Shown: positions 1 to 61,370 of the stretch, one piece after another
How the letters are laid out: each line of letters begins with the position of its first letter
How positions within the stretch are numbered: position 1 is the stretch's first letter
Source of the DNA: Myxococcales bacterium
GTDB lineage: Bacteria; Myxococcota_A; Polyangia; Haliangiales; Haliangiaceae
Length of the DNA: 61,370 nt
Assembly: GCA_016794545.1 (NCBI GenBank)
Contig: JAEUJX010000603.1
Coordinates: 1-61,370 of the forward strand
Direction of reading: 5' to 3'
The notes under the pieces: generated by a model
The model's database searches: none
Told to the model about the DNA's origin: nothing
Seen by the model: only the letters and a program-made list of their open reading frames with translations
Program-made: the position numbers and the translations under genes

Positions 1-1
1 G

Positions 2-1065
<1,064 letters not shown>

Positions 1066-1069
<4 letters not shown>

Positions 1070-2250
1070 GGACCATGCGCAGCCTGCTCGTGCTTCTTGC
1101 CCTCGGTGGCACGGCTGGAGCGGACACGTTCGGCGGGTTCTCGGGCGTCGATCGCCCGTATCAGGTCAACCAGGACAAGGTGTGCACGCCGCTCGTCGTC
1201 ACGAAGGGAGCCGCGTCCGGCATGCCGGCCTGTGACAAGGCGAACGCCGACGTCATGGCGAAGCTCCGGTTCAAGGAGCCGCTGCCGCAGAAGGGCATCG
1301 CGAAGCCGACGTTCGCGGCGACCGCGTCCGGCCGGACGCTCACGATCACGCGCGCGGCGACCGAAACGCCGATCGTCACGTGGGACGCGCCGGATCCGAT
1401 CGGCAAGATCGTCGAGGTCTACGGCAGCCAGTACGACGATCGCGTCGCCGTCGCGTACACCACGCGCCGCATGGGCAAGGAGTTCACCGACATCGTCGCG
1501 TTCGATCTCCAGAAGGACGGCGGCACCAAGCCGCCGCCCGGCGATCCGAACGGGACGATCGTCACGCCGCCGCCGACGACGACGCAGCCGACGCCGCCCG
1601 TCGATCCGAAGGTACAGAAGGCGGTCGACGCGGCGAAGAAGGCGGCGAAGGGGGCCAAGGCGATCGCGGCGTGGAAGGCGGTGCTCGCGCTCGACGCGCA
1701 GCACTCCGAGGCGCTGCTCCAGCTCGCCGCGCAGCAGGCGCAGGCGAAGCAGCCGGCGGAGGCGATGGCCACGCTCGGCACGCTCGCGGCGTCGACGCGC
1801 GCGGACGCGATCGAGATGCTGATCGAGGCGCGCTTCGATCCCGCGTTCGCCTCGCTGCGCGCCGAGCCGGCGTTCCGCGCCAAGGTCGGCCTCGACAGGA
1901 AGCCCGGCGGCACGGTGACCGCCTACGAGCGCCTGATGGGCTTCGGTGGGCAGTGGGAGCAGACGGCGACGTCGTGCGACAAGCCGGAGGTCCGGTTCAC
2001 CGCGACGCGCGACCGCGTCGTGCGCATCCGCGTGAAGTCGCGCTGCGAGGGCATGGCGTACGACCTGCCGTTCAAAGGGACGTGGCGGATCGAGGGCGAC
2101 CGCGTCGTGATCACGATGCCCACCAAGGGCAAGCAGGTGACACAGGCGGACGAGGCGGGCTGCGGCTTCGAGACGCAGGGCGACGAGGACGCGCTGCGGT
2201 GCAACCTCGGGCGCGATATCGAGTTCGTCGTGCTGCCGACGCGCCGCTAG
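1066..2250 (+). CDS. Secreted protein of unknown function with TPR-like middle
   Basis: 394 aa. It begins with a signal peptide (MRTMRSLLVLLALGGTAGA; an alternative ATG lies at 1075). A roughly 150-residue N-terminal domain follows, then a Pro/Thr-rich linker near residues 165-180. Next is a Lys/Ala-rich helical stretch resembling one or two TPR hairpins near residues 185-245 (alternating small residues, AWKAVLALDAQHSEAL). The C-terminal domain has two or three cysteines and alternating hydrophobic strands that may form a small beta sheet. I do not recognise the family. The start overlaps the kinase stop by four bases (ATGA), so it may be a periplasmic partner of that kinase; this is inference. 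Confidence 0.8.
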
Positions 2251-2529
2251 GCAAGTCACCGCGCGGCCGGCTCCCGGGAGATCGCGATCCGTCGGTCCGT
2301 GCGGCAGGGAACGAGAATCTCGAACGCCGCGCGCTGTTCCCATTCCGATTCGCTGCTGTCTGTTCCGTGTTCTGTGCTCTCTGGAGCACGGGTGGCTGGC
2401 GCTTGTCCGGTCTTGTCCGCGCGTCGGCCGGCGTTGGCCGAGCGCCGGACAGTTCGGACAAGCGGTCGCCGCAATCGCGCGGAATCGCACCGCGTGAGCG
2501 CGGCACGAGCGCTGCACTTCGCGGCGCGC
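2251..2529. other. Intergenic stretch with CTTGTCCG repeats
   Basis: No convincing gene. It holds a 6-bp hairpin (GTGCTC 2374-2379, GAGCAC 2384-2389). Near the 3' end CTTGTCCG occurs twice in direct orientation (2402-2409 and 2412-2419) and once inverted (CGGACAAG 2455-2462); the outer pair extends to 9 bp (2401-2409 with 2455-2463). This could be an operator for the lipoprotein gene at 2530, or a terminator for the kinase unit. An in-frame extension of the lipoprotein ORF runs through here but shows no coding character. Confidence 0.4.
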
Positions 2530-3486
2530 ATGCGTATCCACCGTGTCGCCTCCCTTCTCCTCTCGATCTCGTTCCTCGCCTGTAGCTCCGCCGACGAGCC
2601 GGTGCCGGTCGACGCGGCGCCGCTCACGACGGTGCCCGGCGATCCGTCCGGCACGTTCGCGGTGCTCACCGCGCTCGATGTCTCGCCGCCGCCCGACGCC
2701 GAGCGCGTGATCGCCGCGCTCGATCGCGCGGCGTCGGATCCCGCGCGGTTCCTCCTCGAACGCATGGTCGCCGTGTTGCCCGACGGCACCACGAAGACCG
2801 TCGCGCAGGTCGCGATCCCGTTCGTCGCGCCGTGGCTCGACACCAAGCTCGACGTGCTCGCACCGAAGCTCGTGCCCGGGCTGCGCACGATCGCGACCGG
2901 GTTCGCGCGCGTCGCGTCGCACGTCGAGCTGATCGAGCGCTGGTCGATCGAGCCGACTGGCCACGCGATCCGCGCGATCGGCGATGCGCGGTTCGACGTC
3001 GGGCCCGCCCCGGTCGTCGCGCTCGGCGCGATCGGCGTGCCCGACGTGACCGCCACCTTCCGGATGTCGCTCGACGAGACCGGCCTCATCGCCGTGCCGT
3101 CGCACGCGATCGCGCTGCGCTACGGTGCGCTCGTCCGCGCGGGGCTCGAGCTCGCCGTCGCACCGGCCGCGTCGCCCGGCGCCCACGACGTCGCGCAGGC
3201 GCTGGCCGCACTCGTCGACTGCACCGCGCTGTCCGTGCTCGTCGCCGACAAGATCGGCATCGGCTCTCCGGCGATCTACCGCAGCGCGTGCATCGCCGCG
3301 ATGACCGCGGTCGCGGCCGAGCTCGACGAGCGCGTCCGCGCGCTCGACGCGTCGGCCATGCAGCTCGAGCTCGCGGGCGCGGCGACGGGCGTCGACGTCG
3401 ATCACGACAACGACATGGACACGATCCGGAATGGCCGCTGGCTCGGGACGGTCACCGCCACCTTCGCCGGTCAGAGGCAACCGTGA
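2530..3486 (+). CDS. Lipoprotein of unknown function
   Basis: 318 aa. I chose the ATG at 2530 because it gives a clean lipoprotein signal (MRIHRVASLLLSISFLACSSADE, Cys at about residue 18); the open frame extends upstream to 2299 but that part lacks coding character. The mature protein is Ala/Val-rich. It has a segment near residues 150-210 with alternating hydrophobics (FDVGPAPVVALGAIG, VTATFRMSLDETGLIAV) suggesting beta structure. Two C-terminal cysteines (TALSVLVADK...YRSACIAA region) may form a disulfide. The C-terminus holds a DVDHDNDMDTIRNG stretch resembling a calcium-binding Asp-rich loop. I do not recognise the family. Confidence 0.78.
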   Translation: MRIHRVASLLLSISFLACSSADEPVPVDAAPLTTVPGDPSGTFAVLTALDVSPPPDAERVIAALDRAASDPARFLLERMVAVLPDGTTKTVAQVAIPFVAPWLDTKLDVLAPKLVPGLRTIATGFARVASHVELIERWSIEPTGHAIRAIGDARFDVGPAPVVALGAIGVPDVTATFRMSLDETGLIAVPSHAIALRYGALVRAGLELAVAPAASPGAHDVAQALAALVDCTALSVLVADKIGIGSPAIYRSACIAAMTAVAAELDERVRALDASAMQLELAGAATGVDVDHDNDMDTIRNGRWLGTVTATFAGQRQP

Positions 3487-3506
3487 GCCATGCTAGCCTT
3501 GAAGGG

Positions 3507-4091
3507 ATGGCGACGCGGATCACCGTGGAACAGGTCGAACGCATGCTCGACACCGGGCTCCTCGTCGAGGGTGCTCCGCTCGAGCTCATCGACGGAGTCC
3601 TCGTGTACCGGGACCGACGCGACAGGGGCGAAGACCCCATGAGCATCGGCACGCGACACAGCCTCGTCGTCCACCTGCTGTCGAAGCTCGATGCGGAGCT
3701 CGAATCTCGTGGCTGCTGGATGAAGGCGAATGGCGCGGTGCTGCTCTCGCTTTACGATGCGCCACAGCCTGACGCGGCCGTCGTCGCCGGCACGCCCCGC
3801 GACTACACCGATCGGTTTCCTGGCCCGGCGGACGTTCATGCCGTGATCGAGGTCTCGGACTCGTCGCTGCGGCAGGACCGGCGGATCAAGCTCCCGCTCT
3901 ACGCACGCGCGGGGATCGGGCAGTACGTGATCTTCAACCTCCCGCAGGACTGCGTCGAGGTGTACGAGCAACCGGTGGTGAGCGAGGAGCACTACGCCTC
4001 CGTCGCCGTCCTCCGGCGGGGCGATCGGCTCGCCCTGCGGACCGGCGACGGCACCGCGCTGGGCGTCGACGTCGCGCGTCTGCTGCCCTGA
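3507..4091 (+). CDS. Uma2 family (DUF820) PD-(D/E)XK nuclease-like protein
   Basis: 194 aa, starting at the ATG at 3507. Residues about 8-35 match the usual Uma2 opening (LLVEGAPLELIDGVLVY). The core has the family pattern: QPDAAVV (metal-ligand Asp), then HAVIEVSDSS, then RRIKLPLYARAGIGQYVIFNL, which corresponds to the E-x-(S/K)...K...YA..G..EYW motif. The family has a restriction-endonuclease-like fold and is abundant in cyanobacteria and some myxobacteria; its biological role is unsettled. It is a single copy here, 20 bases after the lipoprotein gene, with no partner methylase or toxin/antitoxin visible. Confidence 0.85.
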   Translation: MATRITVEQVERMLDTGLLVEGAPLELIDGVLVYRDRRDRGEDPMSIGTRHSLVVHLLSKLDAELESRGCWMKANGAVLLSLYDAPQPDAAVVAGTPRDYTDRFPGPADVHAVIEVSDSSLRQDRRIKLPLYARAGIGQYVIFNLPQDCVEVYEQPVVSEEHYASVAVLRRGDRLALRTGDGTALGVDVARLLP

Positions 4092-4159
4092 GCGCCGCGG
4101 GACGTAACGCACCTCACACATGAACGTGCGGCGGGGCCCCGGTCACTAACGGGGACGCT

Positions 4160-4825
4160 ATGCTGCTTCGGGTGAAGCGCGAGACCGGCGGGTTCGAACG
4201 CCCGGCGCTGGATCCGGCCGACGAGGCCGATCTGATCGCGCGCTGCCGCGCCGACGATCGGGGCGCGCACGACGAGCTCTATCACCGGTTCCGCCGCCAG
4301 GTCGCGGGGAACCTGTATCGCGTCCTCGGCGACCGCAGCGATCTCGACGACCTCGTGCAGGAGGTGTTCGTGATCGCGTTCCGCGGGCTCGAGCGGTTCC
4401 GGGGCGACGCGCGGCTGGCGACCTGGCTCTACCGGAGCGGCGTCAACGTCGCGCTCGGCCGGATCCGCACGCGGAAGCGCCGCCCGACCGCGATCGGGAT
4501 GGCCGACCTCGACAGCGCGGCGATCGATCCGAGCCTGACCGAGCGGCCCGAGCAGCCCGATCGGACGCTCGAGCGAAGGCAGGACCAGGCGCGCGTGTAC
4601 GCCGCGCTCGAGCAGCTCGCGCCGAAGAAGCGGATCGTGCTGTACCTGCACGAGATCGAGGGGCTCGACCTGAAGGAGATCGCCTACCTGGTCGACTCGA
4701 ACCCGGTGACCGTCCGGACCCGGCTGTTCTACGCGCGGCGCGAGTTCTACCGCGTGCTCGCCGGAGAGGCCGCGGGCGGCGATGCCACCGCGGGCGACCG
4801 CGGCGGCGAAGGCGGCGAGCCGTGA
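4160..4825 (+). CDS. ECF-type RNA polymerase sigma factor
   Basis: 221 aa. Sigma region 2 covers about residues 30-110, including DLVQEVFVIAFRGLERF and ATWLYRSGVNVALGRIRTRKRR. Region 4 covers about 145-205, including LAPKKRIVLYLHEIEGLDLKEIAYLV with the recognition helix NPVTVRTRLFYARRE. It should direct RNA polymerase to its own stress or envelope regulon. The stop overlaps the GTG start of the anti-sigma/FecR gene (GTGA at 4822-4825), the standard sigma/anti-sigma layout. The SD-like GGGGA just before the start lies in the 3' arm of a small hairpin (CCCCG 4137-4141, CGGGG 4150-4154), which could damp translation; this is speculative. The Gly/Glu-rich tail is likely disordered. Confidence 0.93.
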   Translation: MLLRVKRETGGFERPALDPADEADLIARCRADDRGAHDELYHRFRRQVAGNLYRVLGDRSDLDDLVQEVFVIAFRGLERFRGDARLATWLYRSGVNVALGRIRTRKRRPTAIGMADLDSAAIDPSLTERPEQPDRTLERRQDQARVYAALEQLAPKKRIVLYLHEIEGLDLKEIAYLVDSNPVTVRTRLFYARREFYRVLAGEAAGGDATAGDRGGEGGEP

Positions 4826-6321
4826 GCCGGCACGTCAAGCCGCACCGCTGGGCCGATCTGCTGTCGGGCAAGGTCGACGCGGCCGAGCGGGAGACGATGG
4901 AGTCGCACGCAGAGGCCTGCGGGAGGTGCGCGGCCGCGCGAGCGCGCGTCGCACGGGCGAGCGACTCGTTCCCGTCGATCCGCGCGCAGTCGGCGCCGGA
5001 GCTGCCGTGGGACTCGGTGCGCGCGCGCGTGCACTGGTCGGTGTCGAAGGCCAAGCGCGACGGGCAGGGCGCGCCGCCGGCGCGGTGGCCCGCGCTCGCG
5101 TGGGCCGCCGGGGTCGTCGTCGCCACCGGTGCGATCGCGCTCGTGAGCGGTCCTGTCGCGACGCGGCCCGTCGTCGGGGCGGACGGCGTCGCGGTCGCGC
5201 CGGTCGCACCGCCGCCGGCACCGGCGGTGAAGGCGCTCGCGCCGGCGAAGAAGCCGGAGCCCGCCGCGCTCGCGGGGCTCGTCACGCGGGCGACCGCCGG
5301 CGACGTGCTGATCGACGGCGCGCAGCCGGCCGATCTGTTCGCGCAGAAGATCGACGCGGGCACGGTGATCGCGACGGGCGATGCCGCGGTCGACGTGCAG
5401 TTCGGGGACGCGAGCGGCTTCACGCTCGCGCCGCACTCGACGCTGGACGTGGTGCGGTTCGACGCCGAGGCGATCGAGCTCGCGGTCGAGGGCATGATCG
5501 ACATCGAGGTCGCGCCGCGCGCGCCGGGGCAGACGTTCGTCGTGCTCGCCGGCGAGCGGGCGATCGAGGTGCGCGGCACGCAGTTCCGCGTCCGCCACGA
5601 TGCGAAGTCGACGGCCGTGGCGTGTCGCCATGGCCTGGTCGCGGTGCGCGACCGCGCGTCGGGCAAGCAGCCGGCGCTGGTCGGCGCGGCGCGCCGCGTG
5701 GAGCTGCCGACCGGAGCGCAGCTCGCCGACGCGCGCGTGGTCGCCCTGACCGTCGCCGAGCTCGACGCGCTCGCCGAGGCGACGCCGCTCCGCGTGCCGC
5801 TGTGGGATCCGGATACACTCGTGGCCGCGTCGGCGCCGCTCGAGATCGGCGGCGCGGGCAGACGCGAGGTGCGCGTCGATGGCATCGAGGTCGGCAAGGC
5901 GCCGGTGCGCGTGCGGGTGATGCCGGGCCGGCACACGGTGGAGGCGATGGACGCGAGCGGTCGCTACCAGCGCGCGGGCTGGGTCGATGTCGGCCGGACG
6001 CCGGCGCGCCTCGACGTGCGCGCGGACGGCGAGCAGGCGCCTGCGACCGGCACCGGCGTGACGACGCGCCGCGCGCAGCTGCGCGCCGGGATCGATCGCG
6101 CGCGGCTCGGGCGCTGCACCCGCTCGATCCGGAAGCAGGGCCTGACGGGGACCTACGTGCAGGTGGAGATGGCCGTCGATGCGAGCGGCGCCGTGGGGTT
6201 CTTGAACGTGGTGGACACCGACCTGCCATCGACCATCCACGGCTGCGTGCGCGAGGTCCTCGCAGACGTCCGGTTCCAGGCCGGACCCGCGGCGACGTGG
6301 CGCGAGCGCATCGACCTGTAG
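4822..6321 (+). CDS. Membrane anti-sigma factor with FecR domain and AgmX-like C-terminus
   Basis: 499 aa with a GTG start overlapping the ECF stop. Residues about 1-45 form a zinc-binding anti-sigma domain with HxxxCxxC (HAEACGRC). A transmembrane segment lies near residues 92-112 (WAAGVVVATGAIALVSG). A Pro/Ala linker leads to a FecR-like periplasmic domain at about 150-290 (FGDASGFTLAPHSTLDV, RAIEVRGTQFRV). A PEGA-like repeat follows at about 345-400 (REVRVDGIEVGKAPVRVRV). The last 90 residues resemble the AgmX/TonB-like C-terminal domain with two cysteines (RLGRCTRSIRKQGLTG, STIHGCVREVL). It would hold the sigma factor inactive and respond to a periplasmic or outer-membrane cue. The domain combination is unusual. 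Confidence 0.88.
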   Translation: MSRHVKPHRWADLLSGKVDAAERETMESHAEACGRCAAARARVARASDSFPSIRAQSAPELPWDSVRARVHWSVSKAKRDGQGAPPARWPALAWAAGVVVATGAIALVSGPVATRPVVGADGVAVAPVAPPPAPAVKALAPAKKPEPAALAGLVTRATAGDVLIDGAQPADLFAQKIDAGTVIATGDAAVDVQFGDASGFTLAPHSTLDVVRFDAEAIELAVEGMIDIEVAPRAPGQTFVVLAGERAIEVRGTQFRVRHDAKSTAVACRHGLVAVRDRASGKQPALVGAARRVELPTGAQLADARVVALTVAELDALAEATPLRVPLWDPDTLVAASAPLEIGGAGRREVRVDGIEVGKAPVRVRVMPGRHTVEAMDASGRYQRAGWVDVGRTPARLDVRADGEQAPATGTGVTTRRAQLRAGIDRARLGRCTRSIRKQGLTGTYVQVEMAVDASGAVGFLNVVDTDLPSTIHGCVREVLADVRFQAGPAATWRERIDL

Positions 6322-6416
6322 CGACCGTGAGATCCGTCGCGCGCACCCGGTGGCAGCCAGATGTGAACGGCGGTCGTCGGTCGAAACCGGCTTGACCGGT
6401 CTGACCATTCGGTGCG

Positions 6417-7664
6417 ATGCGCATGGGCATGCGAGCGCGCTTCGTGATCGGGTTCCTGCTGGCAACCGGCTGTTCGTCGGATCCGGATCCGTGCGAGGGG
6501 ATCGTCGGCGCGTGCATCGGCCTGACCAGCGGCGCGTCGACGACCGAGGTGCAGACCGCGCTGATCGAGATCGAGCCCGGTGGCACGATCGCGTTCGGCA
6601 AGGGCACGTTCGAGATGACCGGCGAGCTGTCGCTCGACGTCGCGGGCGTGACGCTGGTCGGCGAGGGGATGGACGCGACGATCCTGTCCTACAAGAACCA
6701 GACGAACGGGGCGCAGGGCATCCTCGTGACCGCGGACAACTTCACCGCGAAGGACTTCGCGATCGAGGACACCAAGGGCGACGCGCTCAAGATCCTCGGC
6801 ACGACCGGCGTGACGATCCAGAGGGTGCGCGTCGAGTGGACCGGCGGACCGAAGGAGACCAACGGCGCGTACGGTCTCTACCCGGTGCAGTGCAAGAAGG
6901 TGCTGATCGAGGACTCGGTCGCGAAGGCGGCGTCGGATGCGGGCGTGTACGTCGGCCAGTCGGATCAGATCATCGTGCGCCGCAACCGCGCGGAGCTGAA
7001 CGTCGCCGGGATCGAGATCGAGAACTCGACGAACGCGGACGTCTACGAGAACACCGCGACGACGAACACCGGCGGCATCCTGGTGTTCAACCTCCCGGGG
7101 CTCGACGTCGCGAACGGCGCGCGGACGCGCGTCCACGATAACGAGGTGTTCGACAACAACACCGAGAACTTCGCGCCGGCGGGCAACATCGTCGGCAAGG
7201 TGCCGATGGGCTCGGGCGTCGTGATCCTCGCCGCGCACGAGGTCGAGATCTTCAAGAACACGATCAAGGACCACAAGGCCTTCAACGTCGGGATGGTCAG
7301 CTACGTCCCCGTCGGCACGGTCAACGATCCGGAGTACGACCAGTACCCGACGGCGATCCATATCCACGACAACACGATGACCGGCGTTTCCGACATGCCG
7401 ACCGGCGAGCTCGGTGCGCTCTTGATCACCGCGATCGGCGAGCTCTACCCGAACGGCCCGTTCATCACGCCCGACATCGCGTGGGACGGCGTCGTCGATC
7501 CGGCGCGCACCCCCGGTAACCCGGCCGAGAAGATCTGCATCCACGACAACGGCGACGCGAACTTCATCAACCTCGCGTGGCCGCTGTCCGAGGGCACGCT
7601 GCCGTCGGAGTCGCTGGCGCCGCACGCCTGCACGCTGCCGCCGGTGCCCGCGGTCACGCTGTGA
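6417..7664 (+). CDS. Parallel beta-helix lipoprotein (partner of dihaem cytochrome)
   Basis: About 415 aa. Three in-frame ATGs (6417, 6423, 6429) make the exact start uncertain. The signal ends in a lipobox-like ATGC (FVIGFLLATGCSSD). The mature protein is a run of right-handed beta-helix rungs, for example VLIEDSVAKAASDAGVYV, QIIVRRNRAELNVAGIEIEN, ADVYENTATTNTGGILVFN and VEIFKNTIKDHKAFNVG, with NT/NN turns. This matches the family (TIGR03805-like) known to sit beside a dihaem cytochrome, as here. The next gene starts inside its stop codon (TGATG), so the two are coupled. Function of the pair is unknown; polysaccharide or surface binding is possible. Confidence 0.87.
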   Translation: MRMGMRARFVIGFLLATGCSSDPDPCEGIVGACIGLTSGASTTEVQTALIEIEPGGTIAFGKGTFEMTGELSLDVAGVTLVGEGMDATILSYKNQTNGAQGILVTADNFTAKDFAIEDTKGDALKILGTTGVTIQRVRVEWTGGPKETNGAYGLYPVQCKKVLIEDSVAKAASDAGVYVGQSDQIIVRRNRAELNVAGIEIENSTNADVYENTATTNTGGILVFNLPGLDVANGARTRVHDNEVFDNNTENFAPAGNIVGKVPMGSGVVILAAHEVEIFKNTIKDHKAFNVGMVSYVPVGTVNDPEYDQYPTAIHIHDNTMTGVSDMPTGELGALLITAIGELYPNGPFITPDIAWDGVVDPARTPGNPAEKICIHDNGDANFINLAWPLSEGTLPSESLAPHACTLPPVPAVTL

Positions 7665-8668
7665 TGCGCCACACGCTGCTCCTGATCCTGCTCGCCGCGT
7701 GCGGCGACGGTGGCACCGAGCCGTGCGACCCGCTCGGGCCGATGTGCAAGCAGCTCGCGAGCTACCCGCTCGGCGACGCGGTGCCGTACGCGCTGTCCAC
7801 GCCGCTGTTCTCCGACTACACGGTCAAGGACCGCTCGATCATCCTGCCCGCGGGCGAGTCGCTGGCGTGGCGCGATCGCGACTCGTTCGTCGCCCCGGTC
7901 GGCACGATCGTGGTGAAGACGTTCAGCTACCTCGCCGATCGTCGCGATCCGGCGGGGGCGCGCCGTACGCTGGAGACGCGCCTCCTCATCAAGCAGGACG
8001 CGGGCTGGACCGGCGCGTCGTACGTCTACCCCGAGGCCTCGAACGATCCGGCGGACGCCGAGCTCGCGATCGCCGGCGCGCAGCTGACCACGAGCTGGAC
8101 GCACGCCGACGGCTCGGCAAAGACCAACGACTACGTCGTCCCCAACAAGAACCAGTGCAAGGAGTGCCACGCCGAGCACGACGAGGTGATCGACCTGCTC
8201 GGTCCCAAGGCGCGGCACCTGAACACCGGCGACCAGCTCGCCGAGCTCGTCGACGCGGGTGTGGTGACCGGCGCGCCGCCGCGCGCGCAGTGGCCCGCAG
8301 GCTTCGCCGCATACGATCCGGCGAGCGGTACCGTCGAGCAGCGCGCCCGCGCGTGGCTCGACATCAACTGCTCGTTCTGTCACAACGAGCGCGGCGTCGC
8401 GCGCACGAGCGGGCTCTACCTCACCGCCGAGAACACCGACCCGCTGACCCTCGGCATCTGCAAGCCACCGGTGGCGGCCGGCCGCGGCTCGGGCGGCCGC
8501 CTCTATGGCATCGTGCCCGGCCAGCCCGAGGCGTCGATCATGACGTTCCGCATCGAGTCGACCGAGCCCGACATCCGGATGCCGGAGCTCGGGCGCAACC
8601 TGGTCGACGCCGAGGGCGCCGCGCTGGTGCGGGCGTGGATCGGGCAGCTGCCGGGCAGCTGCCCCTGA
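7664..8668 (+). CDS. SO2930-family dihaem c-type cytochrome lipoprotein
   Basis: 334 aa. It opens with a lipoprotein signal (MRHTLLLILLAACGDGG, lipobox LAAC). Two CxxCH haem-binding motifs are visible: CKECH (Cys 165 and 168) and CSFCH (Cys 236 and 239). The N-terminal part carries the family pattern YALSTPLFSDYTVKDRSI and the C-terminal part MPELGRNLVDAEGAALVRAWI, typical of TIGR03806/SO2930 proteins. It should be a lipid-anchored electron carrier or oxidoreductase in the periplasm or outer membrane. It is translationally coupled to the beta-helix gene. The gene ends 3 bases before the convergent gene at 8672. Confidence 0.9.
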   Translation: MRHTLLLILLAACGDGGTEPCDPLGPMCKQLASYPLGDAVPYALSTPLFSDYTVKDRSIILPAGESLAWRDRDSFVAPVGTIVVKTFSYLADRRDPAGARRTLETRLLIKQDAGWTGASYVYPEASNDPADAELAIAGAQLTTSWTHADGSAKTNDYVVPNKNQCKECHAEHDEVIDLLGPKARHLNTGDQLAELVDAGVVTGAPPRAQWPAGFAAYDPASGTVEQRARAWLDINCSFCHNERGVARTSGLYLTAENTDPLTLGICKPPVAAGRGSGGRLYGIVPGQPEASIMTFRIESTEPDIRMPELGRNLVDAEGAALVRAWIGQLPGSCP

Positions 8669-8671
8669 CGG

Positions 8672-9235
8672 TCACTTGAACCGGACGCCGAGGAACAGCC
8701 GCACACTGCGGTACTCGCCCTCGCGCAGGCTCGGGGCCACGTAGTACGCGAGGTCACCCTCCGCGAGGGGGACGACCTTGTCGCTCTGCTCGAGCGAGCG
8801 GCCGCCCATGCGGAATTCGCCGCCGAGCACGAGGCCACCATCCGCGCGGTACTCGAGGCCGAAGCCGCCCTCGAAGTGGTGGCCGTTGGTCTCGCTGCCG
8901 TACGAGGTGGTCGCGCTGTCGATGCCCATGCCGACCGCGAGCGTCGGGATCAGGCGGCCCTTCGCGACGAGGTCGATCACGAGCGACGCGGTCCCGGTGC
9001 GGATGTCGACGTTGCCCGCGTCGGTCTTGATCTTCTGCGCCTCGAGCTGGCCGGCGATCCGCGGGCTGAGCTGGAGGCGTCCGAACAGGCCGAGCGTGTC
9101 GTTCGGCTCGAGTCCCGCCGCTCCGTCCTCCTTCGACTGGGTGATGCCGAGGTGGACGCCCGCGGTGAACGGGCCGGCGGCGGCCAGGGAGGGCAGGGCG
9201 ACGACGATTGCGGCGGCGAGCGGGCGCAGGGCCAT
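8672..9235 (-). CDS. Small outer-membrane beta-barrel protein
   Basis: 187 aa with a signal peptide (MALRPLAAAIVVALPSLAAA). The mature chain alternates hydrophobic and polar residues in strand-length blocks (GTASLVIDLVAKGRL, HHFEGGFGLEYRADGGLVLGGEFRMGG). It ends in RSVRLFLGVRFK, close to the usual barrel ending with an aromatic near the C-terminus. About 8 strands seem likely, giving an OmpW/OmpX-size barrel of unknown substrate. A possible sigma-54 promoter lies 15 bases upstream of the start. The gene is convergent with the dihaem cytochrome gene, with a 3-base gap. Confidence 0.75.
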   Translation of the reverse strand: MALRPLAAAIVVALPSLAAAGPFTAGVHLGITQSKEDGAAGLEPNDTLGLFGRLQLSPRIAGQLEAQKIKTDAGNVDIRTGTASLVIDLVAKGRLIPTLAVGMGIDSATTSYGSETNGHHFEGGFGLEYRADGGLVLGGEFRMGGRSLEQSDKVVPLAEGDLAYYVAPSLREGEYRSVRLFLGVRFK

Positions 9236-9250
9236 GGTGAATCGATCGAC

Positions 9251-9266
9251 AGCACGCGATGTGCCA
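9251..9266 (-). promoter_or_regulatory. Candidate sigma-54 (-24/-12) promoter for the barrel gene
   Basis: Read on the minus strand the site is TGGCACATCGCGTGCT: a perfect TGGCAC and a GG-N10-GC spacing, with GTGCT in place of TTGCW. It ends 15 bases before the ATG at 9235, so the leader would be only a few bases and no Shine-Dalgarno is seen. The site could be chance in GC-rich DNA. Confidence 0.35.
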
Positions 9267-9359
9267 TCGGCGTCGCCATCGCAAGGCCGCGAAACAACGC
9301 GGGGCGCTCTCGGAAAACCGAGGCCGCTCGCGAAAACCCGTGGCGCGTCGCGTACAGGC

Positions 9360-11258
9360 TCAGGCGACGCGAGCCGCGATCTTCTCGGCGGCCCGGGTCG
9401 CGAGCGCCATGATCGTGACCTGCGGGTTGACCCCGAGCGATGACGGGACCGCGGCGCCGTCGACGACGTAGAGTCCGGGCGTGTCGTGGACCTGGTGGTC
9501 GGGATCGACCACGGACGTCGCCGGATCGCGCCCCATCCGCGCGGTGCCGAGCGGGTGGTAGGCCGAGAGGTCGAGGTCCCACGCCTTCACGTTCGCGCGG
9601 CGCAGGCGCTGGAGGTCCGCCTCGCCGCGCAGGATCTCGAAGCCGTTGATCGCCGTGTGCACGGTGTGCGCGCCGGCCGCGAAGAACACCTGCGCGAGCA
9701 CGTCCATGCCGCGCTTGATGTGCGCGACGTCCTGATCGGTCAGCGAGTAGTAGATCATCGGCTGGCCGCGCAGCTCGCCGACGCGGCCGCGCGAGGTGTC
9801 CTCGACCATGAAGCCGAACGACGCGACGTGATCGAAGCCCTCGGCGAGCCGGATCAGCTCGGGCCCGATGTGCTGCGTGGCGCTCATCGTGAGCTCGAGC
9901 GGGACCATCGCGCCCTCGAACAGGATGCCCTCGTCGTGCAACTCCTCGATCGAGTAGCCCTGCGGGATGCCCGACCACGGCAACACCTGCTCGGAGAACT
10001 CGGCGAGCGCGCCGGCCGCGGGGTGGATCGACAGGTTCTTGCCGAGCTGGCCCGACTGACCACCGAGCCCCTGCGCGCCGAGGAGCAGCGGCGTCATGAT
10101 CGCGCCGCACGCGACGACGACCGCCTTCGCGCGGATCGTCAGCGTGTGCCGCTCGCGCGTGGTCGCGACGACGCCGACTGCGCGGCCGCCCTCGACGATG
10201 ATCCGGTTGACGCGCGCGCCGGCGAACAGCTCGGCGCCGGCCTTGAGCGCGAGCGGGACGTAGCTGACGTTGGTGGAGCGCTTCGCGTCCGTCGGGCACC
10301 CGAAGCAGCACACGCCCTGGCCGTCGCACTCGGGCGCGTTGCGCCGCAGCGGCCCGTGCTTCTTGAAGCCGAGCGCGTTGCAGCCGCGCTCGATCACGCG
10401 GCCGTTGCCGCCGAGCAGCGAGCGCTTCGCCGGCGCGATCCCGAGCACGTCCTCGACGCGCTCGAAGTAGCTCCCGAGCTTGTCGGGCGCGAGCTCCTCG
10501 AGCCCGTACTGCTCGCGCCAGCGCGCGAGCACGCGGTCCGGCGTGCGATAGCACGTGCCCGAGTTCACCGTCGTCGAGCCGCCGACGGTCTGGCCGAGCG
10601 GGATCGGGATGCCGGTGTTGCCGATCGAGAACGTCGCGCCCTGCCGCCGGTACAGCTTCCGCTGCATCGCGAACGCGCGGCCGTTGAAGTCGGTGCGGTC
10701 GAAGTACGTCCCCTCCTCGACGAACGCCACCGCGAGCCCGGCCTCGGCGAGCTCGCGCCCGACCACGGCACCGCCCGCGCCGGTGCCGACCACCACGACA
10801 TCGACCTCGATCGCGAGGTCCCCGTCGAGGCGCGCGTGCACGCGGTCGCGCAGGTACGCGGGCTTCGCTTCTCCCTTCACCTTGGCCGTCTCGTAGACGC
10901 AGCCGAGCTTCTGGTAGAGCGCGGGGTCGTCGAAGTGCGCCATCTTGAGCGGCGCGACCAGCGAGCGGAGCATGAGGCGCCGGATCGGATCGCCCGTGCG
11001 CCAGCCCTCGAGCAGCGCGAGCCGCTTGTGCGGCGACAGCGAGGCGAACCGCTTCGCGTTCCGGACGAACGACGCCGCGTCGAGTGCCGCGAGCACGCCG
11101 CCGGCGCCCATCGCGAGCGCGTCCGGCATGTCATCGAGGAACGAGGCGATCCGTGCCGCGGTCTTCTCGCCCCCGGCGGGGAGGTACTTGCCCGCGGGCA
11201 GTACGGTCTCCGCCAGTGCGGTCAGGGTCCGGTGCTGCGAGGACGAGAGCTGCGCCAC
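9360..11258 (-). CDS. GMC-family FAD oxidoreductase
   Basis: 632 aa with a GTG start. Residues about 1-130 resemble the gluconate 2-dehydrogenase subunit 3-like region that precedes some bacterial GMC enzymes (RTLTALAETVLPAGKY). The FAD fold starts near residue 152 (VVVVGTGAGGAVVGRELAEAG). GMC signatures follow: GGSTTVNSGTCYRTP, then the C-terminal HPLGTARMG and GLYVVDGAAVPSSLGVNPQVTIMALA, which carries the catalytic His region. A cysteine cluster CDGQGVCCFGCPTDAK lies near residue 315, as in long-chain alcohol and cholesterol-type oxidases. It likely oxidises an alcohol or sterol, passing electrons to O2 or a carrier. No Tat or Sec signal is evident. Confidence 0.93.
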   Translation of the reverse strand: MAQLSSSQHRTLTALAETVLPAGKYLPAGGEKTAARIASFLDDMPDALAMGAGGVLAALDAASFVRNAKRFASLSPHKRLALLEGWRTGDPIRRLMLRSLVAPLKMAHFDDPALYQKLGCVYETAKVKGEAKPAYLRDRVHARLDGDLAIEVDVVVVGTGAGGAVVGRELAEAGLAVAFVEEGTYFDRTDFNGRAFAMQRKLYRRQGATFSIGNTGIPIPLGQTVGGSTTVNSGTCYRTPDRVLARWREQYGLEELAPDKLGSYFERVEDVLGIAPAKRSLLGGNGRVIERGCNALGFKKHGPLRRNAPECDGQGVCCFGCPTDAKRSTNVSYVPLALKAGAELFAGARVNRIIVEGGRAVGVVATTRERHTLTIRAKAVVVACGAIMTPLLLGAQGLGGQSGQLGKNLSIHPAAGALAEFSEQVLPWSGIPQGYSIEELHDEGILFEGAMVPLELTMSATQHIGPELIRLAEGFDHVASFGFMVEDTSRGRVGELRGQPMIYYSLTDQDVAHIKRGMDVLAQVFFAAGAHTVHTAINGFEILRGEADLQRLRRANVKAWDLDLSAYHPLGTARMGRDPATSVVDPDHQVHDTPGLYVVDGAAVPSSLGVNPQVTIMALATRAAEKIAARVA

Positions 11259-11315
11259 GGATCCGTCTTATCCGATCGCTGGTCCGACCACCAGACCTAT
11301 CTCGGTGCGCCTTGC

Positions 11316-13253
11316 TTATCGGGCATAGGTGGCGTCCAGGAGGCCGTAGGTGGCCTCGAGCGACGCGCCGAAGAAGATCTCCCCGGCGTCCTCCGCGATC
11401 GTCGCCGCGACTCGCAATCCGGATGCACTGCTCATCCAGTAGGTGAAGCCGGCTTCGCCCTGGATCCGCAGCGCCGTCGGATCGCTCATCTGGCCCATCG
11501 GAGCGCCGTCCTTCGAGAGCATCACGGTCGCCGCGACGTCGAGCGCGCCGATCGGATCGCCATGCTCGCCGTACGCGAAGCGGCGCAGCCGGCCCGTCGC
11601 GCCGAGCGCCCAGGGCGACGGCTGCGTGTCGGGCGCGAGCAAGCGCATCCGCGCGAACGCGGTGCCGCTCGCCTCGGCCTTGTCCTCGGCGAGCTGCTTG
11701 CCGTAGCCGGCGCTGACGATCACCTGCTCGATGCGCCCCTCCTGGGCCGGGTTCGGGACGTCCATCGTCATCGAGTCGGTCGGGCGGATCAGGTAGCCCT
11801 CGCTGATCAGGAGCTGGACGTCGAGGCCCTCGGGCCGGAGGAACAGCTGCGAGTCGCGCAGGACGGCAAGCAGCTCGTACGCGAGACCGGCGTCGGGCTC
11901 GCCGAGGAGGATGCCGGCCTCGCGCAGGATCGCGACCGTCGCGACGAGCGCGCGGTAGTTGCCGCGCTCGCCGCGCAGCGCCCACCACGCCATCTGGAGG
12001 CGCTTCGACGTCGCGGCGTCGATCTGCTTGCCGAGCGCGCGGTTGGCATCGAGGGTCCGCGCGAGCCGGCGCACGCGGATCGCCGCGCCGACGTCGAGGA
12101 CCCGGCCGTAGCCGCCGCCGATCGCGACCTGGATATCGGTGTGCGTGCGCGTGTCCTTGAGGTCATCGTTCGGATCGTCGTCGTCGAGATCCGCGATGTA
12201 GTTCAGCTGGAACCCGAGCGCCGCCTTGCCGATGCCGTAGACCTTGCCGCCGCCGAGGTAGAACCGCGCCTCGGCGGTTCCGTCGATCTCGAGCTGTGCG
12301 CCGCGGGTCGATGCGCGGCCCTCGGGGTTCACGAGCCCGGTGACGAGGTGCGCGCCGGCGTCGTAGCCCCACGCCATCGCCTCGCGCTCGATCCGGTGCG
12401 ACCACCGGCCGGCGACGTCCGCCGAGAAGCTCGGCCGCTTGCGGACCGTGTCGTACGCGAGGCTCGCGCTGCCAGCCGCGAACGTCAGCCGGTCGTACGC
12501 CGCGATCGTGTCGTCGGGCAGGGCCGGGCCGGCCGGGATGCCCTCCGTCGACGAACCGCCGCCGAGCAGCGTCCCGCCGCCGGTCGTGCCGCCGGTGCCG
12601 CCCTCGCCACCGCGCCCCTCGAGCCCGCTGCCGCCAGGGTCAGACGACCCTCCGCCGTCGCCGCCGCCCGTCGTCACCGCGCCACCGCCGGTGGTCGCGC
12701 CACCGGTCGTGGTGCCGCCGCCGGTCGTGGTGCCGCCGCCGGTCGTGGTGCCGCCGCCGGTGGTCGCGCCGCCGGTCGAGGTGCCGCCGCCGGTGGTGGT
12801 GCCGCCGCCGGTCGAGGTGCCGCCGCCGGTCGGCGTGCCGCCGCCGGTCGGCGTGACGACCACCTTCGCGTCGGCGCCGAGCTTCGCGAGCGCCTTCTTC
12901 GCGAGGTCGCGCGTGGCCTTGTCGCGCGACATGTCGTTCGCGGCCTTCTGGAGCGCCGGCACGGCGCTCTGATCGCCCAGGTTGCCGAGGCCCTCGATCG
13001 CGATCTCGCCGATGATGTCGAAGGTCTCGGTCTCGACGAGCTTGATCAGCACCGGCACGGCGCGCTTGTCCTTGCTCTGCGCGAGCTTCCGCGCCGCGTC
13101 GCGCCGCTTCTCCTTCCAGGTCGACCGGTCCATGTCGCCCGGCTGGGTCTCGATGAGCTTCTGCAGCGCCGGAACGTCGGCGGGCTGCGCGTGAACGACT
13201 CCGGGAGCCGCGGCGACGATCGCCGCGACCGGGAACAACCAGGTGCGCATCAC
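11316..13253 (-). CDS. Secreted HEAT-repeat / Gly-Thr-rich linker / beta-barrel fusion
   Basis: 645 aa from the GTG at 13253 (644 from the ATG at 13250; both overlap the preceding stop, GTGATG). A signal peptide (LFPVAAIVAAAPGVVHA) is followed by HEAT-like repeats at about residues 25-130 (RAVPVLIKLVETETFDIIGEIAIEGLGNLGD). A long low-complexity linker of PTGGG/TTGGG units spans about 132-245. The last 400 residues have many amphipathic strands and look like an outer-membrane barrel or beta-rich domain (ASLAYDTVRKRPSFSADVAG, GEAGFTYWMSSASGLRVAATI). Function is unknown; the HEAT part could be a periplasmic docking domain. It is coupled to the small lipoprotein gene upstream. Confidence 0.82.
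   Translation of the reverse strand: MMRTWLFPVAAIVAAAPGVVHAQPADVPALQKLIETQPGDMDRSTWKEKRRDAARKLAQSKDKRAVPVLIKLVETETFDIIGEIAIEGLGNLGDQSAVPALQKAANDMSRDKATRDLAKKALAKLGADAKVVVTPTGGGTPTGGGTSTGGGTTTGGGTSTGGATTGGGTTTGGGTTTGGGTTTGGATTGGGAVTTGGGDGGGSSDPGGSGLEGRGGEGGTGGTTGGGTLLGGGSSTEGIPAGPALPDDTIAAYDRLTFAAGSASLAYDTVRKRPSFSADVAGRWSHRIEREAMAWGYDAGAHLVTGLVNPEGRASTRGAQLEIDGTAEARFYLGGGKVYGIGKAALGFQLNYIADLDDDDPNDDLKDTRTHTDIQVAIGGGYGRVLDVGAAIRVRRLARTLDANRALGKQIDAATSKRLQMAWWALRGERGNYRALVATVAILREAGILLGEPDAGLAYELLAVLRDSQLFLRPEGLDVQLLISEGYLIRPTDSMTMDVPNPAQEGRIEQVIVSAGYGKQLAEDKAEASGTAFARMRLLAPDTQPSPWALGATGRLRRFAYGEHGDPIGALDVAATVMLSKDGAPMGQMSDPTALRIQGEAGFTYWMSSASGLRVAATIAEDAGEIFFGASLEATYGLLDATYAR
12674..12856 (-). 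repeat. Tandem 18-bp coding repeat (Thr/Gly/Gly/Gly linker)
   Basis: Imperfect 18-base units (on the plus strand, variants of GTGCCGCCGCCGGTCGTG) repeat about ten times in phase with the gene, encoding TGGGTT-type units. Copy number may vary between strains through slippage without shifting the frame. Confidence 0.85.
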
Positions 13254-13633
13254 CGATCTCCGAGCACCAGGCAGTAGTTCTGGTCGGTGTTCGGGTTATC
13301 GGGGGAGCCGTCCATCCGCAGCTGGTCGCAGCTCGACGCCGCGATGCAGTTGATCACGAGCGTGCGGCGGTCCCGCGTGAGCGAGTCGAGCCCGTCGACG
13401 CAGCGGTCCCAATCGAACCGGAACTGGTTCATCTCGCCGGCGTTGATCGCGATCGCGCCGCAGTCGACCATGCGCCAGCACGCGCCTTCCGACGTGCGCT
13501 GGGCATCGGGGCAGTCGAGCAGCTCCCCGCCGAACGCGCACTGGGCGCGCGCACCGGCGGCAACGTCATCGCCGGCGCTGCACGCGCCGGCCGCGAGCGC
13601 ACACAGGACCAGACCCGTGATCGTTCCTCTCAT
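13250..13633 (-). CDS. Small Cys-rich lipoprotein
   Basis: 127 aa. It has a signal with lipobox-like AGAC (ITGLVLCALAAGACSAGDD). The mature part carries about eight cysteines in spaced pairs (QCAFGGELLDCPD, CWRMVDCG, RCVDG, NCIAASSCDQL, YCLVLG). These probably form disulfides in a compact periplasmic or surface domain. Its stop overlaps the start of the HEAT/barrel gene, so the two probably form one unit transcribed on the minus strand. The family is not recognised. Confidence 0.78.
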   Translation of the reverse strand: MRGTITGLVLCALAAGACSAGDDVAAGARAQCAFGGELLDCPDAQRTSEGACWRMVDCGAIAINAGEMNQFRFDWDRCVDGLDSLTRDRRTLVINCIAASSCDQLRMDGSPDNPNTDQNYCLVLGDR

Positions 13634-13663
13634 CGGGACCGATCATAACGGGAAGCCGGAGGG

Positions 13664-15817
<2,154 letters not shown>

Positions 15818-15882
15818 GACTAGCCGGGCTTATCATGCGATCGCCGGATTTGTCATGGCGTGACGCGGATTTGCTCGCGTTC

Positions 15883-15888
15883 TATAGT
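15883..15888 (+). promoter_or_regulatory. Candidate -10 element (TATAGT) for the metallophosphoesterase gene
   Basis: TATAGT in an AT-richer patch 13 bases before the GTG at 15902. No good -35 at the right distance (TGACGC at 15861-15866 would give a 16-base spacer). The leader would be very short. Confidence 0.35.
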
Positions 15889-15901
15889 GTGAAGAGACGT
15901 C

Positions 15902-17380
15902 GTGGTAAGCTCCCTCGCCAATATCCTGGTCGTCAGCGACCTGCACTTCGGTGAGGAGCTGCTCCCCGGCGCCTCGATCGAGCGCCGGCACGCCGTGGAT
16001 CTGGGGGCGAAGGCGTTCCGCGAGTTTCTCCGCTATCACACGGTCCGCCGGCGGGACGGGCGTCCGTGGCGGCTCGTGATCGCGGGCGACATGTTCGACT
16101 TCATGAGCGTGTTCGTGCCGTCGCTCCCCGAGCGCCCGGCCAAGACCGCCGACGAGCGCCGGTTCGGCCTGTCGCGCGGCATCGCCTCCGGCGTCGAGCG
16201 CCTGCGGCTGATCTGCGAGATCCACCGGCCGCTGCTCGCCGATCTGGGCCGGTTCGCCGCCGCCGGCCATCACGTCGACATCATCGTCGGCAACCACGAC
16301 ATCGAGCTGCTGGCTCCCGAGGTCGCCGAGGAGCTCAAGCGCCAGATCCAGATCGCCTCCGCCGACCTCCCGGGCGCGGCCGCGGCGCTGACCCGGATCG
16401 AGGTCGTCCCGTGGTTCGTCTACATCCCCGGTGTCGCGTGGATCGAGCACGGCCACGTCTACGACGAGGGCTGCTCGTTCGAGTTCAACCTCGCGCCGAT
16501 GGATCCCAAGGACGGCTGGCTCGTCTACAACGCCGACTACGCGGCCGTGCGCTACCTCGGAAGCGCGGTCCCGGATCTCGATCCACACGGCATCGAGGAG
16601 TGGGGCTTCTGGGGCTACATGCGCTACGCGATGGGGCAGGGCCTCTCGCACATGGGCAAGCTGTGGCTCGCCTACGCGCGCTTCGTGAAGGCGCTGTTCT
16701 CCGCGCGCGCGCTCCACCAGTCCTTCAAGCGCCGCGATCGCCGCCGGCGCGAGCATCGCACGCGACTCGGCCAGGTCGCCGCGAACGGCGGCATCACGGT
16801 CGAGACCGCCTCCGCGATCGATCGCCTCGCGCGCACGCCGCTCACCGTCTCGTGGCGCCGCCTCGGCCGCATGCTCATGCTCGATCGGTTCGGCCTCGGG
16901 ATCGGCCTCGTCGTCACGATCATCCTGCTGTTCATCCTGCTCCCCGTCCTCTGGGCGCTCGTCGGCTCCGCGCTCTCCGTCCTCGCCGCCGCCGGCATCA
17001 CGCGCTGGCTCGGCCGCCACATGGTGACCTCGCAGCTCCCGATGCGCGCCGTCCCGCAGCGCATCCGCAAGCTCGTCGATGCACCCGTCGTCGTGTTCGG
17101 TCACACGCACGACCCGCGGTGGCAGCGCCTGCGCTCCGGTGGCGTCTACGTCAACTCCGGCACGTGGCTCCCCGCGACGCGGCCCGGCATCCGCCGCTGC
17201 TTCACGCACGCGTTCATCTCGCCGTCCCCGTCCGGCGGCACGCCGCACGTCGAGCTCCGCCAGTGGCGCGAGGGGACCTCCCAGATCTTCGACGCGGGCG
17301 CGAACATCGGCGCGGGCGTCACGACGATTCCGGGCTTCGCGTGGGACCAGACCGATCCCGGAGGCGCCGGCGCGAGGTAG
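15902..17380 (+). CDS. Membrane-associated calcineurin-like metallophosphoesterase
   Basis: 492 aa with a GTG start. The metal-binding motifs are in order: VVSDLHFGE (about residue 12), AGDMFDF (about 61), VGNHDIE (about 130) and VFGHTHDPRW (about 400). One or two membrane helices lie near residues 335-375 (GIGLVVTIILLFILLPVLWALVGSALSVLAAAGI) between the GNHD and GHTH motifs. The basic patch RRDRRRREHRTR precedes them. The large insertion with membrane helices is unlike compact LpxH. It should hydrolyse a phosphoester or pyrophosphate near the inner membrane; the substrate is unknown. The C-terminus is a Gly/Ala-rich tail. It is convergent with the gene at 17417. Confidence 0.88.
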   Translation: MVSSLANILVVSDLHFGEELLPGASIERRHAVDLGAKAFREFLRYHTVRRRDGRPWRLVIAGDMFDFMSVFVPSLPERPAKTADERRFGLSRGIASGVERLRLICEIHRPLLADLGRFAAAGHHVDIIVGNHDIELLAPEVAEELKRQIQIASADLPGAAAALTRIEVVPWFVYIPGVAWIEHGHVYDEGCSFEFNLAPMDPKDGWLVYNADYAAVRYLGSAVPDLDPHGIEEWGFWGYMRYAMGQGLSHMGKLWLAYARFVKALFSARALHQSFKRRDRRRREHRTRLGQVAANGGITVETASAIDRLARTPLTVSWRRLGRMLMLDRFGLGIGLVVTIILLFILLPVLWALVGSALSVLAAAGITRWLGRHMVTSQLPMRAVPQRIRKLVDAPVVVFGHTHDPRWQRLRSGGVYVNSGTWLPATRPGIRRCFTHAFISPSPSGGTPHVELRQWREGTSQIFDAGANIGAGVTTIPGFAWDQTDPGGAGAR

Positions 17381-17416
17381 CTCCCGGCGCATCGGGGGCG
17401 CGTCGACGGCTGACCG

Positions 17417-19915
17417 TCAGAGCAACTCGAACGCCGAGAACGGGAACTCGACGTCGTGCTTCCACAGCGGGATGACCTGGCGGAAGCCGCTCCAGCGGAA
17501 CAGCTCGCCTTCCCACACCGGCACGAACAGAACCTTGACCACGAACGAGACGGCGCCGGCCAGCTCGGTGAGCTGGAGGTCGACGTTCGACTTGGCCGTC
17601 GCGACGTAGTTGTCCGTCGCATCCTTCTTGACCGTCAGCGAGGCCGTGAACGGCAGCTTCGCCTCGATGAGCGTGAGATCGACCTTCACGCCCACGCTCG
17701 CGACGAAGAGCTCGACGTACGCACCGAGGAACGCATCGGCCCCGGCGAACGGCGTGACGTTGCCCGAGAGCTTCATGAACGGCTCCTTCTGGCACGGGCT
17801 CGTCGCGAACTTCGCTTCGAGCGTGTAGCCGTAGTCGAAGCCGACCCCCGCCTCGACCGTGACCGGCAGGATGCCGAGCAGAACGGTGGTGCGAACGATC
17901 GGGATGTCGAAGCTGTCGGTGTTCTCCTTGGTATAGCTGGCGAGCAGTGGGTCGCTCGGCGCCGAGCGGAAGACATCGATGCCCAGCAAGTTCACGTGCG
18001 CCTCGAACAGCGGCGCCTGATCGGCCGGGTTCGCGGCGAGGGGCTGCTCGGTGCGCGCCTTCAGGCCCACGTCGACGAGCGAGCGATCGATGCCGAACGC
18101 CGTGACGTTCGCGACGAGCGAGCCTTCGACCTGGCCGCCGATGCGGCAGACCGCGTCGAGCGTGCCGTCGTTGTCGGTGTCCGTCTTCGCGATCGGGTTG
18201 ACGGCCCACTCCGCGGAGTACTTGTACTCGGCGGCGAAGCTCGCCTTGTCGCCGAACACGGTGCCACCTCCACGGCGATCGCCGATCGACTCCGGCAGCG
18301 AGGAGTTGCGCGGCGTATCGCGGAGGGCGACCTCGATCTGCTGTTTGCGGCCCTTGAAGTACGTCTCGAACGCCGTCACGCTCGCACGGTTCGCCGGTGT
18401 CACGAAGCTCGAGAAGCTGTTGAAGTTCGGTCCGATGTACGTGAGGCAAGACTGCTTTGCTTCATCGATGTCGGAGACATGACTCGCGATCTGAGCCGCG
18501 ACATCACGGACGAACAGCGGCATCGAGAACTCGCACTTGATGTGGTTGCCCATGCAGCCAGCCTCGCCGCGCTGGTGCTCCTCGACGAGCAGCCGGGCGA
18601 TCTCGATGAAGCCCGCGTTGCAGCGGTTCGACGAGTAGCTCGCGAATGTCGTGCGGGTGTTCGCGATGGCGCTGCGCGCGTACGCGAGGCTGACGGCCGC
18701 GAGCTTGCGCAGGAGCTGTCCGGTGGGCGTGCGCGCGTAGCTCGCGTAGAGCGTGTTCGTCGAGAGATCGGCGGCGACGACCTGGTCGAGGACGGCCGAC
18801 CACTGATCGCCCACGAGCCGTGCCTGGAGCCCGAGCTCGTAGGTCGGCACCGGATCGTTCAGGCCGAACCCGGGCAGCTTGGCGGAGACATACTCGTTGA
18901 AGGTCACGTTGCCCGGATAGGAGACGGCGACGCTCGCCGTGGTGCGCTTGAAGTCGTCGACGAGGCACTCGTGGAAGCTGTCGCGCGCCCAGGTCACCGT
19001 CGAGCGCATGCGGTCGACTCGGTCGGCGATGTCGTCGCGTTCGGCGGGCGAGAGGCCCTTGATCGCGGCGGCTTCCTTCATCGAGCGCGCGAACTCCCAC
19101 GTGTCCTTCGACGGGTTGTCCGTGCGCGCGTTCGCGCGATGGATCGCCGCGCCGAAGCCCGACACCCACGCTTCGTTCGGCCACGGCAAGGACTCGGCCA
19201 TCAGCTCGAGGTCGCCGAGCACGTAGAACGGGTTCTGGTTCCTCGGGGCCGTGATCGCGCCCTTCGTGAAGCCGGTGAACGTCCCGTTCCACGTCGTGAG
19301 GTAGCGGTTGTCGTAGTCCCGCAGGTAGCCGGTTGCTGGCGACAGTGCCTTCGCATCGCCGATCGCCGGCGCGCCGTCGAGCACCACGTTGACGGCCTCG
19401 TAGAAGCGGTTCGAGACCGCGAGCTGCCCGAGCGCGTCGAGGTGGCGGTTCGCGTGGTAGTAGCGCTTGTACGCGTACTCGTTGCAGGAGTTGATGGTGG
19501 CGCCATTGGCTTCGAACGCCGGCTGCGCCGAGGCTCCTGCCGGCGTCAGGGGGAAGAGCGGCTTGAAGCGGCCGTTCCACGCGTACGCGGAGTACGTCGT
19601 CTCGCTCGTCGTCCCGGTCAACGCGGAGCGGTTGTACGCGGAGCGGCGGCCGGTGGTGACCGCGCCGGTCTCGTCGACGACAGGCGTCGGCGACTGCTTC
19701 GCCTCGGACTTGTACTGCGCGGTCTCGCTGTCCCGGATCGCCTGGCACTCCGAGTAGAACCTCCACAGCGACGTGTGACAGCGCGCGTGCGCGTCGTGGG
19801 GGTTGTTCGCGAGCGACTTCCTCGTGTAGCTCGTCGGGATGTTGGTTGCCTCGCGCTCGGCGAGGGCGGGCGCCGCGAGGGCGGCGAGCGTGAGCATCAG
19901 GACGGGTGTGCGCAT
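17417..19915 (-). CDS. Large secreted protein, probable partner of the HEAT protein upstream
   Basis: 832 aa. I placed the start at the ATG at 19915, which gives a clean signal peptide (MRTPVLMLTLAALAAPALA); the frame is open further upstream but overlaps the next gene. The N-terminal half is mostly helical (DIADRVDRMRSTVTWARDSF). The C-terminal third is beta-rich, with long amphipathic strands (GILPVTVEAGVGFDYGYTLEAKF split across strands, GAVSFVVKVLFVPVWEGEL) ending in VEFPFSAFELL. A DTDNDGTLD loop resembles a calcium site. No CxxCH is present. It lies 17 bases downstream of the HEAT gene in the same direction, so they are likely one operon. I do not recognise the family; a lipid-binding sheet is one possibility. 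Confidence 0.82.
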   Translation of the reverse strand: MRTPVLMLTLAALAAPALAEREATNIPTSYTRKSLANNPHDAHARCHTSLWRFYSECQAIRDSETAQYKSEAKQSPTPVVDETGAVTTGRRSAYNRSALTGTTSETTYSAYAWNGRFKPLFPLTPAGASAQPAFEANGATINSCNEYAYKRYYHANRHLDALGQLAVSNRFYEAVNVVLDGAPAIGDAKALSPATGYLRDYDNRYLTTWNGTFTGFTKGAITAPRNQNPFYVLGDLELMAESLPWPNEAWVSGFGAAIHRANARTDNPSKDTWEFARSMKEAAAIKGLSPAERDDIADRVDRMRSTVTWARDSFHECLVDDFKRTTASVAVSYPGNVTFNEYVSAKLPGFGLNDPVPTYELGLQARLVGDQWSAVLDQVVAADLSTNTLYASYARTPTGQLLRKLAAVSLAYARSAIANTRTTFASYSSNRCNAGFIEIARLLVEEHQRGEAGCMGNHIKCEFSMPLFVRDVAAQIASHVSDIDEAKQSCLTYIGPNFNSFSSFVTPANRASVTAFETYFKGRKQQIEVALRDTPRNSSLPESIGDRRGGGTVFGDKASFAAEYKYSAEWAVNPIAKTDTDNDGTLDAVCRIGGQVEGSLVANVTAFGIDRSLVDVGLKARTEQPLAANPADQAPLFEAHVNLLGIDVFRSAPSDPLLASYTKENTDSFDIPIVRTTVLLGILPVTVEAGVGFDYGYTLEAKFATSPCQKEPFMKLSGNVTPFAGADAFLGAYVELFVASVGVKVDLTLIEAKLPFTASLTVKKDATDNYVATAKSNVDLQLTELAGAVSFVVKVLFVPVWEGELFRWSGFRQVIPLWKHDVEFPFSAFELL

Positions 19916-19932
19916 CTGAGGTCTCCTGGGCG

Positions 19933-21783
19933 TTAGATCTGGTCCAGCAGCGCGCGTGCGCGCGACGCCAGATGTGAGTCGGTGGACTTGTCGGCGATGG
20001 CTTCGAGCATCCGGCGCGTCGCCGCGCCGGTCCGGAGGTGAGCGGCGAGCAGGTCGACCAGCGCGGTGTTCGTCGCGACGTCGGCGCGCGACGCGAGGGC
20101 TCGCTCGAGCTTCTCGAGGTCGGACGAGCCGAGCGGCTGCCGCTCCATCGCCTTCAGGGCCGCGCGCGCGACGCGGGCGTCGGTGTCGGTCGAGAGCTCG
20201 ACGAGCGCGGCGCGCGCGTCGGCCGTGTGCATGTCGCGCAGCGCCCAGGCGGCGCGCGAGCGAATCTCCGGTGCCGGGTCGCGCGCCAGCTCGCGGACGA
20301 GCGGCACGGTGTCGGAGATCGCGGCGTTGCCGATCGCGGCGAGTGCATCTTCGCGCTCGCGCACGGTCGTCGCCTTGGCGAGCGCCTCGCGGAGCTGGCC
20401 ATCGAGCTCGGCGGCCAGCGGCTTGGTCTCCGGATCTGCGTCGAGGCGCCGCGCGAGCGCGCCGACGGTGTACGCCGTCGCCGAGGCGACGTCGCGATCG
20501 GTCGCGGTCTGCCACGCGGCGACGACGAGCTGCACGGTCTCCGGGGTCGGCCGGTGCACGAACGAGAAGCGCTGCACGAGGTCGACCTCGAGACCGCGCG
20601 CACCCGGCGTCGCGAAGGCCTCGCGCATCGCGGCTTGCGCCTCGACCGTGCCCGCCGCCGCGAGCAGGTCGAACGCGAGCAGGCGCACCGCCGGATCCCC
20701 CTCGGCGAACGTCGCGAGCACGTCGGCACACAGCTCGGGGTGCAGCTGGAGCAGCGCGACCGCGCGGTGCATCCAGCGCCGCTTCTGCTTGCGATCGGGC
20801 TCCCCGTCGCCCCATCCACGCGCGAGGCCCTCCGCGAGTTGCTCCTCGGTCAGGCCGGCCGCCGCTTGCTCGCGCAGCGCCCGGTCGGCATCGCCGCCCT
20901 GGACGAGCTCCCCCGGCGCGCGCTGCTCGAGGTTCTCGAGCGACACCGCCGACACCGGTGCACGCGTGGTCGAGAGCCGCGTGAGCGAGAACTTGCTCGT
21001 GCCGCGATAGAGCGGCGTCGTGGTGCCCGGCAGGCGGAGCGCGAGGCTCTCGTCGTCGACGAGCGACTCGAGATGGCCGCGCGCGTCGACGACGATCGCG
21101 GCCCGCGCCGTCAGCTCGGGCGTCGCGTCGGGCGTCGCCGGGGCGACGAGGATGCGATCGTAGCTCGTCCGCGTGCGCTGGATCCGCGAGGCCGATTCGC
21201 GCTCGTACGCGACCCGCGCGATGCCGCTCGGGCCGGGCTCGGTCGCAGTCCATGCGTCGCCGGCGGCGGACGTGATGTGCGAGAGGCTCGCGACCGACTG
21301 CATGACGTGCTTGAACGCGGGCGGCGCGCTCGGGTCGAAATAGATGCGCTCGACTCCGCCGTCGAGGTCGAGCACGACCCACGCCGTCGGTCCGACGAGC
21401 TGTGCGTTCGCGGATGCGACATCCACGAACACGGTCTTGCCCAGCACCTCGACGCCCGGCTTCGCGACATCGACGAACGCCGCGGCGAGCAGCCAGCCGC
21501 GTTCGTGCGGGCCATGGCTCGTGAACGCGAGGGTCGCCTCGAGGTCCGTCTTGCTCGTGAGCGCGAGCTCGCCAGCCCCGGCGAGCTCGCTCTCGGCGCG
21601 CCACTCGAGGCGGTACTCGTATCGGGTGCCGGTCGGCCAGGTGGGACGCGAGGCCACCTCGGCCGATCCGCCAACCCCGTGCCACAGGAGGACCGTCGCA
21701 CCGAGGACGGCCGCACCGGCGACCGCCAACCACGTACGCCCGGTCGAACCAGGGGCAGCCCGATCGATCGATTTCGTGTCCAT
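19933..21783 (-). CDS. Membrane-anchored beta-domain/HEAT protein, vitellogenin/MTP-like
   Basis: 616 aa. An uncleaved-looking N-terminal membrane anchor lies at about residues 18-38 (WLAVAGAAVLGATVLLWHGV). Residues about 45-280 are beta-rich: GTRYEYRLEWRAESELAG, DLEATLAFTS, GGVERIYFDPSAPPAFKHVM, ARVAYERES. Residues about 310-616 are HEAT-type helix pairs (LVRELARDPAPEIRSRAAWALRDMH, TDARVARAALKAMERQ). This order, an N-terminal beta sheet domain then a helical HEAT horseshoe, is that of the large lipid transfer protein family (vitellogenin, MTP, apoB). The assignment is inference from layout and pattern only. It is the first gene of a two-gene unit. Confidence 0.85.
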   Translation of the reverse strand: MDTKSIDRAAPGSTGRTWLAVAGAAVLGATVLLWHGVGGSAEVASRPTWPTGTRYEYRLEWRAESELAGAGELALTSKTDLEATLAFTSHGPHERGWLLAAAFVDVAKPGVEVLGKTVFVDVASANAQLVGPTAWVVLDLDGGVERIYFDPSAPPAFKHVMQSVASLSHITSAAGDAWTATEPGPSGIARVAYERESASRIQRTRTSYDRILVAPATPDATPELTARAAIVVDARGHLESLVDDESLALRLPGTTTPLYRGTSKFSLTRLSTTRAPVSAVSLENLEQRAPGELVQGGDADRALREQAAAGLTEEQLAEGLARGWGDGEPDRKQKRRWMHRAVALLQLHPELCADVLATFAEGDPAVRLLAFDLLAAAGTVEAQAAMREAFATPGARGLEVDLVQRFSFVHRPTPETVQLVVAAWQTATDRDVASATAYTVGALARRLDADPETKPLAAELDGQLREALAKATTVREREDALAAIGNAAISDTVPLVRELARDPAPEIRSRAAWALRDMHTADARAALVELSTDTDARVARAALKAMERQPLGSSDLEKLERALASRADVATNTALVDLLAAHLRTGAATRRMLEAIADKSTDSHLASRARALLDQI

Positions 21784-21886
21784 CGACTGGATGGCGTTCC
21801 GTCGTGCGGAACAAGTGTTCCAGCGTCGTGACGGAAGAGATCCAGCAGGTTAGCCGCCGTCGTCGTACAAGACGGCGGGCTGTTCG

Positions 21887-22669
21887 TTACCGCCGGTGAC
21901 GCCGGCCGGACCCGGGACGACCAGGACCGCCTGGACCGCCTGGACCGCCGCGGTGCGGCGGTGCCTTCGCCGCCGTCGTGCGCGGCAACAGCGGCGCTAC
22001 CTCCTGCTCCGAGAGGTTGCGCCAGCGGCCGAGCGGCAGCTCGCCGAGCTTGAGGTGCATGATGCGGACGCGCTGGAGCGCCTCGACGGTGTAGCCGAAC
22101 GCCTCGCACATGCGGCGGATCTGGCGGTTCAGGCCCTGTGTCAGCACGATGCGGAACACCTTCGCGCCGACGCGCGTGACCCGGCAGGGCTTGGTCGTCG
22201 CGTCGGAGAGGCGGACGCCGGAGGACAGCTTCGCGAGGAAGTCGTCGTCGAACGGCCGGTCGACCATCACGACGTACTCCTTCTCGTGGTTGTGCTCGGC
22301 GCGCAGCACCTCGTTGACGATGTCGCCGTCGTTGGTGAGCAGGATGAGGCCCTCGGAGTCCTTGTCGAGGCGGCCGATCGGGAACACGCGCTCGGGGTGG
22401 TTCACGAAGTCGACGATGTTGCCGGCGACGTGGCGCTCGGTCGTGCAGGTGATGCCGACCGGCTTGTTGAGCGCGATGTAGACGGGCCGGGACTTCTTGC
22501 GCGCGGCGCCGACTCGATCGCCGTCGAGGCGGACGTCGTCGCCGTCGTTCACCTGCGTGCCGAGCACGGCGGGGACGCCGTTGACGGTGACGCGGCCCTC
22601 GGCGATCAGCGTGTCGGCCTCGCGGCGCGAGCAGGCGCCGCTCTCGGACAGGTACTTGTTGAGCCGCAT
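21887..22669 (-). CDS. rluF: 23S rRNA pseudouridine(2604) synthase-type RsuA/RluF enzyme
   Basis: 260 aa. The N-terminal S4 RNA-binding domain (MRLNKYLSESGACSRREADTLI) leads to the catalytic domain with the nucleophile motif GRLDKDSEGLILLTNDG (Asp near residue 101). The RluF-type segment LTQGLNRQIRRMCEAFGYTVEALQRVRIMHLKLGELPLG is split by no gap. It should isomerise uridine in 23S rRNA, or tRNA-Tyr U35 as in E. coli. The last 20 residues form a Gly/Pro/Arg-rich tail not seen in E. coli. The start is 12 bases after the mutS stop in the same direction, so the two are probably co-transcribed. Confidence 0.93.
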   Translation of the reverse strand: MRLNKYLSESGACSRREADTLIAEGRVTVNGVPAVLGTQVNDGDDVRLDGDRVGAARKKSRPVYIALNKPVGITCTTERHVAGNIVDFVNHPERVFPIGRLDKDSEGLILLTNDGDIVNEVLRAEHNHEKEYVVMVDRPFDDDFLAKLSSGVRLSDATTKPCRVTRVGAKVFRIVLTQGLNRQIRRMCEAFGYTVEALQRVRIMHLKLGELPLGRWRNLSEQEVAPLLPRTTAAKAPPHRGGPGGPGGPGRPGSGRRHRR

Positions 22670-22681
22670 CGCGCGCGGAGC

Positions 22682-25267
22682 TTACGCCAGCGACTTCAGC
22701 TCGGCGAGCAGCGCGAGCGCCTCGAGCGGCGTGGTGCGGTTGACGTCGATCGAGGCGAGCTTCGCGACGGCCGGGGACGGGGCGGCGGCGGGGAGCAGCG
22801 ATAGCTGCGGTGACGCGCCGAGCGTGGCGCCACCCTCGAGCTTGGCCATGATCTGGTGCGCGCGCGCGGTGACGGACTTGGGCAGGCCGGCGAGCTTGGC
22901 GACGTCGATGCCGTAGCTGCGCGACGCGCCGCCGGGCACGACGCGGCGGAGGAACACGATCTCGCCCTTGTGCTCGCGCACGGCGACCGAGACGTTGCGG
23001 ACGCGCGGCCGGCTGTCCGCGAGCGCGACGAGCTCGTGGTAGTGCGTGGCGAACAGCGTGCGCGCGCCGACCGTGTCGTGGAGGAACTCGGCGACGGCCC
23101 AGGCGATCGAGACACCGTCGAACGTGGAGGTGCCGCGGCCGACCTCGTCGAGGATGATCAGCGAGCTGCGGGTGGCCTTCGCGAGGATCGACGCGGTCTC
23201 GCGCATCTCGACCATGAACGTCGAGTCGCCGCGCGAGAGGTTGTCGGCGGCACCGACGCGCGTGAACACCCGGTCGCACACGCCGATCGTCGCGGACTTC
23301 GCCGGCACGAACGAGCCGATCTGTGCCAGCAGCGCGATCTGCGCGACCTGGCGCATGTACGTCGACTTGCCCGCCATGTTGGGACCCGTGATGAGGACGA
23401 GCTGCTCGGCCGACGGATCGAGCTTCGCGTCGTTCGGCACGAACGCGCCGGCGGGCAGCAGGGCCTCGATCACCGGGTGGCGGCCGTCGACGATCTCGAG
23501 CGTCAGCGAGTCGTCCACCGTCGGGCGGCAGTAGTCGCGCCGCGCGGCGACCTCCGCGAACGCGCCGCACACGTCGAGCACGGCGAGCGCGGCACCCGCG
23601 GCGGCGATCTCGCGCGCGACCTGCGCGACCGCGGCGACCTCGGCCTTGACGAGCTGGAGCTCGCGCGCGGCGAGCGTCTCCTCGGCGGTCAGGACCTTCT
23701 TCTCGAGCTCGGCGAGCTCGGGCGTCACGTAGCGCTCGCCGGTCGCGATGGTCTGCTTGCGGATGTAGTGCGCGGGGACCTTCGCGAGGTGCGTCTTGGT
23801 GACCTCGAGGTAGTAGCCGAACACGCGGTTGTAGCGGACCTTCAGGTTCGAGATGCCCGACGACTTCTGCTCGCGCTCCTCGATCGCGAGGATCTCGTCC
23901 TTGCCGCCGTCCGCGAGGCGCCGGCACTCGTCGATCTGCTCGTCGTATCCGTCGCGGATCGCCGGACCGTGCTTGCCGTCCATCAGCGCCGGCGGGTCGT
24001 CGACCAGCGCGCGGGACAGCCGGTCGGCCATCGCCGGCAGCGCGGGCACGGTGCACGCCGCGAGATCGAGCAGCTCGGGCAGCGGCGAGAGCTTGTCCTT
24101 GCCGGAGCGCACGTGGTCCACCAGCGCCGGCAGCGCGCGCAGCGTGTCGCGCAGCCGGCCGAGGTCGCGCGGCGTGGCGACGCCGAGCGTGGCCTTGCCC
24201 GCGAGCCGCTCGAGGTCGCCGAGCCGCTCGAGTGCGCGCCGGATCTCGGCGGTCAGCGCGGGCCGCTCGACGAGCCAGCCCACCGCGTCCTGGCGCCGGC
24301 GGATCTGCGCGACATCGACGAGCGGGTAGAGCAGCCAGCGCCGCACGAGCCGGCCGCCCGGCGCGGTCGCGGTCTCGTCGATCACGGAGAGCAGCGAGCC
24401 CTCCTTGCGGCGGCCGATCAAGGTCTCGGTCAGCTCGAGGTTCGCGATCGCGGCCTCGTCGAGCACGACGCTGTCGCCGGGCCGGTAGAGCTGGAGCCGC
24501 GCGATCGGCAGCACTCCGGTGGGCTGCGTCGCGCGCGCGTACGCGACGACCGCGCCCGCCGCGCGGATCGCAAGGTCTCGGTGTGCGAGCGCGACCGTCG
24601 GCTCGACGATGACGATCGATCCGAGCTCCCGGCGCGCATCGACCTCGGACGGGATCGGCGCCGGGTTCCACACCGCCTTGTGGCGAGCGCGCACGGTCGC
24701 CAGCTGCTGCGCCTTGGCCGATTCGCCGAGCAGCTCGGGCGCGACGAGCACCTCCGTCGGGCCGACGCGCACGAGCTCGTCGACGACGTGCGCCGGCGGC
24801 AGCTCCGTCGCGCACAGCTCGCCGGTCGTGGCATCGAGGTACGCGAGCCCGCACGCGTCCTTGCCCGGTACCAGCGCCGCGACGTAGCGCGGCTTCTTGG
24901 CGTCGAGCACGTCGTCGTCGAGCACGATGCCCGGCGTCACGATCCGCACGACCTCGCGCTTGACCAGGCCCTTCGCGAGCTTGGGATCCTCCATCTGCTC
25001 GCAGATCGCGATCTTGAAGCCCTGCTCGGTCAGCTTCGCGATGTAGCCGCGGACCGCGTGGTACGGCACGCCCGCCATCGGCACGCCGTCCTCCTTGCCC
25101 TTGTCGCGCGACGTCAGCGTCAGGTCGAGCGCCTTGGACGCCACCACCGCGTCCTCGAAGAACATCTCGTAGAAGTCCCCGCACCGGAACAGCAGGATCG
25201 CGTCGCCGTGCCGTTCCTTGATCTCGAGGAACTGGCGCATCAGCGGCGTCTCGGACGGGCGACTCAC
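22682..25267 (-). CDS. mutS: DNA mismatch repair protein MutS
   Basis: 861 aa from the GTG at 25267 ([13 protein letters not shown]); the ATG at 25240 is the alternative. The frame is open to 25585 but that upstream part is not MutS-like. The mismatch-binding Phe-x-Glu is present ([11 protein letters not shown], near residue 38). The Walker [14 protein letters not shown] and Walker [17 protein letters not shown] of the ABC-type ATPase are intact. The end has the usual [13 protein letters not shown]. Full length for the family. It recognises base mismatches and recruits MutL. No mutL is seen in this window. Confidence 0.97.
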
Positions 25268-25284
25268 CGCACTCGCGTAACACG

Positions 25285-25297
25285 GGTGTCCGACACC
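25285..25297. promoter_or_regulatory. 13-bp palindrome upstream of mutS; surrounding intergenic
   Basis: GGTGTCCGACACC is a perfect palindrome around C25291, 18 bases upstream of the mutS GTG start. Two near-identical copies of CGGCGGACA follow at about 25337-25357. The rest of the 227-base divergent gap (25268-25494) carries no gene; an AT-richer TTGTACTAG lies near 25463-25471, before the haem lipoprotein. Possible operator; unproven. Confidence 0.35.
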
Positions 25298-25494
25298 GGA
25301 CGGGAGCCCGCGTTCGCGCGCGAGCGGGTCGTACCGGCGGACACATCGGCGGACATGCCCTGGGGGGCGCGAACCACACCCGGTTTCGGTTTGGGGGCAG
25401 GAGCCCATCGAGGGCGCCGTGCAAAGCCGAGCGATGTCGGGCGCTTCGGATTGGCCCACTGCTTGTACTAGTGCGTTCCACCGAGGAGGAACCC

Positions 25495-27723
25495 GTGAAG
25501 ACCTACATGAAGACCATCGCGATCGCGACCTCGCTGCTGACGGCAGCGGGTGCGGGCTGCGGTAGCGAAGAGACCAGCGGCCCACTGGGCAATGTCGACT
25601 CGCTCGTCGTCTTGCAGCGCCCCAAGCGCAACGATATGGGCGACATCTTCCAGTACACGTCTTACAAGCCGAAGACGGAGTCGGGCGTGAACGCCCGGCT
25701 GGTCAAGCTCGAGCCGCCGACCGCGGACGGCAAGCAGACCGTGATCTGCTGCGACCAGGCCGGCCCCGAGTTCGCGAACATCGACATCTCGGGCTACGAC
25801 ATCTCGTTCGACGCGAAGCAGATCGTGTTCTCCGGCAAGCTCGCCGCGAACCAGAACTACGGCCTGTTCATCCTGACGCTCGCCGATGGCTCGGTGGACC
25901 AGATTCCCACCGACCCGGCGCGTGACTACGTGTCGCCGATCTTCCTCCCCGGCGACAAGATCATGTTCACGACGAACTCGGTCGTCGAGGCCGGTGCGCG
26001 CCAGCACCGCGACGAGTACGAGCGCGGCACCACGCTGCAGCTCGGCCGCATCAACACCGACGGGACGGGCGAGGAGCTCGGCGCCCGCAACCTCTCGCAC
26101 CGCACGTTCCCGACGCTGATGAGCGACGGGCGCGTGATGTTCACGCAGTGGGACCACCTCGGCGGCATGAACGCCGGCCACCTCATGTTCGTGAACCAGG
26201 ACATGACGAACCTCCGCGAGGGCTTCGGCAAGGAGGGCACCGGCGCCTCGAACTCCACGCTCAAGGCGCAGGAGATCAGCCCGGGCCGCTTCGTCGCCAT
26301 CGCGACCTCGCGTAACCGCACGATCCAGGCCGGCGCGCTGATCGACGTCCGCCTCGGCGTGACCGAGACCGACGGCGACAGCGTGCTCGCCCGCGAGCGC
26401 CAGTCCGAGGCGAACGCGACGTACAAGGACCTGACGCCGGACGTCCCGCACGACATGACGCCGTCGGCGGACACCGTCGGCCGCTACTACGACGCGTTCG
26501 CGCTGAACGCGAAGGACAAGCCGGACCTCGTCGTGTCGTGGGCGAACGGCCCCGTCGAGTCGAGCGTGCTCGGCTCCGCCGGCCTCGAGGCGAACTTCGG
26601 CGTCTACCTGCTCGACACCGCGCGCAACCAGCGCCACCCGATCCTCGACCACGAGGAGATGTGGGACGTGTTCCCGCGCCCGCTCATGCCGCGCCCGGTG
26701 CCCGACATCTCGGGCTCGGCCGTCGATCCGACGCTCAACGGCGCCACGCAGATCGGCTCGATGAACGTCTACAACTCGAGCCTCAAGAGCTTCGCGCCGG
26801 GCAGCATCTACGGCGTCCGCGTGATGGAGGGCTTCTCGTCGGAGGAAGGGTTCCCCGAGATGTTCGGCACCACGATGTTCGAGGGCCAGGCGAACCTCGG
26901 CGTCGCCCGCGTCCAGGCGGACGGCTCGTGGCTCGCGAACATCCCGGCCAACGTCCCGATCCACGTCCAGGCGGTCGACACGTTCGGCATGAACATGTTC
27001 TCGGAGCCGGTGTGGGTCTCCGGCCGCAAGAACGAGAGCCGCGTGTGCGGTGGTTGCCACGAGCCGCGTGACAAGGCGACCGTGATCGACCCCGGTCAGA
27101 CCGACGCATTCGCGGTCGGCGCGACCCAGATGTACGGCCTCACGCCGCGCGACCAGCGCATGTCGCTCGACACCAGCCGCGACAAGGTCATGGGCGTCGC
27201 GTGGTCGACGACCATCCAGAAGATCTTCGACGACAACTGCCTCGGCTGCCACGACAGCAGGAACCTGGCCGGCATGCAGCCGTACACCATCACCGACCCG
27301 ATGACCGGCACGTCGATCCAGTGGACGTTCAACCTCGAGGGCACGCCGCTGCCCGCCGCGTTCGCCGAGATCGGTGGCGAGCCCGCGTTCACCGCGTCGT
27401 ATCTGTCGATCGCCGGCCCCGACATGGAGGCCATCGAGGAGGGCGGGCTGATGCTGTCGAGCTGCAGCGCCGCGAACTGCACGAAGCTGAACTACGCGAT
27501 GCCCGAGGACTCGCGGGGCTCGCTGCTCATCAAGACGCTGAACCCGACCCGTCAGTTCCCGACGCAGACCGGCGAGCGCGCGTTCAACACCACGCCGCAC
27601 ATGGCCGCCAAGGGCCAGGCGACGGACCTGACGGGCGACGAGTTCTACCAGCTCATCCTCAACATCGACATGGGCGTGAACTTCTACGCTCGTGAGAACA
27701 ACCCCCGCCTGAGCGTCTACTAA
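25495..27723 (+). CDS. Secreted dihaem lipoprotein, hydrazine-synthase-alpha-like
   Basis: 742 aa. The GTG at 25495 was chosen because the strong SD GAGGAGGA sits just upstream. The signal ends in a lipobox-like AGAGC ([13 protein letters not shown]). Residues about 40-350 have repeated blades of a TolB/WD40-like propeller ([30 protein letters not shown]). The C-terminal module resembles the middle domain of hydrazine synthase alpha: [19 protein letters not shown], then VDTFGMN, then [11 protein letters not shown] (Cys 518 and 521). A second motif CLGCH lies at Cys 582. It is likely an extracellular or outer-membrane cytochrome of unknown substrate. The HEAT gene follows after 26 bases. Confidence 0.88.
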
Positions 27724-27749
27724 CCCAACCGCGGACCAGGAGAACGACC

Positions 27750-28583
27750 ATGAAGAACATCGGTACCAAGCTCGCCGCGGTTGCCTTCCTCGTTTGCGTC
27801 GCCTCGCCGGCGTACGCGGGCAAGGGTGGCAGCGCCGCCAAGATTCGCGACGCGATCCGCTCCAATTCGGTCGACGCCATCACGGCGGAGATCGAGCGCG
27901 CCGAGAGCCTCACCTGCTCGGAGTGCGTGCAGATGGTGACGAACCTCCTCGAGGACGACCGCTACGCCGTCCGCGAGGTCGCCGCCTGGTGGTTCGCCAA
28001 GCGGCCCGCGCTGAAGGACATGGTCGCCGAGACGTTCCTCGACGACCTCGCCAGCGGCGGCACGATCAAGGTGCGCAACGCTGCCGACTTCCTCGGCCGC
28101 ACGGTGACGTACACCGCGCTGCCGGCGCTGCGCGCCGCGATCCACCGCGACAACGTCGGACCCGAGGGCAAGCTGGCGCTCGTCCGTGCGGTCTCGTACA
28201 TGGGCCACCTCGGCGGGAACGAGGTGCTGACCACGGCGATGGCCGACGGCGACGCGGGGGTTCGTGCCGCGGCGGCGACCGCGTGGCGCGACATCCTCGG
28301 TCAGACCAGCGCGGCGCCGGTCGTCCCGCTGCTCGCCGACGGCGATGCGAACGTGCGCGCGGCGGCGGCGACCACCGTCGGCGGCATGGGCCACGTCGCG
28401 GCGGCGGCGCAGCTCGAGACGATGGTGGTGTCGGATCCCGACCCGGTCGTCCGCCGCAACGCGGCCTGGGCGCTCGGCAAGCTGCAGCAGCCGTCCTCGC
28501 GGGTGGCGCTCGCGGCGGTGGCGGCCGACCAGAGCGGTCTCGTGCGGATGACGGCGCGCGCGTCGCTCGCCTCCATCCGGTGA
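27750..28583 (+). CDS. Secreted HEAT-repeat protein
   Basis: 277 aa, preceded by the SD CAGGAGAA. A signal peptide (LAAVAFLVCVASPAYA) precedes a superhelix of about six HEAT/PBS-lyase-like repeats from residue 60 to the end (DDRYAVREVAAWWFAKRP, DGDAGVRAAAATAWRDIL, DGDANVRAAAATTVGGMG, DPDPVVRRNAAWALGKLQ). One Cys pair occurs (CSECV). It has no catalytic motif and probably scaffolds the neighbouring haem lipoproteins in the periplasm. A terminator follows at 28609. Confidence 0.9.
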   Translation: MKNIGTKLAAVAFLVCVASPAYAGKGGSAAKIRDAIRSNSVDAITAEIERAESLTCSECVQMVTNLLEDDRYAVREVAAWWFAKRPALKDMVAETFLDDLASGGTIKVRNAADFLGRTVTYTALPALRAAIHRDNVGPEGKLALVRAVSYMGHLGGNEVLTTAMADGDAGVRAAAATAWRDILGQTSAAPVVPLLADGDANVRAAAATTVGGMGHVAAAAQLETMVVSDPDPVVRRNAAWALGKLQQPSSRVALAAVAADQSGLVRMTARASLASIR

Positions 28584-28608
28584 TCACCGAGGAAGATCGT
28601 GTGATCCG

Positions 28609-28642
28609 GGCCGCGCTGGAGACAGCGCGGCCTTCGTGTTTT
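28609..28642 (+). terminator. Rho-independent-type terminator
   Basis: A perfect 10-bp GC stem (GGCCGCGCTG 28609-28618 with CAGCGCGGCC 28623-28632), a GAGA loop, then TTCGTGTTTT. It lies between the HEAT gene and the larger haem lipoprotein, so the latter likely has its own promoter or depends on read-through. Confidence 0.75.
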
Positions 28643-28665
28643 CCGTCGACGATCGGAGTAGGATC

Positions 28666-31629
<2,964 letters not shown>

Positions 31630-31687
31630 TGCCTCACGCATCTGCGCCCCCAGCCGGGTGAATACCGGGACGGGTTGCACGTCTGCC

Positions 31688-31716
31688 TTGTGAGGTCATG
31701 CTCGCATGGGTACGAT
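31688..31716 (+). promoter_or_regulatory. Candidate sigma-70 promoter for the gene at 31739
   Basis: TTGTGA (31688-31693), 17-base spacer, TACGAT (31711-31716). Leader of about 15-20 bases with SD GGAGG at 31730-31734 before the ATG at 31739. Confidence 0.5.
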
Positions 31717-31738
31717 GCGCCCTGTCCTCGGAGGACGT

Positions 31739-32617
31739 ATGCCCGGAATTCGCCTGTCGAAACTGCTCTTCATCTCGCTGATCACGGTCAGCCCCCTCGC
31801 GCTGGCCGGTGGCAAGGCGCCCAAGAAGGCGCCCGCCGCGAAGGCCCCGCCGGCCCCCAAGAAGAAGGTGGTCCCGCCACCGTCGGCCGAGCACAAGAAG
31901 AAGCTCGGCGAGCTGCTGGGTGGCTACAAGTTCGGCATGACCAAGGACGAGGTCGTCGCCGACTTCTCGAAGAAGCTCGACGAGGCCTACGCCGAGAAGC
32001 TGAAGGGCACCACGGACGTCGCGGCGCAGGACCGCATCCGCGCGGAGAAGAAGCGCGAGATCAACGCGTTCAAGGGCACGTTCGTCTCGTTCGAGGCGAA
32101 CAAGCCGTCGCCGTGGGACGTGTCGATCGTCGAGGAAGAGATCGCGCACGACACGGGCGAGGCGATGATGGAGCGCTGGGAGAAGGAGGGCACCAAGAAC
32201 CAGCGCCGGTTCTTCTTCTTCTACAATGGTCGGCTGTGGAAGATGTTCATCTCGCTCGACGTCTCGATCCTCCCCGAGGACAAGAAGAACTTCGACACGT
32301 TCCAGGGCGTGATGCAGGGCCAGTACGGCCCGGGCGACGTGCAGCCCGGGCTCATCACCTGGCGCGCCGGTGAGTTCGAGGTCCGCGCGATCGACAAGCT
32401 GAAGAGCTACGACGCGCTCGGCCTCGCGATCGAGGACGCCAGCGTGAAGAAGGACGTGCTCGCGATCCGCGAGGCGAAGGCGCCGAAGAAGGCCGAGACC
32501 AGCGCCGTCATCAAGGCCGTCATCGATCCGGACAAGAAGGACAAGCCGGACGTGAAGGCGAACTCGAACGCCGTCGACGAGGTCATCAAGGCGCAGGGCG
32601 GCGGCGGCAAGCGGTAG
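31739..32617 (+). CDS. Secreted Lys-rich protein of unknown function
   Basis: 292 aa. The ATG at 31739 follows a good SD (GGAGG) and gives the signal peptide LLFISLITVSPLALA; the upstream GTG/ATG frame to 31706 lacks that. A Lys/Pro/Ala linker (KAPKKAPAAKAPPAPKKK) leads to a domain that starts with a GYKFGMTKDEVVADFSKKLDE pattern, as in proteins with a 'G..wGmt..ev' repeat. The C-terminal 70 residues are charged and likely unstructured. No enzyme motif is visible. Convergent with the phosphatase gene (15-base gap). Confidence 0.78.
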   Translation: MPGIRLSKLLFISLITVSPLALAGGKAPKKAPAAKAPPAPKKKVVPPPSAEHKKKLGELLGGYKFGMTKDEVVADFSKKLDEAYAEKLKGTTDVAAQDRIRAEKKREINAFKGTFVSFEANKPSPWDVSIVEEEIAHDTGEAMMERWEKEGTKNQRRFFFFYNGRLWKMFISLDVSILPEDKKNFDTFQGVMQGQYGPGDVQPGLITWRAGEFEVRAIDKLKSYDALGLAIEDASVKKDVLAIREAKAPKKAETSAVIKAVIDPDKKDKPDVKANSNAVDEVIKAQGGGGKR

Positions 32618-32631
32618 GTTCTGGCCGGCGG

Positions 32632-34092
32632 TCAGGTCGTTGGCTTGCCCGCCTGCGGCGTCGCCCGGGTGCTCGCCGGAGGCGTCGTATCGGTGGTCGC
32701 CGGGACCGGCGTCGGCTCGGTGATCGGCGGCTCGACCTCGCGGCGCTGGACGTCATCGTCCTCGCCGTCGTGGATGCGCTCGTCGGTCTTGATCGTCTGC
32801 TCCGGGACCACGCGGTTCTGGCGCGGATCGCTCGACGTGTTCTCGCCGCTCGGCTGCTTCTCGAGCGTGAGCGTCTCGATCTCCTTGCCGTTGATGTCGA
32901 TCGCCTTCATCACGAGCTTGTCCTTCGTGACCTCGAACGCGAGGTAGTGGTGCACGGTCGCCTGCTTGAGAGCGCGCTGGCTGCCGAAGAACCGGGTCAG
33001 CCGCGCACCACCGCCGCCCGAGACGACGTAGTTCACCCCGCCGACCTCGAAGCGCTCGTACTGGTGCTCGTGGCCCGTGAGCACGAGGTCGACCTTGCGG
33101 TCGGTCAGGATCTTCGCGAACGCCTGCCGGATCCACATCTGCGGTCCGCGCAGCGAGTTCGTGTACATCGGGTGGTGACCGAACACGACGACCCACGGCT
33201 GCTTGTTCCTCCGGAGGTCCTCGTCGAGCCACCGCACCTGCCGCGCGTCGCGCTGCGTCGTGTCGATCGCGACGAAGTGCACGTCGCCCCAGTCGAACGA
33301 GTAGTAGCGCTCGGGCTCGGGGAGCACGAACGCCTCGAAGTACGGACCGCCTTCGCGCGTGCGGCGCTCGTGGTTTCCGATCGACGGGAAGATCGGGACG
33401 TAGCGCAGGATGTCCTTGTACATCGCGAAGAACTTGCCCTGGAGCTGCGCGGCCGTGCCGGACTCGTACGCGATGTCGCCGAGCAGCAGCATGAAGTCGA
33501 ACGGGACCTCCGTCATGCGCTTCGCGATCGCGTCCTGCGCGGGGCCGCCGGTGCCGACATCCCCGACCGCGACGAACCGGGTCGGCTCCTCGAGCCCGGG
33601 CGCCGCGGCGGTGCCGATCGGCGCCCGCTCGGTCAGCGCGACGCCGTCGACCATCACCTGGTAGCAGTAGAGGTGCGTCGGCTCGAGGCCATCGACCTTC
33701 GCCGCCACCACGTAGATGTCGTCGGCCGGCAGGTTCCTCGGATCGGTCTTCTGCCGCGACGTGCGGCGCGCCTCGCGCTCGGGATCGCCGACGTACGCCG
33801 CCGCCACCGTCGCGACCACGTCACCGCCCGGCTCGGTCACCACGACCTCGCCGCGCATGTCGGTCGAGCCCCACGCGACCACGGTGCTCGTCGTCGTCGT
33901 GCTCATCACGTACGGCTCGCGCGTCAGCCGCTTGCCGCCCTCCTCGGTCGGGCCGCCCTTGCCACACTGGGCCACGGCCTTGCGCTCGAGCGGCGTGACC
34001 TTCACGTCGCCCTTCCACAGGGTCAGGTGGTGGCAGCCGTCGCACGCGACGAGCGCGACGAACGCACATAGGACGAAGCGCAGCGGACGCAT
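32632..34092 (-). CDS. Purple acid phosphatase-like lipoprotein
   Basis: 486 aa starting at the ATG at 34092, with lipobox VAC (RFVLCAFVALVACDGC). Residues about 50-145 form a fibronectin-like N-terminal domain (YVMSTTTTSTVVAWGSTDMRG). The dimetal phosphatase domain follows: GDVGTGG, LLLGDIAYESG, IGNHERR, VVFGHHPMYT and LTGHEHQYER, all five PAP/metallophosphatase motifs. A Pro/Thr-rich acidic tail covers the last 50 residues. It should hydrolyse phosphomonoesters at the cell surface or in the periplasm. The frame stays open far upstream on the complement of the next genes, but the lipoprotein signal fixes the start. Confidence 0.9.
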   Translation of the reverse strand: MRPLRFVLCAFVALVACDGCHHLTLWKGDVKVTPLERKAVAQCGKGGPTEEGGKRLTREPYVMSTTTTSTVVAWGSTDMRGEVVVTEPGGDVVATVAAAYVGDPEREARRTSRQKTDPRNLPADDIYVVAAKVDGLEPTHLYCYQVMVDGVALTERAPIGTAAAPGLEEPTRFVAVGDVGTGGPAQDAIAKRMTEVPFDFMLLLGDIAYESGTAAQLQGKFFAMYKDILRYVPIFPSIGNHERRTREGGPYFEAFVLPEPERYYSFDWGDVHFVAIDTTQRDARQVRWLDEDLRRNKQPWVVVFGHHPMYTNSLRGPQMWIRQAFAKILTDRKVDLVLTGHEHQYERFEVGGVNYVVSGGGGARLTRFFGSQRALKQATVHHYLAFEVTKDKLVMKAIDINGKEIETLTLEKQPSGENTSSDPRQNRVVPEQTIKTDERIHDGEDDDVQRREVEPPITEPTPVPATTDTTPPASTRATPQAGKPTT

Positions 34093-34233
34093 GTAGCAAC
34101 CCCGTGCAGCGCATGTGCCGGGCAGCCCTGCGCGAATTGCTGACCGACCGAGACACACCGTGCGCTCGCGCCCGCGCCGCCCGATGCGCGGTCGCGGGGT
34201 TATCGCGGCACGGGGCGTGAACACGATCCGTCG

Positions 34234-35520
34234 GTGCACCGCCAACTGACGCTCGTCGCGTGCCTGTGCGTCGCGCCGGCGCTCACCGCCGCGCAGCCGG
34301 TCGCGAGCACGACCGAGCCGGCCCCGGGCGGCGATCCCGCGACGACGTCCGCGCATCCGGAGCCCGGCGAGCCCGATGCCGACGCCCTCGCCGCCGCCCC
34401 GCCGGCCGATCGCGCGTCGGGCGTGGAGATCCCGGCGCCGCGCGAGCGTCACCGGATCGCGAACACGCTGCTCGCGATCCCGCGGTTCGCGGCGACGCTC
34501 GTGCTCACCGGCCCGCGCTACGCGGCGGCGGGCGTCGACCGCTACCTCGAGTCGCGCAGCCCGAACGCGTTCGGCCGCGACGTGCGCTCGAGCTGGCGCT
34601 TCGGTGCGCTCGGCGCGTGGGAGCCGGTCCTCGGGCCGAGCATCGCGGCGCGGATCGGCCACACGGTCGGCGACGACGGCGCGATCGATCTCCATGCCGG
34701 TGGTCTCGGGCCGCGCGGGATCTCGGGCGGCCTGCGCGGCGAGTACGGCATCGCCTCGCTCGCGGTCGAGGCGGGCACGAGCATGGATCGGATCGATCGC
34801 ACGTTCGCGGCGTCGCGCTACGAGCAGGAGGCCGCGAGCGCGACCGCCGCGCTGACCCTCGGATCCGGGGCGCTGCGCGCGGGCGCCTCGGTGAGCGCCG
34901 ACGTTCGCAGGAACGAGCTCGACATGGCGCCGCCGATCCCGCTCGCGGGGATCGACGAGGCCCATCGCGCGGTGACCGGCGAGCTCTCGGTCGGGATCGA
35001 TACGCGCCGCCCCGTGTACCGCACGATCAATGTCGCGGCGCCCGGCGCGGGCACGCTGCTGCGGCTCACCGGCGGCTACACCCGCGGGGAGGGCGACGTC
35101 ACGCCGGTGTTCCAGACCGCGCGCCTGCGCGTCGAGGCGCAGCAGCTGATCGATCTGTTCCACGGCGATCGCGTGCTGACGCTCGGCGGCCGCGCCGAGG
35201 CGGTGAGCGCGCGCGCCGAGGAGCTTCCGTTCGACCGGCTGCCCGCGCTCGGCGGTGTCGAGGGCCTGCGCGCGCTCGGCCGCGACGAGCTGCGCGGCCG
35301 GACCGTCGCGTTCCTCGAGGCGCGGTACGAGTGGCCACTCGGCGAGGACAGCCGTGCGTACGTCCTCGCCGAGGGGGGCCACCTCCTGAACTTCGGCGCG
35401 ATCGCCGGCTACGGCGGCGGCATCCGGTTCCTCGCGGGCTCGTCGACGGTGCTGCGGCTCGAGCTCGCGGGCGCGACCGACGGCTCGATCGGCCTCTCGT
35501 TCCAGCTCGGAGCTCTCTAG
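34234..35520 (+). CDS. Omp85/BamA-like outer-membrane beta-barrel protein
   Basis: 428 aa, GTG start, signal peptide (LVACLCVAPALTAA). After a Pro/Ala linker (residues 20-70) come about 12-16 amphipathic strands. The surface-antigen (D15) signature is near residue 330: LGGVEGLRALGRDELRG, then AFLEARYEWPL. No POTRA repeats are seen, so this is a short Omp85-type barrel. The chain ends in SFQLGAL rather than a classic aromatic residue. Its stop is directly followed by the ATG of the next lipoprotein with no spacer, so the two are one unit. Divergent from the phosphatase at 34092; the 141-base gap is GC-rich with no clear promoter. Confidence 0.82.
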   Translation: MHRQLTLVACLCVAPALTAAQPVASTTEPAPGGDPATTSAHPEPGEPDADALAAAPPADRASGVEIPAPRERHRIANTLLAIPRFAATLVLTGPRYAAAGVDRYLESRSPNAFGRDVRSSWRFGALGAWEPVLGPSIAARIGHTVGDDGAIDLHAGGLGPRGISGGLRGEYGIASLAVEAGTSMDRIDRTFAASRYEQEAASATAALTLGSGALRAGASVSADVRRNELDMAPPIPLAGIDEAHRAVTGELSVGIDTRRPVYRTINVAAPGAGTLLRLTGGYTRGEGDVTPVFQTARLRVEAQQLIDLFHGDRVLTLGGRAEAVSARAEELPFDRLPALGGVEGLRALGRDELRGRTVAFLEARYEWPLGEDSRAYVLAEGGHLLNFGAIAGYGGGIRFLAGSSTVLRLELAGATDGSIGLSFQLGAL

Positions 35521-37152
35521 ATGGTCCGCTCGCTCGCGCCTGTCGCGCTCCTCGCGCTTCTCGCGCTCCTCTCGGCCTGCAGCTCGTCGGCGACCGGTCC
35601 CGGCCGCCTGCGCTTCGCCGTCGCCGATCCGGTGACGCTGGTCAACGACCGCGTGCCGACGAAGGCGCCGAGCTCGTTCGACGCGGGCCTCGTCGAGTAC
35701 TACTGGCAGGAGGACTTCGCGCAGCCCGCGCGCCGCCTGCTCACGGTCGGCTCGACGCCGCCTGCCGCGAACGTCAACAGCCTCGGCGAGGTCCCCGACT
35801 CGACCTGGTTCACGACCCGGCGAGTGAGCCCCGCGCAGATCGAGCAGGGTCCGGGCGCGGGCGGCCCCGATGCGAGCGCGCCCTGGAAGGTGGTCGGCGT
35901 GAAGGTCGGCGGCGCGGCGATCGGCATCACGATCACCGACGCGCGCGGCGACACCTACGTGCTCAAGTTCGACGAGCGCGGCCACGCGGAGACCGAGAGC
36001 GCGGCCGACGTGATCCTGCAGCGCCTCGCGTGGGCCGCCGGCTACAACGTCCCCGAGAACCAGGTGGTCACGTTCCCGCGCTCGCAGCTCGTGCTCGACG
36101 CGGCGGCCGAGGTGAAGTTCCGCAGCGGCAAGAAGCGCGCGATGACCGAGGCCGACCTCGAGACCTACCTCGCGCTCGCCGAGCACGACGGCACCACCTA
36201 CCGCGCGCTCGCGAGCAAGCTGATCGCCGGGAAGATCATCGGCGGCGTCGAACCGAGCGGCACGCGCGCGGGCGATCCGAACGATCGCGTCCCGCACGAG
36301 CTGCGCCGCGACCGGCGCGGGCAGCGCCTGCTCTGGGCGTGGGTCAACCACATCGACCTGAAGAGCCAGAACACGCTCGCCGCGCACGACGGCCGCTACA
36401 CGACCTGGTACGTGCTCGACTTCGGCGAGTCGCTCGGCGTCGATGCCCGCACGACGGGGCGCGAGCACCTCGGCCACCGGGGGGCGTTCGACTGGGCGGA
36501 CTGGGTCATGAACCTCGTGACGTTCGGCCTGCGCGTGGCGGCGTTCGAGCGCCGCCCGGCCGTGCCGCGCCTCCGCGGCCTCGGCGTGTTCGAGGCCGAG
36601 ACGTTCGATCCGGCGACCTGGGTGCCGAACCACAACTGGCGCCCGACCGACGTCGCCGATCGGTTCGACGAGCTCTGGGCGGCGGAGATCCTGATGCGCA
36701 TGTCGCGCGCACACGTCGAGGCCGCGGTGCGCGCCGGCAAGTACAGCGATGCGCGGACGGCGCGCTACGTGACCGACACGCTGATGGCGCGCCAGCGCAA
36801 GATCGGGCGCTACGCGTTCTCGCGCGTGGCGCCGCTCTACGCGGTGGAGGCGAACACGACTCCGCGCGGCGTCGAGATCTGCTTCGACGATCTCTGGCTG
36901 CGTCACGGCTACGGCGCGCCGAAGGGCACCGTGTACACCGCTCGTTCGTTCGACCACGCCGGCACGCTCCTCGGCAACGCACCGGAGCGCACCGCGACGG
37001 CCGCCCGCGCGTGCCTGCCCTCCGTCCCGGCGGGTAGCGATCGCGATGGCTACACGATCGTCGAGGTCCGGGTCGAGCGCGGCGACGACGAGCTGCCGCC
37101 GCTGTACGTGCACGTGGCGGGACGCCGTGTGATCGGCCTCGACCGCCGCTAG
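35521..37152 (+). CDS. Lipoprotein with kinase-like motifs (unknown family)
   Basis: 543 aa, lipobox LSAC (ALLALLALLSACSSS). The core reads like a protein-kinase-fold enzyme: GDTYVLKFDE (Lys 149), ETESAADVILQRLAWAAG (Glu 157/159), then WVNHIDLKSQNT (Asp 279, Lys 281, Asn 284) and VLDFGES (Asp 300, Phe 301, Gly 302). This spacing is that of the HxDxxxxN and DFG motifs of Hanks, HipA or FAM20-type kinases, but in an exported lipoprotein. C-terminal about 200 residues are helical with a few cysteines. I do not know the family. It starts at the base after the Omp85-like gene's stop, implying a joint function at the outer membrane. Confidence 0.8.
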   Translation: MVRSLAPVALLALLALLSACSSSATGPGRLRFAVADPVTLVNDRVPTKAPSSFDAGLVEYYWQEDFAQPARRLLTVGSTPPAANVNSLGEVPDSTWFTTRRVSPAQIEQGPGAGGPDASAPWKVVGVKVGGAAIGITITDARGDTYVLKFDERGHAETESAADVILQRLAWAAGYNVPENQVVTFPRSQLVLDAAAEVKFRSGKKRAMTEADLETYLALAEHDGTTYRALASKLIAGKIIGGVEPSGTRAGDPNDRVPHELRRDRRGQRLLWAWVNHIDLKSQNTLAAHDGRYTTWYVLDFGESLGVDARTTGREHLGHRGAFDWADWVMNLVTFGLRVAAFERRPAVPRLRGLGVFEAETFDPATWVPNHNWRPTDVADRFDELWAAEILMRMSRAHVEAAVRAGKYSDARTARYVTDTLMARQRKIGRYAFSRVAPLYAVEANTTPRGVEICFDDLWLRHGYGAPKGTVYTARSFDHAGTLLGNAPERTATAARACLPSVPAGSDRDGYTIVEVRVERGDDELPPLYVHVAGRRVIGLDRR

Positions 37153-37179
37153 CTCGCCGCGTGAAGCGACGCGCCGAGC
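37152..37179. terminator. Bidirectional hairpin in convergent gap
   Basis: GCTCGCCGCGT (37152-37162) pairs with ACGCGCCGAGC (37169-37179), with one C-C mismatch and a 6-base loop. It fills the 30-base gap between convergent genes; no T-run follows. Confidence 0.5.
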
Positions 37180-37182
37180 GGA

Positions 37183-38454
37183 CTACATGAAGAACGAGAA
37201 GCGGGGGCTCTTGTTCGCTTCTTTCTCGAGCAGCTCCTGGAGCTTGTTGCCCTCGGCGAGCAGGCCGCGGACCTTGCCCTCGACGCCGTGGACCCGCTCG
37301 TAGATCATGCGCAGGCGGCGCTGGTACACGGCCTCGCTCGCCACGCCGTCCGCGGTCTTGACGAGCGCGTCGCGCACGCCGCCCGGCAGGAGCAGCAGGA
37401 GCTTCTTGGTCGGCACCGAATCAGCGCCGGGGACGGCGAGATCACCCTCGGTGATGCCGCCGCCCGGCTCGGTGCGATACTGGAAACCGGTCGGCGACTC
37501 GCCCTCGGGGCAGCGATCACCGGCGACGGCCTTGCCGTTGCACATGAGCGACATGAGCTCGACGATCTTCGCGCCGAAGTCGACCTTGTCGGTCTCGGTC
37601 GGCGCCTGGACCACCACCGCGTAGCGCACCTTGTCCTGGAAGAACGGCACGTCGGTCGGCTTGAGTGCCGCCGCGTCCGCCTTGTCCTTGGACTTCTTGT
37701 AGAGCGCGTCGTCGAACCGCGCCGACTTCACGTGCGCGTCGATCATCGCGCGGACCTCGGTGACGCCGGCGTAGAAGGACAGGATCTGCGACGACACCTC
37801 GGCGTCCATCGCGTTCTGCTTCGCGCGCCAGACGATCTCGCTCTTCACCTCGAGATCCTTGTAGGCCTTCTGGAGCTCGGCATCGAGCTTCGGGTCGGGG
37901 CGGAACCCCGCCTTCGACTTCTCGTCGAGCAGCGTGTCGAGCTTGGACAGCTCCTGCTTCAGCGCGGCGACCGTCGACGGCGTGCCCTTGTCGCCGAGCA
38001 GCATCTTCACGTCGGACAGCGACGCGTTGTACGTGCTCGCGCCCTGGCCGATCTTGCCGATCGCGACGCCGATGACGAGCGCGATCACGCCGGGGATCGC
38101 GATCATCGCGACCTTGCGGCCCATCGACACGTGACCGACGTTCTCGACGGGCTTGCCATCGTTGACGATCACGATCTCCGGAGCGCGCTGCACCGTACCG
38201 ACCGCGGCCATCGCGTTCATCGCGCCGAACGGATCGTCGGCGGCGTTGGGGATCGCGGGCTGCGCAGGCTGTGGCGGCGCCATGCCCGGGGGAGGTGGCA
38301 AATTCATGCCGGGCGGGGGCACCACCCCGGCACCAGCAGCTCCGTTGGCGCGCGCCGTCTGACCCGTGGTGGGCGCTTGTGCACCCTTCTTCAGGCCCAG
38401 GCGTGCCTTCAGATCGCTGATGTCGCGATTACCCTTCTGCTTCGAGTCGCTCAA
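37183..38454 (-). CDS. Single-span membrane protein with coiled coil, unknown function
   Basis: 423 aa. The TTG at 38454 was chosen because GGAGG sits 7 bases upstream. The first 120 residues are cytoplasmic-looking, with a Pro/Met/Gly-rich stretch (VVPPPGMNLPPPPGMAPP). A membrane helix covers about residues 118-138 (VAMIAIPGVIALVIGVAIGKIG). Then a helical region with coiled-coil character (VAALKQELSKLDTLLDEKSKAG; LDAELQKAYKDLEVKSEIV) and a C-terminal domain with a CNGKAVAGDRCPEG Cys pair. Possibly a structural or trafficking protein. A good sigma-70 promoter sits upstream. Confidence 0.78.
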   Translation of the reverse strand: MSDSKQKGNRDISDLKARLGLKKGAQAPTTGQTARANGAAGAGVVPPPGMNLPPPPGMAPPQPAQPAIPNAADDPFGAMNAMAAVGTVQRAPEIVIVNDGKPVENVGHVSMGRKVAMIAIPGVIALVIGVAIGKIGQGASTYNASLSDVKMLLGDKGTPSTVAALKQELSKLDTLLDEKSKAGFRPDPKLDAELQKAYKDLEVKSEIVWRAKQNAMDAEVSSQILSFYAGVTEVRAMIDAHVKSARFDDALYKKSKDKADAAALKPTDVPFFQDKVRYAVVVQAPTETDKVDFGAKIVELMSLMCNGKAVAGDRCPEGESPTGFQYRTEPGGGITEGDLAVPGADSVPTKKLLLLLPGGVRDALVKTADGVASEAVYQRRLRMIYERVHGVEGKVRGLLAEGNKLQELLEKEANKSPRFSFFM

Positions 38455-38480
38455 AGGAAGACCTCCGTTCGGCAGCCGAG

Positions 38481-38510
38481 ACTTTAGGGACCCGACCTCC
38501 TTAGTGTCAA
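38481..38510 (-). promoter_or_regulatory. Sigma-70-type promoter for the coiled-coil membrane protein
   Basis: On the minus strand: TTGACA (38510-38505), 18-base spacer, TAAAGT (38486-38481). The leader of about 20 bases contains the GGAGG used by the TTG start. Perfect -35, four of six at -10. Confidence 0.65.
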
Positions 38511-38624
38511 GGATGCCCGTGGATTGGCGCAGTTGCGAAGCCTCGGGAGATGTCGCGGCGTCACCACATTCTCCGTCGGTAGTGACCGGCCTTTCACACC
38601 CCTCGACGGTGGGCGATCTCGTTA

Positions 38625-38662
38625 CCTCCGTAAGCGGCGAGAACTCCGGACGTTTACGGAGG
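38625..38662. promoter_or_regulatory. Inverted repeat in the 300-base divergent gap
   Basis: CCTCCGTAA (38625-38633) is inverted as TTACGGAGG (38654-38662), 20 bases apart; a partial third copy (GACGGAG) follows at 38665. It lies in the 300-base gap 38455-38754 between divergent envelope genes and may be an operator or an RNA hairpin in the leader of the barrel gene at 38755. The remainder of the gap shows no small ORF with an SD. Confidence 0.45.
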
Positions 38663-38754
38663 GTGACGGAGCTTTCTCACCTGGCCCGTCGGGTGCACAC
38701 TAACCCGAGCGACGCGCTCGCGCGTCCGTAGAGCAAACAAAGAGGGACCACCCA

Positions 38755-39636
38755 GTGAACCTGAAACTTCTCCTCGTCGGTGCTGTTGGACTCGCTTCGC
38801 TGATCGGGCCGAGTGGACCCACCGAGGCCGAGGCCGGGCGTGGTCGCGTGTGGTTCGGTGGTGGCGGCGGTGCGCGCTTCAGTGGTCGCGTTCACGCCGG
38901 CGTCCGCTGGTCGTCGCCGCCGCGCGCGACGTGGCGCCCGCGGACCTGGTCTGTCGGCGGCTCGGTCTGGGTCGGCACCTACCCGCGGTACCGGTACTAC
39001 CGCCCGTACTACTACTACCCGACGTACGTCCCGTCCTACTACGGCGAGACGACGTACTACCCGGTCGCGCCGGCTCCGGCCGCCGCGCCCGGTGTCGTCG
39101 CGGTCGTCGCCGATCCGCGCCCCGAGCTGCCCAAGCTCGGCATCGGCCTGTTCGCCGGCGGCGTGAGCGTGCAGGACCAGGATGACTCGAGCGACATCGG
39201 CCTGCTCGGCCGCGTGCGCCTCGGCAACGGCGGCCTGCTCGTCGAGGGCGAGCTCGGCAAGACGAGCTACACGAACGACCTCCGCGTCGACCGCCGCCTC
39301 GGTGGCTCGCTGATCTGGGAGATCGGAGCGCGCAATCGGTTCGCGCCGTACCTGCTCGCGGGCCTCGGCGTGCAGCAGGCGGACGTCGCCGGCGAGTACA
39401 CGACCACGCAGAACTTCGCCGAGCTCGGCGTGGGCGTGCGCTACGCGGTCACCCCGCACTTCCACATCACCGCGGACGTCCGCGCGGGCAGCCGCGACAC
39501 GATGTCCGCCGACGAGCCGGCGATGCCGTCCGCGGATGGGACGATCAAGCGCACGATCGCGCCACCGTCGCCGACGGCGGACGACGACAACGAGAACTAC
39601 ACGCGCGCACGGCTTTCGGCGATCCTCTACTTCTAG
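38755..39636 (+). CDS. Outer-membrane beta-barrel protein with Tyr/Arg-rich N-terminus
   Basis: 293 aa, GTG start with SD AGAGGGA. A signal peptide (LLLVGAVGLASLIGPSGPTEAEA) precedes a Gly/Arg/Trp-rich and Tyr-rich stretch (residues 30-105, with YRYYRPYYYYPTYVPSYYG). The rest (about 110-293) is a small barrel: LPKLGIGLFAGGVSVQ, GGLLVEGELGKTSYT, FAPYLLAGLGVQQADVAG, AELGVGVRYAVTP, ending RARLSAILYF with a terminal Phe as usual for BAM substrates. Probably an OmpA-like 8-strand porin of unknown function. A terminator follows. Confidence 0.82.
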   Translation: MNLKLLLVGAVGLASLIGPSGPTEAEAGRGRVWFGGGGGARFSGRVHAGVRWSSPPRATWRPRTWSVGGSVWVGTYPRYRYYRPYYYYPTYVPSYYGETTYYPVAPAPAAAPGVVAVVADPRPELPKLGIGLFAGGVSVQDQDDSSDIGLLGRVRLGNGGLLVEGELGKTSYTNDLRVDRRLGGSLIWEIGARNRFAPYLLAGLGVQQADVAGEYTTTQNFAELGVGVRYAVTPHFHITADVRAGSRDTMSADEPAMPSADGTIKRTIAPPSPTADDDNENYTRARLSAILYF

Positions 39637-39669
39637 GACGCCCGTTACCCCCACTTTGGCTCACGATTC

Positions 39670-39699
39670 CCGGCCGCCTCGCGCGGCCGGATTCGTTTT
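39670..39699 (+). terminator. Rho-independent-type terminator
   Basis: Stem CCGGCCGC (39670-39677) with GCGGCCGG (39683-39690), CTCGC loop, then ATTCGTTTT. It lies 34 bases after the barrel gene and 20 bases before the hydrolase start. Confidence 0.75.
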
Positions 39700-39719
39700 C
39701 GGCTACGATCTTCTGCGGC

Positions 39720-40604
39720 ATGGTCCCGGGGATCGAGCAGCGCCACCTCATGGCGCGCGACGGCACGCGGATCGGCTACCAGGTGCGCGGGCCGGCCGAC
39801 GCCCCGTGCGTGGTGCTCGCGAACGGGCTCGGGGGCACGTTCCTCGCGTTCAAGTACCTCTACGACGCCCTCGGCGAGTACCGGACGATCTGCTGGGACT
39901 ACCGTGGCCTGTACACCAGCGCCGCGCCCGCCGAGGCGACGGCGAACACGGTCGCGCACCAGGTCGGAGACCTGGTCGAGATCCTCGACGCGGAGCGCGT
40001 CGACCGCGCCGTGATCGCCGGCTGGTCGATGGGCGTGCAGGTCGCGTTCGAGACCGTGCGGCGTCATCCAGACCGCGTCGCCGGGCTGTTCCTCGTCAAT
40101 GGCACGTACGGCCGCGCGTTTCGGACGGTGATGGGCAGCCGGCTCGTCGGCCGCACCATCCCGATGCTGCTCCGGCTGGTGCGCGCGCAGGCGGCGCTCG
40201 CCGGGTTCGCGACCAAGCGGATCGCGGGGAGCGACGCCCTGATCGCTGCCATGAAGCGCGTCGGCCTGGTCAGCCAGACCATCGACCTCGAGATCTTCCG
40301 CGCGGTCGCCGCCGGGTTCCAGCAGATCGACTGGGTGATCTACAGTGACCTCCTGAGCCGGCTCGACGAGCACGATGCGGAGGAGGTGCTCGCGACGGTC
40401 GCTGTCCCGACGACGATCGTCACCGGCGATCGCGACCTCATGACGCCGCCCGCGACCGCCGAGCGCATGCACCGCGCGATCGCGGGCTCGCGGATGGTCG
40501 TGATCGAGGGCGGCACGCACTACACGCCGGTCGAGTATCCGGCGATCCTGGTCGACGAGCTCGGGCGGCTGCTCGATCGCGTCCCCGGCTGGGAGCGTGG
40601 CTGA
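39720..40604 (+). CDS. Alpha/beta hydrolase
   Basis: 294 aa. A typical cytoplasmic alpha/beta-hydrolase: oxyanion strand VVLANGLGGTF, nucleophile elbow AGWSMGVQVAF (Ser near residue 103), acid IVTGDRDLMTPP, and catalytic His in EGGTHYTPVEYP. The opening RDGTRIGYQVRGPADAP is the usual first strands. The lid is helical (residues about 135-215). Substrate unknown: ester or epoxide. Its stop overlaps the kinase start (TGATG at 40602), so it belongs to the kinase unit. Confidence 0.92.
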   Translation: MVPGIEQRHLMARDGTRIGYQVRGPADAPCVVLANGLGGTFLAFKYLYDALGEYRTICWDYRGLYTSAAPAEATANTVAHQVGDLVEILDAERVDRAVIAGWSMGVQVAFETVRRHPDRVAGLFLVNGTYGRAFRTVMGSRLVGRTIPMLLRLVRAQAALAGFATKRIAGSDALIAAMKRVGLVSQTIDLEIFRAVAAGFQQIDWVIYSDLLSRLDEHDAEEVLATVAVPTTIVTGDRDLMTPPATAERMHRAIAGSRMVVIEGGTHYTPVEYPAILVDELGRLLDRVPGWERG

Positions 40605-42274
40605 TGCCGCAGTGTCCCAAGTGCGACCACGAGGTCCTCGACATCGACGTGCGCTGCCAGAACTGCGGGCAACCGATCGGCGCGACCGGCGCGCACCGCA
40701 TGGTCGGCCAGGTCGTGCTCGGCCAGTACGAGCTCGTGGACGTGCTGGGGCAGGGCGGCATGAGCGTGGTGTTCAAGGGCAAGCACAAGATGACGGACCA
40801 GGAGGTCGCGCTGAAGATCCTCCCGCCGGAGCTCGCCGCGCACAGTCAGGTCAAGTCGCGGTTCCTCGAGGAGGCGAAGGCGCTCGCCGCGCTCGACCAC
40901 CCGAACATCGTGCACCTCTACAACTTCGGGCAGGAGAACGGCTACTTCGTGCTCGCGATGCAGTACGTCCAGGGCCGCACCTGGGAGCGCATCATCCTCG
41001 AGAACAAGCGGCAGGAGTGGAAGGCCGCGGTGAAGATCGCGTGCGACGTGCTGCGCGCGCTCGAGTACGCGCACGGCCGGGGTGTCATCCATCGCGACAT
41101 GAAGCCGTCGAACGTGCTGGTGCGCGCGCACGACGCGATGGCGACGGTGATGGACTTCGGCATCGCGAAGATGACCACGTCGACCAAGCTGACCGCGACC
41201 GGCCAGACGATGGGCACGGTGCGCTACATGTCGCCCGAACAGGTCCGCGGACAGGAGGTCGACCTCCGGACCGACCTCTACTCGCTCGGCGCCACGCTCT
41301 ACGAGGCGCTCACCGGCGACACGCCGTTCGATGGCTCGACGCACTTCGAGATCATGACGAAGCACCTCTCGGAGCGCCCCAAGCCGATGTCGGAGCTGGG
41401 CATCGAGGTGCCCGAGATCGTCGAGGGCGCGGTGCTGAAGAGCCTCGCGAAGAAGCCCGATGATCGGTTCGCCGACGCGCGCGAGATGCGCAAGGTGCTC
41501 GAGGCCGCGCTGCGCCAGGAGGACGTCGGGCTGGTCGAGACCCAGAAGCTCAACCGCGACATCCTCGGCGAGGTCCGGCCGACCAAGAAGGAGACGCCCG
41601 TGACGGCTGCGTCGGCGCCGCGGATCGCGACCGCCACCGCCGGCAGCCTCGCCGATCAGCTCGAGCCCGGCGAGACCGGTCCGATCCCGAAGAAGGGCCG
41701 CGGCATGCTGTGGATCCTGCTCGGCGGGCTGGTGGTCGCGGGCGGCGCGGCCGCGACGATCGTCATCATGAAGGGGAGGGGGAGCGGCGAGCCGGCCGGC
41801 TGGAAGTCGCAGATCACCGACCTTCAGGGCGTCACGATGGTCGCCGGTCTCTCCGAGGGCGGGATGGTCGTGGAGACCGTGGGCAAGGTGACGCCGGAGG
41901 AGATCAAGGCGAGCTACGCGAAGACGCTCGCGGCGGCGAAGGCGTACGCCTCGACGAAGCAGCTCGCGCTCGAGGATCCGAAGGTCGCGCAGATCATCGC
42001 CGTCCCCGCCGAGCTGTTCTGCGACGTGCGCACGTATACCAAGGAGGTCGCCGAGGACTGCGTGCACGTCCTCGGCGCGGCCCGGTTCACCGATGCCGGG
42101 GCGCTGCGCCTGAGCGTGATCGCGGATCCCGAGCGGCTCGGCCGGGGGATGGTCACGGCCGTCGCGAACGGGCTGTGCTACTCCGCCCCGATCGACGCGA
42201 AGGCCGACGAGATCTGCGCGGTGATGAGCGAGTTCAAGGACGCGCAAGCCAGCGGTGGGAAAGCCCCGCGCTGA
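40604..42274 (+). CDS. Membrane Ser/Thr kinase with zinc ribbon and periplasmic domain
   Basis: 556 aa. An N-terminal zinc ribbon uses C4, C7, C18 and C21 (CPKC, CQNC). The Hanks kinase domain spans about residues 40-310: GQGGMSVVFKG, VALKIL, HRDMKPSNVLV, DFGIAK, GTVRYMSPEQ. After a linker a membrane helix lies at about 367-389 (MLWILLGGLVVAGGAAATIVIM), then a periplasmic domain of about 160 residues with three or four Cys (FCDVR, EDCVHVL, NGLCYSA, EICAVM). The periplasmic part probably senses a signal. It is coupled to the hydrolase gene, and followed by a sensor-like gene with its own promoter. Confidence 0.95.
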   Translation: MPQCPKCDHEVLDIDVRCQNCGQPIGATGAHRMVGQVVLGQYELVDVLGQGGMSVVFKGKHKMTDQEVALKILPPELAAHSQVKSRFLEEAKALAALDHPNIVHLYNFGQENGYFVLAMQYVQGRTWERIILENKRQEWKAAVKIACDVLRALEYAHGRGVIHRDMKPSNVLVRAHDAMATVMDFGIAKMTTSTKLTATGQTMGTVRYMSPEQVRGQEVDLRTDLYSLGATLYEALTGDTPFDGSTHFEIMTKHLSERPKPMSELGIEVPEIVEGAVLKSLAKKPDDRFADAREMRKVLEAALRQEDVGLVETQKLNRDILGEVRPTKKETPVTAASAPRIATATAGSLADQLEPGETGPIPKKGRGMLWILLGGLVVAGGAAATIVIMKGRGSGEPAGWKSQITDLQGVTMVAGLSEGGMVVETVGKVTPEEIKASYAKTLAAAKAYASTKQLALEDPKVAQIIAVPAELFCDVRTYTKEVAEDCVHVLGAARFTDAGALRLSVIADPERLGRGMVTAVANGLCYSAPIDAKADEICAVMSEFKDAQASGGKAPR

Positions 42275-42275
42275 A

Positions 42276-42305
42276 TTGACAACCCCGCGCGAACACACGC
42301 ATTAT
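42276..42305 (+). promoter_or_regulatory. Sigma-70-type promoter for the Cache/HAMP-like sensor unit
   Basis: TTGACA (42276-42281), 18-base spacer, CATTAT (42300-42305), SD GGAGGGAG at 42313-42320, ATG at 42322. It begins just after the kinase stop codon. Confidence 0.65.
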
Positions 42306-42321
42306 CGCCGACGGAGGGAGA

Positions 42322-43800
42322 ATGTCCCGCACCGTCATCGCCGCGGTCGTAGCCGTGGTGATCGCCGCCCTCACGGCGATCGCCTACTTCGTCACGTCCG
42401 CCAGCTTCGATCAGGCCGCGAAGGCCGAGGCCAGCGACAGGCTCAACAGCGCTCACGGCCTCATCGGCAAGCTCAGCCAGCTCGGCGGCATCGATGTCGC
42501 GAACAAGGCCGAGCGGCTCGCCGCGACGCCCGAGTTCGTCACCGCGATCAAGACCGACAGCGAGAGCGAGCGCCAGAACCAGGCGCGCATCGGGTTCCAG
42601 CGCTTCCTCGCGAAGAGCGAAGGGACCAAGCCCGACATCATCGGGCTCGTTCACGCGAACGGGAACCTGCTGGCGATGAACGAGGTGCAGGGCGTCGTCG
42701 CGAAGCAATGGAAGAACGACAAGGGCGAGTCGATCATCCCCGCGCTCGGCGTGGTGCTCGGCCGCAAGGTGATCATCAGCGAGTACTGGGACCAGGGCGG
42801 CGAGAAGGGCCTGATGCGGATCGGCGTGGCGCCGATCATCGATCCCGACGCTCCGGTCAATCCGAAAGATCCCGACGGCGTCTCGATCATCGGCGCGATC
42901 GTCGTCGCGTACGCGCAGACCGCGAAGGAGTCGCAGCTCGACAAGCTCGCGCTCGGTGCGGACATCGCGTACACGAGCGGCAAGCGCGTCACCGCGACGA
43001 GCTTCACGAAGGGCTCCGGCGAGGACACGGCGCGGGCGAAGGAGCTCCAGGACCTCCTCGCCGCCGGCGCGCTCGGCGCCGGCGAGAAGAAGTGGATCGA
43101 GCTGGGGGGCGACAGCTACGTCGCGACCGTCGAGCAGATGCCACGCTCGGCGACCAAGGAGCTGCCGAAGGACTACCCGGCGAACACCGCCGGCGCCGTG
43201 CTGCTCGCGCAGGTGACGCCGCTCGCGGCGGGCGGCAACGTCAAGCTGTTCATCCTGCTCGTCGGTGGCGGTGCCCTGGCGATCGCAATGCTCGGGCTCT
43301 ACCTCTCGCACCGCCGCCTGATCGCGCAGATCGACCAGGTCGAGCTCGGCGTCGCCGACATCATCTCCGGCAACCTCGATCGCACGTTCCGCCCGGTCGG
43401 CGCGGAGCTCGACGGTCTGTCGAACGGCCTCAACGTCATGCTCGCGCGCCTGCTCGGCCGGCCCGAGCCCGGCGAGGAGGAGTTCGACGACGAGGGCAAC
43501 CCGGTCGTCGCCGGCCGCGTCGACTTCGAGGAGGCCGAGGACAAGCCCGCGGTCGATCCGGACATCGCCGCGCTCGCGCAGGAGTCGGAGCCCGACTACT
43601 ACAAGCGCGTCTACACGGAGTACGTCGCCGCGCGGAAGGCGAGCGGCACCCCCGACGAGGTGTCGTTCGAGAGCTTCATCGCCAAGCTCAAGGTCAACGA
43701 GGGCAAGCTGAAGGCCCAGTACAACTGCCGTGCCGTGCGGTTCCGCGTCGTCACCAAGGACGGCAAGGTCACCTTGAAGCCCGTCCCGATCTTCGCGTGA
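42322..43800 (+). CDS. Membrane sensor-like protein with MXAN_5187-type C-terminus
   Basis: 492 aa. Membrane helix 1 is at residues about 5-27, and a periplasmic Cache-like domain follows (about 28-305; SASFDQAAKAEASDRLNSAHG, IIGLVHANGNLLAMNE). Helix 2 is at about 310-332 (LFILLVGGGALAIAMLGLYL), then a HAMP-like segment (QVELGVADIISGNLDRTFRPVGAELDGLSNGLNVML). The cytoplasmic end (YYKRVYTEYVAARKASG, FIAKLKVNEGKLKAQYNCRAVRFRV) matches the C-terminal domain named after MXAN_5187 of Myxococcus. No kinase, cyclase or methyl-accepting domain is present, so output is unknown. It leads an operon with namZ and nadD. Confidence 0.9.
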   Translation: MSRTVIAAVVAVVIAALTAIAYFVTSASFDQAAKAEASDRLNSAHGLIGKLSQLGGIDVANKAERLAATPEFVTAIKTDSESERQNQARIGFQRFLAKSEGTKPDIIGLVHANGNLLAMNEVQGVVAKQWKNDKGESIIPALGVVLGRKVIISEYWDQGGEKGLMRIGVAPIIDPDAPVNPKDPDGVSIIGAIVVAYAQTAKESQLDKLALGADIAYTSGKRVTATSFTKGSGEDTARAKELQDLLAAGALGAGEKKWIELGGDSYVATVEQMPRSATKELPKDYPANTAGAVLLAQVTPLAAGGNVKLFILLVGGGALAIAMLGLYLSHRRLIAQIDQVELGVADIISGNLDRTFRPVGAELDGLSNGLNVMLARLLGRPEPGEEEFDDEGNPVVAGRVDFEEAEDKPAVDPDIAALAQESEPDYYKRVYTEYVAARKASGTPDEVSFESFIAKLKVNEGKLKAQYNCRAVRFRVVTKDGKVTLKPVPIFA

Positions 43801-43816
43801 TCGAGAGGACGAGGCC

Positions 43817-44995
43817 ATGACCATCCAGACCGGGCTCGCGCGCCTCGCGACCGATGGCGCCTCGCTGCTCTCCGGGCGCCGGCTCGGCCTGCTCGTCAAC
43901 CCGACGGCGGTCGACACGCAGCTGCGCCACGCGATCGATCTGCTGACCGCCCGGAGCGATCTGAAGATCACCGCGCTGTTCGGGCCCGAGCACGGCGTGC
44001 GCGGCGACGCGCAGGACATGATCGACGTCGAGAGCTCGCACGACGCGCGCAGCGGTCTGCCGGTGCACTCGCTCTACGGCACCACGCTCGCGTCGCTGAC
44101 GCCGACGCCGGCGATGCTCGAGGACGTCGACGTCCTCGTCTTCGACGTCCAGGACATCGGCAGCCGCTACTACACGTTCGTGTGGACGATGGTGCTGGCG
44201 ATGCGCGCATGCGCGAAGGCCGGCAAGGCGTTCTGCGTGCTCGACCGGCCGAACCCGCTCGGCGGCGTGCACGTCGAGGGCGGGGCGATCCAGGCCGGCT
44301 ACGAGTCGTTCGTCGGTCTCGTGTCGTGCCCGAACCGCCACGGCCTGACCGCGGGCGAGATCGCGCGGTGGCGACACGACGTCGAGAAGCTCGATGTCGA
44401 GCTGTTCGTGATCTCGATGCGCGGGTGGAGCCGGGACATGCGCTTCGATCACACCGGCCTGCCGTGGGTGATGCCCTCGCCGAACATGCCGACCACCGAC
44501 ACGGCCCTGGTCTATCCCGGGATGTGCCTGGTCGAGGGCACCGAGCTCTCGGAGGGGCGCGGCACGACGCGGCCGTTCGAGCTCGCCGGCGCGCCGTACC
44601 TCGACGGCCACAAGCTCGCGGCGGCGCTCGCCGCGTTCGAGCTGCCCGGCGTGGTGTTCCGGCCGGCGGGCTTTCTCCCGCAGTTCCAGAAGCACGCGAA
44701 GCAGGCGTGCAACGGGGTGCAGCTGCACGTGACGAACGCCGAGACGTTCCGGCCGTACCGCACCGGCGTCGCGTTCCTCAAGGCCTGCTACGACCAGAGC
44801 CCGGCGTCGTTCAAGTGGCGCTCGAAGGCCTACGAGTTCGTCGAGGACAAGCCGGCGATCGACCTGCTCGCCGGCGGGCCGTCGCTGCGCGAGGGCATCG
44901 AGGCCGGCGCGAGCCTCGACGATCTCGCGGCGCGCTGGCCGCGCGACGAGGGCGCGTTCGCCGAGGAACGCGCGGCGTATACACTCTACGAATGA
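43817..44995 (+). CDS. namZ: Exo-beta-N-acetylmuramidase NamZ-type (DUF1343)
   Basis: 392 aa. DUF1343/NamZ signatures: GRRLGLLVNPTAVD, LFGPEHGVRGDAQ, GLPVHSLYG, LVFDVQDIGSRYYTFVWTM, LDRPNPLGG, PSPNMPTTDTALVYPG and EGTELSEGRGTTRPFE. In Bacillus and Bacteroides, NamZ removes terminal MurNAc from peptidoglycan fragments. This copy lacks a signal peptide, so it would act in the cytoplasm on recycled or ingested fragments, or leave by another route. It starts 16 bases after the sensor gene and overlaps nadD (ATGA at 44992-44995). Confidence 0.93.
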   Translation: MTIQTGLARLATDGASLLSGRRLGLLVNPTAVDTQLRHAIDLLTARSDLKITALFGPEHGVRGDAQDMIDVESSHDARSGLPVHSLYGTTLASLTPTPAMLEDVDVLVFDVQDIGSRYYTFVWTMVLAMRACAKAGKAFCVLDRPNPLGGVHVEGGAIQAGYESFVGLVSCPNRHGLTAGEIARWRHDVEKLDVELFVISMRGWSRDMRFDHTGLPWVMPSPNMPTTDTALVYPGMCLVEGTELSEGRGTTRPFELAGAPYLDGHKLAAALAAFELPGVVFRPAGFLPQFQKHAKQACNGVQLHVTNAETFRPYRTGVAFLKACYDQSPASFKWRSKAYEFVEDKPAIDLLAGGPSLREGIEAGASLDDLAARWPRDEGAFAEERAAYTLYE

Positions 44996-45567
44996 CGCGG
45001 GTCGCGCTGTTCGGGGGCAGCTTCAACCCGCCGCATGTCGCTCACGAGCTCGCGGCGCTGTACGTGCTCGAGACGCAGCCGGTCGACGAGCTGTGGCTCT
45101 TGCCCGTGTACCAGCACGTGTTCGACGAGAAGCAAGGACTCGCGCCGTACGAGGACCGGGTCGCGATGTGCCAGCTCGTCGCCGACGCGCTCGGGCCGCG
45201 CGCCAAGGTGTCCCGCGCCGAGGAGGCGCTGGCGCGCGAGCCGGGCTTCCAGGGCTCGCGAACGTTCGATCTGCTCGAGCTGCTCGCGCGGGCCCATCCC
45301 GGGATCGAGCCGCGGTGGGTGGTCGGCAGCGACATCCTCGGAGAGACCGACAAGTGGTACCGCTGGGACGATGTCGTCGCCCGCGCACCGCTGATCGTCC
45401 TCGAGCGCCCCGGCCATCCGACGCCTCCCGCGTACCAGCGCGGGCTGCCGATGCCCGACGTGTCGTCGACCCGCATCCGCGAGGCGCTGAAGGCGAGGCG
45501 CCAGCTTCCGGACCTGTTGCCGCGCTCGGTGATGGAGTATATCGAGCGTCGGCAGCTGTACCGATGA
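44992..45567 (+). CDS. nadD: Nicotinate-nucleotide adenylyltransferase
   Basis: 191 aa. Nucleotidyltransferase signatures are clear: VALFGGSFNPPHVAHE (the HxGH-type HVAH) and the ATP-binding VSSTRIREAL near residue 160. It converts nicotinate mononucleotide and ATP to deamido-NAD. Length fits the family. ATG overlaps the namZ stop, and its own stop overlaps the next start (ATGA at 45564), so three genes are translationally coupled. The usual partners (proA, rsfS) are absent. Confidence 0.95.
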   Translation: MTRVALFGGSFNPPHVAHELAALYVLETQPVDELWLLPVYQHVFDEKQGLAPYEDRVAMCQLVADALGPRAKVSRAEEALAREPGFQGSRTFDLLELLARAHPGIEPRWVVGSDILGETDKWYRWDDVVARAPLIVLERPGHPTPPAYQRGLPMPDVSSTRIREALKARRQLPDLLPRSVMEYIERRQLYR

Positions 45568-46451
45568 AGACTCCCAATCCCACCACGTTCGTCGTCGGTG
45601 CGGGCCCGGTCGCAACCGCGCTCGCCGGCGCGCTGCGCCTGTCGGGCGTTCCGGTCCTGGGCCTGTGGGCGCGCAAGCCGGCGGCCGCCCGCGCGGCGGG
45701 CTCGATCGCGGGTGTCGCCGCGTTCTCCTCGGCGCCGCCGGACGTCCTGCTCGAGTGCCGCGTCGTCGTCCTCGCGGTCCGCGACGCGGTGATCGGCGAG
45801 GTGGCGCAGATGCTGGTCGGCACCGGGCTCGTCAACACGAAGCACGTGCTGATCCACTGCGCTGGCGCGACGAGCGCGGGCGAGGTGCTGGACGGCGTGC
45901 GCGGCTCGGTCGCGGGCGTCGGCACCATGCACCCGCTGTCGGCGATCGCGGACGCGAAGCTCGCGATGCGCACGCTGAAGGGCACCGTGTTCGGCGTGGA
46001 GGGGGACGAGCTCGGCAAGCAGACCGCGGCGCGCCTGGTCGACGCGCTCGGCGGCGTCGTGCTCGCGCTCGACAGCGCGCAGATGGCGAGCTACCACGCT
46101 GCCGCGGCGCTCGCGTCGAACTACGTGGTCGCCGCGCTCGACGCGGCGGCTGCCGTGCTCGCGGCGAGCGGCGTCTCGACCGACGACGCGGCGCGCGCAC
46201 TCGTCCCGCTCGCGGAGGGCGCGCTGCGTAACGTTTCCGCACACGGGACCACCGGCGGGTTGACCGGCCCTGTTCGACGTGGTGACGCGCCAACCATTCA
46301 GAGACATCTGGAGGCGCTGCGCGGCAAGCCGGAGCTTGTCGAAATTTATCGCGCGCTTGCACGCCGCGCCGTCGAGATCGCGGCACGGATCGACGGACGT
46401 GACGCACCGGATCGTGCAGGCCTCGACGCGATCCGTGCACTGCTGCAATGA
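45564..46451 (+). CDS. Rossmann-fold DUF2520 oxidoreductase-like protein
   Basis: 295 aa. N-terminal NAD(P)-binding fold: TFVVGAGPVATALAGALRLSGVPVLGLWARKP (GxGxxA, then an acidic-poor end suggesting NADP). The second part is DUF2520-like (VGTMHPLSAIADAKLAMRTLKG, MASYHAAAALASNYVVAAL). Such proteins are related to ketopantoate reductase/6-phosphogluconate dehydrogenase-like enzymes and often sit near pantothenate genes, which are not seen here. Coupled to nadD by ATGA; function unknown. Confidence 0.92.
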   Translation: MKTPNPTTFVVGAGPVATALAGALRLSGVPVLGLWARKPAAARAAGSIAGVAAFSSAPPDVLLECRVVVLAVRDAVIGEVAQMLVGTGLVNTKHVLIHCAGATSAGEVLDGVRGSVAGVGTMHPLSAIADAKLAMRTLKGTVFGVEGDELGKQTAARLVDALGGVVLALDSAQMASYHAAAALASNYVVAALDAAAAVLAASGVSTDDAARALVPLAEGALRNVSAHGTTGGLTGPVRRGDAPTIQRHLEALRGKPELVEIYRALARRAVEIAARIDGRDAPDRAGLDAIRALLQ

Positions 46452-46492
46452 GGCTCGATCGGAGCTGCGTCGTCGGTTAGCATCGGTGTCCG

Positions 46493-47065
46493 ATGCGCGC
46501 CTCGAATTCTGTCTCGGCCGTCCTCTCGACCATCGTCATCGCGGTCCTCGCGCTCGTCACCACGGCGAGCGCCGAACGCAAGATCGTCAAGGACAAGCCG
46601 AACCCGGCGTTCGCCGGCAAGATCATGCTGTCCGAGAAGCGGTTCCCCACGCAGGCCCCGAGCCTCGCGGCGTTCAACGCGAAGATCCGCGCCCAGAGCA
46701 AGACCGACTTCCGCGAAGACAAGGCGACGGGCACCTGGAAGATCCAGGTCGCCGGGTTCCTCAAGGCGCCGCTCAACGATGTCGAGTACGTCGTGAAGAT
46801 CTACGAGGTCGGCAAGGGTCCCCAGCAGCTGCTCGCCACGGTCGAGCAGTACACCGATACGCGCGGCCAGACCTCGCTCATCACGAGCATCATGCTCGAG
46901 AAGAAGACGATCGGCGTGAACAAGAACCTCCTCATGACGATGGAGAACCGTGGCCGCGTCCTGGCCTCGGGCCGGCTCCGGATCCTCGGCGAGGGCGAGC
47001 GGTACAACGGCAAGGTGAACTTCTCCGAGGAAGAGGCGCAGGGCGGCGCCAAGGAAGAGGAGTAG
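46493..47065 (+). CDS. Secreted protein of unknown function
   Basis: 190 aa with a signal peptide (STIVIAVLALVTTASA). The mature domain reads as a single beta-sandwich-like unit (TWKIQVAGFLKAPLNDVEYVVKIYEV, QLLATVEQYTDTRGQTSLI, NRGRVLASGRLRILGEG) with an acidic tail. No motifs recognised. An AT-richer TTAGCAT sits 9 bases before the ATG. Convergent with the kinase gene at 47112. Confidence 0.8.
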   Translation: MRASNSVSAVLSTIVIAVLALVTTASAERKIVKDKPNPAFAGKIMLSEKRFPTQAPSLAAFNAKIRAQSKTDFREDKATGTWKIQVAGFLKAPLNDVEYVVKIYEVGKGPQQLLATVEQYTDTRGQTSLITSIMLEKKTIGVNKNLLMTMENRGRVLASGRLRILGEGERYNGKVNFSEEEAQGGAKEEE

Positions 47066-47102
47066 GCCGCGCGCGAGTGCGTGCCCGTGGCGGTGCGCGG
47101 CC
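47065..47102. terminator. Possible bidirectional hairpin between convergent genes
   Basis: GGCCGCGC (47065-47072) is inverted as GCGCGGCC (47095-47102), loop 22 bases, no T-run. Weak. Confidence 0.3.
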
Positions 47103-47111
47103 CGGCGGGCG

Positions 47112-48716
47112 CTAGCGCGCGATCACGTCGAGGTCGATCAGGAACACCGACGCGACCTCGGGCGGGAACACCCGGAGCACGTAGTGCCCCGGCGTCGGGA
47201 ACACGTGCCGGAACGCGTAGCGGCCCTTGGTCTTCTTCGACGCCGTGGCCGTGAGCCCGGTGGCGGCGCCGCTCGGATCGGTGATCGTCACGACGACCTG
47301 GGGCGCGTCGAGCGGCGCGCCGATCGCGTTCCAGATCTCGAGCTGCGTGCGCGTGCGCGTGCCGGCGACGATCGGGTCGTAGAGCGTGACGCGCGACGCG
47401 TTCTCGCCGTCGTCGACGACGACCTGGCGGCGGCCCGTGAACACGCTCGGCGCGGCGCCATCCTGCGGATCGAGGTCGTCATCGGCGGCGCCGCCTGACG
47501 ATGCATCGGCGACCGCGACGCTCGAGCCGCGCGACAGCTTGACGGCCGCGACGCCGGCCGCGCCGAGCGCGAGCACCGCCACGGCGCCGAGCGCGAGCCA
47601 GCGCGTGCCGCCCCGCGCGGTCACCGGCTTGTCGTGCACGGTCGGCGCGCCGCTGGCCCGCTTCGCGCGGGGGGCCCGGATCGTCGCGTCGGCGCCACGC
47701 GCGCCGGCGAGCTTCGCGAGCGCGTCGTCGATCAGCTCGACGACCTCGTCCGCGCTGCGCGGCCGATCGTCGGGCTTCTTCGCCATCAGCTGCATGACGA
47801 GCCGATCGACGACCTCCGGGACGTCGGGGTTGCGCTCGCTCGGTGCGGGGACCGGGCGGCCGAGGTGCGCGAGGAGCACCTCGAAGCCGGAGCCGTCGAA
47901 CGGGGTGCCGTTGGTGAGGAGCTCGAACAGGATGCAGCCGAGCGCGTAGAGGTCGGCGCGGTGATCGACGGTCTCGCCGTGCGCCTGCTCGGGGGACATG
48001 TAGTGCGGCGTGCCGAGCACGCCGTTCGTGGTGAGCCGCGTCGCGTCCGCGTTGCCGGGCTTGCACACCGCGATGCCGAAATCGACGAGCGTGATCCGGT
48101 CGTCTCCGTTGCGGTCGCGGCGCCACACGATGTTCGTGGGCTTGAGGTCGCGGTGCACGACGTCGGCGGCGTGCGTCTCCGACAGGGCGCTCGCGACGAG
48201 CCGCGCGATCTTCAGCGCGCGGACCGGCGGGACGGGGCCTGCCTCGAGGATGCGATCGAGCGGCTCTCCGTCGATCAGCTGCATCGCGAGGTACGGGCGG
48301 CCGTCGGCGAGCTCGCCGACGCCGTAGATCGCGACGACACCGGGGTGGTTGATCCGCGCGGCGGACCTCGCCTCGCGCGCGAACCGCTTGGCCATCACCG
48401 GATCCGCGGCGATCTCGTAGGTCGGGACCTTGATCGCGACCGGGCGGTCGAGGCCGAGCTGATGCCCGCGGTAGACCGTGCCGAACGAGCCACCGCCGAG
48501 GATGGCGTCGAACCGGAATCCATCGATGGTCTTGCCGACGAGCGACCGGCGCGCCGTCTCGGCCGCCGAGTCGTCGATCCGTCCGGGCGCTTCGTCGAGC
48601 ACCGCGGTGGCCGCGGCGGGATCGATCGGGGCGAGCTGCGCGAGCACGCCTCCGCAGTCGGGACAGTAGTGTCCCGACTCGTCGGTCTTCGTCGCGCATG
48701 CCGTGCAGGCCCGCAC
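47112..48716 (-). CDS. Membrane Ser/Thr kinase with zinc ribbon and periplasmic domain
   Basis: 534 aa. GTG at 48716 is chosen because it puts a zinc ribbon at the N-terminus (C4, C7, C18, C21: CTAC, CPDC), the same spacing as the kinase at 40604. The Hanks domain spans about 75-345: GGGSFGTVYRG, VAIKVP, HRDLKPTNIVW, DFGIAV, GTPHYMSPEQ. A membrane helix lies at about 376-396 (WLALGAVAVLALGAAGVAAV). The periplasmic end has a beta-sandwich feel (TLYDPIVAGTRTRTQLEIWN, VVVTITDPSG, GHYVLRVFPPEVASVFLIDL). Divergent from the FadL-like gene with only 24 bases between starts. Confidence 0.94.
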   Translation of the reverse strand: MRACTACATKTDESGHYCPDCGGVLAQLAPIDPAAATAVLDEAPGRIDDSAAETARRSLVGKTIDGFRFDAILGGGSFGTVYRGHQLGLDRPVAIKVPTYEIAADPVMAKRFAREARSAARINHPGVVAIYGVGELADGRPYLAMQLIDGEPLDRILEAGPVPPVRALKIARLVASALSETHAADVVHRDLKPTNIVWRRDRNGDDRITLVDFGIAVCKPGNADATRLTTNGVLGTPHYMSPEQAHGETVDHRADLYALGCILFELLTNGTPFDGSGFEVLLAHLGRPVPAPSERNPDVPEVVDRLVMQLMAKKPDDRPRSADEVVELIDDALAKLAGARGADATIRAPRAKRASGAPTVHDKPVTARGGTRWLALGAVAVLALGAAGVAAVKLSRGSSVAVADASSGGAADDDLDPQDGAAPSVFTGRRQVVVDDGENASRVTLYDPIVAGTRTRTQLEIWNAIGAPLDAPQVVVTITDPSGAATGLTATASKKTKGRYAFRHVFPTPGHYVLRVFPPEVASVFLIDLDVIAR

Positions 48717-48740
48717 CAGGGTAGGGTAGCAGCCAGCGGT

Positions 48741-50063
48741 ATGCTCGGCTCCGTGATCCGCAACGCGATGGTCGCCGTGCTCTGCCTCGGAGCCTCGGTC
48801 GCGCGCGCCGGCGGACCGCTCCTGCCCGTCCAGGGCGTGCGGTCGCTCGAGCGCGCCGGCGCGCTCGTCGCTGGCGCGGAGGATGCCGACAGCCTGTGGA
48901 CGAACCCCGCCGGGCTCGCGCGGCTGCGGGCGGGGCGTGCGGGCAAGCGCGCCTTGCTGTTCGATGCGGCGTACGTGTACCAGACGGTCGATGTCGTCGC
49001 GTTGGACGGTACGGCCTCGTCGAATCTTCAACCGGGCCACGGCATCCCGGGGCTCGCCGGCGCGCTCGGGCTCGGTGATCGGCTGGTGCTCGCCGGTGGG
49101 CTGACGGCGCCGTACGACACGGTCCATCGCTACGCGACCGACGACACCACCGGGACGCTGACGTTCGTCGTGACCGCCGGCGTTGGCTACGCGGTCTCCG
49201 ACCGGCTGCGCGTCGGCGCCACGATCCAGAACCACGTCACGCGGACCCGCCGCTCGCTCACGACGCTCGCGTGCACCGGCGATCCATGCGACGCGACCGA
49301 TGCCTCGCTCGCGATGCGGCTCGACATCGCGCAGACCGACTACCTGGCGCCGGCAGGCTCGCTCGGCGTGCAGCTCGACGTGACGCCGTACGTGACGCTG
49401 GGGGCGCTCGTGCAGAGCCCGGTGCGCGTGGCGGGGCAGGGCACGCTGACCGTGCAGCTGCCGACGGCGATGCAGTTCGCGTCCGCACGGGTGACCGGCG
49501 ATCGAGTCGCCTACGAGTACGCCCGCCCGCCGATCGTGCGCGCCGGTGTCGAGCTGCGGCCGCGCGCGGACCTGCGCGTCGAGGCAGCGCTCTCCGTCGA
49601 GCTGTGGTCCGCCGTCGGCGCGGTGACGATCGCACCCGACGGCGTGCAGCTCGAGGACATCGCCGGTGGGCCATTCCCGCTCGGTGAGATGCAGGAGCCG
49701 CGCAGCTACGACACCTCGTTCGCGCCGTCGATCGCCGTCGAGTGGCACGGCGACGGCGTGATGCTGGGCGCGGGCTACGCCTACGAGACCGCGGCGGTGC
49801 CGAGCGATCAGGTCGCGATCTCGACGGCGATCGACGCGGGCAAGCACGTCCTCGGCGCCGGCGGCGGCTACGAGGCGTACGGCTGGCAGATCGGCGGCGC
49901 CGTCGGCGTCGCGCTGCTCGCGGACGTCGCCGTGCCGGCGACCGCTGCGGCGGTGGTCCCGCTGGCGCCCCTGCGCGCACCGACGACGACGTCGCCGGGC
50001 AACGCGGGGCGCTACGAGAGCCGCTACATCGTCGGCGGTCTGCGGTTCGCTCGACGGTTCTAG
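48741..50063 (+). CDS. FadL/TodX-family outer-membrane transporter
   Basis: 440 aa with a signal peptide (VAVLCLGASVARA). The FadL hallmark SLWTNPAGLARL (NPA(G/S)L near residue 53) is present, followed by amphipathic strands (LVLAGGLTAPYDTVHRY; LRVEAALSVELWSAVG) and the usual FxP-type middle region. It ends in GGLRFARRF with a terminal Phe. FadL barrels take up hydrophobic compounds such as fatty acids or aromatics. One CTGDPCD Cys pair. The start could also be the GTG at 48753. Confidence 0.88.
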   Translation: MLGSVIRNAMVAVLCLGASVARAGGPLLPVQGVRSLERAGALVAGAEDADSLWTNPAGLARLRAGRAGKRALLFDAAYVYQTVDVVALDGTASSNLQPGHGIPGLAGALGLGDRLVLAGGLTAPYDTVHRYATDDTTGTLTFVVTAGVGYAVSDRLRVGATIQNHVTRTRRSLTTLACTGDPCDATDASLAMRLDIAQTDYLAPAGSLGVQLDVTPYVTLGALVQSPVRVAGQGTLTVQLPTAMQFASARVTGDRVAYEYARPPIVRAGVELRPRADLRVEAALSVELWSAVGAVTIAPDGVQLEDIAGGPFPLGEMQEPRSYDTSFAPSIAVEWHGDGVMLGAGYAYETAAVPSDQVAISTAIDAGKHVLGAGGGYEAYGWQIGGAVGVALLADVAVPATAAAVVPLAPLRAPTTTSPGNAGRYESRYIVGGLRFARRF

Positions 50064-50205
50064 GAGGCGTCCGAAGTGACCGCGGTTCGTTCGTCTGCTT
50101 CGGGCCAGAGCCCGGGCCGTCGCGAACCGTGGTGAGCCGGTTCGCGATCGTGACTACCGAACATGCAGTGAGAGCGCTTACGCGCCCGTCCGGACCGCGT
50201 GCGCG

Positions 50206-50862
50206 CTACGCGACGGCGCGGAGCGTCGCGCCGGTCTGCGGCGCGAGCGCGGTCTCGATCAGGCCGAGCGCGCGATCCGTACGGATCGCGAGGGGCTCGC
50301 TGGTGAGACCGAGGTTCACGTGCATCTCGGCGGCGTCGAGGCTGCCGAGCAGCGCCGACCACGCGAGGTCCGCGATCTCGCGCGCGTTGACCTGGCGGTA
50401 GATGCCGGCGTGGATGCCATCCGCGACGCACGCGCCGATGTGGTCCTGGATCCGGCCGATGCCGGCCTGGACCGCAGCGACCACCTCATCGGACAGCTGC
50501 GGGCGAACCGCCGGCTGCGCGAGGAGGCGGAGGATCCGGGGACCCTCGGCGTCCTTCTCCGCCCACGTCACGAGGAGCTGCCACGTCTGGCGCAGGCGCT
50601 TTCCGACCTCGACGGTCTCGCGGACCTGGCCCATCTCGACGTCGAACACCGTGAGGGTGTCCTCGACGAGGGAGACGTAGAGGTCCTCCTTCGAGCGGAA
50701 ATAGAGGTAGATGGCGCCGACGGACAGCTGGGCTGCACGAGCGATGAGCTCGATGGAGGCACCGGCATAGCCGCGTTCAGCGAACACGGTGCGAGCTGCC
50801 TCCTGGATGCGCCGACGGCGAGCCTGGCGCTCCTGAGCCTTGCGTTCTTGAGCGTTCGTCAT
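50206..50862 (-). CDS. TetR/AcrR-family transcriptional regulator
   Basis: 218 aa. The helix-turn-helix covers about residues 18-65 (RIQEAARTVFAERGYAGASIELIARAAQLSVGAIYLYFRSKEDLY), typical of TetR. The C-terminal ligand domain (about 75-210) is helical and not assignable to a subfamily. A strong sigma-70 promoter ends only 6 bases before the ATG at 50862, so the transcript may be leaderless. It sits between the FadL-like gene (convergent) and the VWA gene (divergent); either could be a target. The 142-base gap 50064-50205 has several GGTTCGCG-type inverted repeats that may form a two-way terminator. Confidence 0.94.
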   Translation of the reverse strand: MTNAQERKAQERQARRRRIQEAARTVFAERGYAGASIELIARAAQLSVGAIYLYFRSKEDLYVSLVEDTLTVFDVEMGQVRETVEVGKRLRQTWQLLVTWAEKDAEGPRILRLLAQPAVRPQLSDEVVAAVQAGIGRIQDHIGACVADGIHAGIYRQVNAREIADLAWSALLGSLDAAEMHVNLGLTSEPLAIRTDRALGLIETALAPQTGATLRAVA

Positions 50863-50868
50863 GGCGCC

Positions 50869-50897
50869 TTAATAATTCTCATGACGCAGTCCGTCAA
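50869..50897 (-). promoter_or_regulatory. Strong sigma-70-type promoter of the tetR-like gene
   Basis: On the minus strand: TTGACG (50897-50892), 17-base spacer, TATTAA (50874-50869), then GGCGCC and the ATG at 50862. The expected start of transcription falls at the A of ATG, with no room for an SD. Confidence 0.7.
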
Positions 50898-50960
50898 GAG
50901 TCGATTTGTAGCAGGCGATTACTGAATAGATTCTCGACCGTTACATGCCGATCTCGGATG

Positions 50961-50972
50961 GGGTAGCTACCC
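50961..50972. promoter_or_regulatory. 12-bp palindrome in the tetR/VWA divergent gap
   Basis: GGGTAGCTACCC is a perfect palindrome in the middle of the 206-base AT-richer gap (50863-51068). It is flanked by CTGAATA (50922-50928) and its inverse TATTCAG (50978-50984). A plausible operator for the adjacent TetR-type regulator. Confidence 0.5.
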
Positions 50973-51068
50973 GATTTTATTCAGGATCCAAAGCTGACTC
51001 ACGTTTCATCTCTAACCGGCTTCAGCTTTTTAGGGACCGAACTTCAACCTCGGACGTCCTACGTATCG

Positions 51069-52424
51069 ATGACCCCGAGCCAGGCACATCGCGCGCGTAC
51101 GTCGTTCGTTCTGGGAGCCGCGGGAGCCACCGTGGTCGCGGCACTCCTCCTGACGCAGAGCCGCGGATCGGGCATCGCCGAGCCGATCGCCTCGAGCGAC
51201 GGCGGCATCTCGCTGACCGCGAAGTTCCCGTCGGAGAAGATCCTGTCGTCGCAGACGGAGCAGTTCGTCGCCGTCTCGATCACCACGCCGGCCGGCGCCG
51301 CGCAGGTCCGCCCGCCGCTGTCGGTCGCGGTCGTCATCGATCGCTCCGGCTCGATGAGCGGAGCGCCGATGGAGCACGCGAAGTCCGCCGCCGCTCGGCT
51401 GATCGGAGAGCTGTCTCCCGACGACGCGTTCACGGTCATCTCCTACTCGTCGGGCGACGAGGTCGTCGCGCCGATGACGCGCGCGACGCCCGAGGCGAAG
51501 TCCGCCGCGCGCGCCGCGATCAACCGGATCTACGACGACGGCGGCACCTGCATCTCGTGCGGCCTCACGCGCGGTGCGGCGGAGCTCGCGCGCTCGCCGG
51601 TGACGGGTGGCCTCCAGCGCATCGTGCTGATCTCCGATGGCCAGGCGAACGAGGGCATCTGGGACCGCACCGAGCTCGCGCAGCTCGCACAGACCACCGC
51701 GGCGCGAGGCGTCTCGATCACCGCGCTCGGCGTCGGCCTCGACTTCGACGAGGTCACGATGCAGCGCATCGCCGAGGTCGGGCGTGGCCGGTACTACTTC
51801 GTCGAGGACACCGCACGGCTCGCGCAGATGTTCTCGCGCGAGCTCGGCGGCCTCACCGAGACGATCGCCGCCGACGTCCGCCTCCTGGTCGATGGCGGCC
51901 CCGGCGTTCGCATCGTCTCGGCCATCGGCTATCCGATGGTGCAGCAGGGCGACTGGTCGATCGTCTCGATCCCGGACCTGCGCGCGGGCGAGACACGCAA
52001 GGTCGTCCTCCGCGTGACCCAGGCGAGCCCGGCGCTCGCGCAGGCGACCGTCCAGCTTGCCTGGCGCGAGGTGTCCGACGGCGCGGCGCGGCGCTCGACC
52101 GCCGAGGCCCGCGCCGAGGTCACCGACGCCAGCGGCGAGGTCACGGCCACCGTCGACCGTGCGGCGATGCAGGCCGTCGAGGAGGCGCTGGCCTCCGAGG
52201 CCCTGGAGCGCGCGACCACGGTCTACGAGACGCAGGGCTACGACGCGGCGAAGCAGGTGCTCCAGGAGCGCATCGATCAGATGAACGGCAACGGCTTCGT
52301 CGCGCCGGCGGCCAGGGCTCGCATCGAGGCGGCCGCGACCGAGGCCGCGGACAGCTTCCGCGCGGAGCCCGCCGCGAAGGCGAAGAAGGTCTCGCGCGTG
52401 AAGGCGTACGAGCTAGCGCACTGA
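51069..52424 (+). CDS. Membrane-anchored VWA-domain protein
   Basis: 451 aa. A signal or anchor helix lies at about residues 12-30 (VLGAAGATVVAALLLT). The von Willebrand A domain spans about 85-265, with an intact MIDAS: VVIDRSGSMSG (DxSxS), TC/T at GGTCISCG, and the Asp of VLISDGQANEG. A beta-rich region follows (VRLLVDGGPGVRIVSAIG), then a charged helical C-terminus. Layout resembles bacterial Vault/inter-alpha-trypsin-like VWA proteins that mediate adhesion or complex assembly with a divalent metal. Divergent from the TetR-type gene; ends 6 bases from the convergent gene at 52431. Confidence 0.9.
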   Translation: MTPSQAHRARTSFVLGAAGATVVAALLLTQSRGSGIAEPIASSDGGISLTAKFPSEKILSSQTEQFVAVSITTPAGAAQVRPPLSVAVVIDRSGSMSGAPMEHAKSAAARLIGELSPDDAFTVISYSSGDEVVAPMTRATPEAKSAARAAINRIYDDGGTCISCGLTRGAAELARSPVTGGLQRIVLISDGQANEGIWDRTELAQLAQTTAARGVSITALGVGLDFDEVTMQRIAEVGRGRYYFVEDTARLAQMFSRELGGLTETIAADVRLLVDGGPGVRIVSAIGYPMVQQGDWSIVSIPDLRAGETRKVVLRVTQASPALAQATVQLAWREVSDGAARRSTAEARAEVTDASGEVTATVDRAAMQAVEEALASEALERATTVYETQGYDAAKQVLQERIDQMNGNGFVAPAARARIEAAATEAADSFRAEPAAKAKKVSRVKAYELAH

Positions 52425-52430
52425 GGGACG

Positions 52431-53222
52431 TCAGGGAGCGAGGTCGGCGAAGCTGACCTGGAGCTCCCGGCTGATCATCACCGCGCTGTGCGGCGGCACG
52501 TCCTCGAAACCGTCCTTCGCATCGCCATCGCCGCCCGAGAGCATGACGAACCCGCGGAACGAGTCGTCGCGCTCGCCGCGCTCGCCGGTGACCGTGAGGC
52601 GGCGGAGCTTGAGCGGCTCGTCGAGGTGCGCCAGCACCATCGAGCGGCCGTTGGTCAGCATCACGTTGCCGAGCTGGATGTCGCTCTTGCCCGCGCGCTC
52701 GAGCTCGGCCTTCACCAGCTTCAGCGTGGCCGACAGCGCACGGCGCTGCGCCGCCGGCGGGAGGTTGGGATCGTCGATGTTGCCCTCGTCGTGCAGCATC
52801 GCGAGGACCACGTGGAAGATCAGCTCGGCCGGCGTGCGGCCCTTCAGGTTGCGCCGCAGGTACTCGGGGATGTGCTCGACGAGGCGGAGGCCCGAGCCAT
52901 CGAGCGCCGGCATGGACGACTGCGCGTACATCCAGCGCCGGAACCGGAACGGCGGCGTGTTGTCGGTGCCGGAGAAGCCGTCGTCGCGGACGGCCTGCGC
53001 GATCGCGCAGTCGGTCTTGAGCTCGCCGGCCACGAGCGGTCCGGCGAGGTCGACCGCCTCGTCGCTCGCGCGCGGCGTGCGGACGAGCAGCACGTCGCCG
53101 CCGTGGATGTACCCGAGGCCCCACCGGCTGACGGGCGGAGCGGCGACGAGCGCAGCGCGCACGGGTGCCAGCGCGGCGGGGAGCCGCTGGGGCTGGTTGC
53201 ACATGCAGGCGAAGAGCTTCAT
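52431..53222 (-). CDS. Class II glutamine amidotransferase-like protein
   Basis: 263 aa from the ATG at 53222 (MKLFACMCNQPQRL); an in-frame ATG at 53204 would give MCNQ and place a Cys at residue 2, where the N-terminal nucleophile of class II enzymes sits. The core pattern is present: WGLGYIHGGDVLL, then NTPPFRFRRWMYAQSSMPAL, which aligns with the ENTHPFR..W.FAHNG segment but has AQSS in place of AHNG. So the glutaminase site may be altered or inactive. The rest is mostly helical. A relative of YafJ/EgtC-type proteins; substrate unknown. Confidence 0.8.
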   Translation of the reverse strand: MKLFACMCNQPQRLPAALAPVRAALVAAPPVSRWGLGYIHGGDVLLVRTPRASDEAVDLAGPLVAGELKTDCAIAQAVRDDGFSGTDNTPPFRFRRWMYAQSSMPALDGSGLRLVEHIPEYLRRNLKGRTPAELIFHVVLAMLHDEGNIDDPNLPPAAQRRALSATLKLVKAELERAGKSDIQLGNVMLTNGRSMVLAHLDEPLKLRRLTVTGERGERDDSFRGFVMLSGGDGDAKDGFEDVPPHSAVMISRELQVSFADLAP

Positions 53223-53404
53223 GGGTTTGCCGAGCGTGCGAGGCAGTACGTGGAGACTCCGCAGCGTCTGGACGAGCACCGTCCGTTTCGCTGCCGGCGG
53301 TCATCGATCGTCAAGGAACACGCCACCAACCACCCGCCACGACCTCTTCGAGTATACGGCTCCCGTCTGATCGCGCCAATCGCCGCCTGAGGTACCGGGG
53401 GAGA

Positions 53405-54244
53405 TCAAGCGGTTGCGAGCGCGCGCGCGAGCTCGGCGAACACCTTGCCGCGCTCCACCTCGTTGAACACCTCGTGCTTCATGCCGACGAGGTCGTGATA
53501 CGTCGCACCCTTGACCTTGTTCGCCACCGTGCGCGACTGCGCGGGGTTCGCGAGGGGGTCGTTCGCTCCGACGAGCCACGTGGTGGGCACGGTGATCCGA
53601 TCCGCGTGCGCGAGGACGAAGTCCTGCGCGTCACTCGACTCGACGAACCAGCGCGCGCTCGCCGTCGCGAAGTTCAGCGGATCGGCGTCGTGCTCGGCGC
53701 GCTTCGCGAGGTCGTCGGTGAGGTGCTCGGCCTTGATGCCGTTCGGCTGGTTGAGCCTGGGCGCGACGCGGCTCGCGACACGTGCGAGCAGCTTCTTCCA
53801 CGCCGGGACCGCCAGCTTGATGCCGAGATAGGGCGAGGCGACGATCGCAGACCTCACCTTGGGCGGGTTGTCGCTCGCGAGCGCGTACAGCGTGATCAGC
53901 GAGCCGTGCGAGTGTCCGAGCAGCACGACCGGCGCGGTCTCGGGGACGAGCTTCTTCGCCGCTGCGATCATCGCGTGCAGGTCCGTCGCGTACGTGTCGA
54001 ACCGATCGATGAAGCCGCGGGGCCCGGGCGATTTGCCGTGACCGCGGCAGTCGTAGGTCAGCGCGGCCCAGCCCGCGTTGACGATCACGTGACACACCTC
54101 GTGGTAGCGGCCGCAGTGCTCGGCGTAGCCGTGCGTGACCACGACGACGCCCTTCGGTGTCCCCGTCGGCAGGAAGGTCTCGGCATAGAGACCGCCGATC
54201 GTCTGCGTCGACGTCGGCCGGATCGGACCTGGCAGCTCGCTCAT
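53405..54244 (-). CDS. Monoacylglycerol-lipase-type alpha/beta hydrolase
   Basis: 279 aa from the ATG at 54244. Serine-lipase signatures: VVVVTHGYAEHCGRYHEV (HGxxEHxxRY, typical of PldB/MAG lipases), YDCRGHGKSPGPRGFID, nucleophile LLGHSHGSLITL (Ser near residue 112), acid LVGANDPLANP, and His in GMKHEVFNE. It likely releases fatty acids from (lyso)glycerolipids. The 182-base gap 53223-53404 between this and the amidotransferase-like gene holds no visible gene. Confidence 0.93.
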   Translation of the reverse strand: MSELPGPIRPTSTQTIGGLYAETFLPTGTPKGVVVVTHGYAEHCGRYHEVCHVIVNAGWAALTYDCRGHGKSPGPRGFIDRFDTYATDLHAMIAAAKKLVPETAPVVLLGHSHGSLITLYALASDNPPKVRSAIVASPYLGIKLAVPAWKKLLARVASRVAPRLNQPNGIKAEHLTDDLAKRAEHDADPLNFATASARWFVESSDAQDFVLAHADRITVPTTWLVGANDPLANPAQSRTVANKVKGATYHDLVGMKHEVFNEVERGKVFAELARALATA

Positions 54245-54283
54245 GGACGGCAGTTGTAACGCGATCCGGGATCGGCCTTCGTG

Positions 54284-54313
54284 TTGACGGAACTTTCGCG
54301 TGCGAGGTAGGTT
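54284..54313 (+). promoter_or_regulatory. Candidate sigma-70 promoter of the TPR/RodZ-like/recO unit
   Basis: TTGACG (54284-54289), 18-base spacer, TAGGTT (54308-54313), then 6 bases and the ATG at 54320. As with the tetR-like gene the transcript would be leaderless. Confidence 0.5.
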
Positions 54314-54319
54314 CCGCGC

Positions 54320-55156
54320 ATGCGGGGTAACATGCTCAGATCGCTCGCGATTTCGATCGGCGTGTTGATGACCGCGGCCGGTTGTCCCGCGCGCACCGAG
54401 CACAACGAGAAGAAGAGCCAGACACGGCTCGACCTCGCGAAGGACTTCCTCGCGAAGCGCCAGCTCGAGGCCGCCGAGACCGAGTGCAATCGCTCGATCG
54501 CGTTCAACCCGAACAACGACGAGGCGTACAACATCCGCGGCCTCGTCTCGATGCTGCGCGCGATCGAGACGCAGCGGACGCTCGAGGTCGAGGGCTGTCT
54601 GACCGGCGTGGACGCGGAGGCGGCGCACAAGGATCTCGACAAGTTCCTCGCCGCCGCCGACAAGGACTTCGCGAAGGCCACGAAGCTCGCTCCGGATTAC
54701 GGCGAGGCGTGGGCGAACCGCGGCGTCGTCGCCACGCTGCTCGCGGACTATCCGACGGCGGTCGTGCAGCTGACGAAGGCGCTCGAGAACCCGATTCGCT
54801 TGATCAGCCCGGGCCTCACGAGGTCGCACCTCGCGTGGGCGCTGTTTCACCAGCAGAAGTACGTCGATGCGGCGCGAGAGCTGCGCCAGGTTCGTCAGTT
54901 CGATCCCAACATGTGCGTGGCCAATTATCGGCTCGGACGGGTTTACTTCGCCCGCGAAGAGTGGGACAAAGCTGCGGAACTGTTCGAGACGGTGTCGAAC
55001 GACACGTCGTGCGGATCGCAGGAAGCCAGCCTCTACCTGATGAAGACGCGGATGCAGCAAGGACTCGTCGACGATGCGCGTCGTGCGCGTGATGCATGTC
55101 TCAAGCTGGCGCCACAGAGCTGCGCGCACATCGAGTGCGAGGGAGTGAAGCTGTGA
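54320..55156 (+). CDS. TPR-repeat lipoprotein (PilF/Tgl-like)
   Basis: 278 aa. Lipobox-like AAGC (VLMTAAGCPART). TPR units run from about residue 35 to 250 (LAKDFLAKRQLEAAETECNRSIAFNPNNDEAYNIRG, AWANRGVVATLLADYPTAVVQLTKALE, NYRLGRVYFAREEWDKAAELFETV). The composition resembles the PilF/PilW/Tgl pilotins needed for type IV pilus secretin assembly, but this is a weak assignment. Extra Cys residues occur in the repeats. Its stop overlaps the start of the HTH protein (TGATG at 55154). Confidence 0.88.
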   Translation: MRGNMLRSLAISIGVLMTAAGCPARTEHNEKKSQTRLDLAKDFLAKRQLEAAETECNRSIAFNPNNDEAYNIRGLVSMLRAIETQRTLEVEGCLTGVDAEAAHKDLDKFLAAADKDFAKATKLAPDYGEAWANRGVVATLLADYPTAVVQLTKALENPIRLISPGLTRSHLAWALFHQQKYVDAARELRQVRQFDPNMCVANYRLGRVYFAREEWDKAAELFETVSNDTSCGSQEASLYLMKTRMQQGLVDDARRARDACLKLAPQSCAHIECEGVKL

Positions 55157-56370
55157 TGGCCGATCGCACGCAGCGCACCACCGCAACGAACCTGCGGACG
55201 GTCGTCGATCCCAAGATGAGCCTCTCGCTGTGGCTCCGCGCTGGCCGCGCCGCGAAGGGCCTGTCGCTCGACGACGTCGCGAAGATCACGAAGATCCAGC
55301 CGCGCATCCTCGAGCGTCTCGAGGCCGGCAAGCTCGAAGGCCTCCCGGCCGAGGTGTTCGTCCGCGGCTTCGTGCGCAGCTACGCGCGCTGCTGCGGGCT
55401 CGACGAGGGCGAGGCCCTCGAGCGCTACTCGCAGGCCGCGGGACAGCCGACGGCGCCGAGCGCGGCGGTCGCACGCGCGAACGCGCTGGTCGAGTCGATG
55501 AGCGAGCTCGCGCCTGCGAGCGCGACGCGCGGTCCGCGCGTGCTCACCGACGTGCAGCTCGCCGCGTCGTTCACGACCCCGGCGCTGACCGATGTCCCGA
55601 AGGCCGAGACCGTCGTCGAGACGTTCCTGCCGGAGACCGGCACGCTGATCGAGGCGCCGGCTGCGCCGATCGTCGAGGACAAGCTCGAGGCCGTCGCCAC
55701 CGCGGTCGCCGTCGAGGCGCCGGTCGTCGTCGAGGCTGCGCCGATCGTCGTCGAGGCCGCGTCGATCGTCGTCGAGGAGACGTCGAAGAAGAAGCGCGGT
55801 CGTCGCGGCGGCAAGGGCAAGAAGCGCGGCAAGCAGATGGCCGAGGGCACGCCGTCGTCGCCGATGCCCGTGGTGGTCGAGCCGAGCGTCGAGCCGAGCG
55901 CCGCGTCGATCGAGGCGGCGGTCGTCGCCCCCGAAGCGAGCGAGCCGGTCGCCGCGATCACGGACGAGACCACGACGAGCGAGGTCTCGCCGACCGAGAC
56001 CTGGTCGCCGAAGATGCCCGTCGTGATGCCGAGCGTGCCGTGGCGCCGCCCGACGTCGACGCTGACCTCGACGGCGCCCAAGGCGATCGTGCCGTCGATC
56101 GTGATCGACGATGCCGATCCCGAGAGCGCGGAGCGCGAGATCGAAGATCGCGTCGCCGCCAAGGAGCCCGCGCGCCGCTCGTTCCTCCCGCCGATCCTGC
56201 TCGATCGCGAGGACCGCTCCGCGCGGCAGGGCGGGCTGACGCTCGCCGTGATCATCCTCCTGATCGCCGCGACGTTGACGCTGTCGTACCTGATGCGCCG
56301 GCCCAGCTCGACGGGCGACGGCGTCACGATGCTCGACCAGAACTCGCAGACGTTCATTGACGTCGCCTGA
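55156..56370 (+). CDS. RodZ-like membrane protein with N-terminal HTH
   Basis: 404 aa. An HTH_25-type domain at about residues 22-90 (LRAGRAAKGLSLDDVAKITKIQPRILERLEAGKLEGLPAEVFVRGFVRSYAR, RodZ style) leads to a long Ala/Val/Glu-rich linker. It carries a very basic patch near residue 215 (KKKRGRRGGKGKKRGKQ). A membrane helix is at about 366-384 (LTLAVIILLIAATLTLSYLM), with only 20 residues after it. RodZ's periplasmic domain is thus absent, and the basic patch suggests nucleic acid or membrane contact. Coupled to the TPR lipoprotein; overlaps recO by 14 bases. Confidence 0.85.
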   Translation: MADRTQRTTATNLRTVVDPKMSLSLWLRAGRAAKGLSLDDVAKITKIQPRILERLEAGKLEGLPAEVFVRGFVRSYARCCGLDEGEALERYSQAAGQPTAPSAAVARANALVESMSELAPASATRGPRVLTDVQLAASFTTPALTDVPKAETVVETFLPETGTLIEAPAAPIVEDKLEAVATAVAVEAPVVVEAAPIVVEAASIVVEETSKKKRGRRGGKGKKRGKQMAEGTPSSPMPVVVEPSVEPSAASIEAAVVAPEASEPVAAITDETTTSEVSPTETWSPKMPVVMPSVPWRRPTSTLTSTAPKAIVPSIVIDDADPESAEREIEDRVAAKEPARRSFLPPILLDREDRSARQGGLTLAVIILLIAATLTLSYLMRRPSSTGDGVTMLDQNSQTFIDVA

Positions 56371-57157
56371 TCCGCGGGGCGAGCTCGGGATCGTCCTCAA
56401 GACCGCGCCGCTGCGCGAGTCGGATCTGATCGTCACGCTCTACACCGAGTCGCACGGCCGGCTGTCGGCGGTCGCGCGCGGTGCGCGGCGATCGCAGCGC
56501 CGGTTCGCCGGCGCGTTGCAGCTGCTCGTGCTCGGCCGGCACCGGCTGGCGCGCGGGCGCGGCGAGCTGTGGACGCTCGATGGCACGGACATCGAGCGCG
56601 AGTGGACGCGGCTCGCGACGGACGTCGTCGCGGTCGCCCACGCGAGCTACGCGGCGGAGCTGGTGGCGACGCTCGTGCCTCCGGAGGTGCCGGATCCGGA
56701 GGTGCTCTCGCTGGTCGTCGCGCTGTGGGACAGCCTCGCCGAGGCGGGCCCGTCGCCCGGCGCGCTGCGCGCGGTCGAGCTCGCGCTGCTCGACCTCGGC
56801 GGGCACCGCCCGGCGCTCGATGCGTGCGCGGCGTGCGGGCGGGCCGACCTCGAGGCCGGCGTGGTGTTCGACCCGTCGCGGGGTGGTGCGATCTGCCGCT
56901 CCTGTGCCGCGGGGAGCCGCGGGCCGGGGATCCGGCCGCTCGATCCGGCGGCGCTGGCGTACCTGCGGGCCGTCGCCGCGCTCGCCACGCCGGCCGCGGC
57001 GCGCTCCGTCGACACCGACCCGCGGTTCACTCCGTCCGACCGGACCGCGGCGCGCGACGCGCTGCTCGCGATGATCGGCCTCCTCGTCGGCAAACCGCTG
57101 CGCAGCCTCGAGTTCATCGCGAAGCTCGGCGCGGCCGGACGGCGCGACGAACCGTAG
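56357..57157 (+). CDS. recO: DNA repair protein RecO
   Basis: 266 aa. The start is a TTG (56357) inside the previous gene; no ATG or GTG sits where the family begins. The N-terminal OB fold is clear (GELGIVLKTAPLRESDLIVTLYTESHGRLSAVARGARRSQRRFAGALQ), and a zinc site uses CAAC and CRSC (near residues 156-180). RecO helps load RecA at single-stranded gaps and anneals DNA. The 14-base overlap suggests coupled translation with the RodZ-like gene. Confidence 0.93.
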   Translation: MTSPDPRGELGIVLKTAPLRESDLIVTLYTESHGRLSAVARGARRSQRRFAGALQLLVLGRHRLARGRGELWTLDGTDIEREWTRLATDVVAVAHASYAAELVATLVPPEVPDPEVLSLVVALWDSLAEAGPSPGALRAVELALLDLGGHRPALDACAACGRADLEAGVVFDPSRGGAICRSCAAGSRGPGIRPLDPAALAYLRAVAALATPAAARSVDTDPRFTPSDRTAARDALLAMIGLLVGKPLRSLEFIAKLGAAGRRDEP

Positions 57158-57158
57158 T

Positions 57159-58319
57159 ATGCTTCCCCGCATGGGACGGATCGCGATCGCCATGCTGGTC
57201 GCCGTGCTCGTGCTGCCGCGCGCGATGGCGCAGCCCGGCGACGGTGACATCGAGATGGAGCCGGAGAACGCCGGCAGCGGAAGCGCCGCCGGCAGTGGCA
57301 GCGCGAGCGCGCCGGCGCCCGACGACGCCCCGCCCGCGGTGGTGAAGGATCCGAAGCTCGCGAAGAAGCTGCAGCAGGCGGCCGTGCAGCTCGACAAGAA
57401 GGGTGACCAGGCGAACAAGCGCAACAAGCCCGACGACGCGAAGGCGCAGTGGGAGCAGGCGCTCGTCGCCTACGCGAAGGCGATGGAGGTCTCCGAGGAC
57501 GCCGCGGCGCTGCCGATGCGCTACGACGTCGGACTCATCAACGAGAAGCTCGGCAAGCTCGATGTCGCCGCGATCCACATGCGCGCCGTCGCGGCGGCGA
57601 CGGGCATCAAGCCCGACATCGTGAAGAAGGCGAAGGCGAAGTTCGACGAGCTGACGACGAAGGTCGGCCTCGTGACGCTGACCGTGAACGCCGAGGGCGC
57701 GACGATCTCGCTGAACGGCGCCGAGATCGCGAAGACGCCGCTGGCCGAGCCGCTGATCTTCATGCCCGGCACGTACACGCTCTCGTTCGCCGCCGACGGC
57801 TTCCAGCCGAAGGACTCCGAGATCAAGGTCGAGGCCGGCAGCGAGAGCGAGCGCGGCATCGATCTCGAGCCGATCAAGATCGTCGTGACGCCGATCAAGA
57901 CCGAGCCCGAGGAGCCCGTGGTCGTCCCGCCCCCGAAGCAGCCATCGAAGCTCCCGCTCTACATCGGCGGCGGCGCGACCGTGGTGTTCCTCGGCGCGGC
58001 GGTCATCACCGGCATCATGGCCGTCGGCCAGCACTCGACCTTCGTGGCCGAGGACTCGACGGACTTCGAACGCGACGACGCCAAGTCCAACGGCAAGACG
58101 CTCGCCCTCACGACCGACGTCCTGTTCGTCGGGGCGCTGGCCGCGGGTGGGTTCACGGCCTACTGGTACTTCAAGAAGTACAAGCCCGCGAAGAGCAAGA
58201 CGACCGAGGGCGAGGGCCCGCCCCGGCGCGATCCGCGCGCCCCCGAGATCTCCAAGGTCGACGTCGTTCCGTGGGTCCAAGGTACCAACGCTGGTCTCAG
58301 CGTCCTCGGATCCTTTTAA
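57159..58319 (+). CDS. TPR-like/PEGA-domain protein with membrane helices
   Basis: 386 aa from the ATG at 57159, or 382 from the ATG at 57171. A signal peptide (IAMLVAVLVLPRAMA) is followed by a Gly/Ser/Ala linker, then a TPR-like helical part (QWEQALVAYAKAMEV). A PEGA domain lies at about residues 165-235 (TLTVNAEGATISLNGAEIAKTPLAEPLIFMPGTYTLSF). Two membrane-type helices follow near 270-290 and 322-345 (PLYIGGGATVVFLGAAVITGIMAVG). PEGA domains are common in myxobacterial surface proteins. RecO stop and this start are one base apart. Confidence 0.87.
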   Translation: MLPRMGRIAIAMLVAVLVLPRAMAQPGDGDIEMEPENAGSGSAAGSGSASAPAPDDAPPAVVKDPKLAKKLQQAAVQLDKKGDQANKRNKPDDAKAQWEQALVAYAKAMEVSEDAAALPMRYDVGLINEKLGKLDVAAIHMRAVAAATGIKPDIVKKAKAKFDELTTKVGLVTLTVNAEGATISLNGAEIAKTPLAEPLIFMPGTYTLSFAADGFQPKDSEIKVEAGSESERGIDLEPIKIVVTPIKTEPEEPVVVPPPKQPSKLPLYIGGGATVVFLGAAVITGIMAVGQHSTFVAEDSTDFERDDAKSNGKTLALTTDVLFVGALAAGGFTAYWYFKKYKPAKSKTTEGEGPPRRDPRAPEISKVDVVPWVQGTNAGLSVLGSF

Positions 58320-58343
58320 GCGCCCGCACGTTCAGGAGCTTCC

Positions 58344-59222
58344 ATGGCGAACCCAGGCTTTCCGCAGCAACCGATGCAGCCGCCGATGAGCGGCGCGCCC
58401 CAGGGCGCCGTGCCTCCTCCCAAGCCGGTGAAGAGCGGCGGCGGCGGCAAGATGCTGCCGATCATCGTGTCGGCGGGCCTCGCGGTCGGGACGTTCTGCG
58501 GCCTGCTGTTCGGCGTCGGCCTCAACGCGGAGGCGGACAGCTCGTCATCCTCGTCGAGCTCGTCGTCCTCGAGCACGGACGACAAGAAGGACGATTCGTC
58601 GACGACCGTCGCGAAGACCGAGCCGGCGAAGACCGAGCCGGCGAAGACCGAGCCGGCGAAGACCGAGCCGGCCAAGACCGAGCCGGCGAAGACCGAGCCC
58701 GCCGCGGGGAGCGGCAGCGCGACGCCGGCGAAGACCGAGCCCGCAGCGGGGAGCGGCAGCGCGACGCCGGCGAAGACCGAGCCCGCCGCGGGGAGCGGCA
58801 GCGCCGCGAAGGCCGAGCCGGCGAAGACCGAGCCGGCGAAGACCGAGCCGGCGAAGGTGGGCGCGGGCAGTGGTTCCGCGACGCCCGCGAAGGCGGAGCC
58901 GGTGAAGGTCGCCGAGGTGAAGAAGCCGAAGCTGACGATCGAGGTGAGCCCGGCCGTCCCCGGCGCGAAGATCACGGTCGATGGCAAGGCGGTCGTGGGC
59001 TCGACGTACGAGGTCGATCTCGGGAAGGCGACGAAGAAGGAAGTGAAGATCGTCGTGAAGGCGAGCGGCTACAAGACGGCCGAGCAGAAGGTCGAGGTCG
59101 ACAGCGACCTCGCCGTGAAGATCGACATGGTCAAGCGCCCGGCGCAGCCGAGCGGCACCAGGCCGCCGGCCGGCAAGACCGAGCCGAAGAAGAAGCCGCC
59201 CGGCGGCCTGATCGATATCTGA
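58344..59222 (+). CDS. Membrane PEGA-like protein with Ser and AKTEP repeats
   Basis: 292 aa. A cytoplasmic Pro/Gly-rich start (residues 1-35) leads to one membrane helix at about 37-60 (MLPIIVSAGLAVGTFCGLLFGVG). A poly-Ser tract (12 Ser near residue 66) and Lys/Thr/Glu/Pro tandem repeats (TEPAK units, near 90-170) follow. The last 90 residues form a PEGA-like beta domain (KLTIEVSPAVPGAKITVDGKAVVGSTYEVDL). Probably an extended periplasmic stalk carrying a PEGA domain. Same unit as the previous gene, 24 bases downstream. Confidence 0.85.
   Translation: MANPGFPQQPMQPPMSGAPQGAVPPPKPVKSGGGGKMLPIIVSAGLAVGTFCGLLFGVGLNAEADSSSSSSSSSSSSTDDKKDDSSTTVAKTEPAKTEPAKTEPAKTEPAKTEPAKTEPAAGSGSATPAKTEPAAGSGSATPAKTEPAAGSGSAAKAEPAKTEPAKTEPAKVGAGSGSATPAKAEPVKVAEVKKPKLTIEVSPAVPGAKITVDGKAVVGSTYEVDLGKATKKEVKIVVKASGYKTAEQKVEVDSDLAVKIDMVKRPAQPSGTRPPAGKTEPKKKPPGGLIDI
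58611..58857 (+). repeat. In-phase tandem repeat (15-bp TEPAK units plus 45-bp blocks)
   Basis: GCGAAGACCGAGCCG repeats about six times in a row (58611-58700). Three 45-base copies of a Gly/Ser/Ala/Thr-Pro block follow, then more 15-base units. All keep the reading frame, so copy number can change without a frameshift. Confidence 0.9.
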
Positions 59223-59274
59223 GCTCGCCGAGCGAGCGTCGCCGACCGGAGCGAGGCGGCAAGCGCGCCGAGGG

Positions 59275-60126
59275 TCAGCCCTTGACGGCGCCGGCGGTGA
59301 GACCGCCGACCAGATACTTCTGCAGCACGTAGAACGCGACCATCACCGGGACGCTGGTGACGACCGCGCCGGCGGCGAACAGACCCCAGTTCGCGGAGAA
59401 CTCGGTGACGCTCGACTGGATCAGGACCGGCAGCGTGTACTTGGTCTGATCGGTCATGAACGTCGAGGCCATGATGAACTCGTTCCACGCCGTCATGAAC
59501 GAGAACAACGCGGTCACCGCGATCGCGGGGCGGGACAGCGGCAGGATGATCTTCACGAAGATCATCCACGTCGAGGCGCCGTCGATGCGCGCGGCCTCCT
59601 CGAGCTCGCGCGGCAGCGAGTCGAAGTAGCCCTTCAGCGTCCACACGCAGAACGGGATCGCGGTGGTCGAGTAGACGAGCACGAGGCCCGCGATCGAGTT
59701 GAGGAGGCCGAGCTTGTTGAGGATGACGTAGAGCGGCAGGAGCAGCAGCGTCGCCGGGAACATCTGGACGACGAGGAACATCGTCAGCCCCGTCTTGCGG
59801 CCCGGGAACCGGAACCGCGAGAGGGCGTAGGCCGCGGTGCACGATAGCGAGACGCCGACGACGGTCGTCAGCAGCGACACCACGATCGAGTTGAACGCCG
59901 TGCGCAGGAACAGGAGCTCACCGTTCGCGGCGCGCGCGCCGAACAGGTCGCGGAAGTGATCGAGCGTGAACGAGCTCGGCACCGGCGACGCCGACAGCGC
60001 GAACTGCGTGCCGGGCTCGAACGCCTTCTTGCAGACCAGCATCACCGGGTACAGCACGACCGCGGTGAGGAGGATCAGCGCGACGTAGACCAGCACGCGC
60101 ATCGGAGCACGGGGGGCGCGGTTCAT
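59275..60126 (-). CDS. malG: MalG-type sugar ABC transporter permease
   Basis: 283 aa from the ATG at 60126. About six membrane helices; the EAA loop is present (EEAARIDGASTWMIFVKIILPLSRPAI). It matches the CUT1 (maltose-type) permease MalG and pairs with the MalF-type gene, which it overlaps by four bases (ATGA at 60126-60123). Together they would import an oligosaccharide. No ATPase (MalK) or binding protein is visible in the window. Confidence 0.9.
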   Translation of the reverse strand: MNRAPRAPMRVLVYVALILLTAVVLYPVMLVCKKAFEPGTQFALSASPVPSSFTLDHFRDLFGARAANGELLFLRTAFNSIVVSLLTTVVGVSLSCTAAYALSRFRFPGRKTGLTMFLVVQMFPATLLLLPLYVILNKLGLLNSIAGLVLVYSTTAIPFCVWTLKGYFDSLPRELEEAARIDGASTWMIFVKIILPLSRPAIAVTALFSFMTAWNEFIMASTFMTDQTKYTLPVLIQSSVTEFSANWGLFAAGAVVTSVPVMVAFYVLQKYLVGGLTAGAVKG

Positions 60127-61370
60127 GATTCGTCGCCTCGCTTGCTCCGCACGAGCCGCGCGCCGAACACGGTCCACAGCAGCAGGATGAGGAAGATGAT
60201 CGTCGCGTAGGCGGCGGCCATCCCGTAGCGCTCGCCGCGCTCGAACGCCCAGCGGTACGCGTCGGTGACGAGGATGTTCGTCGAGCCACCGGGCTGGCCG
60301 GCGGACACCAGGTAGATGACGTTGAACATGTTGAACGTCCAGATCGAGCCGAGCGCCACCGCCGGACCCAGGGCCGGGCGCAGGTGCGGCAGCGTGATGT
60401 GGCGGAACCGCTGCCAGGCGCTCGCGCCGTCGACGGACGCGGCCTCGTAGAGCTCCTTCGGGATCGACTCGAGTGCGCCGAGCGCGACGACCATCATGAA
60501 CGGGAAGCCGAGCCACGTGTTCGTGATGACGTTCGCAGAGAACGACGTCGCCCACGAGGAGAACCACGACACGCCGTCGAGCCCGAACCAGTGGAGCAGC
60601 GAGTTGATCGCGCCGTACTCGCCGGTGAACATGCCCTTCCAGATCAGCGCGGTGATGTAGTTCGGGACCGCCCACGGCAGGATGAACAGCATCCGCCACA
60701 GGCCCTTGCCGCGGAGCCACGAGCGCGAGAGCACGAGCGCGAGCGCGACACCGATCGTCACGTGAAGCGCGACGTTCGCGATCGTCCACAGGACGGTGAC
60801 ACCGAGGATGAACCAGAAGTTCAGCGGGTCATCGAGCGGCCGGCCTCCGCCCGACAGGATCTCGCCGAAGTTATGGAGGCCCACGAACGACCACTGGCCG
60901 TGGTGATGGTCGTAGAACCCGAGGAAGAGGCCGATCACGAACGGGGCGGCGACCAGCACGAGCATCGACACCGCGGCCGGCGCGAGGAACGCGAGCGCCG
61001 TCCGGTGGCCTCGCACGCCGGTCGCGAAGCGATCGGTGAGGCGCGCGGACTGCGCGAGGGCGAGCGCGAGACCGACGAGCACGATCGCCGTCGCCGCGAT
61101 CCACGACTCCCACAGCGCGCAGGGGATCGCGAGCGCCGCGATCCCGGCGGCGCTGCCGATGCGCGCGGCCCTGCCGCCGATCAGCGCGCCCGCGGCGGCC
61201 AGCGCGGCCCCGAGGCCGAGCACGCCGATCAACACGAGGAGCGGGTAGGGCGCGGGACGCGCGGGCGGCGCGAGCGCGATCGCGAGCGCCGGCGAGGCGG
61301 TGCGCGGATCGATCGACCGACCGTCGGGGATCGGGCGCACCGCGAGCGCGCGGCCGGTGCCGTCGGGGAG
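60123..61370 (-). CDS. malF: MalF-type sugar ABC transporter permease, 5' end cut by window
   Basis: At least 415 aa; the frame is open through the window end (a GTG at 61340 is possible but protein-like sequence continues upstream). The visible part has several N-terminal hydrophobic helices (YPLLVLIGVLGLGAALAAAGALIGG, GIAALAIPCALWESWIAATAIVLVG), then the permease core with EAA loop YEAASVDGASAWQRFRHITLPHLRPAL. It is longer at the N-terminus than typical MalF. A solute-binding domain fused upstream is possible. Confidence 0.88.
   Translation of the reverse strand, partial: LPDGTGRALAVRPIPDGRSIDPRTASPALAIALAPPARPAPYPLLVLIGVLGLGAALAAAGALIGGRAARIGSAAGIAALAIPCALWESWIAATAIVLVGLALALAQSARLTDRFATGVRGHRTALAFLAPAAVSMLVLVAAPFVIGLFLGFYDHHHGQWSFVGLHNFGEILSGGGRPLDDPLNFWFILGVTVLWTIANVALHVTIGVALALVLSRSWLRGKGLWRMLFILPWAVPNYITALIWKGMFTGEYGAINSLLHWFGLDGVSWFSSWATSFSANVITNTWLGFPFMMVVALGALESIPKELYEAASVDGASAWQRFRHITLPHLRPALGPAVALGSIWTFNMFNVIYLVSAGQPGGSTNILVTDAYRWAFERGERYGMAAAYATIIFLILLLWTVFGARLVRSKRGDES

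Follow-up and report, generated by a model that had tools for sequence, protein, structure and literature searches.

A POTRA-less Omp85 barrel and a kinase-like lipoprotein encoded by adjacent genes: a candidate envelope phosphorylation module

Can a lipoprotein that is exported from the cytoplasm work as a kinase, and what would it do beside an outer-membrane barrel? The question is raised by two genes of an uncultured deltaproteobacterium, which lie in the 61,370-nucleotide stretch of DNA analyzed here as a whole (the window). A sequence-only reading had described an Omp85-like barrel fused in an operon with an exported lipoprotein carrying kinase motifs, and had proposed a kinase-fold enzyme or pseudokinase of the HipA or FAM20C type. 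On checking, both the length of the lipoprotein (543 aa) and the position of its ATG right after the barrel stop were recovered, as were K149 (in YVLKFD), E157, D279, K281, N284 and D300-F-G, all at the positions named. The barrel stop codon (TAG, 35518-35520) and the lipoprotein ATG (35521) abut with zero bases between them, but they belong to two adjacent genes and there is no fusion. The features of the locus are given below, with conservation in a set of 93 sequences that comprises 87 members of an active clade and 6 members of a pseudokinase clade.

32632..34092, - strand: divergent neighbour, calcineurin-like (purple-acid-phosphatase-like) lipoprotein, PF00149 at 2.1e-17
34234-35520, + strand: barrel gene, GTG start, stop TAG at 35518-35520, 428 aa
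35521-37152, + strand: kinase-like lipoprotein gene, ATG directly abutting the barrel stop, 543 aa
35578..35580, + strand: lipobox cysteine C20, Cys in 89/93 homologues
35902..35904, + strand: K128 (in KxGG, close to the first strands of the N-lobe), 87/87 active, 0/6 pseudokinase
35965..35967, + strand: K149, predicted beta-3 lysine (VLKFD), 86/87 active, 0/6 pseudokinase, aligned with the HipA_C and HipA_2 lysine
36274..36321, + strand: hallmark DPNDxxxHExRRxxRG, residues 252-267, immediately ahead of the predicted catalytic loop; D252, D255, R262, R263 and R266 in 93/93
36355..36372, + strand: predicted catalytic loop D279-L-K-S-Q-N284; D279 87/87, N284 81/87 plus 5 Gln (active clade)
36418..36426, + strand: predicted metal-binding D300-F-G; D300 87/87 active, 0/6 pseudokinase

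The gene pair and its spread

The lipoprotein begins with a signal peptide and a lipobox (LLSAC, C20) typical of bacterial lipoproteins, and since the cysteine is kept in nearly all homologues, export, as proposed, is the predicted fate of the protein. The lipobox and the Omp85 partner point to probable anchoring in the outer membrane, possibly at the cell surface. The barrel protein consists of a signal peptide, a Pro-rich linker, an amphipathic segment and a barrel with an LGG..LRG-type motif. Its description as Omp85-like was upheld by profile: 32 of the 53 homologues matched PF01103 (best 4e-16), and a profile search of the PDB retrieved TamA (1.3e-10) and BamA (5e-8), which places the barrel in the Omp85 superfamily. 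When the barrels, in which about 110 residues precede the barrel domain, were compared with Pfam, no POTRA family was matched, which does not fit BamA, TamA or TpsB with their N-terminal POTRA domains. AlphaFold2 modeling of the barrel with its L032 relative gave a mean pLDDT of 31.0.

In single-sequence searches, no Pfam or NCBIfam model matched the window barrel or the window lipoprotein, and searching the PDB with the lipoprotein, by sequence and by profile, returned nothing meaningful. The lipoprotein nevertheless belongs to an unnamed family of about 100 copies. Two paralogues (38-39% identity) are encoded in the same genome, and members were found in 17 of 56 related genomes. In a sample of 379 genomes from the phylum, a profile built from 50 sequences matched 51, seven of them weakly (E 1e-6 to 1e-4), and 48 genomes that were searched again held one to seven family matches each. 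A single-protein search of genome contigs yielded one relative (L032, from the MAG 'Deltaproteobacteria bacterium MGR_bin64'), and no relative was found in the viral contigs searched. Distant, large relatives of about 1200 aa with apparent signal peptides were also observed (L086:2915-6448, L087:2370-5999, L088:94-3660, L093:2424-6677, L089, L090 and L092); they carry the motifs W(I/V)xNxDxKxxENNK and DxGHSxG, match the lipoprotein family in hhalign with a probability of 98-99, and no barrel gene was detected near the large exported relatives at L086-L093. A weak relative in another genome is a 581-codon frame (L091:2932-4674), a probable lipoprotein with NNWDLKTAQN and RDVGASFG.

The barrel gene was located directly upstream of the kinase-like gene, on the same strand, in 62 of the 74 copies with at least 700 bases of upstream sequence, and at a few loci it stood downstream instead. 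Copies with no upstream barrel include L041, L103, L108, L111 and the second copy in L038. The last of these (L038:8999-11284) lies on the opposite strand about 1.7 kb from a barrel-kinase pair and has no barrel of its own, and neither does its sister, L041. Across 54 pairs, the distance matrices of kinase and barrel correlated with r = 0.89, a value reached by none of 5000 re-assignments of barrels among paralogues of the same genome (mean r 0.31, maximum 0.72). The two proteins have therefore co-evolved pair by pair, each kinase having its own barrel, inherited with it as a unit, and it is highly probable that they act together.

A kinase-like fold and one clade without its active site

AlphaFold2 modeling of the lipoprotein with one relative (L032) gave a mean pLDDT of 39.9; the strand order of the N-lobe agreed with that of kinases, in a model whose confidence is too low to carry weight. 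Consequently, the fold was assessed by profile-profile comparison (hhalign), for which profiles were built from the same genomes, with 40 column-shuffled controls each. The lipoprotein family matched bacterial Fam20C-like proteins (probability 68, z 11.0), HipA_C (54-56, z 11.9) and HipA_2 (39-42, z 8.1), and Hanks kinases weakly (7-10, z 5.7), while the Omp85 barrel, included as a control, gave no match (z 0.0). Kinship with CotH (PF08757), a comparison suggested by the sequence-only reading, found no support and was rejected (probability 0.5, z 2.3). D279, N284 and D300 were aligned with the catalytic Asp, the Asn and the DxG motif in the HipA_2 and Hanks alignments, and K149 with the lysine of both HipA families; in the Fam20C-like alignment the register held in the N-lobe only. 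Among 50 members, the best single-sequence matches to the two HipA Pfam models had E-values of 0.011 and 0.016; no HipA model (PF07804 or PF20613) was matched above its cut-off, the window protein had no match at all, and the Fam20C model (PF06702) was absent from the Pfam matches of all 50 members scanned. The sole Fam20C match in the genome of the window lies elsewhere (G000:C438). Each of the profile comparisons falls short of certainty, but combined with the order of the motifs they give a kinase-like fold high probability, and the profile matches and conserved residues support a kinase-fold enzyme or pseudokinase of HipA/FAM20C type.

The residues themselves were then considered column by column. 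In an alignment of 50 sequences, only 54 of the 543 positions reached 90% conservation and 17 columns were invariant, D279 and D300 among them; K149 was present in 49 sequences, E157 in 45 and K128 in all 50, and position 284 was occupied by Asn in 45 and by Gln in five. Thus, residues picked out before any alignment had been made are some of the best-conserved positions in the family, more than chance would give. Conservation of K149, D279, N284 and D300 in homologues, on which the sequence-only reading had made its proposal depend, was borne out across the active clade, and K128, which that reading had not mentioned, was as conserved as the residues it had named. The active clade accordingly displays the pattern of the kinase-like superfamily, i.e. 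a beta-3 Lys, a catalytic Asp, an Asn at +5 and a metal-binding Asp, conserved and in this order. Position 281 is R or K in most members.

A different picture was obtained for six sequences (L094, L095, L097, L121, L122 and L123) that come from one taxonomic family and form a monophyletic group with a support of 1.0. They have lost K128, K149, N284 and D300 in 6/6 and D279 in 5/6, whereas twelve residues (S94, G174, D252, D255, H259, R262, R263, R266, W274, G306, W386 and R424) are kept in all six. As the active-site set was lost together and the structural residues were retained, the set is catalytic rather than structural in character, and its joint loss from a preserved scaffold is the sequence signature of pseudokinase origin. 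Judged by these residues, the family holds conserved-active members plus a true pseudokinase clade. This clade retains the Omp85 partner gene, so catalysis is not always needed by the module.

Transporter and phosphatase genes as recurrent neighbours

Neighbouring genes were clustered without bias, and all neighbours were named by profile match. After the barrel and a cluster of reverse-strand reading frames overlapping kinase and barrel, the most frequent cluster was a transporter, whose representatives distantly match the Pfam TLC ATP/ADP transporter and the NCBIfam NTP/NDP exchange transporter models, some being fused to HEAT repeats. Four of six TLC-type proteins scanned exceeded the Pfam cut-off, but the linked relatives scored only 32-52 bits against TIGR00769, far from its cut-off of 387; because they are such distant relatives, the transported substrate is uncertain. 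In the 48 genomes, 33 of 96 TLC genes lay within 10 kb of a family kinase, where random placement would give 0.66 linked pairs, and PAP2 phosphatase genes, the second enriched partner, lay within 3 kb of a kinase 19 times, as against 0.37 expected; both expectations assume random placement and count related genomes as independent, so that significance is overstated. The linkage of TLC and PAP2 spans several taxonomic families. No TLC gene occurred within 10 kb of the 13 pseudokinase hits in the same 48 genomes. Furthermore, a TLC match was present in 30 of the 36 genomes with a strong (catalytic-type) kinase match and in 109 of the 343 others (Fisher test), leaving six kinase-bearing genomes with none. 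Per copy, a TLC gene was nearby for 30 of 102 kinases, and the majority, that of the window included, had none. The same-strand cassettes in the gene-order table were as follows.

L110, L115, L118, L119, L120, same strand: transporter-barrel-kinase
L042, L051, L105, L109, L113, L116, L124, same strand: barrel-kinase-transporter
L045, L050, L052, L102, L110, L120, same strand: barrel-kinase-PAP2

An apparent five-gene same-strand cassette was seen in L119 (TLC-HEAT, cNMP-binding protein, TLC, Omp85 barrel, kinase lipoprotein). Seventeen of the long loci have Hanks-type kinases in the vicinity; these kinases were set aside, being probably common in the genomes concerned.

Neither a TLC nor a PAP2 gene stands next to the pair in the window. 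However, the genome of the window also holds a paralogue (G000:C32) that is followed, after 0.2 kb and in the same orientation, by a TLC-type transporter gene, and several pairs could thus share a single exchanger. The divergent calcineurin-like lipoprotein apparently also adjoins the closest relatives (G003:C486 and G004:C397, by a shared neighbour cluster), and is at most a candidate member of the system. Elsewhere in the window, on the + strand, are encoded a probable lipoprotein of 997 aa (28636-31629), which combines several CxxCH-like motifs with PD40 beta-propeller repeats and weakly matches the middle domain of hydrazine synthase alpha, a zinc-ribbon Hanks-type Ser/Thr kinase (40604-42274) and a NamZ exo-beta-N-acetylmuramidase (43817-44995).

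A possible module and its relation to known systems

ATP is normally absent outside the cytoplasm, and we know of no solution to the question of where bacterial extracytoplasmic kinases obtain it. The reading that we prefer, with a probability of roughly 0.6, is that barrel and lipoprotein form one envelope phosphorylation module with the linked exchanger and phosphatase. The POTRA-less barrel would sit in the outer membrane as the dedicated partner of the lipoprotein, which, with its predicted Fam20C/HipA-type fold, would work outside the cytoplasm, bind ATP-Mg and phosphorylate an envelope or surface substrate, be it protein, lipid or glycan. The barrel might carry either the kinase or the molecule that it modifies to the outer membrane or across it, periplasmic ATP might come from a TLC-like exchanger in the inner membrane, and the PAP2 phosphatase, whose linkage was observed, could reverse the reaction or recycle its product. 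The lipoprotein is likely to be catalytically active, as a phosphotransferase or nucleotidyltransferase. That the linked transporter delivers the ATP we hold to be an even bet. The complete scheme, in which an ATP/ADP exchanger exports ATP, the lipoprotein kinase and its own barrel phosphorylate and display or secrete envelope components, and a dedicated phosphatase reverses the modification, is put forward tentatively.

It is possible, if on balance doubtful, that the substrate is not a protein and that the lipoprotein is an active phosphotransferase acting on an envelope lipid, polyprenyl or glycan. In several families a PAP2 gene adjoins the kinase gene or lies downstream of it, and PAP2 includes lipid-phosphate phosphatases; moreover, Fam20B and POMK are glycan kinases with a kinase fold. 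However, PAP2 covers other phosphatases too, such a gene lies within 5 kb of only 15 of 78 copies, and no lipid- or glycan-binding domain was detected. We think it unlikely that the lipoprotein performs no phosphotransfer and instead serves, in the manner of a pseudokinase, as a nucleotide-sensing plug or scaffold for gating its barrel or assisting in the assembly of the barrel. ATP is expected to be low in the periplasm, and the clade devoid of catalytic residues has kept its barrel, both of which would fit such a role, but outside this clade K128, K149, D279 and D300 are kept in 86-87 of 87 members, and the TLC-type transporter is linked to active members and to no pseudokinase. Outside the cytoplasm the lipoprotein might catalyse a different reaction of the kinase fold, e.g. 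AMPylation or polyglutamylation; SelO and SidJ are precedents, and R/K at 281 in most members and Q at 284 in five mean that the active site may be atypical; since D279, N284 and D300 fit the ordinary kinase pattern and no SelO-type match was present, we judge such a reaction improbable. Finally, that the motifs are coincidental and the lipoprotein is of another kind, e.g. a barrel-assembly partner, is very improbable: the single-sequence Pfam search, the PDB profile search and the poor two-sequence AlphaFold2 model would agree with it, but three kinase families match at z 8-12 when the barrel and CotH controls fail to, and the motifs stand in kinase order and were lost as a set in one clade.

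The envelope phosphorylation module would matter in several respects. The gene pair recurs across the phylum and is repeatedly joined by transporter-like and phosphatase genes, which points to an extracytoplasmic phosphorylation system; with widespread exported kinase-like lipoproteins, their own barrels and repeated relatives of ATP/ADP transporters, the ATP-source question becomes directly testable. POTRA-less Omp85 proteins gain a function-linked context, and the clade in which the barrel partnership outlives the active site offers a natural experiment in pseudokinase evolution. If exchanger, kinase, barrel and phosphatase do work together, they would make up a new envelope system, a bacterial counterpart of phosphorylation in the eukaryotic secretory pathway. 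In the open-access literature we found no description of an Omp85-kinase pair, nor of a TLC transporter serving an extracytoplasmic kinase.

Among known systems, barrels without POTRA domains were defined as 'noNterm' Omp85 proteins by Heinz and Lithgow in 2014 (PMC4104836), whose text mentions neither a kinase nor an operon; the barrel described here shares this architecture, with a kinase-like lipoprotein as its co-evolving partner. The linked transporter matches both models of the TLC/NTT ATP-ADP exchangers (PF03219 and TIGR00769), but it lies far below the TIGR00769 cut-off, is often HEAT-fused and occurs in genomes not known as those of intracellular parasites. CotH spore-coat or secreted kinases (PF08757) are likewise extracellular, of kinase fold and common in these genomes, yet the profile z is only 2.3. 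With HipA_C and HipA_2 (PF07804, PF20613) the lipoprotein family shares the N-lobe pattern GG...YVxKF...E...AGxxVP and the C-lobe pattern NxD....N / DxG, in the same order. HipA, however, is a cytoplasmic toxin-antitoxin kinase, whereas the lipoprotein family is predicted to be exported, has neither HipB nor the HipA N-terminal module, and carries extra N- and C-terminal regions, with two conserved cysteines (C454 and C498). Bacterial Fam20C-like proteins (PF06702) are common in this class (L184-L203, e.g. L184:634-1920), and in three genomes of one taxonomic family (G174, G081 and G183) their genes lie 2.7-8.3 kb from a TLC-type transporter gene, a placement that resembles that of the kinase-like lipoprotein genes. 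Some of them have a signal peptide or a lipobox and are therefore also extracytoplasmic, and they share with the lipoprotein family a kinase-like fold by profile, with the N-lobe in register. The lipoprotein family differs from them in its missing Pfam Fam20C match, its own hallmark DPNDxxxHExRRxxRG, a C-lobe that hhalign did not place in register and its Omp85 partner.
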